Part shown: positions 1 to 64,000 of the stretch, one piece after another
Layout: every line of letters starts with the position of its first letter
Numbering within the stretch: position 1 is the stretch's first letter
Assembly: GCA_903939115.1 (NCBI GenBank)
Contig: CAJAFV010000097.1
Location: 62,001-126,000, forward strand
Origin: an uncultured Geobacteraceae bacterium
GTDB lineage: Bacteria; Desulfobacterota; Desulfuromonadia; Geobacterales; Pseudopelobacteraceae
Reading direction: 5' to 3'
DNA length: 64,000 nucleotides
Made by a program: the position numbers and the translations under genes
The notes under the pieces: model-generated
Seen by the model: only the letters and a program-made list of their open reading frames with translations
What the model was told of the DNA's origin: nothing
The model's database searches: none

Positions 1-2418
1 CACACCGACGTTGATGGTATTGTCTGTGAAGTCGAGACCATCGCGCGCGGTACCAAGGTCGCCGTACCGGCCATCATTACCCGGGCAGCGGGTGGCGACG
101 TCGTTATCCACAACCACCCCACCGGCAATCTGGAGCCGTCACCGGCAGATATGGACATTGCGTCGGTCTGCGGCAATCAGGGCATCGGCTTTGCCATCAT
201 CACCAATGACTGCAGCCGCTGCTATCAGGTGGTCGCGCCCCATACCGAGAAAAAAGGGGAGTTGCTTTCTCTGGAAGAGATCGGGAGGGTCTTTGCCAAT
301 GACGGCATGATGGCTCACCTGAAAGGATACGAACAGCGCGAGGAGCAGGTGAGGATGGCTTTTGCCGTTGCCGGGGCTTTTAATGACGACCGGGTGGTGC
401 TTGTGGAAGCCGGCACCGGAACCGGAAAATCACTGGCGTACCTGGTTCCGGCGATCCTCTGGGCGGTGCGCAATAACGAACGGGTCGTCATCTCAACCAA
501 CACCATCAATCTCCAGGAACAGCTGATCCGCAAAGACCTCCCGTTCCTGGCGCGCAACTCTGCCGTGGAGTTCAAGGCGGCACTCGTTAAGGGACGCAGC
601 AACTACGCCTGCCGGCGCAAACTGGAACATGCCGAGGCGGAGCCGGCGCTTTTCCCGGATGAATCTTCCGCAGAGCTGACAACCATCATTGAGTGGAGTC
701 ACAGCAGCCAGGACGGCTGCCGTAGTGACCTCGCCTTCACGCCGCATCATACCACCTGGGAGGAGGTATGCTGCGAAGCCGACCAGTGCGGGCGGTCACG
801 CTGCAAACATTTCAACCGCTGCTTCTTTTACCGGGCCCGGCGCGAATCCTCCGCAGCGCGGGTACTGGTAGTCAATCACGCCCTGTTGCTGTCAGATATT
901 GTCCTGCGCAAGGAGACCGGCTACGACGCCACAGCCATCCTCCCCCCGTTTACCCGCCTTATTTTCGATGAAGGGCATCATCTGGAAGACGTCGCAACCA
1001 GCCATCTGTCACTGACGATAGCTCGAAGCGGTATCTTAAAACAGCTGCAGCGACTGGTGCCGCACAAGGCCAACCGGGCCGGTCTGCTGACAATCATCTC
1101 ATCCCGTATTACCCGCGATCTGCCGGAATCACAGGAAGGTCTCTACGCCGAGCTGTCGGGGCTGCTGGAAAGCCATCTGCTCCCTAAAGCGCACGATCTG
1201 TCCGGGAAAACGGAACAGACCATGGATTGGCTTGCATACAGCGTTGAGCATGGGGCGGGAGCGGCGACCGACCGGGAGCAGAAGCTGCGGATCACCCCGG
1301 AGGTTGAGCGGACTCCGTTCTGGGGGGAATGCCGTCAGCAGCTGCACGCTCTGGCCGATGCCGTCAATGATTATACGTCATCACTACGCACCCTGGTGCG
1401 GCGCTGTAAGGATCTGCCGGAAAAGCTGCAGGAAAAGCTGGCCGATCAACTGCTCGACGCGAGCGGCATTGAGGGGCGACTGCAGAGCATGGCCGATGCG
1501 CTGCTGTTCTTCACGACGGAAGCCGAAGGGTACTGCCGCTGGATCGAAACAAGACGCAGCAATCGCGGCATTCAGGCCCGGCTCTCTGCAGCGCCGCTCG
1601 ACATTTCAGCCCAGCTCAAGGAGACCGTCCTCGACCGGCTGAAGACTATTATCGTCACCTCAGCCACCCTGACAGTGGGGGGGCAATTCAACTACCTCAA
1701 AAAAAGGACCGGCTTCAGCCTGCTTCCGGCAGCGCGGTTGACGGAACTGCAGTTGGCATCGCCATTTAACTACGCCCGCCAGGTCTTTGTCGCCGTACCT
1801 GAGGAGATGCCGGAACCAGCGGCGCCCGGATATCGGGAAGCGCTGGAGAGCCACATCATGTCTGCGGTGACAATTTCACGAGGCGGCGCCTTTATTCTTT
1901 TTACCTCGTACGACCTGCTGAATCGCGTCTACCAATCGTTGTCACCCAAACTGGCAAAACTGGGGCTGACATCGCTCAAGCAGGGGGAAACCGGACGCCA
2001 CGCGCTGCTGACGCAATTCCGCAAAGAGGGGAACGCCGTGTTGTTCGGGACCGACTCGTTCTGGGAGGGGGTCGATGTTAAAGGTGAAGCGCTGCGCCTC
2101 GTCATCATCGCCCGCCTCCCGTTTCAAGTGCCGACTGAGCCGGTGCAGCAGGCCCGCGCCGAAAAAATCAAGGCCGACGGCGGCGACCCGTTCCGCGATT
2201 TTTCTGTGCCGCAGGCGGTCATAAAGTTCCGCCAGGGGTTCGGACGGCTGATCCGCAGTCGCGATGACCGCGGAGCGGTATTGATCCTTGACCGCCGCGT
2301 GCTGAATAAGAGTTACGGCAGAACGTTTCTTCGCTCACTGCCGGACACGGAAATTGTCAGAGGCGATTCATCTGGTATATTTGAGAGGATGGCAGCGTTT
2401 TTCGGAGGGAAATCATGA
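1..2418 (+). CDS. JAMM/RadC-like domain fused to DinG-type Fe-S DNA helicase (5' partial)
   Basis: The frame is open to the left edge, so the true start lies outside; the first internal ATG is at 151, inside the first domain. Codons 1-90 carry a JAMM metal-site pattern (H37-x-H39-P, then S47-x-x-D50), as in RadC. A DinG/XPD-type superfamily 2 helicase follows: Walker A GTGTGKS at 138-144, cysteines at 204 and 257-274 where the family holds its 4Fe-4S cluster, DEGH at 323-326, and the final arginine motif GFGRLIRS near the C-terminus. The helicase family unwinds DNA 5'-3' in repair; the role of the JAMM domain (peptidase or binding fold) is unknown. Its TGA overlaps the ATG of the next gene, so the kinase is probably translationally coupled. 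Confidence 0.9.
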   Translation, partial: HTDVDGIVCEVETIARGTKVAVPAIITRAAGGDVVIHNHPTGNLEPSPADMDIASVCGNQGIGFAIITNDCSRCYQVVAPHTEKKGELLSLEEIGRVFANDGMMAHLKGYEQREEQVRMAFAVAGAFNDDRVVLVEAGTGTGKSLAYLVPAILWAVRNNERVVISTNTINLQEQLIRKDLPFLARNSAVEFKAALVKGRSNYACRRKLEHAEAEPALFPDESSAELTTIIEWSHSSQDGCRSDLAFTPHHTTWEEVCCEADQCGRSRCKHFNRCFFYRARRESSAARVLVVNHALLLSDIVLRKETGYDATAILPPFTRLIFDEGHHLEDVATSHLSLTIARSGILKQLQRLVPHKANRAGLLTIISSRITRDLPESQEGLYAELSGLLESHLLPKAHDLSGKTEQTMDWLAYSVEHGAGAATDREQKLRITPEVERTPFWGECRQQLHALADAVNDYTSSLRTLVRRCKDLPEKLQEKLADQLLDASGIEGRLQSMADALLFFTTEAEGYCRWIETRRSNRGIQARLSAAPLDISAQLKETVLDRLKTIIVTSATLTVGGQFNYLKKRTGFSLLPAARLTELQLASPFNYARQVFVAVPEEMPEPAAPGYREALESHIMSAVTISRGGAFILFTSYDLLNRVYQSLSPKLAKLGLTSLKQGETGRHALLTQFRKEGNAVLFGTDSFWEGVDVKGEALRLVIIARLPFQVPTEPVQQARAEKIKADGGDPFRDFSVPQAVIKFRQGFGRLIRSRDDRGAVLILDRRVLNKSYGRTFLRSLPDTEIVRGDSSGIFERMAAFFGGKS

Positions 2419-3350
2419 ACATTTTTCGCCGTATCTTCCACCCGATCATGGCCCTGATCGCCATTCAGCTGGTCTGGATAACCGCCGTCGTGTTCTGGAT
2501 CTACTGGTTTATCGGCCAGCACCGGGAGTTTCGTGGTCTGGCCGAAAAGTATCGTCCCGAACTGCTTGGCCAGGGCGCTAACTGGCCGGTCATGGTAGAG
2601 GGGCTGGTTATGCTGGTGCTGATACTGATCGGCGTCTACGTGATCTTTGTCTACTGGAACCGCCAGTCAAACCTGTATCTGCAGCAGCGTAATATCATTT
2701 CACAGGTGGCCCATGAGCTGAAATCTCCGCTCGCTTCCATTCAGCTCCACCTTGAAACAATCCGCCTCCGCAAGCCCTCTGAAGAGCGCCTCGATTCTTT
2801 TGTCGGCACCATGCTTGCGGACACCGACCGTCTCCATTATCTGATCAACAATCTGCTGATGGCCGCACGGCTGGAGCAGCGCCGCACGCAGTCCGAACGG
2901 CGGATGACCGACCTGACGTTACTCGTCACAGATCATGTTGAACGCGAACGGGCGACGCTCCCGCAGGGGGGAAGCATCCTGTGCGATGCGCCACCCGGCC
3001 TGATGGCACAGGTCGACCCTGAAGAGATGAGTATGGTGCTGCGCAACCTGTTTGAAAATGCGGTGCTCTATTCCCCGCAGAGTCCCGAAATTTCTGTAAA
3101 GCTGGCCAAGGTCGGCACAATGCTCCAGCTCACCGTGCAGGACCAGGGTCGGGGCCTTGACAAAAAGGAGCGTAAAAATGTCTTCGAACGTTTTTACCGC
3201 GTACAGCCTCCAGGCGACAATGTCCGTGGCACCGGGCTTGGCCTCTATATCGTGGAAACCGTAATCAAGGGGTATGGCGGTACCGTCGGGGTTACCAGCG
3301 AAGGACTTGGCAAAGGCTGTACGTTTACCGTAAAACTTCCTGCTGCATAA
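2415..3350 (+). CDS. Membrane sensor histidine kinase
   Basis: 311 aa. Two membrane segments (about residues 10-33 and 60-80) enclose a short loop of about 26 residues, so there is little room for a periplasmic sensor domain. The dimerisation/phosphoacceptor motif has His100 in AHELKSPL. The C-terminal ATPase domain shows the N box (NLFENAV) and G boxes (DQGRGLDK, GTGLGLYI). It begins in a 4-base overlap with the helicase gene and ends 9 bases before a response regulator, so the two form a two-component pair. The signal is unknown. The PhoR/BaeS-like kinase core is clear; a specific family member cannot be named. Confidence 0.92.
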   Translation: MNIFRRIFHPIMALIAIQLVWITAVVFWIYWFIGQHREFRGLAEKYRPELLGQGANWPVMVEGLVMLVLILIGVYVIFVYWNRQSNLYLQQRNIISQVAHELKSPLASIQLHLETIRLRKPSEERLDSFVGTMLADTDRLHYLINNLLMAARLEQRRTQSERRMTDLTLLVTDHVERERATLPQGGSILCDAPPGLMAQVDPEEMSMVLRNLFENAVLYSPQSPEISVKLAKVGTMLQLTVQDQGRGLDKKERKNVFERFYRVQPPGDNVRGTGLGLYIVETVIKGYGGTVGVTSEGLGKGCTFTVKLPAA

Positions 3351-3359
3351 GGAAATCAT

Positions 3360-4067
3360 ATGACTGATGACAAACCACATATCATGCTCGTTGAAGACGA
3401 AATTCACATCGCCCGCGGCATCTGTTTCAATCTCGAAGAGGAGGGGCTCAGGGTCAGCCATTTTGAAACCGCTGAGAGTGCTCTGGTGACTCTCGAGATC
3501 GAGCACTTCGATCTGGTTATTCTTGATGTCATGCTTCCGGGTATGGACGGTTTTCAGGCGTGCCGGGCCATCAGGGAGCTTGATCCGCGTGTCCCGATCC
3601 TGATGCTGACCTCGCGCTCTGAGGACGCCGACCGGGTCGAGGGGTTGGAAAACGGGGCTGACGATTACCTCACCAAGCCGTTCAATCTGGTAGAATTTCT
3701 GCTGCGGGTTAAAGGGATGCTGCGACGTTCGTCATGGTACCGGCCGGAGCCGGTTGAGGAGGGGTACCGCTTTGGTGACAACGAGGTGTTTCTGCTTTCG
3801 TACCGGGCACGGACGGCTCAGGGAGAGATTGACCTTACCGAGATGGAGGTGCGGGTACTGGCGCTTTTCTTCCAGAAAGAGGGGCGTCCCATTCATCGCA
3901 CCGAACTGCTCCGCTCCGTCTGGGGGTACAGCAGCGATACAGAAACACGCACTCTGGATAACTTTATCGTTCGGCTGCGTAAATATTTTGAACCGGACCC
4001 CTCCCATCCGAAACATTTCCAGACGGTGCGCGCGGTCGGATACCGGTTCAGCCGCAGCGGGGATTAG
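3360..4067 (+). CDS. OmpR/PhoB-family response regulator
   Basis: 235 aa, the partner of the upstream kinase. The receiver domain (1-120) has the acidic pocket (E12, D13), phosphoacceptor Asp56 in VILDVMLPG and Lys106 in LTKPF. The C-terminal winged helix (about 130-233) has the usual recognition-helix region with TRTLDNFIVRLRKY. The ATG follows a GGAAATCAT stretch that serves as a weak ribosome-binding site. It should act as a phosphorylation-dependent transcription factor; the targets are not evident. Transcription probably stops in the repeat-rich gap before convergent acnA. Confidence 0.93.
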   Translation: MTDDKPHIMLVEDEIHIARGICFNLEEEGLRVSHFETAESALVTLEIEHFDLVILDVMLPGMDGFQACRAIRELDPRVPILMLTSRSEDADRVEGLENGADDYLTKPFNLVEFLLRVKGMLRRSSWYRPEPVEEGYRFGDNEVFLLSYRARTAQGEIDLTEMEVRVLALFFQKEGRPIHRTELLRSVWGYSSDTETRTLDNFIVRLRKYFEPDPSHPKHFQTVRAVGYRFSRSGD

Positions 4068-4084
4068 GCCTATAAAAAGCAATT

Positions 4085-4236
4085 AAACACAGAGGCACGG
4101 AGTTCACAGAGGATAACCCTTAGATTCAGCAACAGGTTAGAGAGTTAAAGACAGAAATTAATGTTAACCCTTATGGTGATGACCTTTTTATTTTAAAACG
4201 TAATGATTTCTACGTGTTCTCTGTGTCTCTGTGTTT
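4085..4236. repeat. Interspersed inverted-repeat element of the CACAGAG family
   Basis: Two arms of roughly 23-29 bases (4085-4113 and 4214-4236) are imperfect inverted copies built from CACAGAGRCACRGAG-like words. They enclose about 100 bp of A+T-rich spacer with no frame. The element sits between two convergent genes. Related single arms occur at 22983-22999 and near 62643-62655. It looks like a small non-autonomous or REP-type repeat; its origin is not shown by the sequence. Confidence 0.6.
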
Positions 4237-4255
4237 CCAACTGCCGGTTTGATGA

Positions 4256-6913
4256 CTAAAGATACCGCTTCAGCACATATGGTAAAATGCCGCCAGCCCA
4301 GTAATACGCAACTTCATCAACGGTGTCAATGCGGCAGCGGAGTGATATCTGCACCGTTTGACCATCCTGTTGATGAATATCCGCAGTGAAGATTTGCCCC
4401 GTCTGCAACCCGCCTTCCAGAGGTTTCAGTTCAATCGTCTCGCTGCCATCCAGCGCAAGAGTCCGGCGCGTCACGCCGGCAGAAAACTGTAGTGGCAGAA
4501 TTCCCATACCGATCAGGTTTGAGCGGTGAATACGTTCAAAACTCTCCGCAATCACGGCCGCAACGCCGAGCAGCAGCGGCCCCTTGGCTGCCCAGTCGCG
4601 GCTGGAGCCGGAGCCGTACTCCTTTCCGGCGATGATCACGAGCGGCACCCCCTCCTGCTGATAGCGCATGGCCGCGTCATAGATAGAGAGCACTTCACCA
4701 TCCGGAAGATGCCGTGTATAGCCCCCTTCCTTCTGCGGCACCATTTCGTTGCGCAGACGGGTATTGGCAAAGGTGCCACGCATCATGACTTCATGATTGC
4801 CGCGCCGCGAGCCGTAGGAATTGAAATCGCTGACGGCAACGCCCTGCTGCTGCAGATACCGCCCCGCCGGGCTTTCGGTACGGATGGAGCCGGCTGGCGA
4901 GATATGGTCGGTCGTGATGGAATCACTGAGGAGCGCGAGAATACGCATCTTTTCCGGCAGTTTTTTCGCCTCACCGGATCGGGAACCCTCGAAAAACGGT
5001 GGTTCTTTGACATAGGTTGAACCCGGTTCCCAGGGATAGGTGGCGGTTGTGCCGATCGGCAGCAGCTTCCATTCGTCTGTGCCGCTATACACATCAGCGT
5101 ACCCCTCGCGGAATATTGCCGGCGCAATGCGGCTCTGCAGGGCGGTAATCTCCTCCGCTGACGGCCAGATGTCGCGCAGATAGACCGGTTGACCGCTCCG
5201 GCTGACTCCGAGCGACTGGCTGGTCAGGTCAATCCTAGTAGTGCCGGCCAAGGCGAATGCCACAACGAGGGGCGGCGATGCCAGCCAACTCTGTTTGACC
5301 TGCGGATGAATGCGCCCTTCAAAATTTCGATTCCCCGACAGTACCGCCGAAGTCATCAGATTGCCCTTCTGGATCGCCTCATCAACAGCATCAGGGAGTG
5401 GCCCGGAATTGCCGATGCAGGTCGTGCAGCCGTAGCCGACCAGATCAAAGCCAAGGTGAACCAGTGACTCGTACAGTCCCGCCTGCTGCAGGTACTCCAT
5501 CACCACCGTCGAACCTGGCGCCAGAGATGTTTTGACCCACGGCTTGACGGTCAATCCCGCTGCCACCGCTTTTTGGGCCAGCAGCCCCGCCGCCAGCATC
5601 ACTCCCGGGTTTGATGTGTTAGTGCAGGAGGTGATTGCGGCGATAACAACCGCACCATGCGCCAGGCCTGCGCCGAACTCTGCGATCGGTATCTGCAGCT
5701 CTTCCTCTCCGGCCGGAAGCGTCGCGGCGGAAACCTGAAGCAGATCAGTCAGCGGCACCCGGTCCTGAGGGCGCCGGGGGCCTGCAACGCAGGGGACGAC
5801 GGTGCCGAGGTCAAGTGAGACAACCTGACTGAAGAGCGGTTCCTGCGTGGTGGAATCACGCCAAATTCCCTGCGCACGACAGTAGGCTTCGCCCAGAGCG
5901 GTCGTTTCCTCATCCCGGCCGGTAAAGCGCAAATAGGCGACAGTTTCGGCATCTACCGGGAAAAAGCCGCAGGTTGCGCCATATTCAGGGGCCATGTTGG
6001 CTATCGTCGCACGGTCTGCAAGCGCAAGGCAGTCAAGCCCCTGCCCGAAAAATTCAACAAATTTGCCGACCACCCCTGTTTTCCGCAGCAGCTCCGTAAT
6101 CGACAGCACCAGATCAGTGGCGGTAACCCCCGGTTTGAGATCCCCCCCCAGACGCACGCCGACGACTTCCGGTATCAGCATTGACACCGCCTGACCAAGC
6201 ATTGCGGCTTCGGCTTCGATACCGCCGACTCCCCAGCCGAGTACGCCGAGCCCGTTGATCATCGTGGTATGACTATCGGTCCCGAGCAGGGTATCGGGGT
6301 AAGCGAGCGGCTCTGTTGAGCCGGACTGTTCCTGCCAGACAACCTTTGCCAGATACTCGAGGTTCACCTGGTGGCAGATGCCGGTTCCAGGCGGAACGAC
6401 GCGAAAGTTGCGCAGCGCGTTCTGCCCCCAGCGAAGAAAGGCATACCGCTCGCGGTTGCGTTCCATTTCGGAGGCGACGTTGATCTCAAACGCATCAGGA
6501 GTGCCGTAACTGTCCACCTGTACCGAGTGATCGATGATAAGGTCGACCGGAATTAATGGATTGATCGACGCCGGATCGCCACCCGCCCGAGCGACCGCAT
6601 CCCTCAGTGCCGCTAGATCAGCAACGGCGGGGACTCCGGTAAAATCCTGCATCAGCACCCGGCCCGGACTGAAGGCGATTTCACGGACAGAGGAGCGTGT
6701 GTCGAGCCATGCTCCGAAAGCCTTGATATCATCGATCGTAACGGTCGTACCATCTTCATGGCGCAGCAGATTTTCCAACAGGATTTTCAGGGAAAACGGT
6801 AAACGGGAGAGGTCGCCAAGCGCCGCATGCTCAACGGCAGCGATTGAAAATATCCGGTAGGAGCGGTTATGTACAGCAAGCGTCCGGGCAGATTTAAATG
6901 AGTCGAGTGACAT
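4256..6913 (-). CDS. acnA: Aconitate hydratase (AcnA/IRP type)
   Basis: 885 aa, normal length for AcnA. It isomerises citrate to isocitrate in the TCA cycle with a 4Fe-4S cluster. The cluster cysteines are visible at C430 (TSCTNTSNP) and in GYGCTTCIGN near 496-499. The C-terminal swivel domain carries GKEYGSGSSRDWAAKGP, the substrate-binding Ser/Arg loop. The start is supported by AAGGAG about 5 bases upstream of the ATG. A cytochrome gene lies 33 bp upstream on the same strand and may be co-transcribed. The long N-terminal form and motif spacing favour AcnA over AcnB. Confidence 0.97.
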   Translation of the reverse strand: MSLDSFKSARTLAVHNRSYRIFSIAAVEHAALGDLSRLPFSLKILLENLLRHEDGTTVTIDDIKAFGAWLDTRSSVREIAFSPGRVLMQDFTGVPAVADLAALRDAVARAGGDPASINPLIPVDLIIDHSVQVDSYGTPDAFEINVASEMERNRERYAFLRWGQNALRNFRVVPPGTGICHQVNLEYLAKVVWQEQSGSTEPLAYPDTLLGTDSHTTMINGLGVLGWGVGGIEAEAAMLGQAVSMLIPEVVGVRLGGDLKPGVTATDLVLSITELLRKTGVVGKFVEFFGQGLDCLALADRATIANMAPEYGATCGFFPVDAETVAYLRFTGRDEETTALGEAYCRAQGIWRDSTTQEPLFSQVVSLDLGTVVPCVAGPRRPQDRVPLTDLLQVSAATLPAGEEELQIPIAEFGAGLAHGAVVIAAITSCTNTSNPGVMLAAGLLAQKAVAAGLTVKPWVKTSLAPGSTVVMEYLQQAGLYESLVHLGFDLVGYGCTTCIGNSGPLPDAVDEAIQKGNLMTSAVLSGNRNFEGRIHPQVKQSWLASPPLVVAFALAGTTRIDLTSQSLGVSRSGQPVYLRDIWPSAEEITALQSRIAPAIFREGYADVYSGTDEWKLLPIGTTATYPWEPGSTYVKEPPFFEGSRSGEAKKLPEKMRILALLSDSITTDHISPAGSIRTESPAGRYLQQQGVAVSDFNSYGSRRGNHEVMMRGTFANTRLRNEMVPQKEGGYTRHLPDGEVLSIYDAAMRYQQEGVPLVIIAGKEYGSGSSRDWAAKGPLLLGVAAVIAESFERIHRSNLIGMGILPLQFSAGVTRRTLALDGSETIELKPLEGGLQTGQIFTADIHQQDGQTVQISLRCRIDTVDEVAYYWAGGILPYVLKRYL

Positions 6914-6946
6914 GATCGGTCTCCTTTAATAGCTCACAGAAATGTA

Positions 6947-7279
6947 CTAATGGTGAAAGCGCCCTTTAAGATCCTTATGCGACTTTGTGGGAGCTTTGTG
7001 GCAGTCAAAGCATGCTTTTTCCTCAACTTTTTTTGCCTCCAGAGGAGAAGTCTGTCCGCCAAGTTCAGGCTGGTTATATTCCGGTGTCTGGAAGGGGAGG
7101 CGACCGCGCTCATCCGCCACCTGTGCCGGTTTGTAAACCGCCTGCCAGTTGGCGGAAATAGGCAGCGTATGGCACTGGTCACAGCCACCGGGTGGTGGAA
7201 TACTTTTCCAGGCAGTGAACATGGCGCAACCGCTAACCGTAACAACTGTGATGGCAAGAAACAGAAGGGTGTACTTCAT
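6947..7279 (-). CDS. Two-haem c-type cytochrome lipoprotein
   Basis: 110 aa. The N-terminus is a lipoprotein signal (hydrophobic 3-16, lipobox ending at C18). Two haem-binding motifs follow: C33-D-Q-C36-H37 and C90-F-D-C93-H94, about 57 residues apart. The C-terminal segment is rich in Lys and His. This indicates a membrane-anchored, periplasm-facing electron carrier, as is common in metal-reducing anaerobes. The spacing between the two sites does not match a family I can name. It lies just upstream of acnA. Confidence 0.85.
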   Translation of the reverse strand: MKYTLLFLAITVVTVSGCAMFTAWKSIPPPGGCDQCHTLPISANWQAVYKPAQVADERGRLPFQTPEYNQPELGGQTSPLEAKKVEEKACFDCHKAPTKSHKDLKGRFHH

Positions 7280-7401
7280 GGAGGCGCTCCTATGCTGAAG
7301 AGTAGTAGGCGCAGAGATACTAGCACAGACATTTGTGAAAAGACAGGATCATGCCACGGGAACCCAATGTTTTCAGCCCCAATAAGGCGGCATGACCGTA
7401 G

Positions 7402-7421
7402 GGGCGCTGCGTGCCGCGCCC
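7402..7421. other. GC-rich hairpin in the gap between tatD and the cytochrome gene
   Basis: A six-base GGGCGC/GCGCCC stem with an 8-base loop lies in the 184-bp gap. There is no T-run, so it is not a standard terminator; a REP-like palindrome is possible. Nothing else is recognised in this gap. Confidence 0.3.
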
Positions 7422-7463
7422 ATCCAGGAAGGTCGGGCGCACCCGGGAGTGGCCAGACATTCG

Positions 7464-8249
7464 CTACAGTTGCTCTGGCCCGCTTCCCAAATGCAGGATT
7501 TTCCGGGCATTATCCGTTGTAATTTGTGCCACCTCTTCAAAAGATGCCCCTCTGATTTCCGCCACCCGAAGCGCTGTTTCCGTTATCCAGGCAGGGCGGT
7601 TGAATGCTCCTCGATACCGTTCCGGAGTCATATCGGGTGCGTCGGTTTCCAGCACCAGATGCTCCAGCGGCAGCTCCCGGGCCAGTCGAAGTGGTTTGAC
7701 GGCATTATGCCGGGTAACAGTGGCGGAGAGGGCAATGGCAAAGCCGAGCCGGATGAACTCACGCGCCATCTCTGCAGAACCGGAGAAGGCGTGCATGATG
7801 CCCCCCACCTGGTGGGCACCCTCCTCGCGCATAACGTTTAAGAGCCTTTGGAAAGCGTGCCGGCAATGAATCAGTACCGGCAGGCCATGATGTACCGCTA
7901 CCCGAAGCTGCTCGCGAAAAACCCGTTCCTGCAGAGCCAGCGGCACCGGATACGCGGGGTCAAGTCCGGTTTCACCGACGGCAGTTCCCTTGCTTGAGAA
8001 GAGTGACAGTCTTTCTAAAGCCTGATCGGCGGCTGATGCCGCATGCATCGGATGAATGCCGTATGCAGGGAAAATCTGCCGGTTTTCTGCAGCCAGCAGC
8101 GCTATTCCGGCCCACCCATCCGGATGCACACCCGGAACGACAAAGCCGAGGACTCCGGCAGCATTGGCTTCCTGAATGATATGCGGGAGTTCTGAAGTGA
8201 GCGGTTCCAGGTCGAGATGACAATGGCTGTCAAACAGAACCGGGTTCAC
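7464..8249 (-). CDS. tatD: TatD-family metal-dependent DNase
   Basis: 261 aa, full length for the family. The metal-binding residues of the TIM-barrel hydrolase are visible: the N-terminal HCHLD, ETGLD in the middle, HCRHAF, HAFSG, and the terminal ETDAPDM. Family members are 3'-5' exonucleases or DNases in DNA quality control, or D-aminoacyl-tRNA-type hydrolases. Its start overlaps the stop of the upstream phospholipase-D gene by 4 bases, so it is probably translationally coupled at the 3' end of the long minus-strand block. Confidence 0.93.
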   Translation of the reverse strand: MNPVLFDSHCHLDLEPLTSELPHIIQEANAAGVLGFVVPGVHPDGWAGIALLAAENRQIFPAYGIHPMHAASAADQALERLSLFSSKGTAVGETGLDPAYPVPLALQERVFREQLRVAVHHGLPVLIHCRHAFQRLLNVMREEGAHQVGGIMHAFSGSAEMAREFIRLGFAIALSATVTRHNAVKPLRLARELPLEHLVLETDAPDMTPERYRGAFNRPAWITETALRVAEIRGASFEEVAQITTDNARKILHLGSGPEQL

Positions 8250-9454
8250 AGAAACCAGCCGAACAGGTTGACGACCCGTTCCATGATCCGGATCAGTACG
8301 CCTCTGCGCTCGTGGACATCGAGCTCTACCAGTCTGGCAGCGTCGATCTCCTCCAGCAGGAGATCACGGATCTGCCCGCCGAACTGTACGTTATCCACCA
8401 TGCAGTTTATCTCGAAATTACGATGGAAGCTGCGCTGATCGAGGTTAGCCGAGCCGATGACCGCCCGCTCCGTATCGATCAACATCACTTTGGCGTGCAG
8501 AATTTCCCGTTCCAGTTCGAAGATCTCAACGCCTCCGCGCAGCAGCGCAGAGTACGAACTTCTACCGAGCAGTAACATCAGAGGCACGTCACTTCGAGCC
8601 GGTAACAGCAGCCGCACCCGCACCCCGCGGCGGACAGCCCGTAACAGAGCCCGGATAATACGGGGGCCCGGCACGAAGTAGGGCGTTGCGATCAGGATAT
8701 CTTCTGCTGCGGAGGCGATATTGACCAGAAACGCTTCGCGGATATAAGAACGTCTCTGACGCGGGCCGCCGCTGATGATATTGACCGCAGCATCCCCGGC
8801 TTTTCCGGCGCTGTGACGCGGGTGCTGTTCCGTCGTATCCCGGACTCTCTTTTCATCACTCTCATTGTGCCAGGTGTCGTGGAAAATCGCCCTTAATTCG
8901 GAGACCGCTTCGCCTCGAATACTGAATCCCAAATCGCGAAAGCTCTGTTTATTCTCCATGCAGCCCGCATACTCATCACCGATGTTAAATCCCCCCAGAA
9001 AGGCCAGCGAATCATCGACAATCATCATCTTGCGGTGATCCCGTTTATCAAACCAGTAAAAACCACGCCTGAAAGAGGGGACATTGAAGGGAAGCAGCAG
9101 AACCCCTTGTTTGGTAAGTTTTTTAAAGTAGGATGCAGGCGTATCGAGGCAGCCGATATAATCATAGATCAACTTGACCGAAACACCGCGCCCAACGGCT
9201 GCCGCAAGCTCATGCGTCAGTCCGTTGCCGAGGCGGTCGTTGTGGATGAGGTAGTATTCGAGAAGGATAGTATGTTCTGCAGAACGAATAGCGGAAAAAA
9301 ACGCTTCAAAAAACTGTCTCCCGCCGTGGAAGAGCTCAACGCTGTTATGGCGGTGGGTAACCGGTAACCCCAACGGACGCAGCCGCCCCATCAGCCGGAT
9401 AAACCGGGGAATCCGCTTCCTGCTCATGAATTTATTGCTGCGCGCTCTGGTCAT
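8246..9454 (-). CDS. Phospholipase D/cardiolipin synthase family protein
   Basis: 402 aa with two HKD active-site motifs: a first one in DHRKMMIVDD followed by GGFN, and a second in HAKVMLIDTE followed by GSANLD. Two HKD motifs in one chain of about 400 aa without N-terminal membrane helices fit ClsB/ClsC-like cardiolipin synthases, which transfer a phosphatidyl group between phospholipids at the membrane. Neither possible start (9454 or 9427) has a strong ribosome-binding site; the first is used because it lies 6 bp after the upstream stop. Exact substrate preference cannot be read from the sequence. Confidence 0.88.
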   Translation of the reverse strand: MTRARSNKFMSRKRIPRFIRLMGRLRPLGLPVTHRHNSVELFHGGRQFFEAFFSAIRSAEHTILLEYYLIHNDRLGNGLTHELAAAVGRGVSVKLIYDYIGCLDTPASYFKKLTKQGVLLLPFNVPSFRRGFYWFDKRDHRKMMIVDDSLAFLGGFNIGDEYAGCMENKQSFRDLGFSIRGEAVSELRAIFHDTWHNESDEKRVRDTTEQHPRHSAGKAGDAAVNIISGGPRQRRSYIREAFLVNIASAAEDILIATPYFVPGPRIIRALLRAVRRGVRVRLLLPARSDVPLMLLLGRSSYSALLRGGVEIFELEREILHAKVMLIDTERAVIGSANLDQRSFHRNFEINCMVDNVQFGGQIRDLLLEEIDAARLVELDVHERRGVLIRIMERVVNLFGWFL

Positions 9455-9460
9455 ACCAGA

Positions 9461-10117
9461 CTATGCAACCGGTATCGTCAAGCACCCTATTGTGGCGATC
9501 TCCGCCGTCATGACTTCACCGGCCCGCACCGGTCCGACGCCGGCCGGGGTTCCGGTGAGGATGACATCCCCCGGTTCCAGAGTGAAAATTGCCGAAATGT
9601 GGGCGATGATCTGCGGGATGCGGTTAATCATATCAGCGGTGGTACCGTTCTGGCGAATCTCACCGCTCACTGCGAGTTTCAGGTTTAACGCATGCGGATC
9701 GGCCACAGCCGAGAACGGGACAAAATCCGATAACGGGCAGCCGGTGTCGAATCCTTTGGCGATCTCCCACGGCAGCCCCTTTGCTTTGAGCTGATTCTGG
9801 ACATCCCGCAGGGTCATATCAATGGCAACACCGTAACCGGCAACATGCTCCAGCGCCTCGCCTGCTGAGATGGAGCGAGCTTGAGTGCCGATCAGCACCG
9901 CCAGTTCGATTTCATAATGGCACTCCTGCGAGTAAGCCGGAATCTGCACTGTATCGCCATCGCCAATTACCGACGAAGCCGGTTTCATGAACAGCACCGG
10001 CGCTGCCGGAGTCTCATTGCCCAACTCCCGGGCATGCTCGGCATAGTTGCGCGCCAGACAGATGATCTTGCCGATGGTGAATTGCTGATTGGTTCCGATA
10101 AGGCGGCGTGTTGTCAT
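9461..10117 (-). CDS. Fumarylacetoacetate hydrolase (FAH) family protein
   Basis: 218 aa, the length of single-domain FAHD1/YcgM-type enzymes. Visible features are the metal-binding acidic triad region ([11 protein letters not shown]), the fold signature [18 protein letters not shown], and [15 protein letters not shown] near the C-terminus. Family members cleave acylpyruvates or decarboxylate oxaloacetate. The start overlaps the gpmI stop by 4 bases, suggesting translational coupling; a link to phosphoenolpyruvate/oxaloacetate metabolism is plausible but inferred only from position. Confidence 0.88.
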
Positions 10118-11634
10118 AACAGGCTTTCCCCCTTCATTTCGATTGGCTGCGGGAGTCCCAGCATCTTCAGCATGGTCGGTGCAACATCAGCCAGGCGTCC
10201 GCCTTCTCGGAGGGTTACCTCTTTACGGCTGTCATCCACCAGCACCAGCCAGACCGGATTAGTGGTATGCGCTGTAAATGGCGCGCCGTTTTCATCCTGC
10301 ATCTGCTCGGCGTTACCGTGGTCTGCGGTGATCAAAACTGCCCCGCCCAGCTCTAGTACCTTGGCGACTATACGCCCCGCACAGGCGTCAACTGTTTCGA
10401 CAGCCTTTATGGCGGCCGACTCGATGCCGGTATGACCGACCATGTCACAATTGGCAAAGTTGAGAATGATGACGTCGTACTGATCCTGATTGAGGAGTGC
10501 AAGGAGTTTGTCCGTTACCTGGCCGGCGCTCATCTCCGGTTTAAGGTCGTACGTGGCAACCTCTTTTGGTGACGGAATGAGTGCGCGGTCCTCTCCCGAA
10601 AAGGGAGTTTCTACCCCCCCGTTGAAGAAGAAGGTGACATGTGCATATTTTTCCGTTTCGGCGATGCGCAGCTGTGTCAGTCCGGCGTTGGCAAGGACGC
10701 CACCCAGAATGTTTGACAACTCTGTCGAACCGAACGCAATTGGCAGGCCGAAGGTTGCGTCGTATTCAGTCAGACAGACATACCCTGCCAACTGTGGGCA
10801 TTTCCTTCGCTCGAAGCCGTCAAATTGCTCCAGTGCCAGGGCCCTGGTAATCTCGCGGGCCCGATCGGAACGGAAATTAAAGAAGATGAAACCGTCACCA
10901 TCATTCAGTGTCGCGTTTTTGGCAACGACGACCGGTACCACAAATTCATCATGAACAGCCGCAGCATAACTCTGCTCAATTGCGTCTTTCGCGGAGGTGC
11001 GAGACTCGCCTTCACCAGAGACGATGGCATTGTACGCTTTCTCCACCCTGTCCCACCGGTTGTCACGGTCCATGGCATAGTAGCGTCCCATGACGGTGGC
11101 AATCGTACCGATGCCGATCCGTGCGATCTCCGATTCCAGCCTAGCCAGATATCCGGCACCGCTCTTTGGAGGCGTATCACGTCCATCGAGCAGGCAGTGT
11201 ACGAAGACCTCCGTCAACCCCTCGCGTTTAGCCAGATCCAACAGCGCGTAGAGGTGGGTGTTGTGTGAATGCACACCGCCGTCCGAGAGGAGGCCGGAGA
11301 GGTGCAGTCTGCCGCCGGATGCTTTCACTTTGGCGATACACTCAAGCAGGGTAGGGTTGGTGAAGAAGTCACCATCGAGGATTGATTTGGTGACGCGGGT
11401 CAGTTCCTGGTACACAACCCGGCCAGCCCCCAGATTCAGGTGCCCGACTTCAGAGTTGCCCATCTGCCCTTCCGGGAGACCGACCGCCATACCTGACGTG
11501 AGGATCGGGACATGCGGGTAGTCGTTAATGTATCTGGTAAGATGGGGAGTTTTCGCCAGGACAACGGCATTGTGAGCCGGGTTGGGGTTGATGCCCCAAC
11601 CGTCGAGAATCATAAGTACAAGTGGTTTCTTCAT
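10114..11634 (-). CDS. gpmI: 2,3-bisphosphoglycerate-independent phosphoglycerate mutase
   Basis: 506 aa from ATG at 11634, preceded by AAGGGGCG at good spacing; an upstream TTG at 11658 would add eight residues but lacks such a site. It interconverts 3- and 2-phosphoglycerate in glycolysis/gluconeogenesis with two Mn ions. The metal site begins with LMILDGWG; the phosphoserine nucleophile is in [26 protein letters not shown] near the C-terminus supplies further ligands. It sits 20 bp downstream of rlmH and overlaps the next gene by 4 bases. Confidence 0.97.
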
Positions 11635-11654
11635 AAGATAACGCCCCTTTCGAA

Positions 11655-12113
11655 TCAATGGTGATACGGCTCGCCATTCAGTATTGTAAACGCCCGGTAA
11701 ATCTGCTCCAGCAGGAATGCCCGCACCATCTGGTGGGTGAAGGTCATTTTCGACAACGCCAACAATTTGCCGCGCCGGCGGAACTCTTCAGAGAAACCGT
11801 AGGCGCCGCCGATGGCAAAAATCAGCTCGCCTGTTCCGCAGTCGCGCTGCTTACCGATAAAAGCGGCCAGTCCTGGGGAGTCCAGTTGTTCGCCCGTCTC
11901 GTCCAGCAGGATCAGGGTTGCACCGGGGGGAATATGCTTCTCCAGTCGTTCGCACTCACGGTGGCGCATCTCTTCCGCTTTCGCACCCTTTTCATCGCGG
12001 ATGTCTACGAGCTCCAGCGGCATGTAACGCCGGATGCGGCCGGCATATTCATCGATCGCATCCTTGATCCACGGGTCACGGCTCTTGCCGACCCACAAAA
12101 CTTTTATTTTCAA
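11655..12113 (-). CDS. rlmH: 23S rRNA (pseudouridine-1915-N3)-methyltransferase RlmH
   Basis: 152 aa, the normal length for this SPOUT methyltransferase. The knotted SAM-binding region is visible as [10 protein letters not shown], with the C-terminal [19 protein letters not shown] and the closing NGEPYHH typical of RlmH. It methylates pseudouridine 1915 in helix 69 on the assembled 70S ribosome. It overlaps the upstream rsfS stop by 4 bases, giving the widespread ribosome-maturation pair rsfS-rlmH. Confidence 0.97.
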
Positions 12114-12523
12114 TAATCGGATTCCTTGCGGGACGCCTTGATCTCCGGCGGCAGCTCAAGTTCCGGAGCCATGCCCCAGAGGCCGTCCAGGTCGTAATAG
12201 CGACGAATCTGGTCGTGGAAGATGTGGACCAGTACATCACCATAGTCCATAACGATCCACTTTCCGTCTGTAGCTCCCTCAATGTCGTTGACCTTGCCGA
12301 ATTTCTTCAGGCCGGTACGGATATTGTCGGAAATGGCCTGGTTCTGCTTGTCCGACGAACCGGAGATGATCACCATATAGTCGGCAATCGACGAGACGCG
12401 GGAGATGTCACGAACACAGATGTCATACCCCTTTTTGTCATACGCCAGTTCAGCGCACATCAGGGCGCGTTCGGTGGGGGTCAGGGTCGTTTTTTCAACT
12501 GCTGCTGTTTTTTTTACTGGCAT
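12110..12523 (-). CDS. rsfS: Ribosomal silencing factor RsfS
   Basis: 137 aa. The RsfS/DUF143 signature is clear: DISRVSSIADYMVIISGSS, a central Trp-Ile-Val-Met-Asp-Tyr-Gly stretch (WIVMDYGDVLVHIF) and a terminal YDLDGLW. It binds ribosomal protein L14 and blocks subunit joining in starved cells. It carries a 15-20 residue Lys/Thr-rich N-terminal extension. It overlaps nadD by 10 bases and rlmH by 4, the usual nadD-rsfS-rlmH order. Confidence 0.96.
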   Translation of the reverse strand: MPVKKTAAVEKTTLTPTERALMCAELAYDKKGYDICVRDISRVSSIADYMVIISGSSDKQNQAISDNIRTGLKKFGKVNDIEGATDGKWIVMDYGDVLVHIFHDQIRRYYDLDGLWGMAPELELPPEIKASRKESDY

Positions 12524-13164
12524 TTGCGGTAGATCCTTTGCTGCGAGATATATGCTGCTACGTCTGGTGGTACATAGGTGGAGATATCGGCGTCTGCGGC
12601 AGCAAGCCGCCGGATTTCAGTCGATGAGATATCGAGCGGCGCACCGGTGATGAAACTGACCGTGGTGCCTGAGTGGTGCGTCAAGTGCCCATTGTCGCGG
12701 TCACTGACGAACTCGGTCCTGAGAGCTTTCGGCAACGCTTCAATGCGGCTGTTGATGGGGCGGCCGGGGCGCTCCACAACGATCAGATTGCATGAGTGGA
12801 ATATTTCACCATAGCGGTGCCACGTGCCAATCTCCAGAAACGAATCGGCTCCGATGATGAAAAACAGCTCGTCAGCCGGAAACTGCTCTCGAAATATCTT
12901 GATCGTGTCGATTGAGTATGACTTGCCGCTTCTCTCTGCTTCAATCGCAGACATTTCAAAACCGGCTCTGCCGGCGATGGCCATACGAACCATCAGTGAG
13001 CGGCACGTAAAAGAAACGTCTCCTGCCACCGGTTTGTGCGGTGGATCTGCTGCCGGAATAAAGATAACCCTGTCGAGCCGGCAGAAACTCCGTGCCTCCC
13101 CGGCAATGCGCAGATGGGCGTTGTGAACCGGATTGAAGCTGCCGCCGAGCAGGCCGATTTTCAT
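12514..13164 (-). CDS. nadD: Nicotinate-nucleotide adenylyltransferase
   Basis: 216 aa. The nucleotidyltransferase GGSFNPVHNAHL motif is at residues 7-18, and the C-terminal SSTEIRRL matches the ISSTxIR motif that contacts ATP. It joins nicotinate mononucleotide and ATP to form deamido-NAD in NAD synthesis. It overlaps the preceding MshEN gene by 4 bases and rsfS by 10, so it lies inside the coupled block. Confidence 0.96.
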   Translation of the reverse strand: MKIGLLGGSFNPVHNAHLRIAGEARSFCRLDRVIFIPAADPPHKPVAGDVSFTCRSLMVRMAIAGRAGFEMSAIEAERSGKSYSIDTIKIFREQFPADELFFIIGADSFLEIGTWHRYGEIFHSCNLIVVERPGRPINSRIEALPKALRTEFVSDRDNGHLTHHSGTTVSFITGAPLDISSTEIRRLAAADADISTYVPPDVAAYISQQRIYRKCQ

Positions 13165-14282
13165 GTCTGCAGAATCTTGTTTTTAAGGATCAGTATTTCA
13201 AACGCCAGCGATGCTTTGCGTGCCAGATTTTGCAGTTCCTGCAGACGTGTCTCGATGGCGGATCTGTCGCCGGAGACCAGCAGTACGGCCACAGCTTTTT
13301 TTTGCATGGTAATCGGCAGCGCCAAAAAAGTTGCATCGAAGCCAACCGCGAGAGTTTTGAGCAGGCGGCTATGAACAGAAAACGGTTCCAACGTCCCGAT
13401 AAAAAACTGGCCGGTTTCGTTTACCTCTTTCATTACAGATGGCGTGTCAAGCGGTATCGTAAGGGCTTCCAACCCCGCAACGCGCTTTTCCGCAGTGGCA
13501 CCGCACCAACCGACCGCCATGTGGTTTCGTAGGATAAACAGGGCGCTGGCCGCAAAATCTCGGCCGAGGTATCTGATAAAGGCTGATCCGATCTGGTCTC
13601 TCTCTCCAGCTGCGATAAAATCCTGCAAAAGCTGGTCAGCGGAGTATTGCTGCACCCCTGCTGTCGCAAGGATATGGTCGTCTTCATAACCGGGGATGGC
13701 GGCAAATCCTTCAAATTCAGTTGGAAATTCGATGTGTTGCAGCTCTCCATCAGTGTTGGTTATCGGAATAACAATTTTCTCAGCTTTTTGGGCAGGAACG
13801 ATTCTCTGTTTTTTGGCAAGCTCACCTTCGGCCATCAGGTAGCGGACATCGCCCCGCACATGGTAGTACTCTGAAAGTGCGGATGTAATCCTGACGTCCG
13901 GCGCCACGTGCGGAATGATGATAAAACCGGTTACGAAGGCCACTTCGTCTGCCGCTTTGAAATCGGTCGGGTCTGCCATTGCCAGTGCCAGTTTTTTCCC
14001 GTCAAGCCTGATCGGCACAACGCGATATTTACTTGCCAATTGTGCCGGAACCTGTGAAATAACCTCCTGAGACAGTGCAGACATGGCGCGCGATGAGGCC
14101 GCAGGCACTCCCAGTTTGCTGCTCAGTAACCGGCACAACTGCTCGTCGGTGATAAAGCCCAGTTCTATCAGGCTGCTGCCCAGTTTGATACCGAAGATCG
14201 TCTGGCATTTGAGCGCTTCATCAAGCTGATCCGGGGTAATTAAATGTTCCAGCAGCAGCAGTTCGCCAAGTTTGATGGTCAT
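13161..14282 (-). CDS. MshEN-domain (GspE N-terminal-like) protein without ATPase domain
   Basis: 373 aa. Residues 1-150 match the MshEN/GspE-N fold, with two tandem Leu-rich segments starting KLGELLLLEHLI and KLGSSLIELGFI; such pairs bind cyclic di-GMP in MshE-like ATPases. No Walker A or B motif follows. The remaining 200 residues have a mixed alpha/beta pattern that may be GAF-like (inference). The gene lies at the end of the gspH-N run and overlaps nadD by 4 bases. A c-di-GMP-linked adaptor for type II secretion is a reasonable but unproven guess. Confidence 0.75.
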   Translation of the reverse strand: MTIKLGELLLLEHLITPDQLDEALKCQTIFGIKLGSSLIELGFITDEQLCRLLSSKLGVPAASSRAMSALSQEVISQVPAQLASKYRVVPIRLDGKKLALAMADPTDFKAADEVAFVTGFIIIPHVAPDVRITSALSEYYHVRGDVRYLMAEGELAKKQRIVPAQKAEKIVIPITNTDGELQHIEFPTEFEGFAAIPGYEDDHILATAGVQQYSADQLLQDFIAAGERDQIGSAFIRYLGRDFAASALFILRNHMAVGWCGATAEKRVAGLEALTIPLDTPSVMKEVNETGQFFIGTLEPFSVHSRLLKTLAVGFDATFLALPITMQKKAVAVLLVSGDRSAIETRLQELQNLARKASLAFEILILKNKILQT

Positions 14283-14309
14283 GCCGGTCTCCCCCTTTTA
14301 TATGAGACT

Positions 14310-15149
14310 CTAAATGATGAGCGGCTTGAGCAAAGTGCCCCTGATCGGTACTGTGTAGACTCCCGGAGAGGTCATAAACTTTGCCAGCAGCATAAACACC
14401 AATTTCTGCTTTTCCAGAAAATCCGGTTTCGGCATTATTTCAAGGATCATGTTGAGCGGCGTAACTGCCGCTGCTGCTCCAGACGGGATTTCCCCTGAAA
14501 GTCGCATATACACGCCATCGCCTGCAAGCGTAAAGCTTTCGAGTCGAGCCTTGCCATCAGTGACTTTTAGCATCCCCTCTGTTTTCAGGTTGGTCGCGTC
14601 AGGAAGTGGGAATACGCCCAGCTTGACGCCTGAAAATTCAAGCTGCCGTATCTCCAGCTTCAGCTCGCCGCTCAAGCCTTTGGCACCCCGCTGCAAGCGA
14701 CCCTGGCTCCAGAGGCTGCCGGCAATTTTTGCACCCAGAACGCTCTTGAAAAATGGTATGTCGGCAAGAGCGATTCCATCTGCAGTAAGATCCAGGGCAG
14801 CTTTGCCATTCAAGGCATATCGGCTCTTCAGATGCCCCGTGCCAATGGTAGCCTCCGCGGCAATCACCGCCCTCCCGGTAAGGAGCGGAAGCAACAGTGC
14901 CCTGATCTGCAACCTCTGGAAGCTCAAAAGCGGCCCTTGCTCCGATGACAGCAGTGCATTATCCCATGCCAGGCCGGGAAGAAACGTTTTGTGAACCTCC
15001 GGGGTAAGGGTCAACCCCTGTCGCGACAAAACCTGGGCAACTGCGGCATCGATTTTAGCTGCGGGAAACAGCAGGTAGCTGAACAATAAAAACAGCGCGA
15101 CAACTGCCGCCGTAATAGCCGCTCCTCGTACGAGCTGTGCCGCTTTCAA
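14310..15149 (-). CDS. gspN: Type II secretion system protein N
   Basis: 279 aa with one N-terminal membrane helix (about 10-30) and a long periplasmic beta-rich region, the GspN/AsmA-like arrangement. It starts in a 4-base overlap with gspM. Typical elements are the LLFPAAKID junction after the helix and the layered TLAGDGVYMRLSGEI pattern. GspN is an accessory inner-membrane component whose role is unclear. Sequence similarity within the family is weak, so the assignment leans on topology and position. Confidence 0.78.
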   Translation of the reverse strand: MKAAQLVRGAAITAAVVALFLLFSYLLFPAAKIDAAVAQVLSRQGLTLTPEVHKTFLPGLAWDNALLSSEQGPLLSFQRLQIRALLLPLLTGRAVIAAEATIGTGHLKSRYALNGKAALDLTADGIALADIPFFKSVLGAKIAGSLWSQGRLQRGAKGLSGELKLEIRQLEFSGVKLGVFPLPDATNLKTEGMLKVTDGKARLESFTLAGDGVYMRLSGEIPSGAAAAVTPLNMILEIMPKPDFLEKQKLVFMLLAKFMTSPGVYTVPIRGTLLKPLII

Positions 15150-15697
15150 GGTTTTGTCTGACCGGGTGCCGGCTTAAGCAGCGCCAGAATAAGTGTCAGG
15201 TCGCTGCGGGACGGATCATCAAAGCGAACCCGTAGATTACTTTTTTTTATAACCAGCGGACGGCCCCCTTTTTCGAGTCGATAGAGCATATTGATCGCTT
15301 CGTTAAGCGTTAACCCCTCAATACGTATATCGGCGGTATCCTCGCTTACGCCGTTCTTCTCTTCACCTTTGAGCGGAACAATCTTAACTGATTTTCCCTT
15401 GATACCGGTCTCTTCAATTATTTTTGCCGGTGAATCGTCTGGCCGGAGAGAAGCCATACGGCCCCTCAATTGATCTGATGACTGACGGGCGGAAAGATAC
15501 GCCACCTTGAGCGGCAGCATCTCTTTTAACACCGCTTCACGGGCAGTGCGTTTTTTTTCAAGTGCCTGTACTCTGGCGCTCAGCATCGACCATCCAACTG
15601 CTGACGCTAGCAGTACAATCAAGGCATACCCGGCCCAGAGACGTGTCCGGGCGTCAAGAGCCTGCCATCTGTCACTGATAATCTCCAGGAGTCTCAT
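15146..15697 (-). CDS. gspM: Type II secretion system protein M
   Basis: 183 aa. A single membrane helix near 20-40 is followed by a coiled stretch and a small ferredoxin-like domain with IEGLTLNEAINMLYRLE, matching GspM. GspM partners GspL in the inner-membrane platform. It overlaps gspL and gspN by 4 bases each, consistent with stoichiometric, coupled translation. Confidence 0.85.
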   Translation of the reverse strand: MRLLEIISDRWQALDARTRLWAGYALIVLLASAVGWSMLSARVQALEKKRTAREAVLKEMLPLKVAYLSARQSSDQLRGRMASLRPDDSPAKIIEETGIKGKSVKIVPLKGEEKNGVSEDTADIRIEGLTLNEAINMLYRLEKGGRPLVIKKSNLRVRFDDPSRSDLTLILALLKPAPGQTKP

Positions 15698-17007
15698 TTT
15701 ATTCCCTCCTTGAGTGTGCCGCTTAGAGTGAAGGTTACGGTGCCATCCGGACGACTCTTGACCTCACCCAGTTGGGCGGTGGCAAGGAGCGGGGCAAGCG
15801 CGGCTTTAAATTCATTGACCGCCTGGGAGGACCGGGCGTCCCCCTTTATCCGCAGGTTGCGACCTTCCATTTCGGCCTCATACAGGCCGTTGATGCTGTT
15901 CACTTTGGCTTCGGCCAGCTTTTTCAACAGATCAAGGAATCCGCTTGAACTTTCGACGCCAGCCAGCTTCTTGATTTCCCCTTTGATCTCAGAGATTTCA
16001 TCAACAGCCTTGGCCCGAGCCGGAAAAACATCACGATACATCGTCGCAATTGATTTATTCAGAGAGGCTATATCAGCTGTAGCAGCCCGGTACTGGAGCC
16101 CCTTGTTAATGAATAACAGTACGATTACTGTCGCCGCCAGTATGCCGGTCAGCAGCAGCTTCTTGCGCAGCTTGGCATCTCCGGCGGTCCAGGCCAGTTC
16201 ACCCTGGCGGAAATCGGGGAGCGTGCCGGCATGGCTGGCGCGCGCAACTGCGTAGAGCCCCGATAACTGCCGAAATGTTTCATCGTTTTTAAACAGATGC
16301 CCGAGTTCCGTCGGGACTTCAACGGTTTCTACCGGCACCGGCAACGAATCAGCATCAGTAAATATGTGTGTTCCTGTACCTGTTACGCAGAGTCGCGGCG
16401 GAAGTCCCTCCCCGGAAAGCTCCAAAGCCGATAACGTTGCTGCTATCATTGACGAGGTAACATCAGAGATAAACGCCCGGAAATAGGTCAGTCGGCCACC
16501 CTTCAGTATCGACAGCGAGCTGCCGTCAAATACGGCACAGTCGGCCGGTAAACCAGGCTGTTCAGATAGTGAGAACGGCTGAGAAGTGATGATCTGAGGC
16601 TCCAGGCCGAGTTCTCGGAACAGTTCGATGATCGAGCTGATGTCTCCCTTGCGAGCCCATAGTGCAAGGAAACGACCTTCGCCGGAGGGTAAAACCCCAA
16701 GCGCAAGATCGTCCACCGTCTGTGCAATATCTCCCTGCAACTGAGTCGGCAACACCTCACGAACCTTGCGCAGATCGGTGAGCGGAAGTGTGATGGAGCG
16801 CTGCGCAAAAAGCGCCGGCGGCACACAGAGGATAATTCGTGGTGAACCGGTCATTTTTTCGACTATGTTGTGGACGGCGTCTGCAAGGGAATGCTCATCA
16901 TTAAGCTCAAGAGAGGCGGCCCCGATCAGTTCCGTGGAGCGACGAGAAACCCCGAAATGGGCAACTGTGAGCAGATTTTCTTCCGTCTTTAGAATCAGAT
17001 AATCCAT
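15694..17007 (-). CDS. gspL: Type II secretion system protein L
   Basis: 437 aa. The N-terminal cytoplasmic part (1-270) has the actin-like/PilM-type fold expected of GspL. One membrane helix lies near 283-300 (KLLLTGILAATVIVLLFIN). The C-terminal periplasmic ferredoxin-like domain pairs with GspM. GspL links the secretion ATPase to the platform. It follows gspK after 47 bp and overlaps gspM by 4 bases. Confidence 0.87.
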   Translation of the reverse strand: MDYLILKTEENLLTVAHFGVSRRSTELIGAASLELNDEHSLADAVHNIVEKMTGSPRIILCVPPALFAQRSITLPLTDLRKVREVLPTQLQGDIAQTVDDLALGVLPSGEGRFLALWARKGDISSIIELFRELGLEPQIITSQPFSLSEQPGLPADCAVFDGSSLSILKGGRLTYFRAFISDVTSSMIAATLSALELSGEGLPPRLCVTGTGTHIFTDADSLPVPVETVEVPTELGHLFKNDETFRQLSGLYAVARASHAGTLPDFRQGELAWTAGDAKLRKKLLLTGILAATVIVLLFINKGLQYRAATADIASLNKSIATMYRDVFPARAKAVDEISEIKGEIKKLAGVESSSGFLDLLKKLAEAKVNSINGLYEAEMEGRNLRIKGDARSSQAVNEFKAALAPLLATAQLGEVKSRPDGTVTFTLSGTLKEGIK

Positions 17008-17054
17008 GGTATGCCAAACCTCTACGTGCTGGTGCCCTCATGTATTGGGTCGTG

Positions 17055-17993
17055 TCAGTATTCCTGCCACGATAAAAACTCAGGTGCGCCCCCTGACAAC
17101 CGCACAACCGTTTCAACTGTCCGACCGGTATCTTTTACCTTTGCTACTGAAACGATCCTAAAAAGATTGCCTTTGACGCTTATTTTGCCGATGAGACCGG
17201 TCGCAACAGTATCCATACCGGGTATCCGTGAAAGCTCACCCGTCGATTTAAACGGGAGCAAGCGCCGCTCTTCAACTATTCGCTCTGCCATACGGTTGTC
17301 AATGCGGTCATCAAGTGCCGCCAGTACCTCTCTGGAGGCGGTGTTTATGTTGATCGTTGACTGCGGCGAGCCGGCCAGATCGGAAAAAACCGTCAGGTAC
17401 GGCTGCACGGCGCCTGAAATTTCCGGACTAAATCCTTTCACCAGCGACAGTTCAGTCAGCGTCATCAGCTTGCCGTTACGGGGGCCGTATGGTGGCTTAA
17501 GGGCCCGGTAATAGGATGCTTCAGCACCGCCGGAGCGCGGCATGTCGTCGCTGTCAATCCAATCAGCTACCGCACCCCAGAGATCTCCCGGCAGCTTCAG
17601 ACGTGTTCCGAGTCGCTGCAGTGCCGCAAGCGTAAACGGTTCGAACTCGCCATTCGGCTGCACCAGTCCGTTAATGTTGATTTTACCGCTTTCTTCGCTG
17701 ACCGTAATCAGCAGCGAACCGGCCTCATCTTCAAGTTTCAGCGGTGTTGCCCAGCGGTCGGAAAGCGCCGTATATACACGGCCCGAAAGCATCATCTGCA
17801 GCAGCTTTGCCCCTCCCGTTGCACCTGATTCAGCGAGAATCGACGCCTGCTGGCCATCCCGGAAACCACGGCTGAGGGAGGTGTCTACATACACCTGGTG
17901 AATCATTTCGACTACGACAGCAACCATTAATGCCGTTACGACCAGAGTCAGAATCAGGGCGAAACCGGATTCGTTTTTCAGCCTCCCGCTCAT
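17055..17993 (-). CDS. gspK: Type II secretion minor pseudopilin GspK
   Basis: 312 aa from ATG at 17993, chosen because it overlaps the gspJ stop as ATGA and places the prepilin-like helix ESGFALILTLVVTALMVAVV at residues 8-27. The longer frame would add an unrelated Arg-rich leader. The large globular domain contains the GspK helix-hairpin-helix region (LPGDLWGAVADWIDSDD) and two calcium-site-like acidic stretches. GspK caps the pseudopilus tip with GspI and GspJ. As is normal for GspK, the +5 Glu position is not conserved. Confidence 0.9.
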   Translation of the reverse strand: MSGRLKNESGFALILTLVVTALMVAVVVEMIHQVYVDTSLSRGFRDGQQASILAESGATGGAKLLQMMLSGRVYTALSDRWATPLKLEDEAGSLLITVSEESGKININGLVQPNGEFEPFTLAALQRLGTRLKLPGDLWGAVADWIDSDDMPRSGGAEASYYRALKPPYGPRNGKLMTLTELSLVKGFSPEISGAVQPYLTVFSDLAGSPQSTININTASREVLAALDDRIDNRMAERIVEERRLLPFKSTGELSRIPGMDTVATGLIGKISVKGNLFRIVSVAKVKDTGRTVETVVRLSGGAPEFLSWQEY

Positions 17994-18607
17994 ATGCCGC
18001 CCACGCGCGGGGCGGAGAGCATTGAGAATTCTGCCGTTTTCCCTTCGTCTTCGATCTGAACGGTTACCCGCACGCCTTTTGGAAGAGTGCCGTTTATGGC
18101 GGAATCCCAACTTTTGACCCACTTTGATCCGTCGTAGCACTCCACCAGAAAGGCGGTAATCTGCTCCATCTGCGGGTACGCGAATACGGTCGTATCTTCG
18201 GAAAACAGATCACGTTCCTGGCGTGTCAAAATCCGCTTCTTGTCTTTTTCGGCAATACGGTACGCAACGGTAACAATGCCGGACTCTTTGCGGCTCTGGC
18301 CTGCTGTCGGTACCAGAGTTGTCAACTCCAGGGTCGATGACTGAGTGCCAAAACTGTCGCGATCCTCAACGACAAACCGCAGCCGTTTGTCGCTGCGATT
18401 AAACCGGACTGAGGATACTTCGCGGCGAATCAGGTCGAGGGTCGCACCCAATTCACGCCGTGACTCCATCCCGGATGCGGCACGATCCCGTGCCCGTAAC
18501 ACTCCGAAATAGCTGCCATACAGCGCCGCTGAGAGGATGCCGAGCAGCACGACGGCGATAAGAACTTCGAGCAGCGTGAAACCGCTATTTCTGGAGGTAT
18601 CGGACAA
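17990..18607 (-). CDS. gspJ: Type II secretion minor pseudopilin GspJ
   Basis: The prepilin motif SGFTLLEVLIAVVLLGI is at the N-terminus, with Gly before Phe and Glu at +5. I place the start at TTG 18607 because GGGAGG lies 6-7 bases upstream; a GTG at 18628 would give 212 aa and a longer overlap with gspI. The mature domain is the GspJ beta sandwich. It forms the tip complex with GspI and GspK, which flank it. Confidence 0.88.
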   Translation of the reverse strand: MSDTSRNSGFTLLEVLIAVVLLGILSAALYGSYFGVLRARDRAASGMESRRELGATLDLIRREVSSVRFNRSDKRLRFVVEDRDSFGTQSSTLELTTLVPTAGQSRKESGIVTVAYRIAEKDKKRILTRQERDLFSEDTTVFAYPQMEQITAFLVECYDGSKWVKSWDSAINGTLPKGVRVTVQIEDEGKTAEFSMLSAPRVGGI

Positions 18608-18929
18608 GCGCCACCTCCCTGCCGTCACTGCCGCGCCGCACCTTGACGACCAGCTTCTGAAGCCCCGGCAGATCGGCCGGCAGCAGTTCCGCTTTCCAAC
18701 TCAGTTCCGGGTGGGAAGGAGCAAACGTGCCTTCCCCTTTTGCGGGGGTCTGTTCCAGTTCTGTCATGCGACTTCTGGCCAGTAGCGTCAGAGTCGTACT
18801 GTCGCGCTCGTTTGCGATGATGCCGATATGGTAGTTAACCGAGCCAAGCAGGGTCAGGATTACGCCGGCCATTATAGCAAGCGACACCATTACCTCGAGT
18901 AGCGTGAAACCTGAAGATGCGCCTCTCAT
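18585..18929 (-). CDS. gspI: Type II secretion minor pseudopilin GspI
   Basis: 114 aa, normal for GspI. The prepilin motif SGFTLLEVMVSLAIMAG starts at residue 6. The short C-terminal domain has the LARSRMTELE helix and the VRRGSDGREVALVRYL strand pair typical of GspI. It overlaps gspH by 4 bases and gspJ by 23 or more. Confidence 0.9.
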   Translation of the reverse strand: MRGASSGFTLLEVMVSLAIMAGVILTLLGSVNYHIGIIANERDSTTLTLLARSRMTELEQTPAKGEGTFAPSHPELSWKAELLPADLPGLQKLVVKVRRGSDGREVALVRYLQK

Positions 18930-19480
18930 GGCAGCTCCTCGTGGTATCCCTCGAAAGCCTTGACCTTCCCGCCTGAAGGGAATGCCATTACTGTCCAGAA
19001 CTGCCCCTCTGCCGAGCGGAGATGAATCGTGATAAAGTCGCGCACCCCTGCCACTCCGACATCCACCCGAAGTTGACCGTCGTTGATTTTGCCGAGCCGC
19101 GGTATCCGGACATCTGCGACGACAATACCCTCTTTCACCGGTGATTTCTGCAGCAACGGGTCTGCAGGCTCTTTAGCGCTGCCGTCAGCTCCGTTTTCAT
19201 ACATTTTTATGACTTCTGTTCCCGGAGTCACTATCAGATGATAACCGGTTTGGGATGTGGTGGCTCGTTCCTGGATATACCGCAGCGTTGAAGCCAGCGT
19301 CCGGGCCGATATTTTCAGATTTTCCTGATCTGATGAGGGGAGTCGTGGAATAACCAGCAACATGACCATACTGATAATTACCATCACCACCGCAATTTCG
19401 ATCAGGGTAAAGCCTGCCTTGCGGAGGGTGTTGCGACCCGGCAGGAGCGCATCTGAATCAATCGCAGGGCGAAGTTTCAT
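18926..19480 (-). CDS. gspH: Type II secretion minor pseudopilin GspH
   Basis: 184 aa. A 21-residue leader precedes KAGFTLIEIAVVMVIISMV, the prepilin cleavage site and helix. GspH joins the pseudopilus fibre to the tip. It begins 2 bp after rnd stops, so this secretion run is probably read from a promoter far upstream in the recO-rnd block. The major pseudopilin, ATPase, secretin and GspF are not in this window. Confidence 0.85.
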   Translation of the reverse strand: MKLRPAIDSDALLPGRNTLRKAGFTLIEIAVVMVIISMVMLLVIPRLPSSDQENLKISARTLASTLRYIQERATTSQTGYHLIVTPGTEVIKMYENGADGSAKEPADPLLQKSPVKEGIVVADVRIPRLGKINDGQLRVDVGVAGVRDFITIHLRSAEGQFWTVMAFPSGGKVKAFEGYHEELP

Positions 19481-19482
19481 GT

Positions 19483-20631
19483 CTATGCCATTGCAAGTAT
19501 GCGTGCCATCTCTCCACTGTAGAGCTGCTTTTGCCAGTCCCGCATACCGGGTATGGTCTCAAGTTCCTCTTGTGCTGCACTCTCGGTATCTGCGACCGCT
19601 TCCAGCAGCCAATTGGGCGCAAGTACACCCGGATCGAGACCGAGTTCGCGACTGCAGCGCTCCCGCCAGGCTTTGAGGTTTTTCAGGCGTTCCTTGACAC
19701 GCTCTAAAACCTCTTTTTTCAGCGTGCGCGGGAAGCGGGGTAAACTGCTTTCAGGTGTTGCCATGCCTCTTTCAATAGCCGCCAAAATACCGTCGCCATG
19801 GCGCTGGAGCTGTCCCGGCGTCATGCCTTTGAATAACGACAGTTCATAGAGTGTTTGAGGCCTGTTTTCGGCAATATCAATCAAAGTATCAGCTGATAAC
19901 ACTTTGAATGGCGGCCGATCAAGGAGTTCCGCCTGGTGATCGCGCATCTGGAGCAACTCTTCCAGAACGGCGAGAGTGTGTCCTCGTAATTTTCCGGCTC
20001 CTTTACAATAGAGAAACAGCGGGCCGTCTTTTTCCGTTACCCGCGCCTGACATACTGCCCGCCCTTCCTCTAAGAGCCATACCAGCCGGCCTCTTTGCTC
20101 AAGCTCAGCGCGGAACTGGTCATACAGCGGCAGCAGGTCAGAAGTGTCAGCGGCGGCGTAGGCGCACATCTCACGGCTTAAGGGACGTTTGCTCCAATCA
20201 GCCTTCTGGTATTTTTTATCCAGCTCAATCCCGAAACGCGCCTTTAATAACGCGGCCAGTCCAAACTCAGTTATGCCGAGAAAACGAGCGGCGATCATGG
20301 TATCGAACAGATTCGTTACTTCAATGCCGTAGTCCCGATGCAGTGAGCGGATGTCGTAATCAGAACCATGCATGACGACAATAATTTCCGGATTGGCTAA
20401 TGGAGCAGCCAACGGTTCAAGAGTGGAAAGGGACAGCGGGTCGATCAGCCAGCTTTGCTGACGGGTTGACACCTGGACAAGGCAGACTTTTTCGCGATAG
20501 TGATGGAGAGAATCCATCTCCATATCAACGGCAATTTCAGTCTGTCGGGAGAGGAGCGCGGCAACTTCGGCCAGGCGCGGTGCGGAGGTAATTATTTCGC
20601 AGGTTCCAGCCTGCCTATGGAAAGGACTCAA
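19483..20631 (-). CDS. rnd: Ribonuclease D family 3'-5' exonuclease
   Basis: 382 aa from a TTG that overlaps the mqnC stop (TTGA) and has AAGGAG eight bases upstream. The DEDD exonuclease domain is visible: DMEMDSLH (Exo I), the HGSDYDIRSLHRD segment (Exo II) and YAAADTSDLLPLYD (Exo III). An HRDC domain follows at about 215-290. It trims 3' ends of tRNA and other small RNAs. A second HRDC-like C-terminal part is present, as in full-length RNase D. Confidence 0.92.
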   Translation of the reverse strand: MSPFHRQAGTCEIITSAPRLAEVAALLSRQTEIAVDMEMDSLHHYREKVCLVQVSTRQQSWLIDPLSLSTLEPLAAPLANPEIIVVMHGSDYDIRSLHRDYGIEVTNLFDTMIAARFLGITEFGLAALLKARFGIELDKKYQKADWSKRPLSREMCAYAAADTSDLLPLYDQFRAELEQRGRLVWLLEEGRAVCQARVTEKDGPLFLYCKGAGKLRGHTLAVLEELLQMRDHQAELLDRPPFKVLSADTLIDIAENRPQTLYELSLFKGMTPGQLQRHGDGILAAIERGMATPESSLPRFPRTLKKEVLERVKERLKNLKAWRERCSRELGLDPGVLAPNWLLEAVADTESAAQEELETIPGMRDWQKQLYSGEMARILAMA

Positions 20632-21707
20632 ACCGTAAACTCCTTAATAATGGAATAGGTTGTGGTACGCTGGGCCGCCCGGAAGCCGGCTCCACGTATC
20701 AGGGTGATCATCTCTTGCTGCGACATGCAGAAACTGCAGCCGGCAGCGGCTACTACATTTTCCTCAAGCATGGTGCCGCCAAGATCGTTAGCTCCGAAAA
20801 AGAGAGCTACCGCTGCCATTTTTGCGCCTTGTGTAACCCAGCTGGCCTGAATGTTCGGGATGTTATCCAGTACGATCCGTGACAATGCCAGCACTTTCAG
20901 ATAATCGACACCGGTGGCGGTCGTTCCGCCCAGTTCGGTATTGCCCGGTTGATACGTCCAAGGGATAAAGGCGGTGAACGAGCCTCCCTGATCCTGCATC
21001 TCGCGCACCCGGAAAAGGTGTTCGACAATATCTTCCGGTTTTTCGCAGCTGCCGAACATCATCGTGGCGGTTGTCGGCATGCCGAGATGGGCCGCTTTCA
21101 GCATGACCTCACCCCACTGTTGCCAGCCGATTTTTTTGGGAGAAATGCTGCTGCGCACTTCATCTACCAGTATCTCGGCCCCGCCGCCCGGGATGGAATC
21201 AAGCCCGGCGGTTTTGAGGCGGAGCAATGTTTCGTCGACTGTTAGAGCTGAATTGGCAGCTATACAGATAACTTCTGCAGGCGACAGCGAATGATTCCGG
21301 ATGGTCGGAAAGCGCTTCTTTATCTCCCGGAAAAGTTCCTCAAAAAAATTTATTTTCAGGTCGGGGTTAAGCCCGCCCTGCATCAGCAGCTGGGTCCCCC
21401 CCTGCTCAACAAGCTCGGCGATCTTTTCGTAAATCTGCTCATTCGTGAGAATATAGGCATCCGCAGCATCTTTGTTCCGGTAAAAGGCGCAAAAAGAGCA
21501 GTGCGATTCACATATATTGGTATAGTTCACATTGCGATCAACAACAAAAGTAACCACGCCATCGGGGTGAAGTCTGCGCCGGATTGCATCGGCTCTCTTC
21601 CCGAGAGTCAACAAATCTCCGTGTAGTAACAGCTCAAGGGCCGCAGCACGCTCAATTCTGGCCTCACTGATGGCGGTCATGGCATTGCCCGAAAACGCTT
21701 CATGCAA
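20628..21707 (-). CDS. mqnC: Cyclic dehypoxanthinyl futalosine synthase
   Basis: 359 aa radical SAM enzyme. The cluster motif C-x3-C-x2-C is visible as CESHCSFC at about residues 63-70. GLNPDLKINFFEELFR and SIPGGGAEILVDEVR are characteristic of MqnC rather than MqnE. It closes the spiro ring of dehypoxanthine futalosine in the futalosine route to menaquinone, the quinone used for anaerobic respiration. The start overlaps the thioesterase gene by 8 bases. The other mqn genes are outside the window. Confidence 0.95.
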   Translation of the reverse strand: MHEAFSGNAMTAISEARIERAAALELLLHGDLLTLGKRADAIRRRLHPDGVVTFVVDRNVNYTNICESHCSFCAFYRNKDAADAYILTNEQIYEKIAELVEQGGTQLLMQGGLNPDLKINFFEELFREIKKRFPTIRNHSLSPAEVICIAANSALTVDETLLRLKTAGLDSIPGGGAEILVDEVRSSISPKKIGWQQWGEVMLKAAHLGMPTTATMMFGSCEKPEDIVEHLFRVREMQDQGGSFTAFIPWTYQPGNTELGGTTATGVDYLKVLALSRIVLDNIPNIQASWVTQGAKMAAVALFFGANDLGGTMLEENVVAAAGCSFCMSQQEMITLIRGAGFRAAQRTTTYSIIKEFTV

Positions 21708-22101
21708 CGTTCTTCATTTCGGCTTCAAGCATCTGGCGTATCTCCAGCGGTATCCGCCTCGCCTTCAGGGCCGGACTGACACATGCAAGCGTAACCAGCC
21801 CATCTGAGAGCAGTCTGCCGTCACTTGAGCGAACTATTTTCTGATTGAACGTAACAGATGAACCGCCGATACGAGTCGGACAGGTTGTAACCGAAAGGAG
21901 ATCATCATGAAGAGCCGGTGATTTGAAATCAATTTCCAGCCGTACTACGGGAAAGACAAAGCCATTTTCAGCAAGTTCCGCGACAAGAAAACCGCGATTG
22001 CGGAAGTATTCAGTGCGGGCCCGTTCCATATATTTGATGTAATTTGCATGATACACAACGCCGCCGGCATCAGTATCTTCATAATAAATTCGAACGTCCA
22101 T
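21700..22101 (-). CDS. YbgC/FadM-type acyl-CoA thioesterase
   Basis: 133 aa from ATG 22101; a TTG at 22119 would add six residues. It is a single hot-dog domain with the YbgC signature YYEDTDAGGVVYHANYIKYMERART, in which the Asp is catalytic. Family members hydrolyse short-chain or other acyl-CoA thioesters. Position upstream of mqnC may only reflect clustering. Neither start has a strong ribosome-binding site. Confidence 0.9.
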   Translation of the reverse strand: MDVRIYYEDTDAGGVVYHANYIKYMERARTEYFRNRGFLVAELAENGFVFPVVRLEIDFKSPALHDDLLSVTTCPTRIGGSSVTFNQKIVRSSDGRLLSDGLVTLACVSPALKARRIPLEIRQMLEAEMKNVA

Positions 22102-22213
22102 TGCCTGGCTAGTGTCCAATCTTCACGATATTGTCCTACCTTAGTGTACGGTTTACGACCGCGCATTATTACTCAGTATGACTCCATTGTAAAGGTTGAT
22201 TATCGGTGGCAAT

Positions 22214-22942
22214 TCAGCGACACACCTGATGCAAAAAATCCAGACTTTTCAACTTTCTGGCGGCATGGGTGGCAATTGACTCATCCAGCAGGAATGCTGC
22301 CTGTTCGAGTGCTTCTGCATCAAGTTCCAGCTGGCCGAAACGGCTGGTAGCCAGGCAGGCGCTCAGGCTTTGCAGGGAAGCCGACGAAATTTTACGGCCG
22401 GTTGCGGCACAGAAGCGACAGACCAGTTCCCCCCCCTGCTGCATAAGCGCCCCAAGCACGCCAAAATCTGCGCCGCAGCGGCAGCATCCCTCAAGTGAAG
22501 GACGGTAGCCAAGGATATTCAGTACATTTATTTCAAACATCCGGCGGTCGGATGCCACGCTTTGTCCGGAGTCCAGACGTTCAAGATATGTCGCGAACAG
22601 ACGATACAATCGTGGCAGCGGCTCTCCTTCCGGGGTGAGGCATTCCAGCAGTTCGCAGGCATACAACCCATGGGCAATCGCACAGAGTTCGCCCCGAATC
22701 CCTGAATAGAGTGTGATGACATCGGCGCTACGCAGAGAGGAGAGGCCGTCTTTGTAGTTCAGTTCGAGGTTAATCCGGGCAAACGGTTCCAGAGCAGGGC
22801 CGAAGCGTTTGCGACTATTGCGGGCGCCACGGGCAAACCCTTTCAGGCGGCCATGTTCGAGCGTAAACAGCGACACAATACGGTCACTCTCGCCATAGTC
22901 CGAATTTGAAAGCACGAAGGCTTGCAGCTTTTCTAGGTGCAT
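22214..22942 (-). CDS. recO: DNA repair protein RecO
   Basis: 242 aa. The N-terminal OB fold is recognisable (AFVLSNSDYGESDRIVSLFT, then GRLKGFARGARNSRKRFG). The zinc-binding part has CCRCGADFG and, about 17 residues later, CRFC. RecO loads RecA with RecR on SSB-coated gaps. It is the first gene of the long minus-strand block. Confidence 0.95.
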   Translation of the reverse strand: MHLEKLQAFVLSNSDYGESDRIVSLFTLEHGRLKGFARGARNSRKRFGPALEPFARINLELNYKDGLSSLRSADVITLYSGIRGELCAIAHGLYACELLECLTPEGEPLPRLYRLFATYLERLDSGQSVASDRRMFEINVLNILGYRPSLEGCCRCGADFGVLGALMQQGGELVCRFCAATGRKISSASLQSLSACLATSRFGQLELDAEALEQAAFLLDESIATHAARKLKSLDFLHQVCR

Positions 22943-22980
22943 GGTTGTCTTTCCTGCTCCTGCGGGTGCAAACGCAATGA

Positions 22981-23256
22981 TTACTCCGTGTTCTCTGTGC
23001 AGCTATCCGCCTGTATCTCTGCGAGCATGTCCAGAGCAAAGTTCTTTGCCCGCCCACCCGGAGCGATCATGCCGTATGCGATTGCTTCCCGCAGTTCCGA
23101 CTCGGTGGCCCCTTCCGACTTCGCGACCGCGAAGTGTTTTTTCAGTCAGGTCGGACATCCGACTGCAATGGCGCACCCCACTCTGATCAACTCTCGAACC
23201 CTGCCGTCAAGCACCTCTTCATACTCATAATCAAGGAATTTTTTTCGAATGTTCAT
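22981..23256 (-). CDS. AhpD-like (carboxymuconolactone decarboxylase family) selenoprotein, in-frame UGA
   Basis: 91 aa if the TGA at 23146-23148 is read as selenocysteine. The ATG at 23256 has GGGAG seven bases upstream. Residues before the TGA read RVGCAIAVGCPT and residues after it LKKHFAVAKSEGATESELREA, so the AhpD/CMD redox motif CxxCxxxH is present as C34-P-T-Sec37-L-K-K-H. A perfect 7-bp hairpin with a GGUC apical loop starts 10 nt after the TGA, with the loop Gs 18-19 nt from it, as required of a bacterial SECIS. The family reduces peroxides or disulfides. The last codons come from a CACAGAG repeat arm. AhpD-like CxxU selenoproteins are known in related bacteria. Confidence 0.88.
23118..23135 (-). 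promoter_or_regulatory. Bacterial SECIS element of the AhpD-like selenoprotein
   Basis: On the minus strand ACTTCGC-GGTC-GCGAAGT forms a seven-pair stem with a four-base loop beginning GG. The loop lies 18 nt downstream of the UGA, within the 16-37 nt window accepted for bSECIS elements. SelB bound here would direct selenocysteine insertion. Confidence 0.82.
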
Positions 23257-23530
23257 GGTGGTTCTCCCGGAATAAGTGTTTGTTCCTCTTTCGCTCCGAT
23301 GAGCCGTCAGCGTTAGTGCTCGTATAATCCGGCGACAATATACCATGCGCCTTTGTCGGCACCAATTTAAAAAACCTCTGTTTTTGTTGTTTACTCTTCT
23401 GCCGTTGAAATGTTTTACTCGAATTAATGGATATTTTTCTATAGCATGCACATCGGTATGAGGCCGGCAATGCCGCGCCGGGGTTTAGGGCCGTCCACAA
23501 ATAATCGCCTGACTCATAAAGGTTATCCAT
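23257..23530. other. Divergent intergenic region between the selenoprotein gene and mutS2
   Basis: This 274-bp stretch must hold the promoters of both genes. It is moderately A+T-rich around 23365-23450. I see no clear -35/-10 pair, operator or RNA structure that I would defend. Confidence 0.4.
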
Positions 23531-25912
23531 ATGATCGCTTCAGAAACACTCGTCTGTCTCGAATTCGACAAAATTCTTGCCGAAATTTCCCGGCATGCCC
23601 ACAGCTCCTGCACAACTGATCGTATCGGAAGAATCCGGCCGCTCACTGACCTTCAGGAAATCAGAACAATATCAGGGCGTATCGGCGAAATCCGCGCCCT
23701 TGATCTTGCAGGCATCACCCTTGCTCTGGGACATTTTGAGGATATCCGGCCATCACTTGAACGGTTGCAGCCGCTCGGGGCCGTTCTGTCGCCGCACGAA
23801 CTGCTGCTGTTTATTCCGGTATTTCGTCTCTATGCCGCTCTGGCCCGCCAATGTGCACACCGTGACGACATACCCCTGCTCCGTTCGATTGATCCCCCTC
23901 TGCAGGGCCTTCCCGATATTCTTGAGCCCCTCGTGGCCTCAATTGATGCCGATGGCAGCATCATGGACTCTGCTTCAACGCTGCTCAAAGATATCCGCCG
24001 TGCCAAACGTGGTCTGGCGGGGCGCATCCGCAAAAAAATTGAGGAAATTATCCGGGACAACGGCATTGAAAAATTTCTTCAGGATGATTTCATAACACAG
24101 CGTTCCGGGCGTTGGGTCATCCCGGTGCGCATGGACTCCAAGGGGATGGTCAAGGGCGTGGTGCATGATGTCTCCTCATCTGGTGAAACCGCGTTCATGG
24201 AGCCGCTGGAGATCATACCCTTTGTTAATGAGCTCGAAAACCTGACTGCCGAGGAAAAGGCCGAGGAGATCCGCGTCTTGCGCCAGCTTTCAGGCTGGTT
24301 ACGCGAGGACGCGGATCAAATTGCCGCTAGCTTTGAAACTCTGCTGGAGCTTGACCTGCTTGGCAGTATGGCGCGCTTTGCCATCGAGTTCGACCTGGAG
24401 CCGGCCCTGATAAATGAACAGGGTGAGTTACGTCTGGTGGAAGCTCGGCATCCGTTACTGTTAATGATGATGAAGCGGGGAATCCTGAAACAGGTGGAGC
24501 CGCTTGGACTGGAGTTGGGCGGGGGCAGGGGAGAATCTGATCCCGCCTCGGTCATGGTTATCACCGGTCCCAACGCGGGCGGCAAAACCATTGCCCTTAA
24601 GACGGCGGGAATGCTGGTGCTGATGGCGCTCTCCGGCCTGCCGGTGCCGGCGGGAGCACGCTCGACCTTTCCGCTTATTGATGCGCTTCTGGTTGATATC
24701 GGAGATGAACAGTCAATAGAACGGAGCCATTCCACCTTTTCTGCCCATGCTGCACGGATAACGGCCATTATTGAGCAGGGGGGCGTTGCCACTCTGGTGC
24801 TGCTGGACGAGCTTGGAGCAGGTACCGAGCCGCTGCAGGGGGCGGCCATTGCCTGCGGAGTGCTGCATGAACTGCAGCAGCAGGGCTGCATGGTGATTGC
24901 AACGACGCACTTGAGCGATATTATCGGTTTTGTCCACCGCTCTCCCGGCATGATCAACGCCGGCATGGAGTTTGATGATGCCAGTTTTACTCCGCTCTAT
25001 CGTCTTATCGTCGGCGAGCCGGGGCAGTCTCATGCCATAGAGATCGCCCGTCGCTTCGGCATGCCGGAACGTGTGATAGCCTTTGCCCGCCAGATGCTTG
25101 GCAATGCCGGTAGTGAGTTTGCCGGGCTGTTGACCGAACTCCGCCAGAAGCGGAAAGAGTTTGAAGATCTCCGCGCCGCTCTCAACGCGCGCGAACGCTC
25201 ACTGGATCTAAGGAGTACCGATCTTGATGCCCGGGCGGATGAAGTGCTCCAGATTCGCAAAGAGGCTGCCGAAAAGGGGTGGAACGATGCCAAAGAGCTT
25301 ATTTCCGCCACAAGAAGGCGTACCAACGCCCTTTTGGATGAGTTGAAGCGTGAGAAACGAAGCGACATCGTCGACGAGTTGCGGCAGGTCGAGACGGAGT
25401 TGACGGCACAGCTTAAGCCGGGCAACGACCAACCGGAGCTGCTGCCGCTAAAGTCAGTAAAGGTAGGTGATCACGTTCATATCCGTTTGTTGCGTTGTGA
25501 CGGTATCGTGTTGGCCGTTGATGAGCGGAGTGGCAAAACACGGGTCAGGGCGGGGCGGATGGAGTTGGAGGTGCCGCTTGCAGAGTTGGCTAAGCCGCTG
25601 TCAAAAGGTGACGGCAGGAAGAATAAGCCGTCAGCCGGAACCTGGCGCACCACTATTGAGGAAAGTGAACAGCGGGAGTTAAAGCTGATCGGGATGCGAG
25701 TGGAAGAGGCGTTGGCCGAGCTGGAGCCATTTATCAGTCATGCCGCCGCTGCGGGCCTGCAGGAGGTGCGGGTTATTCACGGCATGGGTACCGGTCGGCT
25801 GCGGGATGCCGTGCGGGAAGAGTTGGGCCGGCATCCGCTGGTTGAGGGATTCAGGCCGGGTGAACCGCATGAAGGACGTGATGGTGCTACGGTGGTGACG
25901 CTGAGGACATAA
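23531..25912 (+). CDS. mutS2: Endonuclease MutS2
   Basis: 793 aa, full length. The ATPase core has Walker A ITGPNAGGKT at about 342-351, Walker B LVLLDELGAGTEP, and the TTHLSD switch. A coiled, charged region of about 150 residues follows, then a C-terminal Smr nuclease domain with EVRVIHGMGTGRLRDAVREE. There is no N-terminal mismatch-recognition domain, which separates MutS2 from MutS. MutS2 suppresses recombination and, in some bacteria, acts on collided ribosomes. Confidence 0.96.
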   Translation: MIASETLVCLEFDKILAEISRHAHSSCTTDRIGRIRPLTDLQEIRTISGRIGEIRALDLAGITLALGHFEDIRPSLERLQPLGAVLSPHELLLFIPVFRLYAALARQCAHRDDIPLLRSIDPPLQGLPDILEPLVASIDADGSIMDSASTLLKDIRRAKRGLAGRIRKKIEEIIRDNGIEKFLQDDFITQRSGRWVIPVRMDSKGMVKGVVHDVSSSGETAFMEPLEIIPFVNELENLTAEEKAEEIRVLRQLSGWLREDADQIAASFETLLELDLLGSMARFAIEFDLEPALINEQGELRLVEARHPLLLMMMKRGILKQVEPLGLELGGGRGESDPASVMVITGPNAGGKTIALKTAGMLVLMALSGLPVPAGARSTFPLIDALLVDIGDEQSIERSHSTFSAHAARITAIIEQGGVATLVLLDELGAGTEPLQGAAIACGVLHELQQQGCMVIATTHLSDIIGFVHRSPGMINAGMEFDDASFTPLYRLIVGEPGQSHAIEIARRFGMPERVIAFARQMLGNAGSEFAGLLTELRQKRKEFEDLRAALNARERSLDLRSTDLDARADEVLQIRKEAAEKGWNDAKELISATRRRTNALLDELKREKRSDIVDELRQVETELTAQLKPGNDQPELLPLKSVKVGDHVHIRLLRCDGIVLAVDERSGKTRVRAGRMELEVPLAELAKPLSKGDGRKNKPSAGTWRTTIEESEQRELKLIGMRVEEALAELEPFISHAAAAGLQEVRVIHGMGTGRLRDAVREELGRHPLVEGFRPGEPHEGRDGATVVTLRT

Positions 25913-25967
25913 TCGAATACTCTTATTTTGACCAATTCACCCCTCTGCTGTTACTGTTTTTAGGTGG

Positions 25968-27683
25968 TTATTTTGCCCAAATAAAGAGTGAAGGTGATGG
26001 AGTTCCTGTTGGATCTTGCGTTACAGTTCCTATCATAAGATTCTTGTTCAGCGCCATGACTCCGCTAAACAATGAGCTCCAATCACCTGAAGCACTGAAT
26101 ACGCCTCCGGTAGACATTGCTGAAAATCTTCCTGAAAAATCGGACACCACAGTGCTACTTTGAGTAATATTGCTAAAGAGAGCATTCCCTAATGTATCAA
26201 GAGTCGTAGTTGCTCTCCCCCATTCTGTTTGTCCTTGCAGCATCAGGTAGTTGGTTCTCCATGATCCCTGCATATCGGCAAGCGAGAATGATGTGCCACC
26301 CGTCTTTACAAAAAAGCTGATAGCGTCAGAACCATCGCTGTTTGTCATAACCATAACGATCAAGCTCTTATCTACTGTTAGGGTGCCATGCAAAGACGGA
26401 AAGCCAGGAGCAGTGACTACGCCCTGATTGTTGATGCTTAAATTTAATGATCTGCCAGATGTTGATACGGTTCCTGTACCTGAACTTTTAAGTTGATTGG
26501 AAATTACGGCTTCGCCAAGGCTGCTAATATTGACATCTCCGCGCTCCCAGACATTGTATGAAGTAGAACTGCTCGTGCCATTCAGTATCAGATTGTTTGC
26601 TTTCCACACCCCTTGCAGGTCGCTCTGCTGAAAACCGCTTCCTGTCTTCACCATAATATAGAGACTCTTATCAATTGGCGTACCGCCAGTACCAATAATA
26701 AGTTGTTTATTGCGTGCCATGTACATTTTAGTAGATGCGTCTGGGTCGGGACTGGTGACAGTTACAGTTCCGTCGGAAGTTATAGCAAGCCTCGGTAGGA
26801 CGGTTGGTGAAGTCCTGCCATGAGAATTTGTACCATCTGAAAACACAGTTTGAGCATTAGCATCAATTGTCACCAAGTCTCGAGCCCAGTATGAATTATT
26901 GCTATCAATAATCATTTGATAGAATTGCCACGTTCCCTGCAAATCACTTCTAGCATAATCTGGGGTAGAAGCATTCCCTTCGTCTGTAATGCCGCCAGTG
27001 TTAGGGAAAATAACTGTTGATGCGCTTGCAATATTTGCCGGGTTGTTGTTGACGGTCACTATCCCGTTTGATGTAATTACCGAGACGATAGTTTGGCCAT
27101 TGAGATAAACATAGAAGACTCCAGCTTCGGCAATTATGGAAATCCTAGTAAACACCAAATCAACTCCCTTATCAATTACCAGAGAGCCATTCATAAAGTC
27201 TCTTTGACTGGCAGGCACTAAAGAGGGGTAAAGACCATCAAGGCCTGATCTCAGGCTATTTGCAATATACGTAATATTTGCCATTATCGCAGGCAATGCG
27301 GCTGGGTTATTATAGGTTGCGTCAGCAGAAGAGCCCACTGCGGCCTTCTTTACACAGAGGTCAGTGAGTGGATTGATGTTTGTGACAGATGTAGACTCCG
27401 TTGCTGAATAATAACTGCCCGCTTTGAGGATAAAAGGAGCCCTCATGCCATCGACAATGAATGTGAATCGTCCATTAGAATCAATTGATGATCTGATTTC
27501 TGTTCCCTGTACATCCTTTAAATACGCCGTTCCGGTAAGCGCAGCTCCTTGAGAAGCCGTTCCAGAAATTGTCTTCGAAACTACACCGGCAAAAGGAACC
27601 GTATCACTTGCAGTACCGCCGCTGCAGCCTTGAAGGGAAAGCATCGGTAAAGACATCAATAAACACAAAATTATATATTGCAT
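25968..27683 (-). CDS. Putative lipoprotein with three internal repeats
   Basis: 571 aa of unknown function. The signal ends in a lipobox with Cys20 (LSLQGCSGG). Residues 40-100 resemble a carboxypeptidase-regulatory-like beta sandwich (TGTAYLKDVQGTEIRSSID). The last 330 residues hold three repeats of roughly 100 aa, each beginning DLQGTWQFYQM, DLQGVWKANNL or MQGSWRTNYLM and ending with a strand like KSLIVMVMT. Ser/Thr/Asn-rich composition suggests a surface or outer-membrane lipoprotein. Codon use is more A/T-rich than the blocks on either side. Confidence 0.7.
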   Translation of the reverse strand: MQYIILCLLMSLPMLSLQGCSGGTASDTVPFAGVVSKTISGTASQGAALTGTAYLKDVQGTEIRSSIDSNGRFTFIVDGMRAPFILKAGSYYSATESTSVTNINPLTDLCVKKAAVGSSADATYNNPAALPAIMANITYIANSLRSGLDGLYPSLVPASQRDFMNGSLVIDKGVDLVFTRISIIAEAGVFYVYLNGQTIVSVITSNGIVTVNNNPANIASASTVIFPNTGGITDEGNASTPDYARSDLQGTWQFYQMIIDSNNSYWARDLVTIDANAQTVFSDGTNSHGRTSPTVLPRLAITSDGTVTVTSPDPDASTKMYMARNKQLIIGTGGTPIDKSLYIMVKTGSGFQQSDLQGVWKANNLILNGTSSSTSYNVWERGDVNISSLGEAVISNQLKSSGTGTVSTSGRSLNLSINNQGVVTAPGFPSLHGTLTVDKSLIVMVMTNSDGSDAISFFVKTGGTSFSLADMQGSWRTNYLMLQGQTEWGRATTTLDTLGNALFSNITQSSTVVSDFSGRFSAMSTGGVFSASGDWSSLFSGVMALNKNLMIGTVTQDPTGTPSPSLFIWAK

Positions 27684-27729
27684 AATCCCTCTGGCAATCT
27701 ATCGCTCACTGGACGTGTTTCATAGGAAA

Positions 27730-28353
27730 CTAATGAATATAATACTTTAATCCAAACAGTATGTTGTGACTGCTCAAATTGGATGAGACCCGATCTATGT
27801 CAAAATCACTCGTACCGAAATATCGATAGCCTAGATCAAATGCCATCCTACTGTTAATCATGACATTGCCGCCAAAACCAACCTGATATGCAAATGCGGT
27901 TGCACTGTCACTGTTCCACATTCTGAGGCCATTAACATCAGCGCTCGACATGTTTATATTGGCGAAGCCAAGCCCTGCTCCTACATACGGAGTAAAAGCC
28001 ATGGAAGGCTGGAAGTCGTAATACGCATTAACCATCATACCGATACTCCGAAAGTCGGAGTTCAGATTCCTGGTCACCCATGGCGATTTGAACTTATCAG
28101 TGTCTGCTTTTTTGTAGTTTACTTCCCCCTCTAATCTGAATCCCATCCCGAACTCGTGACCAATCAAACCGCTGAGAGATAGACCCGGGTCATAACTTAC
28201 ATCTGCCGCTGTGCCGTTTAAATCGGTTACGGAACTGTCGTCAGACAGAACAACGCCTGCCGATGCCCCTACATAGCTTCTGATGGGGCCGGCATATACA
28301 TTTGATACAGCCAATAATAACACACATGTTACGTAACAAGTTAATTTTCGCAC
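27730..28353 (-). CDS. Outer-membrane beta-barrel protein (OmpA/OmpW-like)
   Basis: 207 aa. A signal peptide with AYA cleavage at about residue 21 precedes alternating strands with glycine and aromatic residues (YVGASAGVVL, FTPYVGAGLGFANI, FDLGYRYFG), ending in HNILFGLKYYIH. This is the eight-strand barrel pattern of opacity/OmpW-like porins. It lies 24 bp after the FlgO-like gene at 28378 on the same strand. The ligand is unknown. Confidence 0.78.
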   Translation of the reverse strand: MRKLTCYVTCVLLLAVSNVYAGPIRSYVGASAGVVLSDDSSVTDLNGTAADVSYDPGLSLSGLIGHEFGMGFRLEGEVNYKKADTDKFKSPWVTRNLNSDFRSIGMMVNAYYDFQPSMAFTPYVGAGLGFANINMSSADVNGLRMWNSDSATAFAYQVGFGGNVMINSRMAFDLGYRYFGTSDFDIDRVSSNLSSHNILFGLKYYIH

Positions 28354-28377
28354 GGTGCTCTCCCTGAAATATATGGA

Positions 28378-29013
28378 TTATTTTACGGTATACCCATCAA
28401 CAGAACGGCCTGAGCAGGAATAGTTGACTTCTCGAGTAATCATGCGCGATATAGTGCCGGTTTCCATGTTGAGTTTTCTGGCAAAAATAACGACCTTATT
28501 ATTGTTCTGGAAGCTGTATGTTCCTACAATGGCGTCAGTGTGGGAATATTCGTCTTTTTTAATTTCACTGACTTTTCTGGTCAGCACTACCAGGCCGTTT
28601 TCAGACAGTTTGAAATATTTTGCAAACTCCGCCTGAATTATCTTATAGCAGCAGACGCTGTTTAAGCTTCCCCGCATCAATTCTCCCATTAGAAGGCCTG
28701 ACTGGTTTGGGAGGAACGTCTGTAAATCCGCAAAGTCCGTTACTAATACCGTTGAGCGGCTTAACTCATCGCTGCCTGCACATGCTGGAGGTGTCTCCGC
28801 TTTGGCATCAGCAGACTTTTGGACGTTGCACGTGCAGTTGTCAGTACAGAGTTCGGTGGCAATCCCCTGAAATAGCTCTTTAAGGTCAGTTGAATCGAGA
28901 AGAATGGGAAGCGTTTTGTTTGAGCACGAACCGCCCCCGAATTGGGGCTTCATCGAGGCACAGCCTGCCAAGAGTGTAGCCGCAATCAATACAGTTACCA
29001 GGCGGGATATCAA
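28378..29013 (-). CDS. FlgO-like lipoprotein, Cys-rich
   Basis: 211 aa. The lipobox LLAGC gives Cys18. A Cys-rich linker follows (SCSNK, CTDNCTCNVQ, PACAG). The second half matches the FlgO fold: STVLVTDFADLQ, GLVVLTRKVSEIK, DAIVGTYSF and VVIFARKLNMETG. FlgO family members are outer-membrane lipoproteins near the flagellar base in vibrios, but no flagellar gene is here. It overlaps the following paralogue by 4 bases. Confidence 0.75.
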   Translation of the reverse strand: MISRLVTVLIAATLLAGCASMKPQFGGGSCSNKTLPILLDSTDLKELFQGIATELCTDNCTCNVQKSADAKAETPPACAGSDELSRSTVLVTDFADLQTFLPNQSGLLMGELMRGSLNSVCCYKIIQAEFAKYFKLSENGLVVLTRKVSEIKKDEYSHTDAIVGTYSFQNNNKVVIFARKLNMETGTISRMITREVNYSCSGRSVDGYTVK

Positions 29014-29726
29014 CGAAGAGCTCCTTGTTTAGGCAGGTCGCCACCCCAGCAAACGGGGTTATCTTTACAACTGACAGGCGTGTCACCAACAATTTTCATG
29101 GACTTTAAACTGTCAGTGTTAAACAGCAATGTATCAGTGAACCAATTAATTGGCATATGAATCTGCCCGGAAGAAGCGACAAGGCCGGTGTTTATATCAA
29201 CAACCCGAGCGTTGACAATTATATGATTTCCGGCAACGGAATATGTTCCTGTCACAATACCGCCGACCTTATATGAATCGCGGATCTTCTGTATATCCCT
29301 ACTCAAAGTAAATTCGCCGGTTTCATTAATCACAACATCTTTGGTCAGTCTGACCTCAAAAACCTTCCATTTACGAACTTGCAACTCATGTATCATATTT
29401 TCAGCCACGAGCCGGCCAAAAGCGGTTGTCTCGGAAAGTTTGTTCAAATTGGAAAAGCTGGTAACAATAAATGTATTATCGAGGCTTTTACGATCGGCAT
29501 TCCGTTCAATCTGGTCAGCCATGAAAATCATCTGCGAGTTGAAGCGGCCAACCGAGGTCTGGCTTTGCTGAATGTTCAGCGGTTCATCAACGATATAGCG
29601 CTGGTTGGAATTGAGTTGGGCCACTTGCAATGGCTCATTCGGGGGATATTTTGCCGAATTGGTACACCCGATAGTAACTAAAGCTATGATGGCTAACAAT
29701 AAAAACGAAAATGATTTAAAACTCAT
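29010..29726 (-). CDS. FlgO-like lipoprotein
   Basis: 238 aa from ATG 29726, chosen because GGAGGTGGAAG stands directly before it and the ATGA overlaps the upstream stop. The lipobox is TIGC, with Cys at about 21. The FlgO domain is clear: TFIVTSFSNLNKLSETTAFG, LTKDVVINETGEFTLSRDI, GIVTGTYSVAGNHIIVNARV and VDINTGLVASSG. It is paralogous to the gene at 28378, giving a tandem pair with an outer-membrane barrel gene downstream. The role is unknown in this organism. Confidence 0.8.
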   Translation of the reverse strand: MSFKSFSFLLLAIIALVTIGCTNSAKYPPNEPLQVAQLNSNQRYIVDEPLNIQQSQTSVGRFNSQMIFMADQIERNADRKSLDNTFIVTSFSNLNKLSETTAFGRLVAENMIHELQVRKWKVFEVRLTKDVVINETGEFTLSRDIQKIRDSYKVGGIVTGTYSVAGNHIIVNARVVDINTGLVASSGQIHMPINWFTDTLLFNTDSLKSMKIVGDTPVSCKDNPVCWGGDLPKQGALR

Positions 29727-30019
29727 CTTCCACCTCCGCATGTGGTTTGATTAGTTACAGTGTTTTGTGGGAGCAGGATGTATTCAACCCGATTTGATTC
29801 ATATTCACTCTGTTTTGAGCGGTATGATACCGGATAGTCTTGACCGTAAAATGAACATCCGTTGTCCCAGGTAACATGGTAGGTGTCGCGGAAGCAGAGA
29901 TTGTTGTTGGTACAAGGGGTAAAAACCCTACTTTGTGTGCCATTGTCTATTACCAACGGGGTCGCATAACAGCCAAACAAAAAACAGGGTAAAGCCAATA
30001 ACAGCACTAATCGCTTCAT
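29723..30019 (-). CDS. Small Cys-containing lipoprotein
   Basis: 98 aa from ATG 30019, preceded by GAGGAGAC. The lipobox FLFGC puts the lipidated Cys at about residue 17. The mature part has five more Cys and many Tyr/Asn residues, ending in TTCGGGR. No family is recognised. It is the first gene of a four-gene envelope operon with the two FlgO-like proteins and the barrel protein. Confidence 0.7.
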   Translation of the reverse strand: MKRLVLLLALPCFLFGCYATPLVIDNGTQSRVFTPCTNNNLCFRDTYHVTWDNGCSFYGQDYPVSYRSKQSEYESNRVEYILLPQNTVTNQTTCGGGR

Positions 30020-30388
30020 GAATTGTCTCCTCATTAAATAAAATATGCAGCACTTATGCTTTTCCAGGTTGCTGGCACGTATTGTTTCATATCGGCACAA
30101 ACGTTCCGCTCTTGAGAACTTAATGAGTGCGTTTGTAATTCTACAAATTTTACTAACAACCCGCTCATGGTTATATTTTTACCTCTCAAGCTGTAAGTTG
30201 TGTCCCCTATGCCGAAAGTCCCGATTTGTCGCACGTATTACGAACGGCATATCATGCGGATATGAAACCAATAACCGTTTCGTACACCCTATGATTTATT
30301 TCAACATTGACAACTCTGTTGCGCTTGGGATAGATAGACAAATTATTGAAAATTATTACAAATAAAATAACTATTTGAATGGTGATCT
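30020..30388. other. Divergent intergenic region between the small lipoprotein and the LysM gene
   Basis: 369 bp, A+T-rich. It holds the divergent promoters of two envelope operons. One plausible sigma-70 promoter for the LysM gene is listed separately; I see no protein frame or RNA structure. Confidence 0.5.
30307..30336 (+). promoter_or_regulatory. Putative sigma-70 promoter of the LysM-protein gene
   Basis: TTGACA at 30307-30312 and TAGATA at 30331-30336 are separated by 18 bases and lie about 55 bp before the ATG. The -35 is perfect; the -10 matches four of six positions. Confidence 0.45.
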
Positions 30389-31927
30389 ATGCTGAATTCA
30401 TGTCTTCTGGCTAAACGCGCCATTCCGGGTATCAATTTTTGTTTGTTACTACTCTTTGTGCTGCTATCATGTGGAACTGCCTTCTCGCTTGAGAAAAAAA
30501 TTGTCACCGATGCAAAATTTCATGGCACCCCTCCTCCTCTAATAACCAGGCAGAATCAAGTTGTGCCTGTGAAGGAAGAAAATGCCCCCCTCTATACTAT
30601 AAAGGCAGGCGATACCTTGTTTAAGATCCTTATGCGCGAGTATGGGTTGACAAGCAGGCAGGCAGAAAAAGTTATTGGAAAAATCAGGCGTGAAAACAAC
30701 ATCAGTGATTTCAGGCGACTTAGAATAGGTCAGAAAATATCCATATCAACTATCAACCGAAAGAACTCAACAGGATCATTGGGCCTTGCGCGTAAGTCAG
30801 AACTTGTCACTGCTGGCATAGTGAAGCCAACAGATTCTATTCCCGATCCGACTCAGTCGTTCACGCTCGAAAAACCTGTAATTCCAGTGCTGTGTGACTC
30901 CGATATTACTGCTAACGTTAAACAGATGTGGGGGGAAATAATCCCGCAGCAGCGGGTCCAACAAAAACCGCCGGCAACGAACTCCGGCAGGGTTTCAATC
31001 ACTTTTGATCCGGCGAGGTACCCGACCCTGACCGCGATGGATGGCAGCCGAATTCTTGTTGATGTAGAGGGTCAAATATCTCCGTCAATGAAATCAATCA
31101 ACTCTGAAGCCGATCCTGATTTGAACATAATCCAGGAATCTACTGCGAATCCACAGAGGTTTCTGGCGTCATTGGTTAAAGCAGGTAAATTTTATTCCGT
31201 TGAAGAAAATGTCGTTATGCAGTTTGGCGTCGATCCCAGGCTGACCATCCACTCAGACTTTAAAGTAGAACGAACCGCTGATAGCATGGCCAATCAGGAT
31301 ATTATTCTTCTGAATGCCGGGAAAACAGCATCCTCCCCCAAGCTGACGGAGTTTCTCAAAAAGGAAGGATTTGCGGTTTACGAACCATTTGCCTTGATGC
31401 AGCCACACATATACACGCCCCGAAATCGTCTTATACAGGTTACGCCGGATGCGCCGCTTGATATAGCAAGCTCTATACTGAAAGCGCTTTCAATCACTGC
31501 CGTAGAAAATGCTCAAATACATATTGCCGGCGTTGATAACAATGGCGTTTCAATTTCCATCACGCCTGACCGTTATTTTAGCTACAAAGGAAAAACCTAT
31601 TGCATCTCATCTCCCGACAGAGACAGTGCGGTGTATAACTCTCTGACTCCTATCCTGAAAGCCAATGGTATTAACTCGATTGTTCTCAATCAGGAAGATA
31701 CTTTTCGTGAAATCTCCGAGAGGATTCTGACGAGCGTAGGGCTTTCCGGGTCGTATGGTTTTCACTCGTTGTGGCCACAGGAAGATGCGGGGTACTCACT
31801 GCAGATGTCCGGCATAATGGTCGAAAATGCCGGGGCGTTCGGTGAGTCGCTGTTTCTCACCGATCGGGACATTAACAGGATCATTAGAGATATCAGCGTT
31901 GAGAATGGCTTCATTGTTCAACAGTAG
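30389..31927 (+). CDS. Secreted LysM-domain protein
   Basis: 512 aa. The N-terminal signal (hydrophobic 15-31) is followed by one LysM domain at about 67-116: YTIKAGDTLFKILMREYGLT through LRIGQKISI. LysM binds peptidoglycan. The remaining 390 residues are not assignable; they contain beta-rich stretches (SGRVSITFDPARYPTLTA) and no enzymatic motif that I can see. Similar long LysM proteins occur in metal-reducing bacteria, often as hypothetical secreted proteins. It is convergent with ovoA. Confidence 0.75.
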   Translation: MLNSCLLAKRAIPGINFCLLLLFVLLSCGTAFSLEKKIVTDAKFHGTPPPLITRQNQVVPVKEENAPLYTIKAGDTLFKILMREYGLTSRQAEKVIGKIRRENNISDFRRLRIGQKISISTINRKNSTGSLGLARKSELVTAGIVKPTDSIPDPTQSFTLEKPVIPVLCDSDITANVKQMWGEIIPQQRVQQKPPATNSGRVSITFDPARYPTLTAMDGSRILVDVEGQISPSMKSINSEADPDLNIIQESTANPQRFLASLVKAGKFYSVEENVVMQFGVDPRLTIHSDFKVERTADSMANQDIILLNAGKTASSPKLTEFLKKEGFAVYEPFALMQPHIYTPRNRLIQVTPDAPLDIASSILKALSITAVENAQIHIAGVDNNGVSISITPDRYFSYKGKTYCISSPDRDSAVYNSLTPILKANGINSIVLNQEDTFREISERILTSVGLSGSYGFHSLWPQEDAGYSLQMSGIMVENAGAFGESLFLTDRDINRIIRDISVENGFIVQQ

Positions 31928-31958
31928 TCGGCTTTAATTGCAACTTGGTATTAGTCCG

Positions 31959-34070
31959 TTACTGCTTTAGCTCCCAGGCGGTAAGCTGTGCCACCGTATG
32001 CTGAAATTTTCGCTTCGTTTCACGGATCACGAACGGCACATCACGTGGTTCTCCCAATAGCGTGAAGTGTTCTGCCAGCGCTTCTTTCAAGCCATCCAGC
32101 GACCAGACAGGCTCCCCTGCAGCGCGGTACCCACCAAGCCACTCCCCTTTTTTAGTGTACTCCTCCAGCCAGGTATAGGGTGATGTTAACACCAGGATCC
32201 CCCCAGGGTTCATTCGCTCGTGGATGGTGGAGAGGAAGCGGCGCGGCGAGTAGAGCCGGTCTATCAGGTTGGCTGCCAGGATCAGGTCGTAGCCGCTGAA
32301 TTTATCCGGCAGGTTGCAGGCGTCTCCCTGAAAAAACTGCACCCGGTCGCGAGTCCCTTCCAAGCCCAACTCCGCAATAGCAATCTCATGGTATGAAACA
32401 ATCTCCCCCTCTTCCGGAAGTGCATAACGCAGATACCCTTCCTCCTGCATCCGGGCGGCGAGGCGGAAAAAACGGGTCGAAAAATCCACTCCTGTCACCC
32501 GTTCAAAGCCTCCGCGTGCCAACTCAAATGTCGACCTTCCGAGGGCGCACCCTAGATCAAGTGCGTGCCCATTGGCCCGTCCCTGCGTCAACTCCAGACA
32601 GATCAGCGCACAGGTCGCCGGAAAGTTGGCCACTCCAAAGTGTCCCGAACCATAATGGGCGTCGCAATACTGGGCCGCCAGGGCATCGCTTTCATACTGG
32701 TCATCATGGATGACCACCGGCGCGGCGCACTCCACATAGCGGAATCCGGCATGCTGGTAAAAATGCCGCCGGAAAGCGTAGCGGGCGTCCCGTGTCGCCT
32801 CGTTGCCGGTAGAAATCCAGGATCCCCCCTTGATCAGGTTGTGGCGAGTGTCAAACGTTGGGGTTGAAAAATCGTCATACCATGGGTGGATATTGAAACC
32901 ATGGAACGGATAAATAGGCGTTTCGGTCCATTGCCAGGCGTTGCCGATCACGTCGAAAAAGTCGCCGGTTTTAAAACGGTCAACGGGGCAGGAGGAAGCC
33001 CACCACTCCAGGTTGATGTTGCCCGGCGCCGTGTCCCACTGCGGCTGGTCAGGGATGGCACAGATGTCCCGAAGTCTGTGCCATTCATCTTCGCTCGGCA
33101 GGCGGATCGGTGTGCCGGTCTGGGCCGCCTTCCAGCGGCAGAACGCTTTCGCTTCCAGGCAGTTGACCTCTGTCGGCCAGTTCCACGGCATGTCGATCAG
33201 GCTGGCCATTGTTCGCAGCTGCCAGGCTTCGCCGTTCCTGGTCCAGAACAGCGGGCAGTCAGCCTGCTTGAACTCGCGCCAACTCCATCCCTCCTCATCC
33301 CACCACTGCCGATCCCGGTATCCTCCCGCCTCGATGAAGCCGAGGAACTCCCGATTTGAAGTCAGCTGCTGAGCGGCCTTGAAGTTGGCTACTTCAGCTA
33401 TGTGAGCGCCGTACTCGTTGTCCCAGCCGTAGAGCGGATGCTCTATTGTCTTGCCAAGGGTGACGGTGCCACCAGTTACATCCAGCAGTCGGTTGGCAGG
33501 CGGCTCGCCGCTCTCAGGGCAGATATCCCAGAGCGGCAGCTGCTGCAACTGATCGATCGGGAGCTGACGGATCAGCACCGAGGAGGTTTCCAGGTGGATG
33601 CGCTGGTGTTCGATCCCCATCATGATGCCCCAGAATGGGTCTTCCCAGGCAACCGGAAGGGTCAGCGGCAACCGCCGGATCAGGCCGTCTATCAGAGAGC
33701 GGGCCTGGTCGCGGTACTCCTTGACTTCACTCCGGGCCGGCCAATCGTAATGGGCCTCATTCAGGTCATCCCAGGACATTTCATCCACACCGACGGCAAA
33801 TATCGATTCAAAACGCGGATTGATGCGGGTGTTGATAATCTTGGCGATGGTCAGTTTGTTGATATAAAAGGTGGCGGTGTGGCCAAAATAAAAGATCAGC
33901 GGGTGGCGTAGGCGGTCGGCGCGCAGATAAAATGTATCGTCGTAGCGGAGCGTGTCGTAGAGCGCTGCGTCGCTATCGAACGTTGCGTGGAAATAGTCCA
34001 GAATTTCGGCGCGTTTCTCTTCCGGGTCGCCGTGGCTGAGGACGATGGTGTGTGTTCTAGGCAGATTCAT
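31959..34070 (-). CDS. ovoA: 5-histidylcysteine sulfoxide synthase / mercaptohistidine N-methyltransferase
   Basis: 703 aa bifunctional ovothiol enzyme. Residues 20-165 are a DinB-2-like domain with H64 (YFGHTATFY) and the H155-x3-H159-x-E161 iron facial site. Residues 195-450 form the formylglycine-generating-enzyme-like domain (RLPSEDEWHRLRD, FDVIGNAWQWTETPIYPF, GGSWISTGNEATRDARYAFRR). The last 230 residues are a SAM methyltransferase with motif I ALDLGCALGRSTFELA. It joins cysteine to His C5 using O2, then the thiol-imidazole is N-methylated. All three parts are intact. Confidence 0.93.
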   Translation of the reverse strand: MNLPRTHTIVLSHGDPEEKRAEILDYFHATFDSDAALYDTLRYDDTFYLRADRLRHPLIFYFGHTATFYINKLTIAKIINTRINPRFESIFAVGVDEMSWDDLNEAHYDWPARSEVKEYRDQARSLIDGLIRRLPLTLPVAWEDPFWGIMMGIEHQRIHLETSSVLIRQLPIDQLQQLPLWDICPESGEPPANRLLDVTGGTVTLGKTIEHPLYGWDNEYGAHIAEVANFKAAQQLTSNREFLGFIEAGGYRDRQWWDEEGWSWREFKQADCPLFWTRNGEAWQLRTMASLIDMPWNWPTEVNCLEAKAFCRWKAAQTGTPIRLPSEDEWHRLRDICAIPDQPQWDTAPGNINLEWWASSCPVDRFKTGDFFDVIGNAWQWTETPIYPFHGFNIHPWYDDFSTPTFDTRHNLIKGGSWISTGNEATRDARYAFRRHFYQHAGFRYVECAAPVVIHDDQYESDALAAQYCDAHYGSGHFGVANFPATCALICLELTQGRANGHALDLGCALGRSTFELARGGFERVTGVDFSTRFFRLAARMQEEGYLRYALPEEGEIVSYHEIAIAELGLEGTRDRVQFFQGDACNLPDKFSGYDLILAANLIDRLYSPRRFLSTIHERMNPGGILVLTSPYTWLEEYTKKGEWLGGYRAAGEPVWSLDGLKEALAEHFTLLGEPRDVPFVIRETKRKFQHTVAQLTAWELKQ

Positions 34071-34240
34071 GAGGTATCTCCTGACTGCAAGTCACTTTGG
34101 ATGTTTGTATGTCAGTAAAAGTATATCAAATATCATACTGCAGGCAATTATAGTGCACTTTATTCTCTCTTTGCAGATGACATGCGCATCATGAGAATGT
34201 AATATCAGCGGCAACTGAAAAAACGTGAGGAGATACCCGT

Positions 34241-37200
34241 ATGACACAGAACATTCTTGAGGCCCTTGCCAAACGCATACTGGTTATAGACGGAGCCATG
34301 GGGACCCAGTTGCAGGCGTGCAATCTGACCGCTGACGATTTTGGCGGTGCTGAATATGAAGGGTGTAACGAATATCTGACGTTGACCCGTCCTGATGTGA
34401 TTGAGGGTGTCCACCGCGCGTATCTTGCCGCCGGGGCCGATATCATCGAGTCCAATACCTTCGGCTCTACCGATATTGTTCTTGCCGAGTATGGACTGCA
34501 GGATCAGGTGTTCGAACTGAACCGGCAGGCCGTCCTGATCGCCCGCCGCGCCTGCGATGCCTTTGCAACTCCGGAGAAACCCCGCTGGGTGGCCGCTTCC
34601 ATGGGGCCGACGACCCGTACCATTTCCGTCACCGGTGGTGTTACCTTTGCCCAGTTGGTTGAGGCTTTCCGGGGACAGACGCTGGGACTGCTGGCGGGCG
34701 GCGTCGATCTGCTGCTGCTGGAAACCGCCCAGGATACGCTGAACCTGAAGGCCGCCGCCGAGGGGATCCGGCTGGCGTTTGCCGAGAGCGGTCAGCGGGT
34801 GCCGCTGATGATTTCCGGCACGATTGAACCGACCGGGACCATGCTGGCCGGGCAGGGTGTTGAGGCGCTCTACACCAGTCTGGCTCACCTGGAGGACAGT
34901 CTCGGACTGATCAGTATCGGCCTGAACTGTGCCACCGGACCGGAGTTCATGACCGACCATCTTCGGACGTTGTCGGAGCTGGCAAGTTGTCACGTCTCGG
35001 TTTACCCCAACGCCGGCCTGCCTGATGAAAATGGTAACTACGCCGAATCACCCGATTCCCTTGCTGCTAAACTGTCCCGTTTTGTCGATGAAGGATGGCT
35101 TAATATCGTCGGTGGGTGCTGCGGCACGACTCCGTCCCACATCGCCGCCATCGCGCTCATGGTGGCCGGCAAGCCGCCCCGTCGCCCCGCAACGCTGCGC
35201 CGCAGGGTCGTCTCCGGGATTGAGGCGCTGGTGATAGAAAATGACACCCGTCCGGTGCTGGTGGGTGAACGCACCAACGTCATCGGCTCACGTAAATTCA
35301 AGAATATGGTCGTGGCGGAGCGCTTCGAGGAGGGTGCCGAAATTGCCCGGGATCAGGTTAAGGGAGGTGCCCAGGTGATCGACATCTGCGTGGCCAATCC
35401 AGATCGGGATGAGGCGTCAGATATGACACGCATCCTTGAGTTCCTGCCGCGCAAGGTGCGGGCGCCGATCATGATCGACTCCACCGACTCGCAGGTGCTT
35501 GAACTGGCCCTGCAGCGATTACAGGGGAAATGTCTCTTTAATTCAATCAATCTTGAGGATGGTGAAGGACGCTTTGCCGAGGTCTCGGATCTCATCCATC
35601 GCTATGGCGGTTCGGTCGTGGTCGGTTGCATCGACGAGGATCCGCAGCATGGCATGGCGGTCACCAGAGAGCGTAAGCTGGCGGTGGCCAAACGGTCATA
35701 CGACCTGCTGGTAAACAAATACGGCCTGCGCCCGGAAGATCTGATCTTTGATCCGCTGGTGTTCCCTGTCGGGAGCGGTGATGCCGCTTATATCGGATCG
35801 GCTGTGGAAACTATTGAAGGGGTGCGGCTGATTGTGGAAGAATTCCCGCAATGCTGCACTATTCTGGGGATATCAAATGTCTCTTTTGGTCTGCCGCTGC
35901 CGGGCCGGGAGGTGCTGAACGCTGTTTTTATCCACCACTGTGTCAAGGCTGGCCTGACCTACGCCATTGTCAACACTGAAAACCTTGAGCGGTACGCTTC
36001 TATTCATCCTGAGGAGCTCCGCCTTGCAGAGGATCTGATCTTCTGGCGCGGTGAAGATCCGGTAGCTGCTTTTGCCGCCGCTTTCCGCGACAAAAAACCG
36101 GTTTCCCACGCTCCTGCTGCGGAGCTGCCGCTGGATGAGCGCCTGTCTCTCTATATTATTGAGGGTGTCAAGAACGGTCTGACCGCCGATCTTGACGCCG
36201 TGCTGGCCCGGGGTGACAAGCCGCTAGCGATCATCAACGGACCGCTGATGGCCGGTATGGCGGAGGTGGGGCGGCTCTTTAACGATAATCAGCTGATTGT
36301 CGCTGAAGTACTGCAGTCGGCCGAAGCTATGAAGGCCGCCGTGGCTCATCTGGAACCGTATCTTGAAAAAGGTGAAAGTTCCAGCAAGGGGAAAATGCTG
36401 TTGGCGACTGTTAAAGGGGATGTTCACGATATCGGCAAGAATCTGGTGGAGATCATTCTCTCCAACAATGGTTTTCAGGTAGTCAATCTGGGTATCAAGG
36501 TCGGTCCGGAAGCGCTAATAGAGGCAGCCAGGCGTGAACAGCCGGACTTCATCGGGCTTTCGGGGCTGTTAGTGAAAAGTGCTCTGCAGATGGTGACCAC
36601 AGCGACTGATCTGAAGGCGGCCGGTATCACTGTGCCGCTGATGGTTGGCGGTGCGGCGCTTTCCCGAAACTTTGCCGACAGCCGCATTGCTCCTGCATAC
36701 GGCGCGCCGGTTCTCTACGCCAAGGATGCCATGGCCGGTCTGGAGCTTGCCAATAATCTGTTCGATCCGGTCGCGCGCTGTCCTCTGTTGGAGGAACTGG
36801 CACTGCGTCAGCAGGCGGCTGTGGTAAGTCGTCCTGTCAGTCAGGCTTGTTCGACCGGTCAGAATGATCAGACCAGCCAGCTGCCGGAAGCACCGATACT
36901 GACACCGCCGGATTTTGAACGCCATATCCTGCGTGATATCCCGCTGAAGCAGATACTCCCCTTCCTGAACCGGCAGATGCTCTACACCAAGCACCTCGGT
37001 TTGATCGGTTCGGTCGAAAAACTGCTGGCGGCTGGAGATGAAAAGGCCCTCAAACTGCACAGTGCGGTCGAAGAGATGCTGGCGCGGGTCGAACGGGAGG
37101 GCTTGATACGACCACAGGCGCTCTACCGTTTCTATCCGGCCAATAGCGAAGGGAATGAGCTGATTCTGTTCAATCCATCTGATGCGGAGAACGAAACCAT

Positions 37201-37696
37201 GCGCATCAGTTTTCCCCGGCAGGCCGCGGGTGAACGTCTCTGCGTTGCGGATTTTGTCCGTCCACGAGCCGGGTCTCTGCGTGACAATATGGCGCTGTTT
37301 GTGGTCAGTTGCGGCCGGGGAGTCAGGGAGAGCAGTGAGGCGATGAAGGAAGCGGGTGATTATCTGAATTCGCACCTGCTGCAGGCGCTGGCGCTGGAAC
37401 TGGCGGAAGCCACCGCTGAATTCCTGCACAAGAGGATCCGTACGTCCTGGGGTATCATTGACGATCCCGCACTCGGTTTAAAGCAGATTTTCAATGCTGA
37501 ATATCACGGTATCCGCGTCTCTTTCGGCTATCCGGCCTGCCCGGAACTGAGTGATCAGCAGAAGCTGTTCCGGTTGCTGGAGCCGGAAGCGATCGGCGTG
37601 CAGTTGACAGATGGCGACATGATGGATCCGGAGGCGAGTGTTTCGGCGTTGGTATTTCATCATCCAGAAGGGCGGTATTTTGATGTGTTAAGGTAA
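34241..37696 (+). CDS. metH: Cobalamin-dependent methionine synthase
   Basis: 1151 aa, with the four modules in order. The homocysteine domain has zinc Cys230, Cys293 and Cys294 (GLNCATG, GGCCGTTPSH). The methyltetrahydrofolate domain contains ERTNVIGSRKF. The B12 domain has D727-V728-H729-DIGKN, where His729 is the lower cobalt ligand. The C-terminal SAM-reactivation domain includes ADFVRPRAGSLRDNMALFVV. It makes methionine from homocysteine. The ATG is preceded by GAGGAGATACC. I looked for a cobalamin or SAM riboswitch in the 170-bp leader and found none. Confidence 0.97.
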   Translation: MTQNILEALAKRILVIDGAMGTQLQACNLTADDFGGAEYEGCNEYLTLTRPDVIEGVHRAYLAAGADIIESNTFGSTDIVLAEYGLQDQVFELNRQAVLIARRACDAFATPEKPRWVAASMGPTTRTISVTGGVTFAQLVEAFRGQTLGLLAGGVDLLLLETAQDTLNLKAAAEGIRLAFAESGQRVPLMISGTIEPTGTMLAGQGVEALYTSLAHLEDSLGLISIGLNCATGPEFMTDHLRTLSELASCHVSVYPNAGLPDENGNYAESPDSLAAKLSRFVDEGWLNIVGGCCGTTPSHIAAIALMVAGKPPRRPATLRRRVVSGIEALVIENDTRPVLVGERTNVIGSRKFKNMVVAERFEEGAEIARDQVKGGAQVIDICVANPDRDEASDMTRILEFLPRKVRAPIMIDSTDSQVLELALQRLQGKCLFNSINLEDGEGRFAEVSDLIHRYGGSVVVGCIDEDPQHGMAVTRERKLAVAKRSYDLLVNKYGLRPEDLIFDPLVFPVGSGDAAYIGSAVETIEGVRLIVEEFPQCCTILGISNVSFGLPLPGREVLNAVFIHHCVKAGLTYAIVNTENLERYASIHPEELRLAEDLIFWRGEDPVAAFAAAFRDKKPVSHAPAAELPLDERLSLYIIEGVKNGLTADLDAVLARGDKPLAIINGPLMAGMAEVGRLFNDNQLIVAEVLQSAEAMKAAVAHLEPYLEKGESSSKGKMLLATVKGDVHDIGKNLVEIILSNNGFQVVNLGIKVGPEALIEAARREQPDFIGLSGLLVKSALQMVTTATDLKAAGITVPLMVGGAALSRNFADSRIAPAYGAPVLYAKDAMAGLELANNLFDPVARCPLLEELALRQQAAVVSRPVSQACSTGQNDQTSQLPEAPILTPPDFERHILRDIPLKQILPFLNRQMLYTKHLGLIGSVEKLLAAGDEKALKLHSAVEEMLARVEREGLIRPQALYRFYPANSEGNELILFNPSDAENETMRISFPRQAAGERLCVADFVRPRAGSLRDNMALFVVSCGRGVRESSEAMKEAGDYLNSHLLQALALELAEATAEFLHKRIRTSWGIIDDPALGLKQIFNAEYHGIRVSFGYPACPELSDQQKLFRLLEPEAIGVQLTDGDMMDPEASVSALVFHHPEGRYFDVLR

Positions 37697-37781
37697 GTGT
37701 AACATGGTTCATTTAAGCCGTTCATGCTCCGACAAACTCAGCAAGAACGACTTAACTGAATTAAATAGGGTGCTAATCAGC

Positions 37782-37872
37782 TTACGGGATCGTATGCCGG
37801 ATATCCTTCCCCTTGACCATAAAGATGACCATCTCAGCGACGTTGGTTGCGTGGTCGGAAACGCGCGTTTGA
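37782..37872 (-). pseudogene. phoU: phoU 3' fragment (C-terminal codons)
   Basis: On the minus strand this reads [20 protein letters not shown] followed by KDIRHTIP and a stop. That is the closing helix of PhoU (typically ERIADHATNIAEEVIFM and KDIRH). It has no start and is cut off at about 37872. It lies downstream of phoR on the same strand, where an intact phoU would be expected. Confidence 0.75.
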
Positions 37873-37876
37873 CAAT

Positions 37877-37993
37877 AAATTAAATGATTTACGGCAGAGC
37901 ATCCTGATCATGGGCGGTAAGGTGGAGTTGATGATCGCCAACTCCGTCAAGTCCCTTGTCGAGAGGGATACCGCGCTGGCCGAGCTTTGCTGA
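37877..37993 (+). pseudogene. phoU: phoU 5' fragment in opposite orientation
   Basis: On the plus strand the frame reads [20 protein letters not shown], then KSLVERDTALAELC and a TGA. This matches the first helix hairpin of PhoU. It runs opposite to the C-terminal fragment beside it, so the gene was broken by an inversion plus deletion of its middle. No start codon with a ribosome-binding site is visible. The following 38000-38077 stretch has no recognisable gene. Confidence 0.65.
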
Positions 37994-38077
37994 TATGTTC
38001 GAGAATCATTATTTCTCCCAGCCGAATCCTCCGATGATGTTACAGGGAGGAAAAAGGTTGGTTAACTCTTTATTCGT

Positions 38078-39835
38078 TCACGCCTTTTTGAGTGTAAATG
38101 AAAAAACGGAGCCTTTGCCTGAGTCGCTTGTAACAGAAACGTTTCCCCCGTGAAGCTGAACAATATGTTTGACTATAGCCAGGCCAAGCCCCGTTCCGCC
38201 CTGTTCCCTGGTTCTGGCCTCGTCCACCCGGTAAAAACGCTCAAAAATTCTCGGCAGATCTTTGAAAGGGATGCCAATGCCGGTATCTGACACCGAAACC
38301 TTGACGCATTCACCGTCATTCTCAGCATGCAGGCGCACAGTGCCACCATCGGGAGTGTACTTTATGGCATTCTCGAGCAGATTAATCACTACCTGTTCGA
38401 GGCGACCCTGGTCTGCTATCACTCGCGGCACGGCAGCGCTAACGGTTTCATTGATTATTGAAATACTCTTTTGCTCGGCACGATCCTGTAACAACATACA
38501 TGCCTTGGCAATAGTGCCGGAAACATCAAGTGGATTGAGCTCAAGCTGGGCCTCTTTTGATTCGAGGCTTGACAGGGTGAGAATATCGTTGATCAGGTTG
38601 GTCAGACGATCCGAATGACTGGAAATTATTTCCACAAAGCGAACCGCCCGAATCGGGTCTGATTTCAAAGTGTCATCCAGCAACGTTTCGGCATAGCCTT
38701 TGATGATAGTTACCGGCGTCCGGAGTTCGTGAGAAACATTGGCAACAAAATCCCGCCGCGTATGTTCCGCATTTTTCAAATCGCTGATATCGTGGAATAC
38801 CGCGACAATCCCCTGCCGGGCGCCGTCAACATACAGCGGGACCCAATGCGTAAGGAGTGTCGTGTCGCTTGACTGGATGTAAATTTCCCTTACCAGTTCG
38901 TGAATGTCACGCTTGCCAAGATCGTTGAAAGCTTCCAGCAGATCCGGGTGGCGAGAGATTTCAACCAGCAGTTTTCCTTCGACGACGCCGGAAATCGAAA
39001 AGAGAGTGCGGAAGGCGGGGTTGACAAGGGTGATAACCCCATCGGGCGCCGTCACCATAACACCTTCGCCCATGCTGCGCAGAATTGTGTCAAGACGCTG
39101 CTTTTCGGTTGATAAACGGTGAACCTGAGATTCTATACGTTCCGACATGTCATTAAGCACCGTTGCCAGCATGCCGATTTCGTCACTGGATTCCACCGGT
39201 ATTCTGGCTTTGCTGTCACCATGGCCGATTCGGGATGCAGCATCGGCCATGTCACGCAACGGTTTTGATGTCACGTTTGAGAGGACGTAACTGAGCAGGA
39301 GGGCTATCACGAATGTTAACAGTGCCGCCCCGCCAACCAGGTTGTACAGGGTATGCCGGGTCGAAGCGAGATACTCCAGAGGCATGGCAAGACGAATAAT
39401 GCCATCCACCGAACTGCCACCGTATGTAGCGGCAGAGTAGAGCGTTGAGGTCCGCACTGTTTCAGAATAGCGGATGGCGCTGCCGCTCCCGTTCCTGAGA
39501 GCCTCCTGAACTTCGGGGCGTTGCAGATGGTTCTCAAGCTGTGCCAGGCGCGCCTGACCCACATCAGAATCACCGATAACGGTGCCGCCTGGTGCGATTA
39601 TCGTTACCCTGGCCTTGATGGTTGAACCAATAGACGCGGCAAGCTGCTGCGGAGATATTATCCGTTTGTCACTCATCACAAGCAGCCTTGCCAGTTGTGT
39701 CTGACTGGCAAGGTTGGCCCGACTCTCCTCAATCATCTCTTGTTGCAGCGAATAGTTGAAATAGAGATAGAAGCCGCCCGTGATCAGGGCAATCAGAAAA
39801 ATATATGACAGTACCAGCTTTGTTCTGAATCCCAT
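38078..39835 (-). CDS. phoR: Phosphate-regulon sensor histidine kinase PhoR
   Basis: 585 aa. Two membrane helices (about 8-28 and 164-186) enclose a 135-residue periplasmic domain. HAMP (186-240), PAS (245-355), phosphoacceptor His369 in VSHELRTP, and an ATPase domain with NLLENAIKYTPDGG, DTGIGIP and GTGLGLAIV follow. It begins 3 bp after phoB ends, so the two are one operon. PhoR signals low phosphate through the Pst/PhoU complex in relatives. The larger periplasmic domain is the form seen outside enterobacteria. Confidence 0.92.
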   Translation of the reverse strand: MGFRTKLVLSYIFLIALITGGFYLYFNYSLQQEMIEESRANLASQTQLARLLVMSDKRIISPQQLAASIGSTIKARVTIIAPGGTVIGDSDVGQARLAQLENHLQRPEVQEALRNGSGSAIRYSETVRTSTLYSAATYGGSSVDGIIRLAMPLEYLASTRHTLYNLVGGAALLTFVIALLLSYVLSNVTSKPLRDMADAASRIGHGDSKARIPVESSDEIGMLATVLNDMSERIESQVHRLSTEKQRLDTILRSMGEGVMVTAPDGVITLVNPAFRTLFSISGVVEGKLLVEISRHPDLLEAFNDLGKRDIHELVREIYIQSSDTTLLTHWVPLYVDGARQGIVAVFHDISDLKNAEHTRRDFVANVSHELRTPVTIIKGYAETLLDDTLKSDPIRAVRFVEIISSHSDRLTNLINDILTLSSLESKEAQLELNPLDVSGTIAKACMLLQDRAEQKSISIINETVSAAVPRVIADQGRLEQVVINLLENAIKYTPDGGTVRLHAENDGECVKVSVSDTGIGIPFKDLPRIFERFYRVDEARTREQGGTGLGLAIVKHIVQLHGGNVSVTSDSGKGSVFSFTLKKA

Positions 39836-39838
39836 CTC

Positions 39839-40522
39839 CTACTCCTCGATCTTATAGCCGAAACCTCGGACGGTCTTGATAATGTCGCCGGGGGGACCCA
39901 GCTTTCCGCGCAGGCGCGTCACATGGGTATCTACCGTTCTAGTGTCGCCGGCATTGTTGTAGCTCCAGACCCTCTGGAGCAGCTGTTCGCGACTGTATAC
40001 GCACCCCTTTTTCTCCACCAGGTAGAGTAGTAGTTTGAATTCGGTGCTGGTAAGTTCAATCTCGCTGCCGGCACTGATAACAGTATGACGCTCCTTGTCG
40101 ATAACAATTTCTCCGATAGTGAGAAGAGCTGAAGGCGGTATCTGGATCTCGTGTTCAAAGCGTCTCGTGACGGCTTTGACCCGCAGGATCATCTCGCGCG
40201 TCGAAAACGGCTTAATTATGTAGTCGTCGGCTCCAACTTCAAAGCCGACCACACGGTCAATTTCGTCACCTTTTGCCGTTATCATGATAATCGGGATATG
40301 GGCGGTATGCGGATTCTTCCGAAGAGCTTTGCAGACCTCGGTTCCGAGCATCCCCGGCAGCATCAGATCGAGCAGGATCAGATCAGGCAGGTCTGCTGTG
40401 GCCCGTTCAAGCCCCAGCTTGCCGTCATGAACGCAGGTAGCGGCATATCCTTCCTTTTCAAGGTTGAACGCCAGTAATTCAGCCAGATCTTTTTCGTCCT
40501 CGATAATCAGCACTCTCTTCAT
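39839..40522 (-). CDS. phoB: Phosphate-regulon response regulator PhoB
   Basis: 227 aa. The receiver has Asp52 (LILLDLMLPG) and Lys in IIKPFS; the winged helix has TRTVDTHVTRLRGKLG, close to the classical PhoB recognition helix. Phosphorylated by PhoR, it binds Pho boxes. It is the first gene of the phoB-phoR operon, and a candidate Pho box lies about 75 bp upstream, suggesting autoregulation. Confidence 0.93.
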   Translation of the reverse strand: MKRVLIIEDEKDLAELLAFNLEKEGYAATCVHDGKLGLERATADLPDLILLDLMLPGMLGTEVCKALRKNPHTAHIPIIMITAKGDEIDRVVGFEVGADDYIIKPFSTREMILRVKAVTRRFEHEIQIPPSALLTIGEIVIDKERHTVISAGSEIELTSTEFKLLLYLVEKKGCVYSREQLLQRVWSYNNAGDTRTVDTHVTRLRGKLGPPGDIIKTVRGFGYKIEE

Positions 40523-40594
40523 GTCATGCTCCCGCTCATGAAATCCCTCACTTCGATACCGGTGAAGCTATCACACACATTTTTAACATAGAAT

Positions 40595-40612
40595 TGTTAC
40601 AAATGTGTTGCA
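40595..40612 (-). promoter_or_regulatory. Candidate Pho box upstream of phoB
   Basis: On the minus strand TGCAACA-CATT-TGTAACA gives two 7-base direct repeats with a 4-base A/T-rich spacer, the geometry of a PhoB site. TTAAAA, a possible -10, lies about 10 bases downstream. The repeats differ from the enterobacterial CTGTCAT words, so this is a geometric match only. Confidence 0.4.
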
Positions 40613-40678
40613 GACTTATTAAGATTTTGTAGAAATTTGGTACGACGCCATATCAGTGGGGGTGCCGGTAACACAGGC

Positions 40679-41194
40679 TTAGGCGGGTTGTTGCGGAAAG
40701 GCTTTTTTAAAGGATGTGACTCTTCTTTTGTCAGAAGAGAGGTACCAGAGAAAGCTGGCCGCCTTGGCATTTGCGTTATATTTCAGGGTTACGCAGGCAC
40801 CCTTTTTCAGGGTTACGCTGCTGTCACTGCAACCGAGCAGCGCTGCAACCAGTAAGCCAAGCTGTGGTTCATGGCCAACCACCATGATCCGTTTGGAATC
40901 CCTGCACGACTTGATGTACCCGACTAATTCATTGATGTCTGCTCCCGGCAGGAGCAGAGCCGAAGCGATTACCACATTTTTCCGGCACGCCTTTTCAGCC
41001 GCGATCTCGGCAGTTTGTACGGCACGGGTCAGCGGGCTGGTGATGGTCAGCCGTGGCTTGGAGCCGAACCTGGCGATAGCTCCGCTCATTTTCTTTGCCG
41101 TCAGCCGTCCCTTTTCAGTCAGATAGCGCCACTCATCCGGCAACGTATTGTTCTCCTCAACCGCTTCTGCGTGCCGCATAACATATATAATCAT
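40679..41194 (-). CDS. sixA: Phosphohistidine phosphatase SixA
   Basis: 171 aa, a small histidine-phosphatase-fold protein. The RHG-type motif is VMRHAEA at residues 5-11; the second catalytic His is in VVGHEPQLG. The length and lack of cap insertion fit SixA, which removes phosphate from phosphohistidine proteins such as ArcB or phosphotransferase-system proteins. The target here is unknown. Confidence 0.88.
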   Translation of the reverse strand: MIIYVMRHAEAVEENNTLPDEWRYLTEKGRLTAKKMSGAIARFGSKPRLTITSPLTRAVQTAEIAAEKACRKNVVIASALLLPGADINELVGYIKSCRDSKRIMVVGHEPQLGLLVAALLGCSDSSVTLKKGACVTLKYNANAKAASFLWYLSSDKRRVTSFKKAFPQQPA

Positions 41195-41279
41195 ACGATC
41201 CTCCCCGGCGAAGATGCCGTAAAATACGTGATGTATTATTAAAAATAAAGGTTGTCATACTATTCAGCACCGATGCTGC

Positions 41280-42926
41280 TCATACTCTGGCAAGAATCTT
41301 CAGCAGGTGAGGCACCATCTGCTTCTTGCGCGACATTACATCTTTAAACTCATATAGATGCGGCTCCAGCTGCGGATATTCCATGACGTGGGCGATGAGG
41401 GTATGTCCCTCAACCAGAAAGAGCGTTGTTTCCGTGGTGATGTCAGTTACCATCAGCCCCGCAATAAAGAGGGTGTCTCGCCGTTTGACCTCCGCTAGAG
41501 CTTCCAGTAACTCCTCTTTCATACGGTAAAATTCTTCAAAACCGATCACCTCGACCTGTCCGAGGCCGATGCTGTATTTCTCATGGGTAAAGAGCTTGAA
41601 GTCGGCGGCGACGACCCTGTCAGCAGAACCGTAATTTTTCAGGGAACTGCTCGCGGCAAAGATGTCACTGCCGAAATCGACAGCAACCAGACCTGAGCGC
41701 TCTTCAAGCCAGGCGGCCATCTGCTGGTCGGCATCAGTCGTGGTGGGCGATTTGAGGATAACGGTATCGGAAAGGATTCCGGCCAGCAGCAGCGCGGCAA
41801 TCTGTCTGCCCGGTTCAATGGAGCATTCACGGTAGCGCCGGGCTACCAGAGTGCACGTGCTGCCTACCGGTGAAGTTATAAAAGAGATCGGACTGTTTGA
41901 GTGGCTGTTGCCTAGTTTGTGATGGTCGATGACTTCGGCGATTTCGACCTGTTCAGCGCCCGGTACCGCCTGCCCCAGTTCGTTGTGATCCATGAGGATC
42001 AACCGGTACGGAAGTGGTGCGAGGAGCGACGACCTGGTTGCGACGCCGGCCAACGTGCCATCACCTTTCAATGCCATCACGGCCGCCACGTTGACTCCCA
42101 TCAGCTTTTGGCGCAAAGCTGCCAGTGACTTGTCAATCTCGATGGTGGCAAATTCCTGTTCAGCGAGGCAGGTGACCGGTGTGGAAAGCCTCGCCAGCCA
42201 GGCGGCAGTTGCTGTGTCGTGGGGAGTCAGAAGGACGGTAACCCCCTGTGCTTTGGCTAGTTCAAGCAAGCCTTCATCCAATTGATGGCCGCCGGTTACC
42301 ACGAGGACTCTCACGCCTCGTTCAATTGCTGCGTGCTGAATAGTACGGCGATTTCCGGTCATAATCAGGAGCTCATCGGGGTTATAGCCATCAATCCTGC
42401 TGCTGAAAGATTCCTCCAGCATCGCACCGATAAACAGGTTAAGGGTAATCGGGATGTCGTGGTTGTCGCCTGACTCAACAGAGGCGGAGAGGGTTCTGGC
42501 AAGACTCGCCAGGCTTGTTGTCACCCGGCGGAGTTTGTCATGGCTGGGGAGCAGATAGCTTTCCGACAGGTGCAGCAGCGAAAGCAGGCCGCATGGTTTG
42601 TTGTCGCCGTCGACGACCGGTAGCACCCGCACACCGCTTTTATTGAACAGTTCCAGCGCCTCGTACGCCGATGTCTGCCGATCAACTGTAACCGGTTGCC
42701 GCTTGATGGTGTCGCGAACCTTGGGATGAACATCGGCTAGAAACAGCGGGTCCGGAATTTGAAGGCGGTCAAGGATATAGCGTGTCTGGGGATTCGGAGC
42801 ACCGGCCATGGCGGCAATAACGGTGCTGTCCCCCTGCTGCTGCTTCAGCGCGGCATAGCCGATTGCGGATGCGATAGAATCGGTATCGGGGTTGCGGTGG
42901 CCAATAACGTAGGTAGTTTCGATCAT
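41280..42926 (-). CDS. ppaC: Manganese-dependent inorganic pyrophosphatase with CBS/DRTGG regulatory insert
   Basis: 548 aa from ATG 42926; the open frame extends 53 codons upstream into rsgA but only this start gives the family N-terminus TTYVIGHRNPDTDS. The DHH domain has GHRNPDTDS, LMDHNELGQ and VIDHHKLGN. Between the first and second metal motifs is a long insert with two CBS-type segments and a DRTGG-like part (GYNPDELLIMTGNRRT), as in nucleotide-regulated CBS-PPases. The C-terminal DHHA2 domain closes the active site. It hydrolyses pyrophosphate in the cytoplasm. Confidence 0.92.
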   Translation of the reverse strand: MIETTYVIGHRNPDTDSIASAIGYAALKQQQGDSTVIAAMAGAPNPQTRYILDRLQIPDPLFLADVHPKVRDTIKRQPVTVDRQTSAYEALELFNKSGVRVLPVVDGDNKPCGLLSLLHLSESYLLPSHDKLRRVTTSLASLARTLSASVESGDNHDIPITLNLFIGAMLEESFSSRIDGYNPDELLIMTGNRRTIQHAAIERGVRVLVVTGGHQLDEGLLELAKAQGVTVLLTPHDTATAAWLARLSTPVTCLAEQEFATIEIDKSLAALRQKLMGVNVAAVMALKGDGTLAGVATRSSLLAPLPYRLILMDHNELGQAVPGAEQVEIAEVIDHHKLGNSHSNSPISFITSPVGSTCTLVARRYRECSIEPGRQIAALLLAGILSDTVILKSPTTTDADQQMAAWLEERSGLVAVDFGSDIFAASSSLKNYGSADRVVAADFKLFTHEKYSIGLGQVEVIGFEEFYRMKEELLEALAEVKRRDTLFIAGLMVTDITTETTLFLVEGHTLIAHVMEYPQLEPHLYEFKDVMSRKKQMVPHLLKILARV

Positions 42927-42958
42927 GATGGTCTCGCTGTTTGTATGGAGTGTGTGCC

Positions 42959-43858
42959 TCAGTTCTTCCAATCCCTGCTGCGTGCCGCTGCCTGCAGGGT
43001 TTCCACCTCTTTCAGAATTTCCATGTAGGTGTTGTACCGCTCCGCGGGAATGCGACCCTGTTCGACCAGCGTGAGTACGGCGCACCCCGGCTCGGTGCGA
43101 TGTCGGCAGTTGCGGAATTTACAGGCGACATCGCGATGGTCTTCAAAGCCAGGGAAGTATTCAGCCAACTCCTCCACCGTGATATCAACCAGGCCGAAAT
43201 CACGAAAACCGGGAGTGTCCACCAGTTCACCGCCACCAGCGAGCGCATGCAGCGTGGAAACGGTTGTGGTGTGTCGTCCCATGCTGTTATAGGAGCTGAG
43301 GGCACCCACTTTCAGATCAATTTCCGGACAGAGCGCGTTGAGCAGAGAGCTCTTGCCGACCCCGGTCGTTCCGACAAAAGCGCCGCGATGCCCTTCACTC
43401 AGAAATTTTTCCAGCGGGGCAAGACCGCTCTGCTCGGAGGCACTGAGCGGAAATATCGGTACAGACCCGCCATACAGTCCGCTCAGTTCGACCAGCAGTT
43501 CCGCAGTACCATCAAGATCACATTTATTGATCACCAGAAAAGGTTGTAACTCCGCTGACCGTGCGGCAACAATCGCCCGGTCGATAAAGCCGCCCGGAGA
43601 TTGCGGCGCAACCACGATGCCAAGGACATCCAGATTCGCACCGACCAGGTGGATTCCGCCACGGGCATCACGCCTCTGGAGTTCTGTCCGGCGCGGCAGG
43701 CGCTTCAAAACCTCGCCGGTAACGACAACGTTGTCCCCGACCACATGACCGGAGTTGCGCTTGACCCGCACCATTCTGCGTGTATCATTCTCAAACAATA
43801 CCTCAACCGAGATACCGTGATGGGCTACAATCAGGCCGTTAGGTGTAAAACTGCTCAT
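42959..43858 (-). CDS. rsgA: Ribosome small-subunit GTPase RsgA
   Basis: 299 aa with the circularly permuted GTPase order G4-G1-G3: NKCDLDG first, then GTTGVGKSSLLNAL, then DTPGFRDFGL. An N-terminal OB fold (1-70) precedes it, and the C-terminal zinc module is CKFRNCRHRTEPGC. RsgA checks late 30S assembly. It lies 32 bp upstream of ppaC on the same strand. Confidence 0.95.
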   Translation of the reverse strand: MSSFTPNGLIVAHHGISVEVLFENDTRRMVRVKRNSGHVVGDNVVVTGEVLKRLPRRTELQRRDARGGIHLVGANLDVLGIVVAPQSPGGFIDRAIVAARSAELQPFLVINKCDLDGTAELLVELSGLYGGSVPIFPLSASEQSGLAPLEKFLSEGHRGAFVGTTGVGKSSLLNALCPEIDLKVGALSSYNSMGRHTTTVSTLHALAGGGELVDTPGFRDFGLVDITVEELAEYFPGFEDHRDVACKFRNCRHRTEPGCAVLTLVEQGRIPAERYNTYMEILKEVETLQAAARSRDWKN

Positions 43859-44024
43859 GGGACATGGTTCCGTTTTTTCGTATGAATGTAACCCGACAAA
43901 TAAGTGCCGGGGGGCGGCAGATAATAAATTTTACCATATAAACGCGTAATAACCTAGCACAGCCGGGAGAATGGGGCCATAATATCCGTGCTATATACGC
44001 TACTGAATTTACAGGAGGCATTGG

Positions 44025-45011
44025 ATGACCGAGAACAGCCACCCCTTTCAGCGCCTTACCCCCACTTTTGTCATGGATGCCGTGGAAAGTCAGGGGTTTC
44101 TCTGTGACCGCCGCATATTTGCCCTCAACAGCTATGAAAACCGGGTCTATCAGGTCGGCATCGATGAAGGACAACCGCTGATCGCCAAGTTTTACCGTCC
44201 GGATCGCTGGAGCGAAGCACAAATTCTGGAGGAACACGACTTCTGCTTTGAGCTTGTTGAACATGAGCTCCCGATTGTTGCCCCACTCAAAAATTCTGAC
44301 GGGAAAAGCCTGTTGCATTACGATGGTTTTTTCTTTGCCCTGTACCCACGGCAGGGTGGACATGCGCCGGAGTTTGACAATCTCGGCAACCTGAAAATAC
44401 TTGGGCGCCTGCTGGGGCGAATTCATGGTTCCGGTGCCGTTAAGCCTTTTCTCCATCGTCCGACACTCGACCGACAGAGCTTCGGCACTAACAGTGTGCG
44501 CCTGATTGAAGAACGTTTCATTCCTGAGGAGTATCGTGCCAGTTACAGCGCTGTAACCGGCCAGCTGCTGGAGGTGATTGACCGTATTCTCATCGAAGTC
44601 GGACCGGTCCGCATCATCAGGACACACGGAGATTGTCATGCCGGCAATATTCTCTGGCGTGACAATGCTCCTCATTTTGTTGACTTTGATGACGCCCGTA
44701 TGGCTCCCGCTGTACAGGATCTCTGGATGATGTTTTCCGGAGAACGACCCCGGCAGTTGGCTCAACTGGATTCGTTACTGGAGGGGTACCGCGAATTCAA
44801 TGATTTTGATCATCGGGAATTGCGCCTGATTGAGCCGCTGCGGACGCTGCGCATGCTGCATTACAGCGCCTGGCTGGCCAGGCGTTGGGGGGATCCGCTC
44901 TTTCCGCACACTTTTTTCTGGTTCAACACCACCCGCTACTGGGGTGAACATATTCTGGAATTGCGGGAACAGCTGGCGGCGCTCTCTGAACCGGCACTTG
45001 AGATACAGTGA
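44025..45011 (+). CDS. srkA: Stress response kinase A (YihE/SrkA)
   Basis: 328 aa, normal length. It has the aminoglycoside-phosphotransferase-like kinase fold with the catalytic loop THGDCHAGNILW and metal-binding FVDFDDARM. SrkA is a Ser/Thr protein kinase that counters stress-induced cell death in enterobacteria. AGGAGG lies 8 bases before the ATG. It is divergent from rsgA and ends at a strong terminator. Confidence 0.93.
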   Translation: MTENSHPFQRLTPTFVMDAVESQGFLCDRRIFALNSYENRVYQVGIDEGQPLIAKFYRPDRWSEAQILEEHDFCFELVEHELPIVAPLKNSDGKSLLHYDGFFFALYPRQGGHAPEFDNLGNLKILGRLLGRIHGSGAVKPFLHRPTLDRQSFGTNSVRLIEERFIPEEYRASYSAVTGQLLEVIDRILIEVGPVRIIRTHGDCHAGNILWRDNAPHFVDFDDARMAPAVQDLWMMFSGERPRQLAQLDSLLEGYREFNDFDHRELRLIEPLRTLRMLHYSAWLARRWGDPLFPHTFFWFNTTRYWGEHILELREQLAALSEPALEIQ

Positions 45012-45033
45012 GCGTCCATTGCAGTGATGTTAC

Positions 45034-45075
45034 AAAAAAGATCAGCCCTTCGACTTTCCGAAGGGCTGATCTTTT
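45034..45075. terminator. Bidirectional rho-independent terminator after srkA
   Basis: A 17-bp perfect stem (arms ending AGCCCTTCG and CGAAGGGCT) with a 6-base loop is flanked by A and T runs on both sides. It serves srkA and the convergent gene at 45099. Confidence 0.93.
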
Positions 45076-45098
45076 AACAGCGCCTCACTCTTCTGCCG

Positions 45099-45512
45099 TT
45101 ATGGGGCAACCACGTACCATACATTGTTGACCCCTTGGCCATAAACATCTTCGCCATCTTTATCCTTAAAGAAGTAGTAAAGCGGCTGCCCTTTGAATGT
45201 GGTTTGTTTAAGGCCGTCATCGCGGGTTATTGTACCAACATCAGTCAAAGCGATTCCGGCATTCGGATCAACGGACTCTGCAAAAAATACCGGCCATTTT
45301 TCCAGACAGCTATTTGCCGCACCGCACACACTCTTGTTTGGCGCATCTTTTTTGAAAAGGTACAGAGCCATTCCCTTGTCGTCAGCAAGATAGTTGCCAA
45401 TCCCGTCTTTACTCTTAACCGTTAATGTTGCTGCAGCTGAAATAGACGCAAACAGCAGAGTACTTGCCGCTATTGTCAAAAGTAGATTGAAAAAGCTATT
45501 AAAATTTCTCAT
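45099..45512 (-). CDS. Secreted repeat (COG4315-type) protein
   Basis: 137 aa from ATG 45512, with AAGGGGG upstream. A signal peptide of about 28 residues is followed by two copies of the 'secreted repeat of unknown function': GMALYLFKKDAPNKSVCGAA with SCLEKWPVF, and GQPLYYFFKDKDGEDVYGQG. Proteins of this type are exported and of unknown role. The longer frame to 45644 has no ribosome-binding site. Confidence 0.82.
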   Translation of the reverse strand: MRNFNSFFNLLLTIAASTLLFASISAAATLTVKSKDGIGNYLADDKGMALYLFKKDAPNKSVCGAANSCLEKWPVFFAESVDPNAGIALTDVGTITRDDGLKQTTFKGQPLYYFFKDKDGEDVYGQGVNNVWYVVAP

Positions 45513-45790
45513 TGTCGTATCCCCCTTAAACCTTTTTGACTTGATCAAATCATATTCCCCTTCAAGCAGTGATGTCAAAATAAAAAAGATTAAAAAGGTC
45601 CTGTTCGTGTTGATGCGACGGTCGCATGTTAAGAGTCCGGGCATTTGAGTATATTATCGATGCTGCCTGAACTTCATGGCGAGAGACGCAAGATTGACGT
45701 ATTGACTAAAAGCGATATTAGTGTCAAATAAGGACACAAGAGTAATCCGCAGGTAATAATCCTGCAGACCACATAACAAAGGAGTTTAGA

Positions 45791-46072
45791 ATGGCCAGAG
45801 CAGCAGCCCGCCACATTCTGGTGGCAACAAAAGAAGCGTGTGAAGCATTGAAAGTAAAGATCGAAGCGGGTGCAGATTTTGCGGCAGTCGCCAAGGAACA
45901 TTCCACATGCCCTTCCGGCAGAGATGGTGGAAGCCTCGGCGAATTCAGCCCGGGGCAGATGGTAAAGGAGTTTGATACCGTCGTATTCTCCGGCGATGTC
46001 GGCACGGTTCTAGGACCGGTCCAGACCCAATTCGGCTACCATTTGATTGAAGTCACCAAGCGTACGGCATAG
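45791..46072 (+). CDS. ppiC: Parvulin-type peptidyl-prolyl isomerase (PpiC)
   Basis: 93 aa, a stand-alone parvulin domain without signal peptide, so cytoplasmic. Typical elements are [16 protein letters not shown] at the N-terminus, the central [15 protein letters not shown], and [11 protein letters not shown] at the end. It follows AAAGGAG. It lies 17 bp upstream of folD and may be co-transcribed with it. Confidence 0.94.
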
Positions 46073-46089
46073 ATAAGGGATATCGGACC

Positions 46090-46962
46090 ATGAAGTTACT
46101 GGATGGGAAAGTATGCGCAGAAAGTCTTGTCGCTGAAATATCGAAACGGGTTGCCGGGTATGTTGATTCCGGATTGCGCAAGCCGCATATGACGGTGATT
46201 CTGGTCGGAGAACATGCCCCCAGCGAGTCATACGTAAAATCAAAGATAAAATCGTGTGATAGAGCCGGATTTGAAAGTGCGCTGCTCCGCTTCCCGGAGA
46301 GCATCAGCGAGCCTGATCTATTGGCAAAAATTGCTGAAATCAATGCTGATCCTGCTACTGACGGCCTGATAGTGCAGCTGCCGGTTCCGAAACATATCAA
46401 CCCGCAGAACATTATCAATGCGATTGACCCGCTTAAGGATATCGACGGTTTTCATCCGACCAATTTTGGCCGTATGACTCTGGGGCAAAAAGCGTTCAGG
46501 CCGGCAACGGCCTACGGAATCTGTAAGCTGCTTCAGTTTTACGAAATTCCGGTCAAAGGGAAGCATTGTGTTGTTATCGGCCGGTCCAACATTGTTGGTA
46601 AGCCGATATCAATCATGCTTTCCAATGATTTTGAAATCGGCAACGCCACAGTCACTCTTGCGCATATTGAAACTCCCCGTGAGCTGTTATTGGATGAAAC
46701 ACGGCGGGCAGATATCATTGTCGTGGCCGTTGGTATTCCCGGATTTGTCACCGAGGATATGGTTAAAGAAGGAGTTGTTATTATCGATGTCGGCATCAAT
46801 CGGCTCGAAAACGGCAAGTTGGTGGGTGATGTAGATTTTGAGCATGTCAGCGCTAAATGCTCATGGATTACGCCGGTACCTGGTGGCGTCGGGCGAATGA
46901 CGGTGGCCGCGTTGATGATTAATACATTGATGGCGTACAAGGATAATTTCGATCTAGTTTAG
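46090..46962 (+). CDS. folD: Methylenetetrahydrofolate dehydrogenase/cyclohydrolase FolD
   Basis: 290 aa. Active-site signature [14 protein letters not shown] (catalytic Lys), QLPVPKHIN, and the NADP site [11 protein letters not shown] are present, with [11 protein letters not shown] near the end. It interconverts methylene-, methenyl- and formyl-tetrahydrofolate. Its last codons ([11 protein letters not shown], stop) lie within the left attachment site of the mobile element; a second copy of the same tail (LMAYQNNFDLV) is 12.7 kb to the right. The gene is intact, so integration restores the reading frame. Confidence 0.97.
46926..46962 (+). repeat. Left attachment site (attL) in the folD 3' end
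   Basis: Starts ATTGATGGCGTA and encodes the FolD tail [10 protein letters not shown] plus TAG. It aligns with 59671-59707 over 37 bases with mismatches at the wobble positions, the pattern of a donor-supplied gene end. Confidence 0.82.
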
Positions 46963-47060
46963 CATCATGTTTTTACAAAGATGCTAAGTGTATAACATCA
47001 TTGGTTTTTTAAAAGATCTCCCACGGCAAAAATATCTTGATTTTTGAATTGTGACCAAAA

Positions 47061-47082
47061 GTGTACCAGAGGGTGTACTAAC
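47061..47082. promoter_or_regulatory. Candidate integrase arm-type sites, left end
   Basis: Two adjacent words, GTGTACCAGA (47061) and GGGTGTACTAAC (47071), match words near the right end at 59334, 59357 and 59583. Sites repeated only at both ends beside an integrase are expected of arm-type binding sites. Confidence 0.45.
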
Positions 47083-47185
47083 CTAGTTAACCAGATCCGC
47101 GCACAGCGGCTTTCCTTAAATTTAACTACGATGGTCTGAGTCTATAGTATTTAATCGACTTTGTACAAGAATCCGATTCGCTAAC

Positions 47186-47225
47186 AAAGAAAAGCCGTCC
47201 TCAGATTAAGAGGACGGCTTTTCTT
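47186..47225 (-). terminator. Terminator downstream of dinB
   Basis: Stem arms AAGCCGTCCTC / GAGGACGGCTT with a 7-base loop, flanked by AAAGAA and TTTTCTT. It ends dinB transcription on the minus strand and may also act on the plus strand. Confidence 0.9.
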
Positions 47226-47250
47226 CATCGTACGCGCCAGCTCGAGCGTC

Positions 47251-48486
47251 TTACTCCACGTCCACATTCTTGATTCCATCCGGTCTCCAGCTTGGTGGAA
47301 TTACGTGAGACCCCGACTTCTCTTTCCCAGGCAACAGACTCCCAAATGTTACTGACATTCTGCCGAATCGGTCATTCAGGTTATCCATAGCTTGAGTCGC
47401 GAAAAGTTTCTTCCGTTCATCCTCGAATAATGGAAGCTGCTCGGCCTGATGTTTCAGATTACTCAAGCTGATTCCCAAGAGCCGTACAGGCTGCTCCAGT
47501 TCGACCGTATCGAGAATACTTAGCGCAGCGCGATGGATCTCGTCGCTAAGGTTGATATAATGCTTTAGCGTTGTCTGCTTACCCCATGAGGAGAAGAAAT
47601 CCGCATACCGTACGTACAGGTGGATCGTTTTGCCACTGACGTTGTAACGCCTCGCTCGGCTACCGACCATCTCACTAAGCTGCAGCAGAAAACGTCGTAT
47701 CTCTGCTGGATCTGAAATGTCACGTTCGAGTGTACTGGAATGTCCAACACTTTTAACGTCGCCATCCTCAGCGAATTGAACGACCGGCGAATGGTCTACA
47801 CCTTGACCCATTTGCTTCAGCCGTTTTCCGATGATCCCAAACTTACGCGTTAATCGAGCCTCGTCGGTACGACCCAATTCACCGCATGTGTAGATCGACA
47901 GCATATTGAGGTGCCGTTGCATTTTCTTGCCGACACCGCAGAGTTCTTGAATCGGCATACGCTCCAGTGTACGTGCAACGTTCTCTGGAGTAATGACGGT
48001 CAAGCCGTCAGGCTTCATCATATCGGAGGCGAGTTTTGCCAGCAGTTTATTAGGCGCGATACCGATAGAAACTGTGATATCGAACTGATGTTTAAGCCGA
48101 GCTTTGATTAGATACGCGATGTTCTCAGCAGTACCAAAGATTGATAGCGAATGCGTGACGTCCAACCAGCTTTCGTCGATGCTGAAAGCTTCGACCTCGG
48201 GTGTGTAATCACGGAAGATCTCGTTCATTTTTGTGGAAGTGTACGTGTATTTTCGATTATCACCGACGACGATGATCAGTTCCGGACAGCTTCGCTTACC
48301 TTCCCAAATCGCCATACCGGTTTTGACGCCTTTAGCTCTGGCCTCGTATGAACTAGTCGTGATTACGGTCCTACCGTGACCACCTACCACGGCTATCGGT
48401 TTACCACGCAGCTCCGGATTCGCCGCTTGTTCGACTGAAGCGAAAAAAGCATTGGCGTCTATATGCAGGATAGTCCGATGTTCCAT
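47251..48486 (-). CDS. dinB: Y-family DNA polymerase IV (DinB)
   Basis: 411 aa from ATG 48486 (GAAGG upstream; TTG 48492 would add two residues). The palm catalytic residues are in ILHIDANAFFASVE and FSIDESWLD; YEARAKGVKTGM is the usual finger motif. The thumb helix-hairpin-helix region is IQELCGVGKKMQRHL. The beta-clamp-binding motif QLPLF is near residue 378. It performs translesion synthesis. It is the leftmost gene of the inserted element, so it is cargo and not the housekeeping copy. Confidence 0.94.
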   Translation of the reverse strand: MEHRTILHIDANAFFASVEQAANPELRGKPIAVVGGHGRTVITTSSYEARAKGVKTGMAIWEGKRSCPELIIVVGDNRKYTYTSTKMNEIFRDYTPEVEAFSIDESWLDVTHSLSIFGTAENIAYLIKARLKHQFDITVSIGIAPNKLLAKLASDMMKPDGLTVITPENVARTLERMPIQELCGVGKKMQRHLNMLSIYTCGELGRTDEARLTRKFGIIGKRLKQMGQGVDHSPVVQFAEDGDVKSVGHSSTLERDISDPAEIRRFLLQLSEMVGSRARRYNVSGKTIHLYVRYADFFSSWGKQTTLKHYINLSDEIHRAALSILDTVELEQPVRLLGISLSNLKHQAEQLPLFEDERKKLFATQAMDNLNDRFGRMSVTFGSLLPGKEKSGSHVIPPSWRPDGIKNVDVE

Positions 48487-48488
48487 GA

Positions 48489-48680
48489 TCAATAACCTTC
48501 GATTCGACTCAGCTCCCAGGTCTGTTCAGCGGTATTGTACGTTAATTCGTACAGCCCACCTTCATCGCGCACGGAGAAATGCAGACGCTTGGCACTTCCT
48601 TTTAGATCAGTCCAGGTATATGTCGTTTCGAGTATTGCATGTTTGCGGTTATTCGCTCGACGCAAAAAGGTGCACGTCAA
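48489..48680 (-). CDS. Small ORF directly upstream of dinB
   Basis: Up to 63 aa from TTG 48680, stopping 2 bases before the dinB ATG. The C-terminal half looks like a small beta protein (GLYELTYNTAEQTWELSRIE). Coupling to dinB is suggested by position. It overlaps the 5' end of the divergent frame at 48639, so one of the two must be shorter than drawn. No family is recognised and no strong ribosome-binding site is seen. Confidence 0.45.
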   Translation of the reverse strand: MTCTFLRRANNRKHAILETTYTWTDLKGSAKRLHFSVRDEGGLYELTYNTAEQTWELSRIEGY

Positions 48681-48713
48681 GAGCGGAGAGTCCTATACCG
48701 GACTGTCGAAGAA

Positions 48714-49154
48714 ATGGCGATGCTGATGGAATCTGCCAATAACCCGAGCGCAGAGCTTCAGAAGATGCACCCTCCAAAACCAGGTACTACGCCTTTCACT
48801 CCAGTTACCGGTTACTACCGGACAAAGCAGTACCACAGGAAATTGTCGACAAATGTCCGAAATCTCTATGACGGCTATTCGGAATCGGCGAAAGCCCTGG
48901 AAGTGAAGTCAATACGCGACTCAGTTTCGAGGATTGACAAACAGTTGAGCAATCCGGCTCTTTCCGCAACGCAGCGAACTAATCTCGAATTCACCCGTGA
49001 CTTCGAAATTAAGAGTCTGAAGTACTTGAAAGCACAGTTACCAGATGCACCGAAAACGGAAGCCAGGGTTGCTGCTCCGGTCAAAGTCAGCGTGCCAACC
49101 GAAGCTGTGAAAGAGCGAACGCCAGAAACAGGCCGAGTAATACCTAAACTGTAA
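48714..49154 (+). CDS. Hypothetical protein of the element
   Basis: 146 aa from ATG 48714; the frame is open back to ATG 48639, which would overlap the small ORF before dinB. The middle is a helical, charged region with RDSVSRIDKQLSNPALSATQ, and the end is Pro/Ala/Val-rich and probably unstructured. It is followed after 15 bases by the gene at 49170 with AAGGAGG between. I recognise no domain. Confidence 0.6.
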   Translation: MAMLMESANNPSAELQKMHPPKPGTTPFTPVTGYYRTKQYHRKLSTNVRNLYDGYSESAKALEVKSIRDSVSRIDKQLSNPALSATQRTNLEFTRDFEIKSLKYLKAQLPDAPKTEARVAAPVKVSVPTEAVKERTPETGRVIPKL

Positions 49155-49169
49155 CAAGGAGGCATCACT

Positions 49170-49928
49170 ATGTTTCAACCGACGATGATTAGCCCAGTAA
49201 GCCCAGTTCGAGAGCAGGTAATCGCTCGAAACAATGAATCAGGCGGCATTCCGCCGCTTGATATTCCGAAATACCTATCTCGGCAGGAGCTTGCCAAAAT
49301 CGGGTATATGTTCGACAACGCGCCGATGGACGATCAGCCTGAGATTTTGATCAAATCGGCAACAATGGTGATCAACGCAGCTCTGGTAATGGAGTATCAA
49401 CTAGATGCCGCGCATGTCGAAGAAATTGTGTCGATGGTTCTCGCAAGAGAGGATGCCCATCCGTCAATGGCTTTCGACGAAAATACCGTTGACCACGTTC
49501 GAGATTATCTGCAATTTGCCTATACGAAAGTCCGAACCGAGATATTCACGGCGTCTATGGAGCGATACCAGGCAATGCACAAACTGTATGTTCCGCTCGA
49601 TAAGCTGGATTATTTCCCGCTTGCTGACCTAATCCGACACATGAAGAATCCGGAGCAAGAAGTCACGATTGAGGAAGCGGAGCTTACGTTCCAGAGCAAC
49701 CCGATGATGAGCTTTGCGATCATGTACGCAATGTCCTCGCATCAGGTGTATGCAACAGTCCCGCTGCCGGAGTTCAGATCGATGATGTTACCGATGAGCT
49801 ATCAATTGTGGAAAAACGTTATCTTAGTCGATGATGAGAAGCTGCAGAAAGGCGACGACATCGCGGAAATCGGCGGAGTTGGTAAAACCGTGAAACTCGG
49901 ACTGAGGAATCAAGTGCTTGGCATGTAA
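49170..49928 (+). CDS. Hypothetical protein of the element
   Basis: 252 aa, with AAGGAGG before the ATG. It appears mostly helical. Segments include YLSRQELAKIGYMFDNAP, MVINAALVMEYQLDAAHVEE and FQSNPMMSFAIMYAMSSHQV. No membrane helix, signal peptide or known enzyme motif was found. It probably forms an operon with the 48714 gene, ending at the terminator at 50042. Function unknown. Confidence 0.72.
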   Translation: MFQPTMISPVSPVREQVIARNNESGGIPPLDIPKYLSRQELAKIGYMFDNAPMDDQPEILIKSATMVINAALVMEYQLDAAHVEEIVSMVLAREDAHPSMAFDENTVDHVRDYLQFAYTKVRTEIFTASMERYQAMHKLYVPLDKLDYFPLADLIRHMKNPEQEVTIEEAELTFQSNPMMSFAIMYAMSSHQVYATVPLPEFRSMMLPMSYQLWKNVILVDDEKLQKGDDIAEIGGVGKTVKLGLRNQVLGM

Positions 49929-50160
49929 CAGAGAATTCCAGGATGCTCCCAGGAGTCCTCAGATGGTTCGGTTTAATAGATCCTTTTGATGATGATACCT
50001 GAGATCTTCTGGGACGATTCTGGAGATTTCAGTTTAGGAAGAGAGACGAGTCATTGACGCTCGTCTCTTTTTTCGTCTCATTTTCACGAGAATTGAAGCT
50101 GTCGGAGCATCTCGATAACTGCTGAGAACCTTATCAGTTATCAGGTAATGAAATGCTGCT
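49929..50160. other. Gene-free region before the repeat array
   Basis: No frame is credible here. It holds a terminator (listed) and a short A/T-rich lead-in to the repeats. Confidence 0.6.
50042..50073 (+). terminator. Rho-independent terminator
   Basis: AGAGACGAG and CTCGTCTCT pair perfectly around a 9-base loop and are followed by six T. It isolates the 48714-49928 pair from the partition locus. Confidence 0.93.
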
Positions 50161-50570
50161 GATTACATTTTATTACATAATATGTAATCCGGTAACACTA
50201 TCTGGAAACGGGTGCTATCGGATTATAACTTATGTAATTTCATTACATAAAATTACATCAAATGTAATGACGTAACATCTTATGTAATCAGGTGTAATAC
50301 GATTACACCTTATGTAACGACGTATAATTTCATAACAACTTATGTAATCTCATTACATAAAATTACATCTAATGTAACGACGTAACATCTCATGTAATCA
50401 GGTGTAATCTGATTACATCTTATGTAACAACGTATAATTTCATAACAACTTATGTAATACGATTACATAAAATTACACCTTATGTAACGACGTAACACCT
50501 CGTATTCTCATATAATCTTATGTCACAAAATGTAATAGCATTACATATTATGTAATTTTATTACATCTTC
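50161..50570. repeat. TGTAA/TTACA repeat array with 110-bp higher-order units; candidate parS centromere or iterons
   Basis: About 410 bp packed with TGTAA or TTACA words, 27 by hand count, many forming ATTACAT/ATGTAAT palindromes. A 110-bp unit starting ACTTATGTAAT recurs at 50228, 50338 and 50448 (the third is partial), nearly identical throughout; 110 is ten times 11, so the words fall on one face of the helix. It lies 73 bp upstream of parA. In type Ib partition loci the centromere is just such an array upstream of parA and bound by the ribbon-helix-helix protein. A replication origin is the alternative. Confidence 0.85.
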
Positions 50571-50642
50571 TCGCGACTCCTCATTCTACCTTTCTTCAGA
50601 TGGCAAATCTATTTTGAAAAAGCAGCAGAAGAGGAGCATGTC

Positions 50643-51299
50643 ATGATTACTTCGATACTTTCCACCAAAGGTGGAGCCGGTAAATCAATGTTGTCGTTGA
50701 ATTTAGCGGTAGCAGCAGCGGAATCCGGAGCCAAGGTACTGTTGATCGACTCCGATCCACAAGGTTCAATCGCGAACGCTTTCGCATCTCGTCCAGCCAC
50801 AGCAAACTCACTGAAACTTTATGATGTCGATTTTAAGCACATCACTGATGACACGATTTTTGATGCACTCGCGCATTCTCTCGCAGATTACGACGAGGTG
50901 TACATTGATACAGTCGGTTTTGATTGTGCATTTATTTGGCGAATCGCGGCTGAATCCCAACTCGTAGTTGTTCCAGTTGCTGCTGGAATGGCCGACGTGA
51001 ATGTGACCGCCGAAGTTGCTACCAAGCTGATGTATCTGCAAAGCAACGGCTGTAATCTTCAAGCTCGCTGCATCAGAACTAATTATCAGGCACGCACACG
51101 GATGGCCGCAACGATCGCGGCAAACTTAGCGTTTTTTAGTGACTCGCTTCCAGAGCTGAAATGCGTAGTTTCAAACCGTACTGTTTATGCGGATGCCTTT
51201 TCATACGGAGCCGGAGTTCTTGAATATGACCCGAAATCTGCGGCTGCGAAAGAGATGAAGGAATTGTATTCCGAATTACTGACCGATTTTAGCTTCTAA
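50643..51299 (+). CDS. parA: ParA-family partition ATPase
   Basis: 218 aa, the short ParF/type Ib length without an N-terminal DNA-binding domain. The deviant Walker A is STKGGAGKSMLSLNLA at 7-22 (the signature Lys is K9), Walker A' is LLIDSDPQGS, and Walker B is YIDTVGFD. The ATG is preceded by AGAGGAGCATGTC. Its partner (51323) follows after 23 bp and the repeat array precedes it. The complex should segregate an extrachromosomal form of the element or stabilise the integrated one. Confidence 0.92.
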   Translation: MITSILSTKGGAGKSMLSLNLAVAAAESGAKVLLIDSDPQGSIANAFASRPATANSLKLYDVDFKHITDDTIFDALAHSLADYDEVYIDTVGFDCAFIWRIAAESQLVVVPVAAGMADVNVTAEVATKLMYLQSNGCNLQARCIRTNYQARTRMAATIAANLAFFSDSLPELKCVVSNRTVYADAFSYGAGVLEYDPKSAAAKEMKELYSELLTDFSF

Positions 51300-51322
51300 A
51301 TACATCTACAGAGGATATCACC

Positions 51323-51655
51323 ATGCCACCGAAAACTCTTGCACCACCGACTGTTTCAGTTAATTCGAATGTTTCGCGTGCGATCACGGATTCGCTCGTA
51401 AATCCTAAAGCACAGCAGTTTGTTGCAGCACCAGTGCCTCAAAAAGCGGAGAAGCCGAAAGCGACTAAGGACGACCCAATGACGTGTGTCACTTTCACAA
51501 TCAGAACGAGCATGCTGGCAAAGTTGCAAGAAATTGCAAATGACGACCAAGCAGACAGCGGTGAACTGAATTTGTCACGATATATACGCGGCATATTCAA
51601 GCGACACATCGACAAACTTGAGGCGTCGCAGCAAAAAGACGCAATCGAGCAGTAA
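51323..51655 (+). CDS. Ribbon-helix-helix partner of ParA (ParG/ParB-like)
   Basis: 110 aa. Residues 1-50 are Pro/Lys/Ala-rich and look unstructured, like the tail of ParG that stimulates its ATPase. Residues 53-100 fit a ribbon-helix-helix fold: a strand (CVTFTIRTS), helix (MLAKLQEIAND) and second helix (LNLSRYIRGIFKRHIDKLEA). Such proteins bind centromere repeats and repress their own operon. Family assignment rests on pattern and position, not a database match. Confidence 0.75.
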   Translation: MPPKTLAPPTVSVNSNVSRAITDSLVNPKAQQFVAAPVPQKAEKPKATKDDPMTCVTFTIRTSMLAKLQEIANDDQADSGELNLSRYIRGIFKRHIDKLEASQQKDAIEQ

Positions 51656-51773
51656 TAATTATGGGCGCGCAGCCGCGTGCCCGTACGAGCGCTCCAGCCA
51701 ATGAACTTACACGAGTGACGGCTTCTCGCACTACTTTTGTATGAGCCTACTATTCGAGTACAAGGAGTCAACG

Positions 51774-52739
51774 ATGCTGCTACCGAAGAATTCAAAGAAT
51801 CCGCTGAACGTGCTGCCGATCTTCAGCGATCCTGAAGACCCGTACCCGTTTCAAACATACATGTTTCAGGTTTTCAGGAATCTAGCGATTTCGCAAGCCA
51901 AGAACGCCACTAGTCTCAGTACGCAATTTATTACTTGGATTGCGCTGGAGCTATTCAACGCTCTCGGTAACGCGAATATCAAGTCGAAGCCGTCTGGAAC
52001 AGAAGCCGGTGCGTGTGTTGTTACGATCTCTAAGGAACTTCGAGATTTCATGATTCAGAGTCTGAGAAATTATCCAGGTAATCATATCGCTTCATCATCG
52101 ACTCAGAATGCTCTTCCGATATTAAACGGTTGTGCAACTGAGAGCCAAGCGGCGACGGAACCACAGCCGTCAAGTACGTTGAACATACTGCAAAATTTCG
52201 CTCGAACCCAGGTAACTCAGGCGGAATGTCTGGCACAGGAGATACTGGACTATATCTGCCGAGAGTGGTTACACGCTATGCTGTCAGCTCAAGTCCGCGT
52301 CGTAAAGGGTGTCGAGATCTGCGATGTCAAGATTTCGAAAGAGCTCTACAATCTGACAACCCAAGTTCTCGCAGAGCTTAAAAGCTCAAAACGCCAAAAA
52401 TGCGAACTCGTTCCGGAAAGTCGTGAGTTGTTCAGTGAACTGCTCGCAAACGGAATAACTCCTTACTCATCGAAACCAAAGGAGGATCTGAACCTTCTTA
52501 CCGAGCGCGAGATCTTCAATACGCAAATATCAGCTCAAGAGCGCCGCACGGAGATGAAACCCAAAGAAAGCACTGCGCAAAATCATATCTCGAGACCAGT
52601 AGCGCCAAAGGAACCAGCCGTCAAACCTGAAATCGCGGCAAAACTCGACACCGCGCCAAAGTTGGATACTCCAAAAGCTGGGTCAAACAGCGATCAGCCG
52701 ACGCCACCGAGAGAGAAACGGAAAAAGATCGTTTTGTGA
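51774..52739 (+). CDS. Hypothetical protein with an internal duplication
   Basis: 321 aa from ATG 51774, six bases after AAGGAG (the frame is open back to 51741). Residues near 31-102 and 138-210 are similar to each other: helices NLAISQAKNATSLSTQFI and NFARTQVTQAECLAQEIL, then VVTISKELRDFMIQSL and DVKISKELYNLTTQVL. The last 60 residues are Pro/Lys-rich, ending in a basic REKRKKIVL. A two-lobed helical binding protein is suggested. Function unknown. Confidence 0.72.
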   Translation: MLLPKNSKNPLNVLPIFSDPEDPYPFQTYMFQVFRNLAISQAKNATSLSTQFITWIALELFNALGNANIKSKPSGTEAGACVVTISKELRDFMIQSLRNYPGNHIASSSTQNALPILNGCATESQAATEPQPSSTLNILQNFARTQVTQAECLAQEILDYICREWLHAMLSAQVRVVKGVEICDVKISKELYNLTTQVLAELKSSKRQKCELVPESRELFSELLANGITPYSSKPKEDLNLLTEREIFNTQISAQERRTEMKPKESTAQNHISRPVAPKEPAVKPEIAAKLDTAPKLDTPKAGSNSDQPTPPREKRKKIVL

Positions 52740-52763
52740 CGTCGTTGTGTAGGTATCACAGGA

Positions 52764-52816
52764 CAACCACCAAAAAGAGCGAGCGGGTCTTCCAGTGATG
52801 GAGGATTCGCTTTTTT
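52764..52816 (+). terminator. Possible terminator with motif shared with 56611
   Basis: ACAACCACCAAAAAGAG is followed by an AGCGA...TCGCTTTTTT pairing across about 25 bases. The same 17-base motif recurs at 56611 before another hairpin with a T run. The stem here is short, so termination is uncertain. Confidence 0.4.
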
Positions 52817-52935
52817 ATGACTCGGTATACCCACAGCGAAGTCGGAGTCGAAGGAGCATCACCGTCTAGCTTCCGCTATGGAATATCGAAAACACGGAAA
52901 GAAGCGACGGCGGTCTCAAAGTGAGGAGAATGACA

Positions 52936-53367
52936 ATGTGTAAGACAATTCTCAAACTCTACGAACTATCCGATTGGCGAGTACCGAGGTTTAAATCGAG
53001 AGTATTTATCCGAGAAGATTCGGCTCTAGATTTTGCATACATCGACATGAAGTGCCGCGAAATGGATGACTGGTCACAAGTGTGCGAGGAGCACTGGTGC
53101 CGCACCTTTGATGATGTCGAACAAGCGCTGAGCGGACAGGTTGTACCAAATGGAAAGTTTGTCACAATCCCGACGAGGGAATCGGAGTTTGTGAGGACTC
53201 TGCTTCATGCTTTCCAGCGGCAAATCGCAGCAGATACGGAAGACGAAATTGACCGAGTGTTTTCGGTATTTGCGGAAATGGTTGCAAGCGCATTTCTCCA
53301 AATACTCTCGAAAGAAGGTCTTGAACTGCTGGTAGCTGTCACGGTAGGAAAAACACGGGGAATTTGA
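52936..53367 (+). CDS. Hypothetical protein of the element
   Basis: 143 aa from ATG 52936, seven bases after GAGGAG. It starts MCKTILKLYELSDWRVPRF and has an acidic helical C-terminal half (DTEDEIDRVFSVFAEMVASA). No domain is recognised. It ends in TGA, after which the same frame stays open for 45 more codons (see findings). Confidence 0.65.
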   Translation: MCKTILKLYELSDWRVPRFKSRVFIREDSALDFAYIDMKCREMDDWSQVCEEHWCRTFDDVEQALSGQVVPNGKFVTIPTRESEFVRTLLHAFQRQIAADTEDEIDRVFSVFAEMVASAFLQILSKEGLELLVAVTVGKTRGI

Positions 53368-53522
53368 CCTGCAAAACCTGCTACGTACACGGTTAGTGGC
53401 ACAGTTTCGATTACCGGTACAAGAGCCGCAATCAAAGGCTTTTACGTTGAAGTGGCGGCACCAGCAGCATTCGTGACTAGTTTAACCATAATCTGTAACT
53501 CTTAAACCCGAAGGAGACCGTT

Positions 53523-53789
53523 ATGTCCGAAAAAATCGAAATCGCCGCGATGAAAAGTGAGTTTCAGTATCGTTTGGCGAAACCGGTGGTGATTGTGCAT
53601 GACATTCAAATGCGCATTAACTATTGCATCGAAAACACACGAGTTCTGTATAGCGTCGGGATGACTGAAGCGGCAGAGCAAGAATACGAACGTATGCGTG
53701 CAGCCGTCGAAATTTTTGACCCGTCAATTGTTTTTCCAGCGTTCCCGTCAGATGTGGAAGTTGATTGGCGCGGAATCAAGCAACCATAA
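53523..53789 (+). CDS. Small hypothetical protein, paralogue of the 55411 gene
   Basis: 88 aa, with GGAGACC before the ATG. It is helical, with EYERMRAAVEIFDPSIVF and then PAFPSDVEV. The region 27-85 aligns without gaps to residues 5-63 of the protein encoded at 55411, sharing the pattern Y-E, A, D-P and F-P. Function unknown. Confidence 0.68.
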   Translation: MSEKIEIAAMKSEFQYRLAKPVVIVHDIQMRINYCIENTRVLYSVGMTEAAEQEYERMRAAVEIFDPSIVFPAFPSDVEVDWRGIKQP

Positions 53790-53852
53790 GACAGATTTGT
53801 GCTTCAGCCCGTAGAACAGATTAGAAGTAGACTCGGCTTCAGGGGAATTTCT

Positions 53853-54872
53853 ATGCAAGTAGATGCATACGCTCGTCCAACGCTGAATATGAAATCTGAT
53901 AATTTTCTTCAGGTTCTTCGCTATGTTCAAGACACTCAAGCAGCACAAGTGACTCGCACATCGAAAGAAGTACAGAGTCAAGTGCTTACAAATTTGTCGA
54001 AGTATATGTCGTATATAAAATCTACCTTAGAACATCAAGGATACGGAGTTGTAGTACGCTGCAAACATGATGCGGTTGTTCAAATCGATGTAGATTGGAA
54101 AGGATTAAAGCTTTTAAGCTCAGTACGCTCGTTTACAGATCATCGAGTTATATTGTCGATGTCGACCGGATTAGAGAAAGGTACACGAATCGGAGAAGAC
54201 GGTCAGATAATCGAAACACAGGTTTCGCATAATTCGTTTACTGATTTTATGCGCGCGGAATTGGAAGTTTTAGCGTCATTAGAAGTGGCAATTCAAGGTG
54301 ATGTTCAAGGGCATGGCTCTGCGAAATGGCTCCAGAGACATATCCCAGACGCAAAAGATCTTTGTCAAGGACAGTTACTGAACTTATGCCTTATAGGAAA
54401 AAGAGAGGACCTCCAGTTAGTGTACGGTCTGGAAGACATATTAGAAGAAGCGAAACAGAATGCAATAAGCTGGAATCCAGTAATACCAAGCTATATTCAA
54501 GTCGAGTTATCTGAAGAAACGGATCGTGTCGCGTATGCGGATCTCATTCGCTCGGACGTTCGAATGTTAACCGAAACTCGGAATTTAGACGCACCGGAAG
54601 CTTCTGTTGCGTATTTAGATAATATCATTGCACAGAAAGAGATGAATCGTGCGGCTGAACTGCAAAAAGAAAAAGATACTCGAGACAGTATTCAGGAGAT
54701 GCTCGACGGCTGGGACGATCTCGATTTCGGAAGTCCGGTACCGAGCTGCGTGGTAGCGAATAGCGTCGTATCGCCGCGAGAATTGGCACAGGCAATACAA
54801 ACTCTGGAAGATACCACCGAGCGCATCGATCCATTCGCAGACATGACACCGACAACACGACTCAAGATCTGA
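53853..54872 (+). CDS. Hypothetical protein of the element
   Basis: 339 aa from ATG 53853, six bases after AGGGGA (the frame is open to GTG 53799). The N-terminal third has a coiled/helical part and a beta stretch VVVRCKHDAVVQIDVDW; the middle has SHNSFTDFMRAELEVLAS; the C-terminal part is acidic with an Asp-rich WDDLDFG. A/T-rich codons are frequent. No enzymatic motif is seen. A replication or regulatory role cannot be excluded because the element lacks a recognisable initiator. Confidence 0.7.
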   Translation: MQVDAYARPTLNMKSDNFLQVLRYVQDTQAAQVTRTSKEVQSQVLTNLSKYMSYIKSTLEHQGYGVVVRCKHDAVVQIDVDWKGLKLLSSVRSFTDHRVILSMSTGLEKGTRIGEDGQIIETQVSHNSFTDFMRAELEVLASLEVAIQGDVQGHGSAKWLQRHIPDAKDLCQGQLLNLCLIGKREDLQLVYGLEDILEEAKQNAISWNPVIPSYIQVELSEETDRVAYADLIRSDVRMLTETRNLDAPEASVAYLDNIIAQKEMNRAAELQKEKDTRDSIQEMLDGWDDLDFGSPVPSCVVANSVVSPRELAQAIQTLEDTTERIDPFADMTPTTRLKI

Positions 54873-54896
54873 GTTACTAGAGCTGGAGGCTGAAAA

Positions 54897-55382
54897 GTGG
54901 AACTAACACGCAGAACTTTTTCAAGGTTATGCAGAATGCATACTCCTGGCTTCGACGCGTACGTCGAGTATGCCGATACCGAGACACAGAAATTTCCCCC
55001 GGAAATTGTGGCTGTATCGAATACACTACGGAACCCAATCCAGAAACTCGAGAGTCAGTTTGGGTTATGGGTATACGTCGCGACTGAGGGGTACGCTTTG
55101 TCATCGTCACATTCTCTAGTTTTCGAAGTCGTAACAAGTTCTGACGAACGCGGGACACTCGAGATGACTGGCACATTCCGAGCCACGCAGGAAGTGGATG
55201 TGTATCAAGTAGTGTTGACTAAAGCCTCGGCACGAGTTGATGGTACTCAAGAGCTACTGCCAGCACTCAACGAGATGAATAACTTGACGTTAATGTACCA
55301 CGAGCAAGGCTTATCGCTGGAGGACATTGCCGCTTTTTGTGAGTTAGCCACGCCTGCAACAAAAGTGAAACGACGGATTTAA
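54897..55382 (+). CDS. Hypothetical protein of the element
   Basis: 161 aa from GTG 54897, preceded by TGGAGG. The centre is beta-rich (FGLWVYVATEGYALSS, GTLEMTGTFRATQEVDVYQV), and the C-terminal 40 residues are helical with LTLMYHEQGLSLEDIAAFCE. It follows the 53853 gene by 24 bp. No family is recognised. Confidence 0.68.
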   Translation: MELTRRTFSRLCRMHTPGFDAYVEYADTETQKFPPEIVAVSNTLRNPIQKLESQFGLWVYVATEGYALSSSHSLVFEVVTSSDERGTLEMTGTFRATQEVDVYQVVLTKASARVDGTQELLPALNEMNNLTLMYHEQGLSLEDIAAFCELATPATKVKRRI

Positions 55383-55410
55383 CATACTATCACGATAAGG
55401 ATACACGACA

Positions 55411-55743
55411 ATGATAGTTGTAAGAGATTGGAAGGCAAAAATAGCCGAGTACCTTGTTGAAGTGGAATCATTCTTCAACGCCGAATTATTCGACGACGCG
55501 TTGTATGTCTATGAGCACGCGGTGAAGGCAGCAGACCATTATGATCCGAACTTTGAGCTTTCTCCATTCCCAACTGCAATATCTCATGAGATGGAACGGC
55601 AGTATGAGGTTATTTACGCGAGCCGGACGGCGGCTATTAAGCGTGTTTTGCAGAACTCAATCCCTGAAACGGACGTAGTTGTCTTTCAAATAGTCGAGAA
55701 AGATAATGAAGTTTACGCGGAGCGAGTAGGAATTCACGAATGA
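55411..55743 (+). CDS. Small hypothetical protein, paralogue of the 53523 gene
   Basis: 110 aa with a helical N-terminal region (WKAKIAEYLVEVESFFNAEL, YVYEHAVKAADHYDP) that aligns with the 88-aa protein at 53523, plus a C-terminal extension VVVFQIVEKDNEVYAERVG. Its stop overlaps an upstream ATG of the Sir2 gene. The two paralogues flank two unrelated genes. Function unknown. Confidence 0.7.
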   Translation: MIVVRDWKAKIAEYLVEVESFFNAELFDDALYVYEHAVKAADHYDPNFELSPFPTAISHEMERQYEVIYASRTAAIKRVLQNSIPETDVVVFQIVEKDNEVYAERVGIHE

Positions 55744-55760
55744 GCAAAAGGAGCCCAACG

Positions 55761-56609
55761 ATGTTTTCACGAGCCGTTAAAGCCATAGCAGACGCAGAAG
55801 TGTTCATTATTACCGCAGGTGCCGGTATGGGAGTTGATTCCGGTCAACCCGACTTTCGCGGACATGAAGGTTTCTGGAACGCATACCCGGCATATGCGAA
55901 GCTCGGTGTTTGCTTCGAGAATCTGTCGACGCCGTATCACTTCATCGACGACCCGCATTTTGCGTGGGGCTTTTACGGGCATTGCGTCAACATGTATCGC
56001 GAGACAATTCCGCACGAAGGCTTCCACATCATTCAAAAGTGGATCGAACAGAAGAACGCTCCGTATTTCGTCGTCACTTCCAACGTTGACGGACAGTTTC
56101 AGAAAGCTGGATACGATGAAGACCGAATTTACGAAGTGCACGGATCATTACACTGGCTTCAGTGTCAGACGCTTTGCACAAAGTCCGTTTGGACAAATAC
56201 TCACACGGTTCAAGTTGATTTCGAGACAATGCGAGCCGCTGATCCATTACCGGTCTGTGAATACTGCGGAAAAAGCTGCAGACCGAATGTTCTTATGTTC
56301 GGTGATTGGACGTGGTTATCCCAACGAGCTGAAGCGCAAAAGCGGGCGATGGACGCATTCTTGGCCGAAAACGCTGAGCGACGCGTTGTAGTCATCGAGA
56401 TGGGAGCCGGAGCCGCGATCCCGACAATTCGTGCAAAGTCGGAACGTTTCGGCAATGAGCTGAAGCATGCTACCGTGATTCGTATAAATCCACGTGAGCC
56501 AGAGATTTATGAACCGAACATTTCGATTGCTTGCCGTGCGCTGGAAGGGTTGAAGCAGATTGACTCAGCGTTGACAGAGTTAGTTGGAAGCGCGGCAGGT
56601 TTGGATTAA
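55761..56609 (+). CDS. Sir2-family NAD-dependent protein (sirtuin-like)
   Basis: 282 aa from ATG 55761 after AAAAGGAG; ATG 55740, overlapping the previous stop, would add seven residues. The Rossmann NAD motif is ITAGAGMGVDSGQPDFRG near residue 17, then TSNVDGQF, and catalytic His127 in EVHGS. The zinc module has C135-x3-C139 and C166-x2-C169, so the deacylase architecture looks complete. GAGMGVDSG deviates from the usual GAGxSxxSG. Sir2 domains occur both in deacylases and in NAD-depleting anti-phage proteins; as a stand-alone zinc-bearing protein it is closer to the deacylases. Confidence 0.88.
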   Translation: MFSRAVKAIADAEVFIITAGAGMGVDSGQPDFRGHEGFWNAYPAYAKLGVCFENLSTPYHFIDDPHFAWGFYGHCVNMYRETIPHEGFHIIQKWIEQKNAPYFVVTSNVDGQFQKAGYDEDRIYEVHGSLHWLQCQTLCTKSVWTNTHTVQVDFETMRAADPLPVCEYCGKSCRPNVLMFGDWTWLSQRAEAQKRAMDAFLAENAERRVVVIEMGAGAAIPTIRAKSERFGNELKHATVIRINPREPEIYEPNISIACRALEGLKQIDSALTELVGSAAGLD

Positions 56610-56610
56610 C

Positions 56611-56671
56611 CGAACAACCACCAAAAAGAGTGAATGACAGAGCGAAGACGCTACATGCGTCGCTTTTTCAG
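56611..56671 (+). terminator. Probable terminator after the Sir2 gene
   Basis: Begins with the ACAACCACCAAAAAGAG motif shared with 52764. A hairpin GCG(AA)GACGC-TACAT-GCGTCGC is followed by TTTTT. It overlaps the end of the convergent integrase-like gene. Confidence 0.55.
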
Positions 56672-57430
56672 CTTTGGCATAGACGTTACCGCGCTCGTAA
56701 GATCTTCATCGGATACGTTTATACCTGGAACGGCTTGTTTCATCTTTCGGAGCATCTTTGATCGTTCTACACAACCGGTAACCCAAGGCTTTACCGGCGA
56801 TATAACATTTACGCCTAGATGACTAAAATTCAAAACTTCGACAGCTTTTTGAAGAATGGAGAGAGAAAGAGGAGCGGCGAGGTGTGCCGTCGTAAGATTT
56901 GTTGTGAGAAACCCAAAAATCTCGCGCGTAATAGTTTCGTTATAATCAACATGTTTGTGTACATTAAAAGCGGTTGCACGGAAGCTAGAGCCAGATAAAC
57001 CAATATCCATGACACCAACCTCCTCAAGGAGGATTTTGAACCGTTTACTAGCAATAGCTGGATTTAGTTCGGAACGCCTCCATAATTCATAGAATAAAAC
57101 CTTTTCGTCGGCTTTTTTCAGTTCATCAATGAAAACGAGAAAACCCAAATCAATTAGCGCTGAATGGATCGGCACACATCTTAACGAGTACCGCGACATT
57201 AACTTACGCGGTGGTGTGTCGTTCGCGTCGAAATACCAGATATCGCCGCAATGCCTAATATCTTCAAGATGCAACTGTGCAACTTCCGAAGGTCGAAGGC
57301 CAGAGTACAGACTTATCAGCGGAATCCAGAATTGGTACGAGAATTGAAAAATATGCGACGTGAAAATATCGTGGCTAAAAATAGCGGCTAATTGCTGCGA
57401 AGAGAATGAAACGGCAGGTGCTGAAGGCAT
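56651..57430 (-). CDS. Tyrosine-recombinase-like protein lacking catalytic residues
   Basis: 259 aa with its own AGGAGATCAA ribosome-binding site before ATG 57430, so it is a designed gene and not just a broken end. It aligns with the catalytic domain of the neighbouring integrase from IFSHDIFTSHIFQFSYQF onward; the core-binding domain is absent. Arg is kept in SGLRPSEVAQL, but the HxxR histidine is Ser (SGSSFRATAF), the second His is Phe (IFGFLTT), and no Tyr nucleophile is found in the aligned place (AHLAAPLS). It could be a regulator, a directionality factor, or a decaying paralogue. Confidence 0.78.
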   Translation of the reverse strand: MPSAPAVSFSSQQLAAIFSHDIFTSHIFQFSYQFWIPLISLYSGLRPSEVAQLHLEDIRHCGDIWYFDANDTPPRKLMSRYSLRCVPIHSALIDLGFLVFIDELKKADEKVLFYELWRRSELNPAIASKRFKILLEEVGVMDIGLSGSSFRATAFNVHKHVDYNETITREIFGFLTTNLTTAHLAAPLSLSILQKAVEVLNFSHLGVNVISPVKPWVTGCVERSKMLRKMKQAVPGINVSDEDLTSAVTSMPKLKKRRM

Positions 57431-57635
57431 TTGATCTCCTAATGAGTTCAGGAATAACTACGGATCTCCCTGATTGCTTCTGAGAGACCCGTTTTAGTTT
57501 TAAATAGTTGCCTATGAACTGAAAGTGCGTTAGTCGCTAGACGTGATTCTGAAATCGAGTGAGAAGTTGGGATCACAAAGTCAATTTTGATTACTTTTGC
57601 GCTGAGCCGGTTTTGAAGTAATGAAGTAGTGTTGC
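57431..57635. other. Gap between the two integrase-family genes
   Basis: 205 bp with no frame. Part must be the leader of the 57430 gene; no clear promoter or hairpin was identified. Confidence 0.4.
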
Positions 57636-59291
57636 TTAAACCAAGTTTATTTTCCCGTCAGCGATCTTCTTCCGCAGTGCAGCAGCCGGAGCATGTGCCG
57701 CTTTTCCGCGCTCGGCGAAATTAGCTATATGCTTAATCGGCACGATACCAGGATGCCAAGGGACAACGTTCTCAAGTATATCGTCAAAGTTGAGCTCACA
57801 TATCGTGCGATGGAGCGTGTTCGCGTTGAAGCGCATTTTGCCGTACACATCAAATGTGACGTCGGTTTTAAGCACTTCTTTTGAGAGACCTTCAGCATGC
57901 CCAACAACCGCTTTGATGAGTCTTTCATCAACTTCTTTGTCGATAAGCATCGAAATCACATTATGACGGAAGCTATGAAAATCCTTACCACGCTGTCTTA
58001 GATCTATAGATTTCCGAAACCGTCCGTACCATGCAGATGCATTAGCAGACCATCGACCAGTTTCCGGGTCTAGTCGTAATCCGTCAAAGAGCATATGATG
58101 CCCTTTTCGTGATTTGATATATTCACCGAAGCCAAGTTTCAGCAGAAATGGGTGAACAGGCACGCGACGTATACCGGCTTTGGTCTTCGTTTTAGTTTCC
58201 TCATCATCCGTAATATTGAGTATTGTAATTCCGTTTTCTTCAGTAATATCGGAGAGTCGTAATTGACACAATTCATTGAGTCGTGCGCCGCTTAACAATG
58301 ATACAATCGGGCAAAAGTAATGGTACGGAAAGTTAAACTCATGATCAGTGAAGACTGGGTGGCTGAAAATAAGAATCAATTCATCATCATTATACCGACT
58401 ACGCCCCGCGGACGTGCTACTTGACCGCAATTTAGTAAAGTAGTCAGCGTTAACAAGTTTTTGGAGGACTAGCCATTCAAATAACCCGGAGATGTTAGCC
58501 ATTGCAGCATTCACAGTCCGTCCAGACCGTGCCGGAATGTCAGAAGCTACTAGCTCGTCAATTGTCATGTCAGGGAAGCTGCGCTTAAATAGTGACGGCA
58601 GCTTTTGGAGCTTTACATAAGCATCGACAGCCGTATCACGGTCTATTAAATTTATCGGAATATCACCTATTAGTTCGACGAAAACGCTCAGATCGTTTGA
58701 AACATTCTTTTTGTACGCAACCGTCACATCAGGTGACAGAATAAACTTTTCTTTAACATACTTCTCGATCGCTTCAGAGAAAAGCATACTTGAACTTGAT
58801 ACCTTAGCTGATTTAGCTGTAGAATGAGTCGGAGTTACGGCTACGGATTCAGGTACGGCAATAGTCGAAGCCGGTGGAGGTATATTGAGGGGCGGAGTTG
58901 ATGGCGATACTTCATTTGATCCCAAGGTAGATTGATTCTTAGCCGACTGGGTCTGCATCTCTTGGACGATAAATCTGAACATTTCTTTTTCCGCTTCCAA
59001 CTGTAGCGGGTCCGTTTTCAGACTAGTGAACTTAAGCGTACCGTCCGGTCTAATTTCAGGGTCGCTAAATTCGATAGTTGAGAAGAGTGGTTTCGACACA
59101 GTCGATCCTCGAAGCTGTCTAAAGTATTCATGGCATTGGGCGATGAGTGTAACAGACATTCGTTGTGCGTGCAATCGACTCGAAGTGTGTAGTGGTTTTT
59201 TAATCTCGCGTTTACCAGACTTCTCGCGAAGGTCCTTCGGCACGCGCATTCGAAAGTAATAGCCTCCGGGGGTGTTAAGTAAGTATAGCAT
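57636..59291 (-). CDS. Tyrosine recombinase/integrase of the element
   Basis: 551 aa. The N-terminus (LLNTPGGYYFRMRVPKDLRE) matches the DUF6538-type start of large integrases. A Pro/Ser/Thr-rich linker lies near 115-170, then a core-binding domain, and the catalytic domain from about 315: Arg near 333 (SGARLNELCQL), HSFRHN, VVGHAEG, and Tyr nucleophile near 482 (FDVYGKM). All catalytic residues are present. It lies at the right end with its start towards attR. Another gene of the same family is directly downstream. Confidence 0.93.
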   Translation of the reverse strand: MLYLLNTPGGYYFRMRVPKDLREKSGKREIKKPLHTSSRLHAQRMSVTLIAQCHEYFRQLRGSTVSKPLFSTIEFSDPEIRPDGTLKFTSLKTDPLQLEAEKEMFRFIVQEMQTQSAKNQSTLGSNEVSPSTPPLNIPPPASTIAVPESVAVTPTHSTAKSAKVSSSSMLFSEAIEKYVKEKFILSPDVTVAYKKNVSNDLSVFVELIGDIPINLIDRDTAVDAYVKLQKLPSLFKRSFPDMTIDELVASDIPARSGRTVNAAMANISGLFEWLVLQKLVNADYFTKLRSSSTSAGRSRYNDDELILIFSHPVFTDHEFNFPYHYFCPIVSLLSGARLNELCQLRLSDITEENGITILNITDDEETKTKTKAGIRRVPVHPFLLKLGFGEYIKSRKGHHMLFDGLRLDPETGRWSANASAWYGRFRKSIDLRQRGKDFHSFRHNVISMLIDKEVDERLIKAVVGHAEGLSKEVLKTDVTFDVYGKMRFNANTLHRTICELNFDDILENVVPWHPGIVPIKHIANFAERGKAAHAPAAALRKKIADGKINLV

Positions 59292-59333
59292 CGCCAGCCT
59301 CCATAACTCGCTGACGCCGATGCTAGAAAACTA

Positions 59334-59366
59334 GGGTGTACTAACTCTGGACTAACGGTGTACCAA
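59334..59366. promoter_or_regulatory. Candidate integrase arm-type sites, right end
   Basis: GGGTGTACTAAC (59334) is identical to the left-end word at 47071, and GGTGTACCAA (59357) recurs at 59583. They lie just upstream of the integrase start, so they could also autoregulate its promoter. Confidence 0.45.
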
Positions 59367-59466
59367 ACTAGGACCAAAAACCAAGAAATCAAGATATTTT
59401 TCAAATTCTCGTGCTGTAAAATTGCTAGATATAACGGCTACTTGAGATTACACAGCGCAATATAGG

Positions 59467-59523
59467 TTGATGGCTTATGAGAATAAGTTGCTGGCATACA
59501 AAGATAATTTCAGTCTCGAATAA
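59467..59523 (+). repeat. Internal att-like copy of the FolD C-terminal codons
   Basis: Reads TTGATGGCTTATGAG in phase with LMAYENKLLAYKDNFSLE and TAA. This is two overlapping variants of the FolD tail (LMAY, LAYKDNF) ending in a stop. It suggests the scar of an earlier insertion at the same target. Confidence 0.65.
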
Positions 59524-59670
59524 CTCATAACGGGTTGAAACTGTTACTGTTTTATGAGTACATTTTTTAACTGCAAATCGTCGGTGTACCAAGCGATATG
59601 CAAAAGATCAGTTGATAATTTTGCCAATGTCGTAACTGATCGATATTGTAAGCCTTTTTCCGGATAAAAT

Positions 59671-59707
59671 ATTGATGGCGTATCAGAATAATTTTGATCT
59701 GGTTTGA
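59671..59707 (+). repeat. Right attachment site (attR), second FolD C-terminal tail
   Basis: ATTGATGGCGTA followed by codons for YQNNFDLV and TGA. It is probably the original chromosomal 3' end of folD, since the terminator at 59739 follows directly. Confidence 0.8.
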
Positions 59708-59738
59708 TCAATCTCGTCGCTTCCTGCAGCAGGCAACA

Positions 59739-59768
59739 AAAAAAACGGCCAATCGGCCGTTTTTTTTG
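59739..59768. terminator. Bidirectional terminator, original folD end and FKBP gene
   Basis: ACGGCC-AAT-CGGCCGT-type palindrome flanked by eight A and eight T. It would end folD before insertion and now ends the FKBP gene. Confidence 0.9.
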
Positions 59769-59792
59769 TAGCTATAGACGCGTTCACAGAAT

Positions 59793-60311
59793 CTACTGAA
59801 TGCTTACCAGTTCGATTTCGAAGGTAACATCTTCACCAGCCAGGGGATGGTTGGCATCGAAAGTAACCTGCTCATCCGTAGTTTCAAGGACGACAACTTC
59901 AAGCTCCTCGTCATCTTCGTTAGAAAGGCTCAGTTCGTCACCAACTTCAGGGATGAGGTCTTCAGGAAGATCGCTGCGGGGTACGGTAAAGATCTTTTCC
60001 TTGTCAAACTCGCCAAAAGCGTTAGCTGCCGCGATTTTGACCGTCTTTTTCTCTCCGGGCGACATACCGACGATAGCGGCATCAATTTCAGGGAAAAGAA
60101 TCTCTTCCCCAAGGACAAATGTCATCGGTCCGCTTTCGTGTCCGCCGCAACCGCAGCCTTCGTCATCACAACCGCCATCATCGCAGCCGTCATCACAGCA
60201 CTCATCCTCATTACATTCTGCATCTTCAAAAGTTGAGTCGAATACGGTTCCGTCTTCAAGTGTTCCGGTAAAGTTGATTGTTACGGTATTGCCTTTTTCT
60301 GCTTGTGCCAT
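59793..60311 (-). CDS. FKBP-type peptidyl-prolyl isomerase (SlyD-like) with Cys/Asp-rich insertion
   Basis: 172 aa, cytoplasmic. The FKBP half is clear (VTINFTGTLEDGTVFDST, MTFVLGEEILFPEIDAAIVG, with an IF-type insert in the middle and FDANHPLAGEDVTFEIELV at the end), as in SlyD. Unusually, residues 29-62, between FDST and PMTF, form an insertion with seven Cys (33, 38, 39, 43, 48, 53, 55), His58 and many Asp/Glu. SlyD normally carries its metal-binding residues in a C-terminal tail, which is absent here. Metal binding by the insertion is inferred. Confidence 0.92.
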   Translation of the reverse strand: MAQAEKGNTVTINFTGTLEDGTVFDSTFEDAECNEDECCDDGCDDGGCDDEGCGCGGHESGPMTFVLGEEILFPEIDAAIVGMSPGEKKTVKIAAANAFGEFDKEKIFTVPRSDLPEDLIPEVGDELSLSNEDDEELEVVVLETTDEQVTFDANHPLAGEDVTFEIELVSIQ

Positions 60312-60441
60312 TTTGATTGCCTCTCATTGCTTTATAAAGTTGTGTGGTGCGACGGGACAAAATACTGGAGAGTTTGCCGTTCGTCCAGACAAAAATTACC
60401 AAGCTATGTGAAAAAAATTATAACTATATGAAATATTTTGA

Positions 60442-62580
60442 TTATTTTATTGGCAGAAAACCTGCTTTCCACAACCAGGCAGTCACGGCAGCAATAACTG
60501 CCAGCAGAATAAACAGCCAGCGTTTCCACGAACTCTTTTTCTCTTCAAAAGGGTCATGGAGAGAAAGGATTGACCCTTGTGGAAGGCGGGCCATACCGGT
60601 CAACGAAGCGCCGAAAGGGATGTTGATTTTTGCGCGCGTGTTGACCGCCCAGCCATTTGCGTCGAGCAGTCTCCCGAGATTGCGCTGACGTAATTTAAAC
60701 CAGGCGAGAAGGATGGAAGGACCGGAAATAAATAACATGACACCAACGACTGCCAGTGGCATCTGCCACCACGGCAGTTTGAAAAAACCGGTCATAACGG
60801 ATGCGAATGCAGTTCCTATTGCTCCGATTGCAAGGCCTACTGCGGCAAAAATCCCGGCGAACTTTCCGACATCGAAGGCCTGCTGTGCCGGCTTTGCTTC
60901 GGCCTTTTTAGCCCCGCTCGAGAGGATCTCGGCTAGCGCTTTATCCTCGTTGGCTTTTGATCGGGCGGCGGCCATTTTTTGAAGTGCCTCGCCAACCATC
61001 TTGCCGATACGTTTGTAGGGATCCCAGAATGCCTGGCGGATGCTGATCGGGTGCTCCACAATCCGGACAATAGTGGCATCCCAGTCAACTCCCTGGCGAT
61101 CGTAGAAAATTCCGTTGCGTCCAACAAGCAGTTGATCACTATCACCATTGGTTATTGCCGCGGCGATGGTCATTTTGTCAGTGCCGCTATTTCTAATGCA
61201 ATCGCAATACACAAGGTACACCCGACTCAGGTTTGCAAGCATCGCATGCTTGGCAACATCTGTTACCGTGATGCAGAGATCAAAGCTGCGACCATCAAGA
61301 AAGAGAGATCCCGACTGAAAAATCGCTTTTCCGCGCCCGGTATAAAAGTCACGGAAAGAGACAAAGTTGTTGGCCAGCGGCAACAGATCACGGCAGTAGC
61401 GGGCCAGACGTTCGACCTCTACAATTGCATCGAATGCCGGCTTTAATGCAAGATCCTGATCGATGAGAGAAAGAAGCAGATCTTCGCTTTTCTCTTCGAT
61501 CCACTGTTTCAGGCGTTCTCTGCCAAGGGAGGTGACCGGTGTCTCTACCCGGTTGTTCCACCATGCCTCATAGAGTTCTACAGCCGATTTCAGCGAGCTC
61601 CACTGGTCATCAGTGAGGAGAGTCAGCTCTCCCAACAGCGGTTGAATGATAGTGTGGCGCAGCGTGAAGATGGTTCCGCTCCAGGCCGGGTTAATGCCCT
61701 GAGTCAGGTCAAGTGAGCCGTTAGATGTTACAGCGGAGAGGGGAAGGGCGGCAATTTCATCATTACTTTCTGCAAGGTTGCGTGGAGCAAGGGCCGCAAG
61801 ATTCTCGTCACTGCTGTTCATGATGGATGCCGCCCGGCTGTCATATGCGGCCATACGGCAGCGGAGGAAAAAATCATCTATTTTAGATTTTACACCATGC
61901 CAGAGCGCTATGGCCTCGTCTGGTAATCTGCTTGTAATACCTTCAATCTCCTGCTCCTGCCAGGCCAGCCAGGTGGAAGCGTCGGCTGAAAAACGTTCAA
62001 TAATCCCGCGCGTAATTCCCGCATCACCGCTTCTGTCAATCTCACTGCCCATGCAGCTGATGATATCGGAAATCCATAATTTTAGAAGTTCATCGTCAGT
62101 CGTGGCTGCGGTTATGATTCCATCCCCATTAAACCTGGTCTGGGCCAGAATGGCTTCGCTGTCACAGGTATCAGCTACTGTTATCAGCCCGGCATCCGGT
62201 TTGCCAAGATTAGCGAGCAGTGTCCGGGCAGCATCCAGAATCCGCGTTCCTTCTTCCGTCTCCGAGGATATTGCAGACAGCAGTACTCCCTCACTGCCAC
62301 TTGCCAGCATCTGTCGGTCTTTTAAACATTTACCGGCCCACTCCGCAGCGGAGAGAATCTCAGGCACACGAATGTGGCCATCTCCGTCACTGTCAATCAT
62401 ACGGAGCGTCTGCTGATCGAATTCAACGCCTTTAGTCGGACAGCTCAGCGTTGACCAGAGTTTGTTATCCAACTGGGATAACGCAAGGAGGTCGTCTCCT
62501 GTTTCAAGCAGCACCTGATCGAATCCACCCGCACGGAAAAACTTCCATTGATGTTTTATTGAGATAGTGTTGCTTTCCAT
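60442..62580 (-). CDS. EF-hand-containing membrane protein of unknown function
   Basis: 712 aa from ATG 62580 (GGGAGG upstream). A canonical EF-hand loop lies at 63-74 (D63-S-D65-G-D67-G-x-I, ending E74), with a weaker FNGDGIITA near 150. The long middle is helical and soluble. Hydrophobic segments lie near 575-640 (GIFAAVGLAIGAIGTAF, MPLAVVGVMLFISGPSILLA) and 688-710, so the C-terminus is in the membrane. No enzyme motif is seen. Calcium sensing is inferred from the loop only. Confidence 0.78.
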   Translation of the reverse strand: MESNTISIKHQWKFFRAGGFDQVLLETGDDLLALSQLDNKLWSTLSCPTKGVEFDQQTLRMIDSDGDGHIRVPEILSAAEWAGKCLKDRQMLASGSEGVLLSAISSETEEGTRILDAARTLLANLGKPDAGLITVADTCDSEAILAQTRFNGDGIITAATTDDELLKLWISDIISCMGSEIDRSGDAGITRGIIERFSADASTWLAWQEQEIEGITSRLPDEAIALWHGVKSKIDDFFLRCRMAAYDSRAASIMNSSDENLAALAPRNLAESNDEIAALPLSAVTSNGSLDLTQGINPAWSGTIFTLRHTIIQPLLGELTLLTDDQWSSLKSAVELYEAWWNNRVETPVTSLGRERLKQWIEEKSEDLLLSLIDQDLALKPAFDAIVEVERLARYCRDLLPLANNFVSFRDFYTGRGKAIFQSGSLFLDGRSFDLCITVTDVAKHAMLANLSRVYLVYCDCIRNSGTDKMTIAAAITNGDSDQLLVGRNGIFYDRQGVDWDATIVRIVEHPISIRQAFWDPYKRIGKMVGEALQKMAAARSKANEDKALAEILSSGAKKAEAKPAQQAFDVGKFAGIFAAVGLAIGAIGTAFASVMTGFFKLPWWQMPLAVVGVMLFISGPSILLAWFKLRQRNLGRLLDANGWAVNTRAKINIPFGASLTGMARLPQGSILSLHDPFEEKKSSWKRWLFILLAVIAAVTAWLWKAGFLPIK

Positions 62581-62740
62581 CAAAACCTCCCATTTAATTT
62601 TTGCATAAATTAGATGAAAATTGCCGGATTATTAAATATTTGAGTTCACAGAGAAAGTGTAAAAAGTACTGGTGCAGACGGGATATTGAGTCGGTAGATG
62701 CGGTGCGGGGCAGAAAAAAACCGGTGCTGCTCACGTTGTG

Positions 62741-62769
62741 AAAAGGGGCAGACCTTGCGGCCTACCCCT
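62741..62769 (-). terminator. Terminator of ftsZ
   Basis: On the minus strand GGGGTAGGCC-GCAA-GGTCTGCCCC, a 10-pair stem with a GNRA tetraloop, followed by TTTTC. It starts about 20 bp after the ftsZ stop. Confidence 0.85.
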
Positions 62770-62787
62770 CTTATGTCTGCAGTAGTG

Positions 62788-63960
62788 CTAATCCACTGAT
62801 TTTCGCAAAAATGTCGGGATGTCGTACTGATCGTCATCATCTTCTGTAAAGGAGACTATCGGACGGATGCGGGTGACATTCTCTGTTCTTTCCCGATCCC
62901 GTTGAAAGGTAGGACGATCGAGAGAGGAGGTGTGGACATTATGTTTTTCAGCAAGTGACAAGCTGTTTTTGCGCAGGTCACCGCGAACTTTTTCAGCATC
63001 GAAACGATCTCCAAAGCCGGTTGCAATAACGGTTACCTTGATACTGTCGCCCATTTCGTCATCACGCACGACACCGATCTTGATGTTGGCATCTTCGTGA
63101 ACTTTCTCATGAACAATCCGGTTGACGGTATTGTAATCATCCATGGTCATCGAGCCGGAGCCGGTTATATTTACCAGCACGCCCTTAGCTCCTGAAATGT
63201 CATTATCTTCGAGCAGTGGGCTTGAAATGGCGTTATTTACCGCCTCGGCAGCACGATTGTCGCCGGTTCCCTTGCCAATGCCCATCATAGCCATACCGCG
63301 AACACTCATGACCGTTTTCACATCGGCAAAGTCCAGGTTCATCATGCCGGTAGATCCGATCAGTTCAGAAATCCCTTGGACCGCCTGACGAAGCACATCA
63401 TCAGATGGTTTAAAGGCGTCGAAAAGAGACATGTTTTTGCTGGCCTGGCTGATAAGGCGGTCATTAGGTATAATGATCAATGAGTCAACATGCTTTTTAA
63501 GTTCTGCAATACCCTGCTCGGCGAGTATCGAGCGGGCTTTGCCTTCATACGTAAAAGGCTTGGTGACAACTCCAACGGTCAGAACTCCGGTTTCCCGGGC
63601 CGCTTCGGCGATGACAGGTGCAGCACCGGTACCGGTACCGCCGCCCATTCCGGCAGCGATGAAAACCAGGTCAGCACCTTTGATAGCTTCTACCAGTTGC
63701 CCTTTGTTTTCAAGAGCCGCTGCCATGCCGACTTCCGGTTTCGAACCGGCGCCGAGACCCTTGGTCAACTCCCGGCCGAGCTGAAGTTTAACCGGTGCTT
63801 TCGAGGTCCGCAAGGATTGGGCATCTGTATTGGCAACAATAAAATCTACTTTATGTATGGAACTGGAAATCATGGTATTAACGGCATTGCCGCCCCCGCC
63901 ACCGACCCCAATTACTTTAATAACGGCGCTTTGTTCAATGGTCTCATCAAATTCAAACAT
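62788..63960 (-). CDS. ftsZ: Cell division protein FtsZ
   Basis: 390 aa, full length. The tubulin signature GGGTGTGAAPVIAE is at about 105-118, GVGGGGGNAVNTM at the N-terminus, and the T7 loop NLDFADVKTVM. The C-terminal conserved peptide is DDQYDIPTFLRKSVD, where FtsA/ZipA-type partners bind. FtsZ polymerises with GTP to form the division ring. It ends the division cluster, since the strong terminator follows. AGGGGG is upstream of the ATG. Confidence 0.98.
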   Translation of the reverse strand: MFEFDETIEQSAVIKVIGVGGGGGNAVNTMISSSIHKVDFIVANTDAQSLRTSKAPVKLQLGRELTKGLGAGSKPEVGMAAALENKGQLVEAIKGADLVFIAAGMGGGTGTGAAPVIAEAARETGVLTVGVVTKPFTYEGKARSILAEQGIAELKKHVDSLIIIPNDRLISQASKNMSLFDAFKPSDDVLRQAVQGISELIGSTGMMNLDFADVKTVMSVRGMAMMGIGKGTGDNRAAEAVNNAISSPLLEDNDISGAKGVLVNITGSGSMTMDDYNTVNRIVHEKVHEDANIKIGVVRDDEMGDSIKVTVIATGFGDRFDAEKVRGDLRKNSLSLAEKHNVHTSSLDRPTFQRDRERTENVTRIRPIVSFTEDDDDQYDIPTFLRKSVD

Positions 63961-64000
63961 GAATGTACCCCCTCTTTATTTTGTGTAACTAAGTCTGTTT

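Follow-up and report, generated by a model that had tools for sequence, protein, structure and literature searches.

The 64,000-nucleotide stretch of DNA from an uncultured Geobacteraceae bacterium analysed here (the window) contains a small minus-strand gene whose 91-residue frame is interrupted by a single TGA at codon 37 (Table 1). Read from 23256 down to 22981, the minus strand translates as MNIRKKFLDYEYEEVLDGRVRELIRVGCAIAVGCPT-U-LKKHFAVAKSEGATESELREAIAYGMIAPGGRAKNFALDMLAEIQADSCTENTE*, where U marks the in-frame TGA as selenocysteine (Sec), while the plus-strand translation of the same interval is meaningless; a ribosome-binding-like GGGAGA is found upstream of the ATG. An earlier sequence-only reading of this DNA had placed both the interval and the TGA correctly, but it did not give the strand, which is minus. 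It had also proposed that reading through the TGA completes an AhpD-like C-P-T-Sec-L-K-K-H motif, and this is what the minus-strand translation gives, with E-x11-C-P-T-U-L-K-K-H around Sec37 and C34-P-T-U37 at its centre. Standard gene calling was expected to miss or truncate the gene, and the plain list of open reading frames does contain only the frame cut off at the TGA. The related remark that the gene is easily lost holds for such stop-respecting lists, but has lost some of its force with the NCBIfam model made for this family, NF041047, which the protein passes.

Table 1. Features of the selenoprotein locus, in window coordinates.
Feature	Position	Strand	Details
GSU3128-family AhpD-like selenoprotein CDS (predicted)	22981..23256	minus	91 aa; ATG 23256-23254, TAA 22983-22981; PF02627 49.7 bits, NF041047 143.6 bits
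In-frame TGA, predicted selenocysteine, residue 37	23146..23148	minus	TGA in 82/82 distinct relatives; coding conserved both sides
Conventional ORF ending at the TGA, as seen by a stop-respecting gene caller	23146..23451	minus	From the ORF list
SECIS-like hairpin	23118..23135	minus	7-bp stem ACTTCGC/GCGAAGT, GGTC loop; inner 6 bp conserved (23119-23134)

We note that recO (22214–22942, minus strand) begins 38 bases past the stop codon of the selenoprotein gene on the same strand, and that the two are possibly co-transcribed in the window. In a comparison of neighbourhoods, recO was found downstream only in the window and in three of its closest relatives, and no conserved genomic partner was found across some 60 related loci and the window, the neighbours being mixed housekeeping genes. 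As these vary from clade to clade, we draw no functional link from them. A rough screen for further Sec candidates across the window returned about 50 frames, apparently chance occurrences.

The read-through protein matches the NCBIfam model NF041047 (GSU3128 family (seleno)protein) over positions 1–83 of the 84 in the model (143.6 bits, 1.5e-42; curated cut-off 110 bits) and has the CxxU motif with an in-frame TGA that belongs to this family. It also matches the Pfam CMD family (PF02627; 49.7 bits, 3.8e-13, above the gathering score of 23 bits), and a search of the genome with the CMD model found the locus independently, with one TGA inside. Sequence-profile matches included the CMD structures 3bey, 7y4r and 5dik, and the AlphaFold model of the protein is confident (mean pLDDT 90.9), in keeping with the all-helical fold of CMD proteins. 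CMD/AhpD proteins were the top neighbours in a Foldseek search with this model, albeit with a best E-value of only 5e-3, such weak values being expected because the chain has only 91 residues. The assignment made from the raw sequence, an AhpD/CMD-family selenoprotein, is borne out. The protein also resembles the related AhpD-like selenium domains of NF041537 (the ArsM/AhpD double selenoprotein) and NF045649 (MduS), but these are large methyltransferase fusions and the weak matches of 39.6 and 35.4 bits fall far short of the respective cut-offs of 510 and 380 bits.

The sequence 3' of the UGA reads ctgaaaaaac ACTTCGC GGTC GCGAAGT, so that the stem begins at nucleotide 11 and the apical GG falls at nucleotides 18–19, exactly as had been described (a 7-bp stem with a GGUC loop 10 nt after the UGA). 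On the evidence of this genome by itself the hairpin is no more than moderately unusual, suggestive rather than compelling: a comparable 7-bp hairpin follows 0.8% of the TGA triplets in the window and arises in 7.4% of cases when the peptide is recoded synonymously. No Rfam family matched it in a search of 22700–23600 on both strands with E-values up to 1. Judged by its conservation among relatives, the hairpin is lifted well above chance. All six inner pairs of the stem are intact in 83/87 sequences, with a paired change from T-A to C-G in three of the 83, and a G is present among the first two loop bases in 76 of these intact stems. The perfect 7-bp stem reported from the raw sequence is present in this gene, but only six of the seven pairs are conserved, as the outer A-U pair occurs in just 24% of sequences. 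It is only in the six hairpin codons (+4 to +9) that synonymous positions are frozen, the top codon taking a mean share of 0.96 there compared with 0.62 in the rest of the gene (Mann-Whitney p = 5e-5), and relatedness is no explanation of this contrast because all columns share one tree.

The loop differs in the g7 (Trichlorobacter) clade, in which the usual apical GG at nucleotides 18–19 is absent. In four loci of this clade (L109, L070, L072 and L080) a displaced stem is possible, with GGCA as its loop near nucleotides 21–22, and seven others (L066, L071, L075, L082, L084, L087 and L090) keep the standard stem with a CCTG, CTTG or TCTG loop.

A family member scoring over the cut-off was found in 48 of the 76 genomes from the same bacterial family, with exactly one TGA in each (48/48), and a scan of reference genomes recovered 65 related loci in the Geobacteraceae and other Desulfuromonadales. 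All 82 distinct family sequences carry TGA at the Sec codon, none of them having a Cys or Trp codon there, and TGA is likewise present in all 21 matches of a phylum-wide search. Five distant relatives from other families of the phylum (66–71 bits) retain both the TGA and the hairpin. Ten loci seemed to be without the motif; nine of these do carry the TGA, preceded by CPD, and the tenth is N-masked. Invariant residues in an alignment of 24 sequences include E22, C28, C34 and H41 plus a distal AYG-IAP-GRAKNF block, and as invariant residues lie beyond the UGA, coding constraint continues past it. The sequence-only reading had staked its case on homologues not simply ending at the same UGA with nothing conserved downstream, and we find that the protein is indeed conserved beyond it.

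The five distant relatives (L131, L132, L133, L134 and L135) are CMD proteins from three other families of the phylum that score below the NF041047 cut-off. They have CxxU with a TGA, and their hairpin is nearly identical; CSHU or CAHU, which is nearer to the CSHC of classical AhpD, is found in three of them. Three lower-scoring CMD matches that also contain a TGA (G060:C1:1234191-1234322, G037:C38:61862-62002 and G006:C8:6860-7087) may be AhpD-like selenoproteins of additional types.

The genome from which the window comes encodes the full Sec machinery that the sequence-only reading had asked to be confirmed and whose absence would have told against it: a tRNA-Sec with a UCA anticodon, selB (346 bits), selA (609 bits) and selD (390 bits), all four scoring above their curated cut-offs, and the tRNA-Sec, selB and selA lying within 6 kb of each other on contig 70. 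Presence of the gene goes with presence of selA: of 53 good genomes in the family, 32 have both, two the gene only, 11 selA only and eight neither (Fisher p = 0.002, uncorrected for relatedness). Two good drafts, G017 and G027, carry the TGA gene and hairpin with no selA, selB or tRNA-Sec found (selD is present in G027 and absent from G017). These exceptions could reflect an assembly gap or a recent loss of Sec decoding, and one missing stretch of assembly could explain them because these genes cluster on one contig in G000.

Taken together, these comparisons indicate that the locus very probably holds a functional gene for a selenoprotein of the GSU3128 family (NF041047), a small, single-domain protein of the AhpD/CMD fold. 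It might be argued that the UGA is an ordinary stop, leaving a pseudogene or a 36-residue peptide with the downstream similarity as a remnant, since a stop-respecting gene caller ends the frame there and hairpins of this size do follow some TGA triplets in the window. We consider this extremely improbable: the 82 distinct relatives share the TGA with invariant residues downstream, synonymous sites are frozen in the hairpin codons only, and the full Sec machinery is in place. The conservation itself speaks strongly against an ordinary stop. We give as little credence to near-cognate suppression, in which the UGA would be read through as Trp or Cys. The inserted residue cannot be identified from sequence alone, but the position corresponds to the second of the catalytic Cys residues in CxxC, neither a Cys nor a Trp codon occurs there in any relative, the hairpin is conserved and the presence of the gene tracks selA.

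A different question is whether the protein is a selenoprotein with some other CMD-fold catalytic role, such as decarboxylation, in place of a peroxidase or oxidoreductase activity. True decarboxylases occur within the CMD fold, but we regard such a role as unlikely here, given that the protein scores 22 bits against PcaC (TIGR02425), far under the cut-off of 155.7, that the CxxUxxxH redox motif, with a Glu 12 residues ahead of its first Cys, follows the AhpD pattern, and that Sec is nearly always found in redox centres (PMC1794560).

The GSU3128-family protein is most likely a thiol/selenol oxidoreductase of AhpD type, by analogy with AhpD itself (TIGR00778 core domain; 1gu9 from Mycobacterium tuberculosis), with which it shares the CMD fold and the E-x11-C-x-x-C(U)-x3-H arrangement. 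AhpD has the residue spacing E-x11-C-x-x-C-x3-H, the same Glu-Cys-Cys-His spacing as here. The present protein differs in being about half the length, with one domain, in having Sec for the second Cys, and in having Thr inside the motif where classical AhpD has His (CSHC). From the anatomy of the gene, the genes present and the conservation seen, SelB with Sec-tRNA(Sec) would read the hairpin directly 3' of the UGA and insert Sec at position 37, in place of the second Cys of CxxC in AhpD. Sec37 and Cys34 would then most likely form a reversible selenenylsulfide, aided by Glu22 and His41. Hydroperoxide or disulfide chemistry seems somewhat the better expectation on the same analogy, and the protein may act as a thiol/selenol oxidoreductase or weak hydroperoxide reductase in the redox defence of an anaerobe.

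The family is already known. A 'distant AhpD homolog' selenoprotein was described by Zhang et al. (2006) in Geobacter sulfurreducens and G. uraniumreducens (PMC1794560), and a 2026 review has the entry 'Distant alkylhydroperoxidase (AhpD) homolog, NF041047, CxxU' (PMC13188914). The sequence-only reading had rightly presented the gene as a member of a family, with CxxU AhpD-like proteins known in related bacteria. Set beside this family (NF041047, that of G. sulfurreducens GSU3128), it has a full-length match, CxxU, the TGA at the same codon and a SECIS-like hairpin, with no difference of substance, and is another member from another species. The finding is correct, and is a sound, ordinary example of a family known in Geobacter since 2006. 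AhpD-like 1 (COG2128) and AhpD-like 2 (pfam02627) from the Global Ocean Sampling data share the CxxU AhpD-type motif, but Cys homologues of them were reported from those same data (PMC2398784), unlike the GSU3128 family, for which there are none here.

The analysis confirms that the raw sequence had been read correctly, and adds strong comparative evidence for selection on the family as a selenoprotein. The practical point is that gene callers which stop at TGA will truncate this gene. Most selenoprotein families have a Cys form, and the apparent absence of one here poses a modest question for selenium biology. As a tentative proposal, and one we hold to be rather doubtful, the GSU3128 family may be an obligate-Sec enzyme without a Cys form, with a SECIS nearly frozen across several bacterial families that has seemingly slid, in one clade (g7, Trichlorobacter and its kin), by some 3 nt. 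If true, the family would be well suited to testing what prevents Cys from taking the place of Sec.
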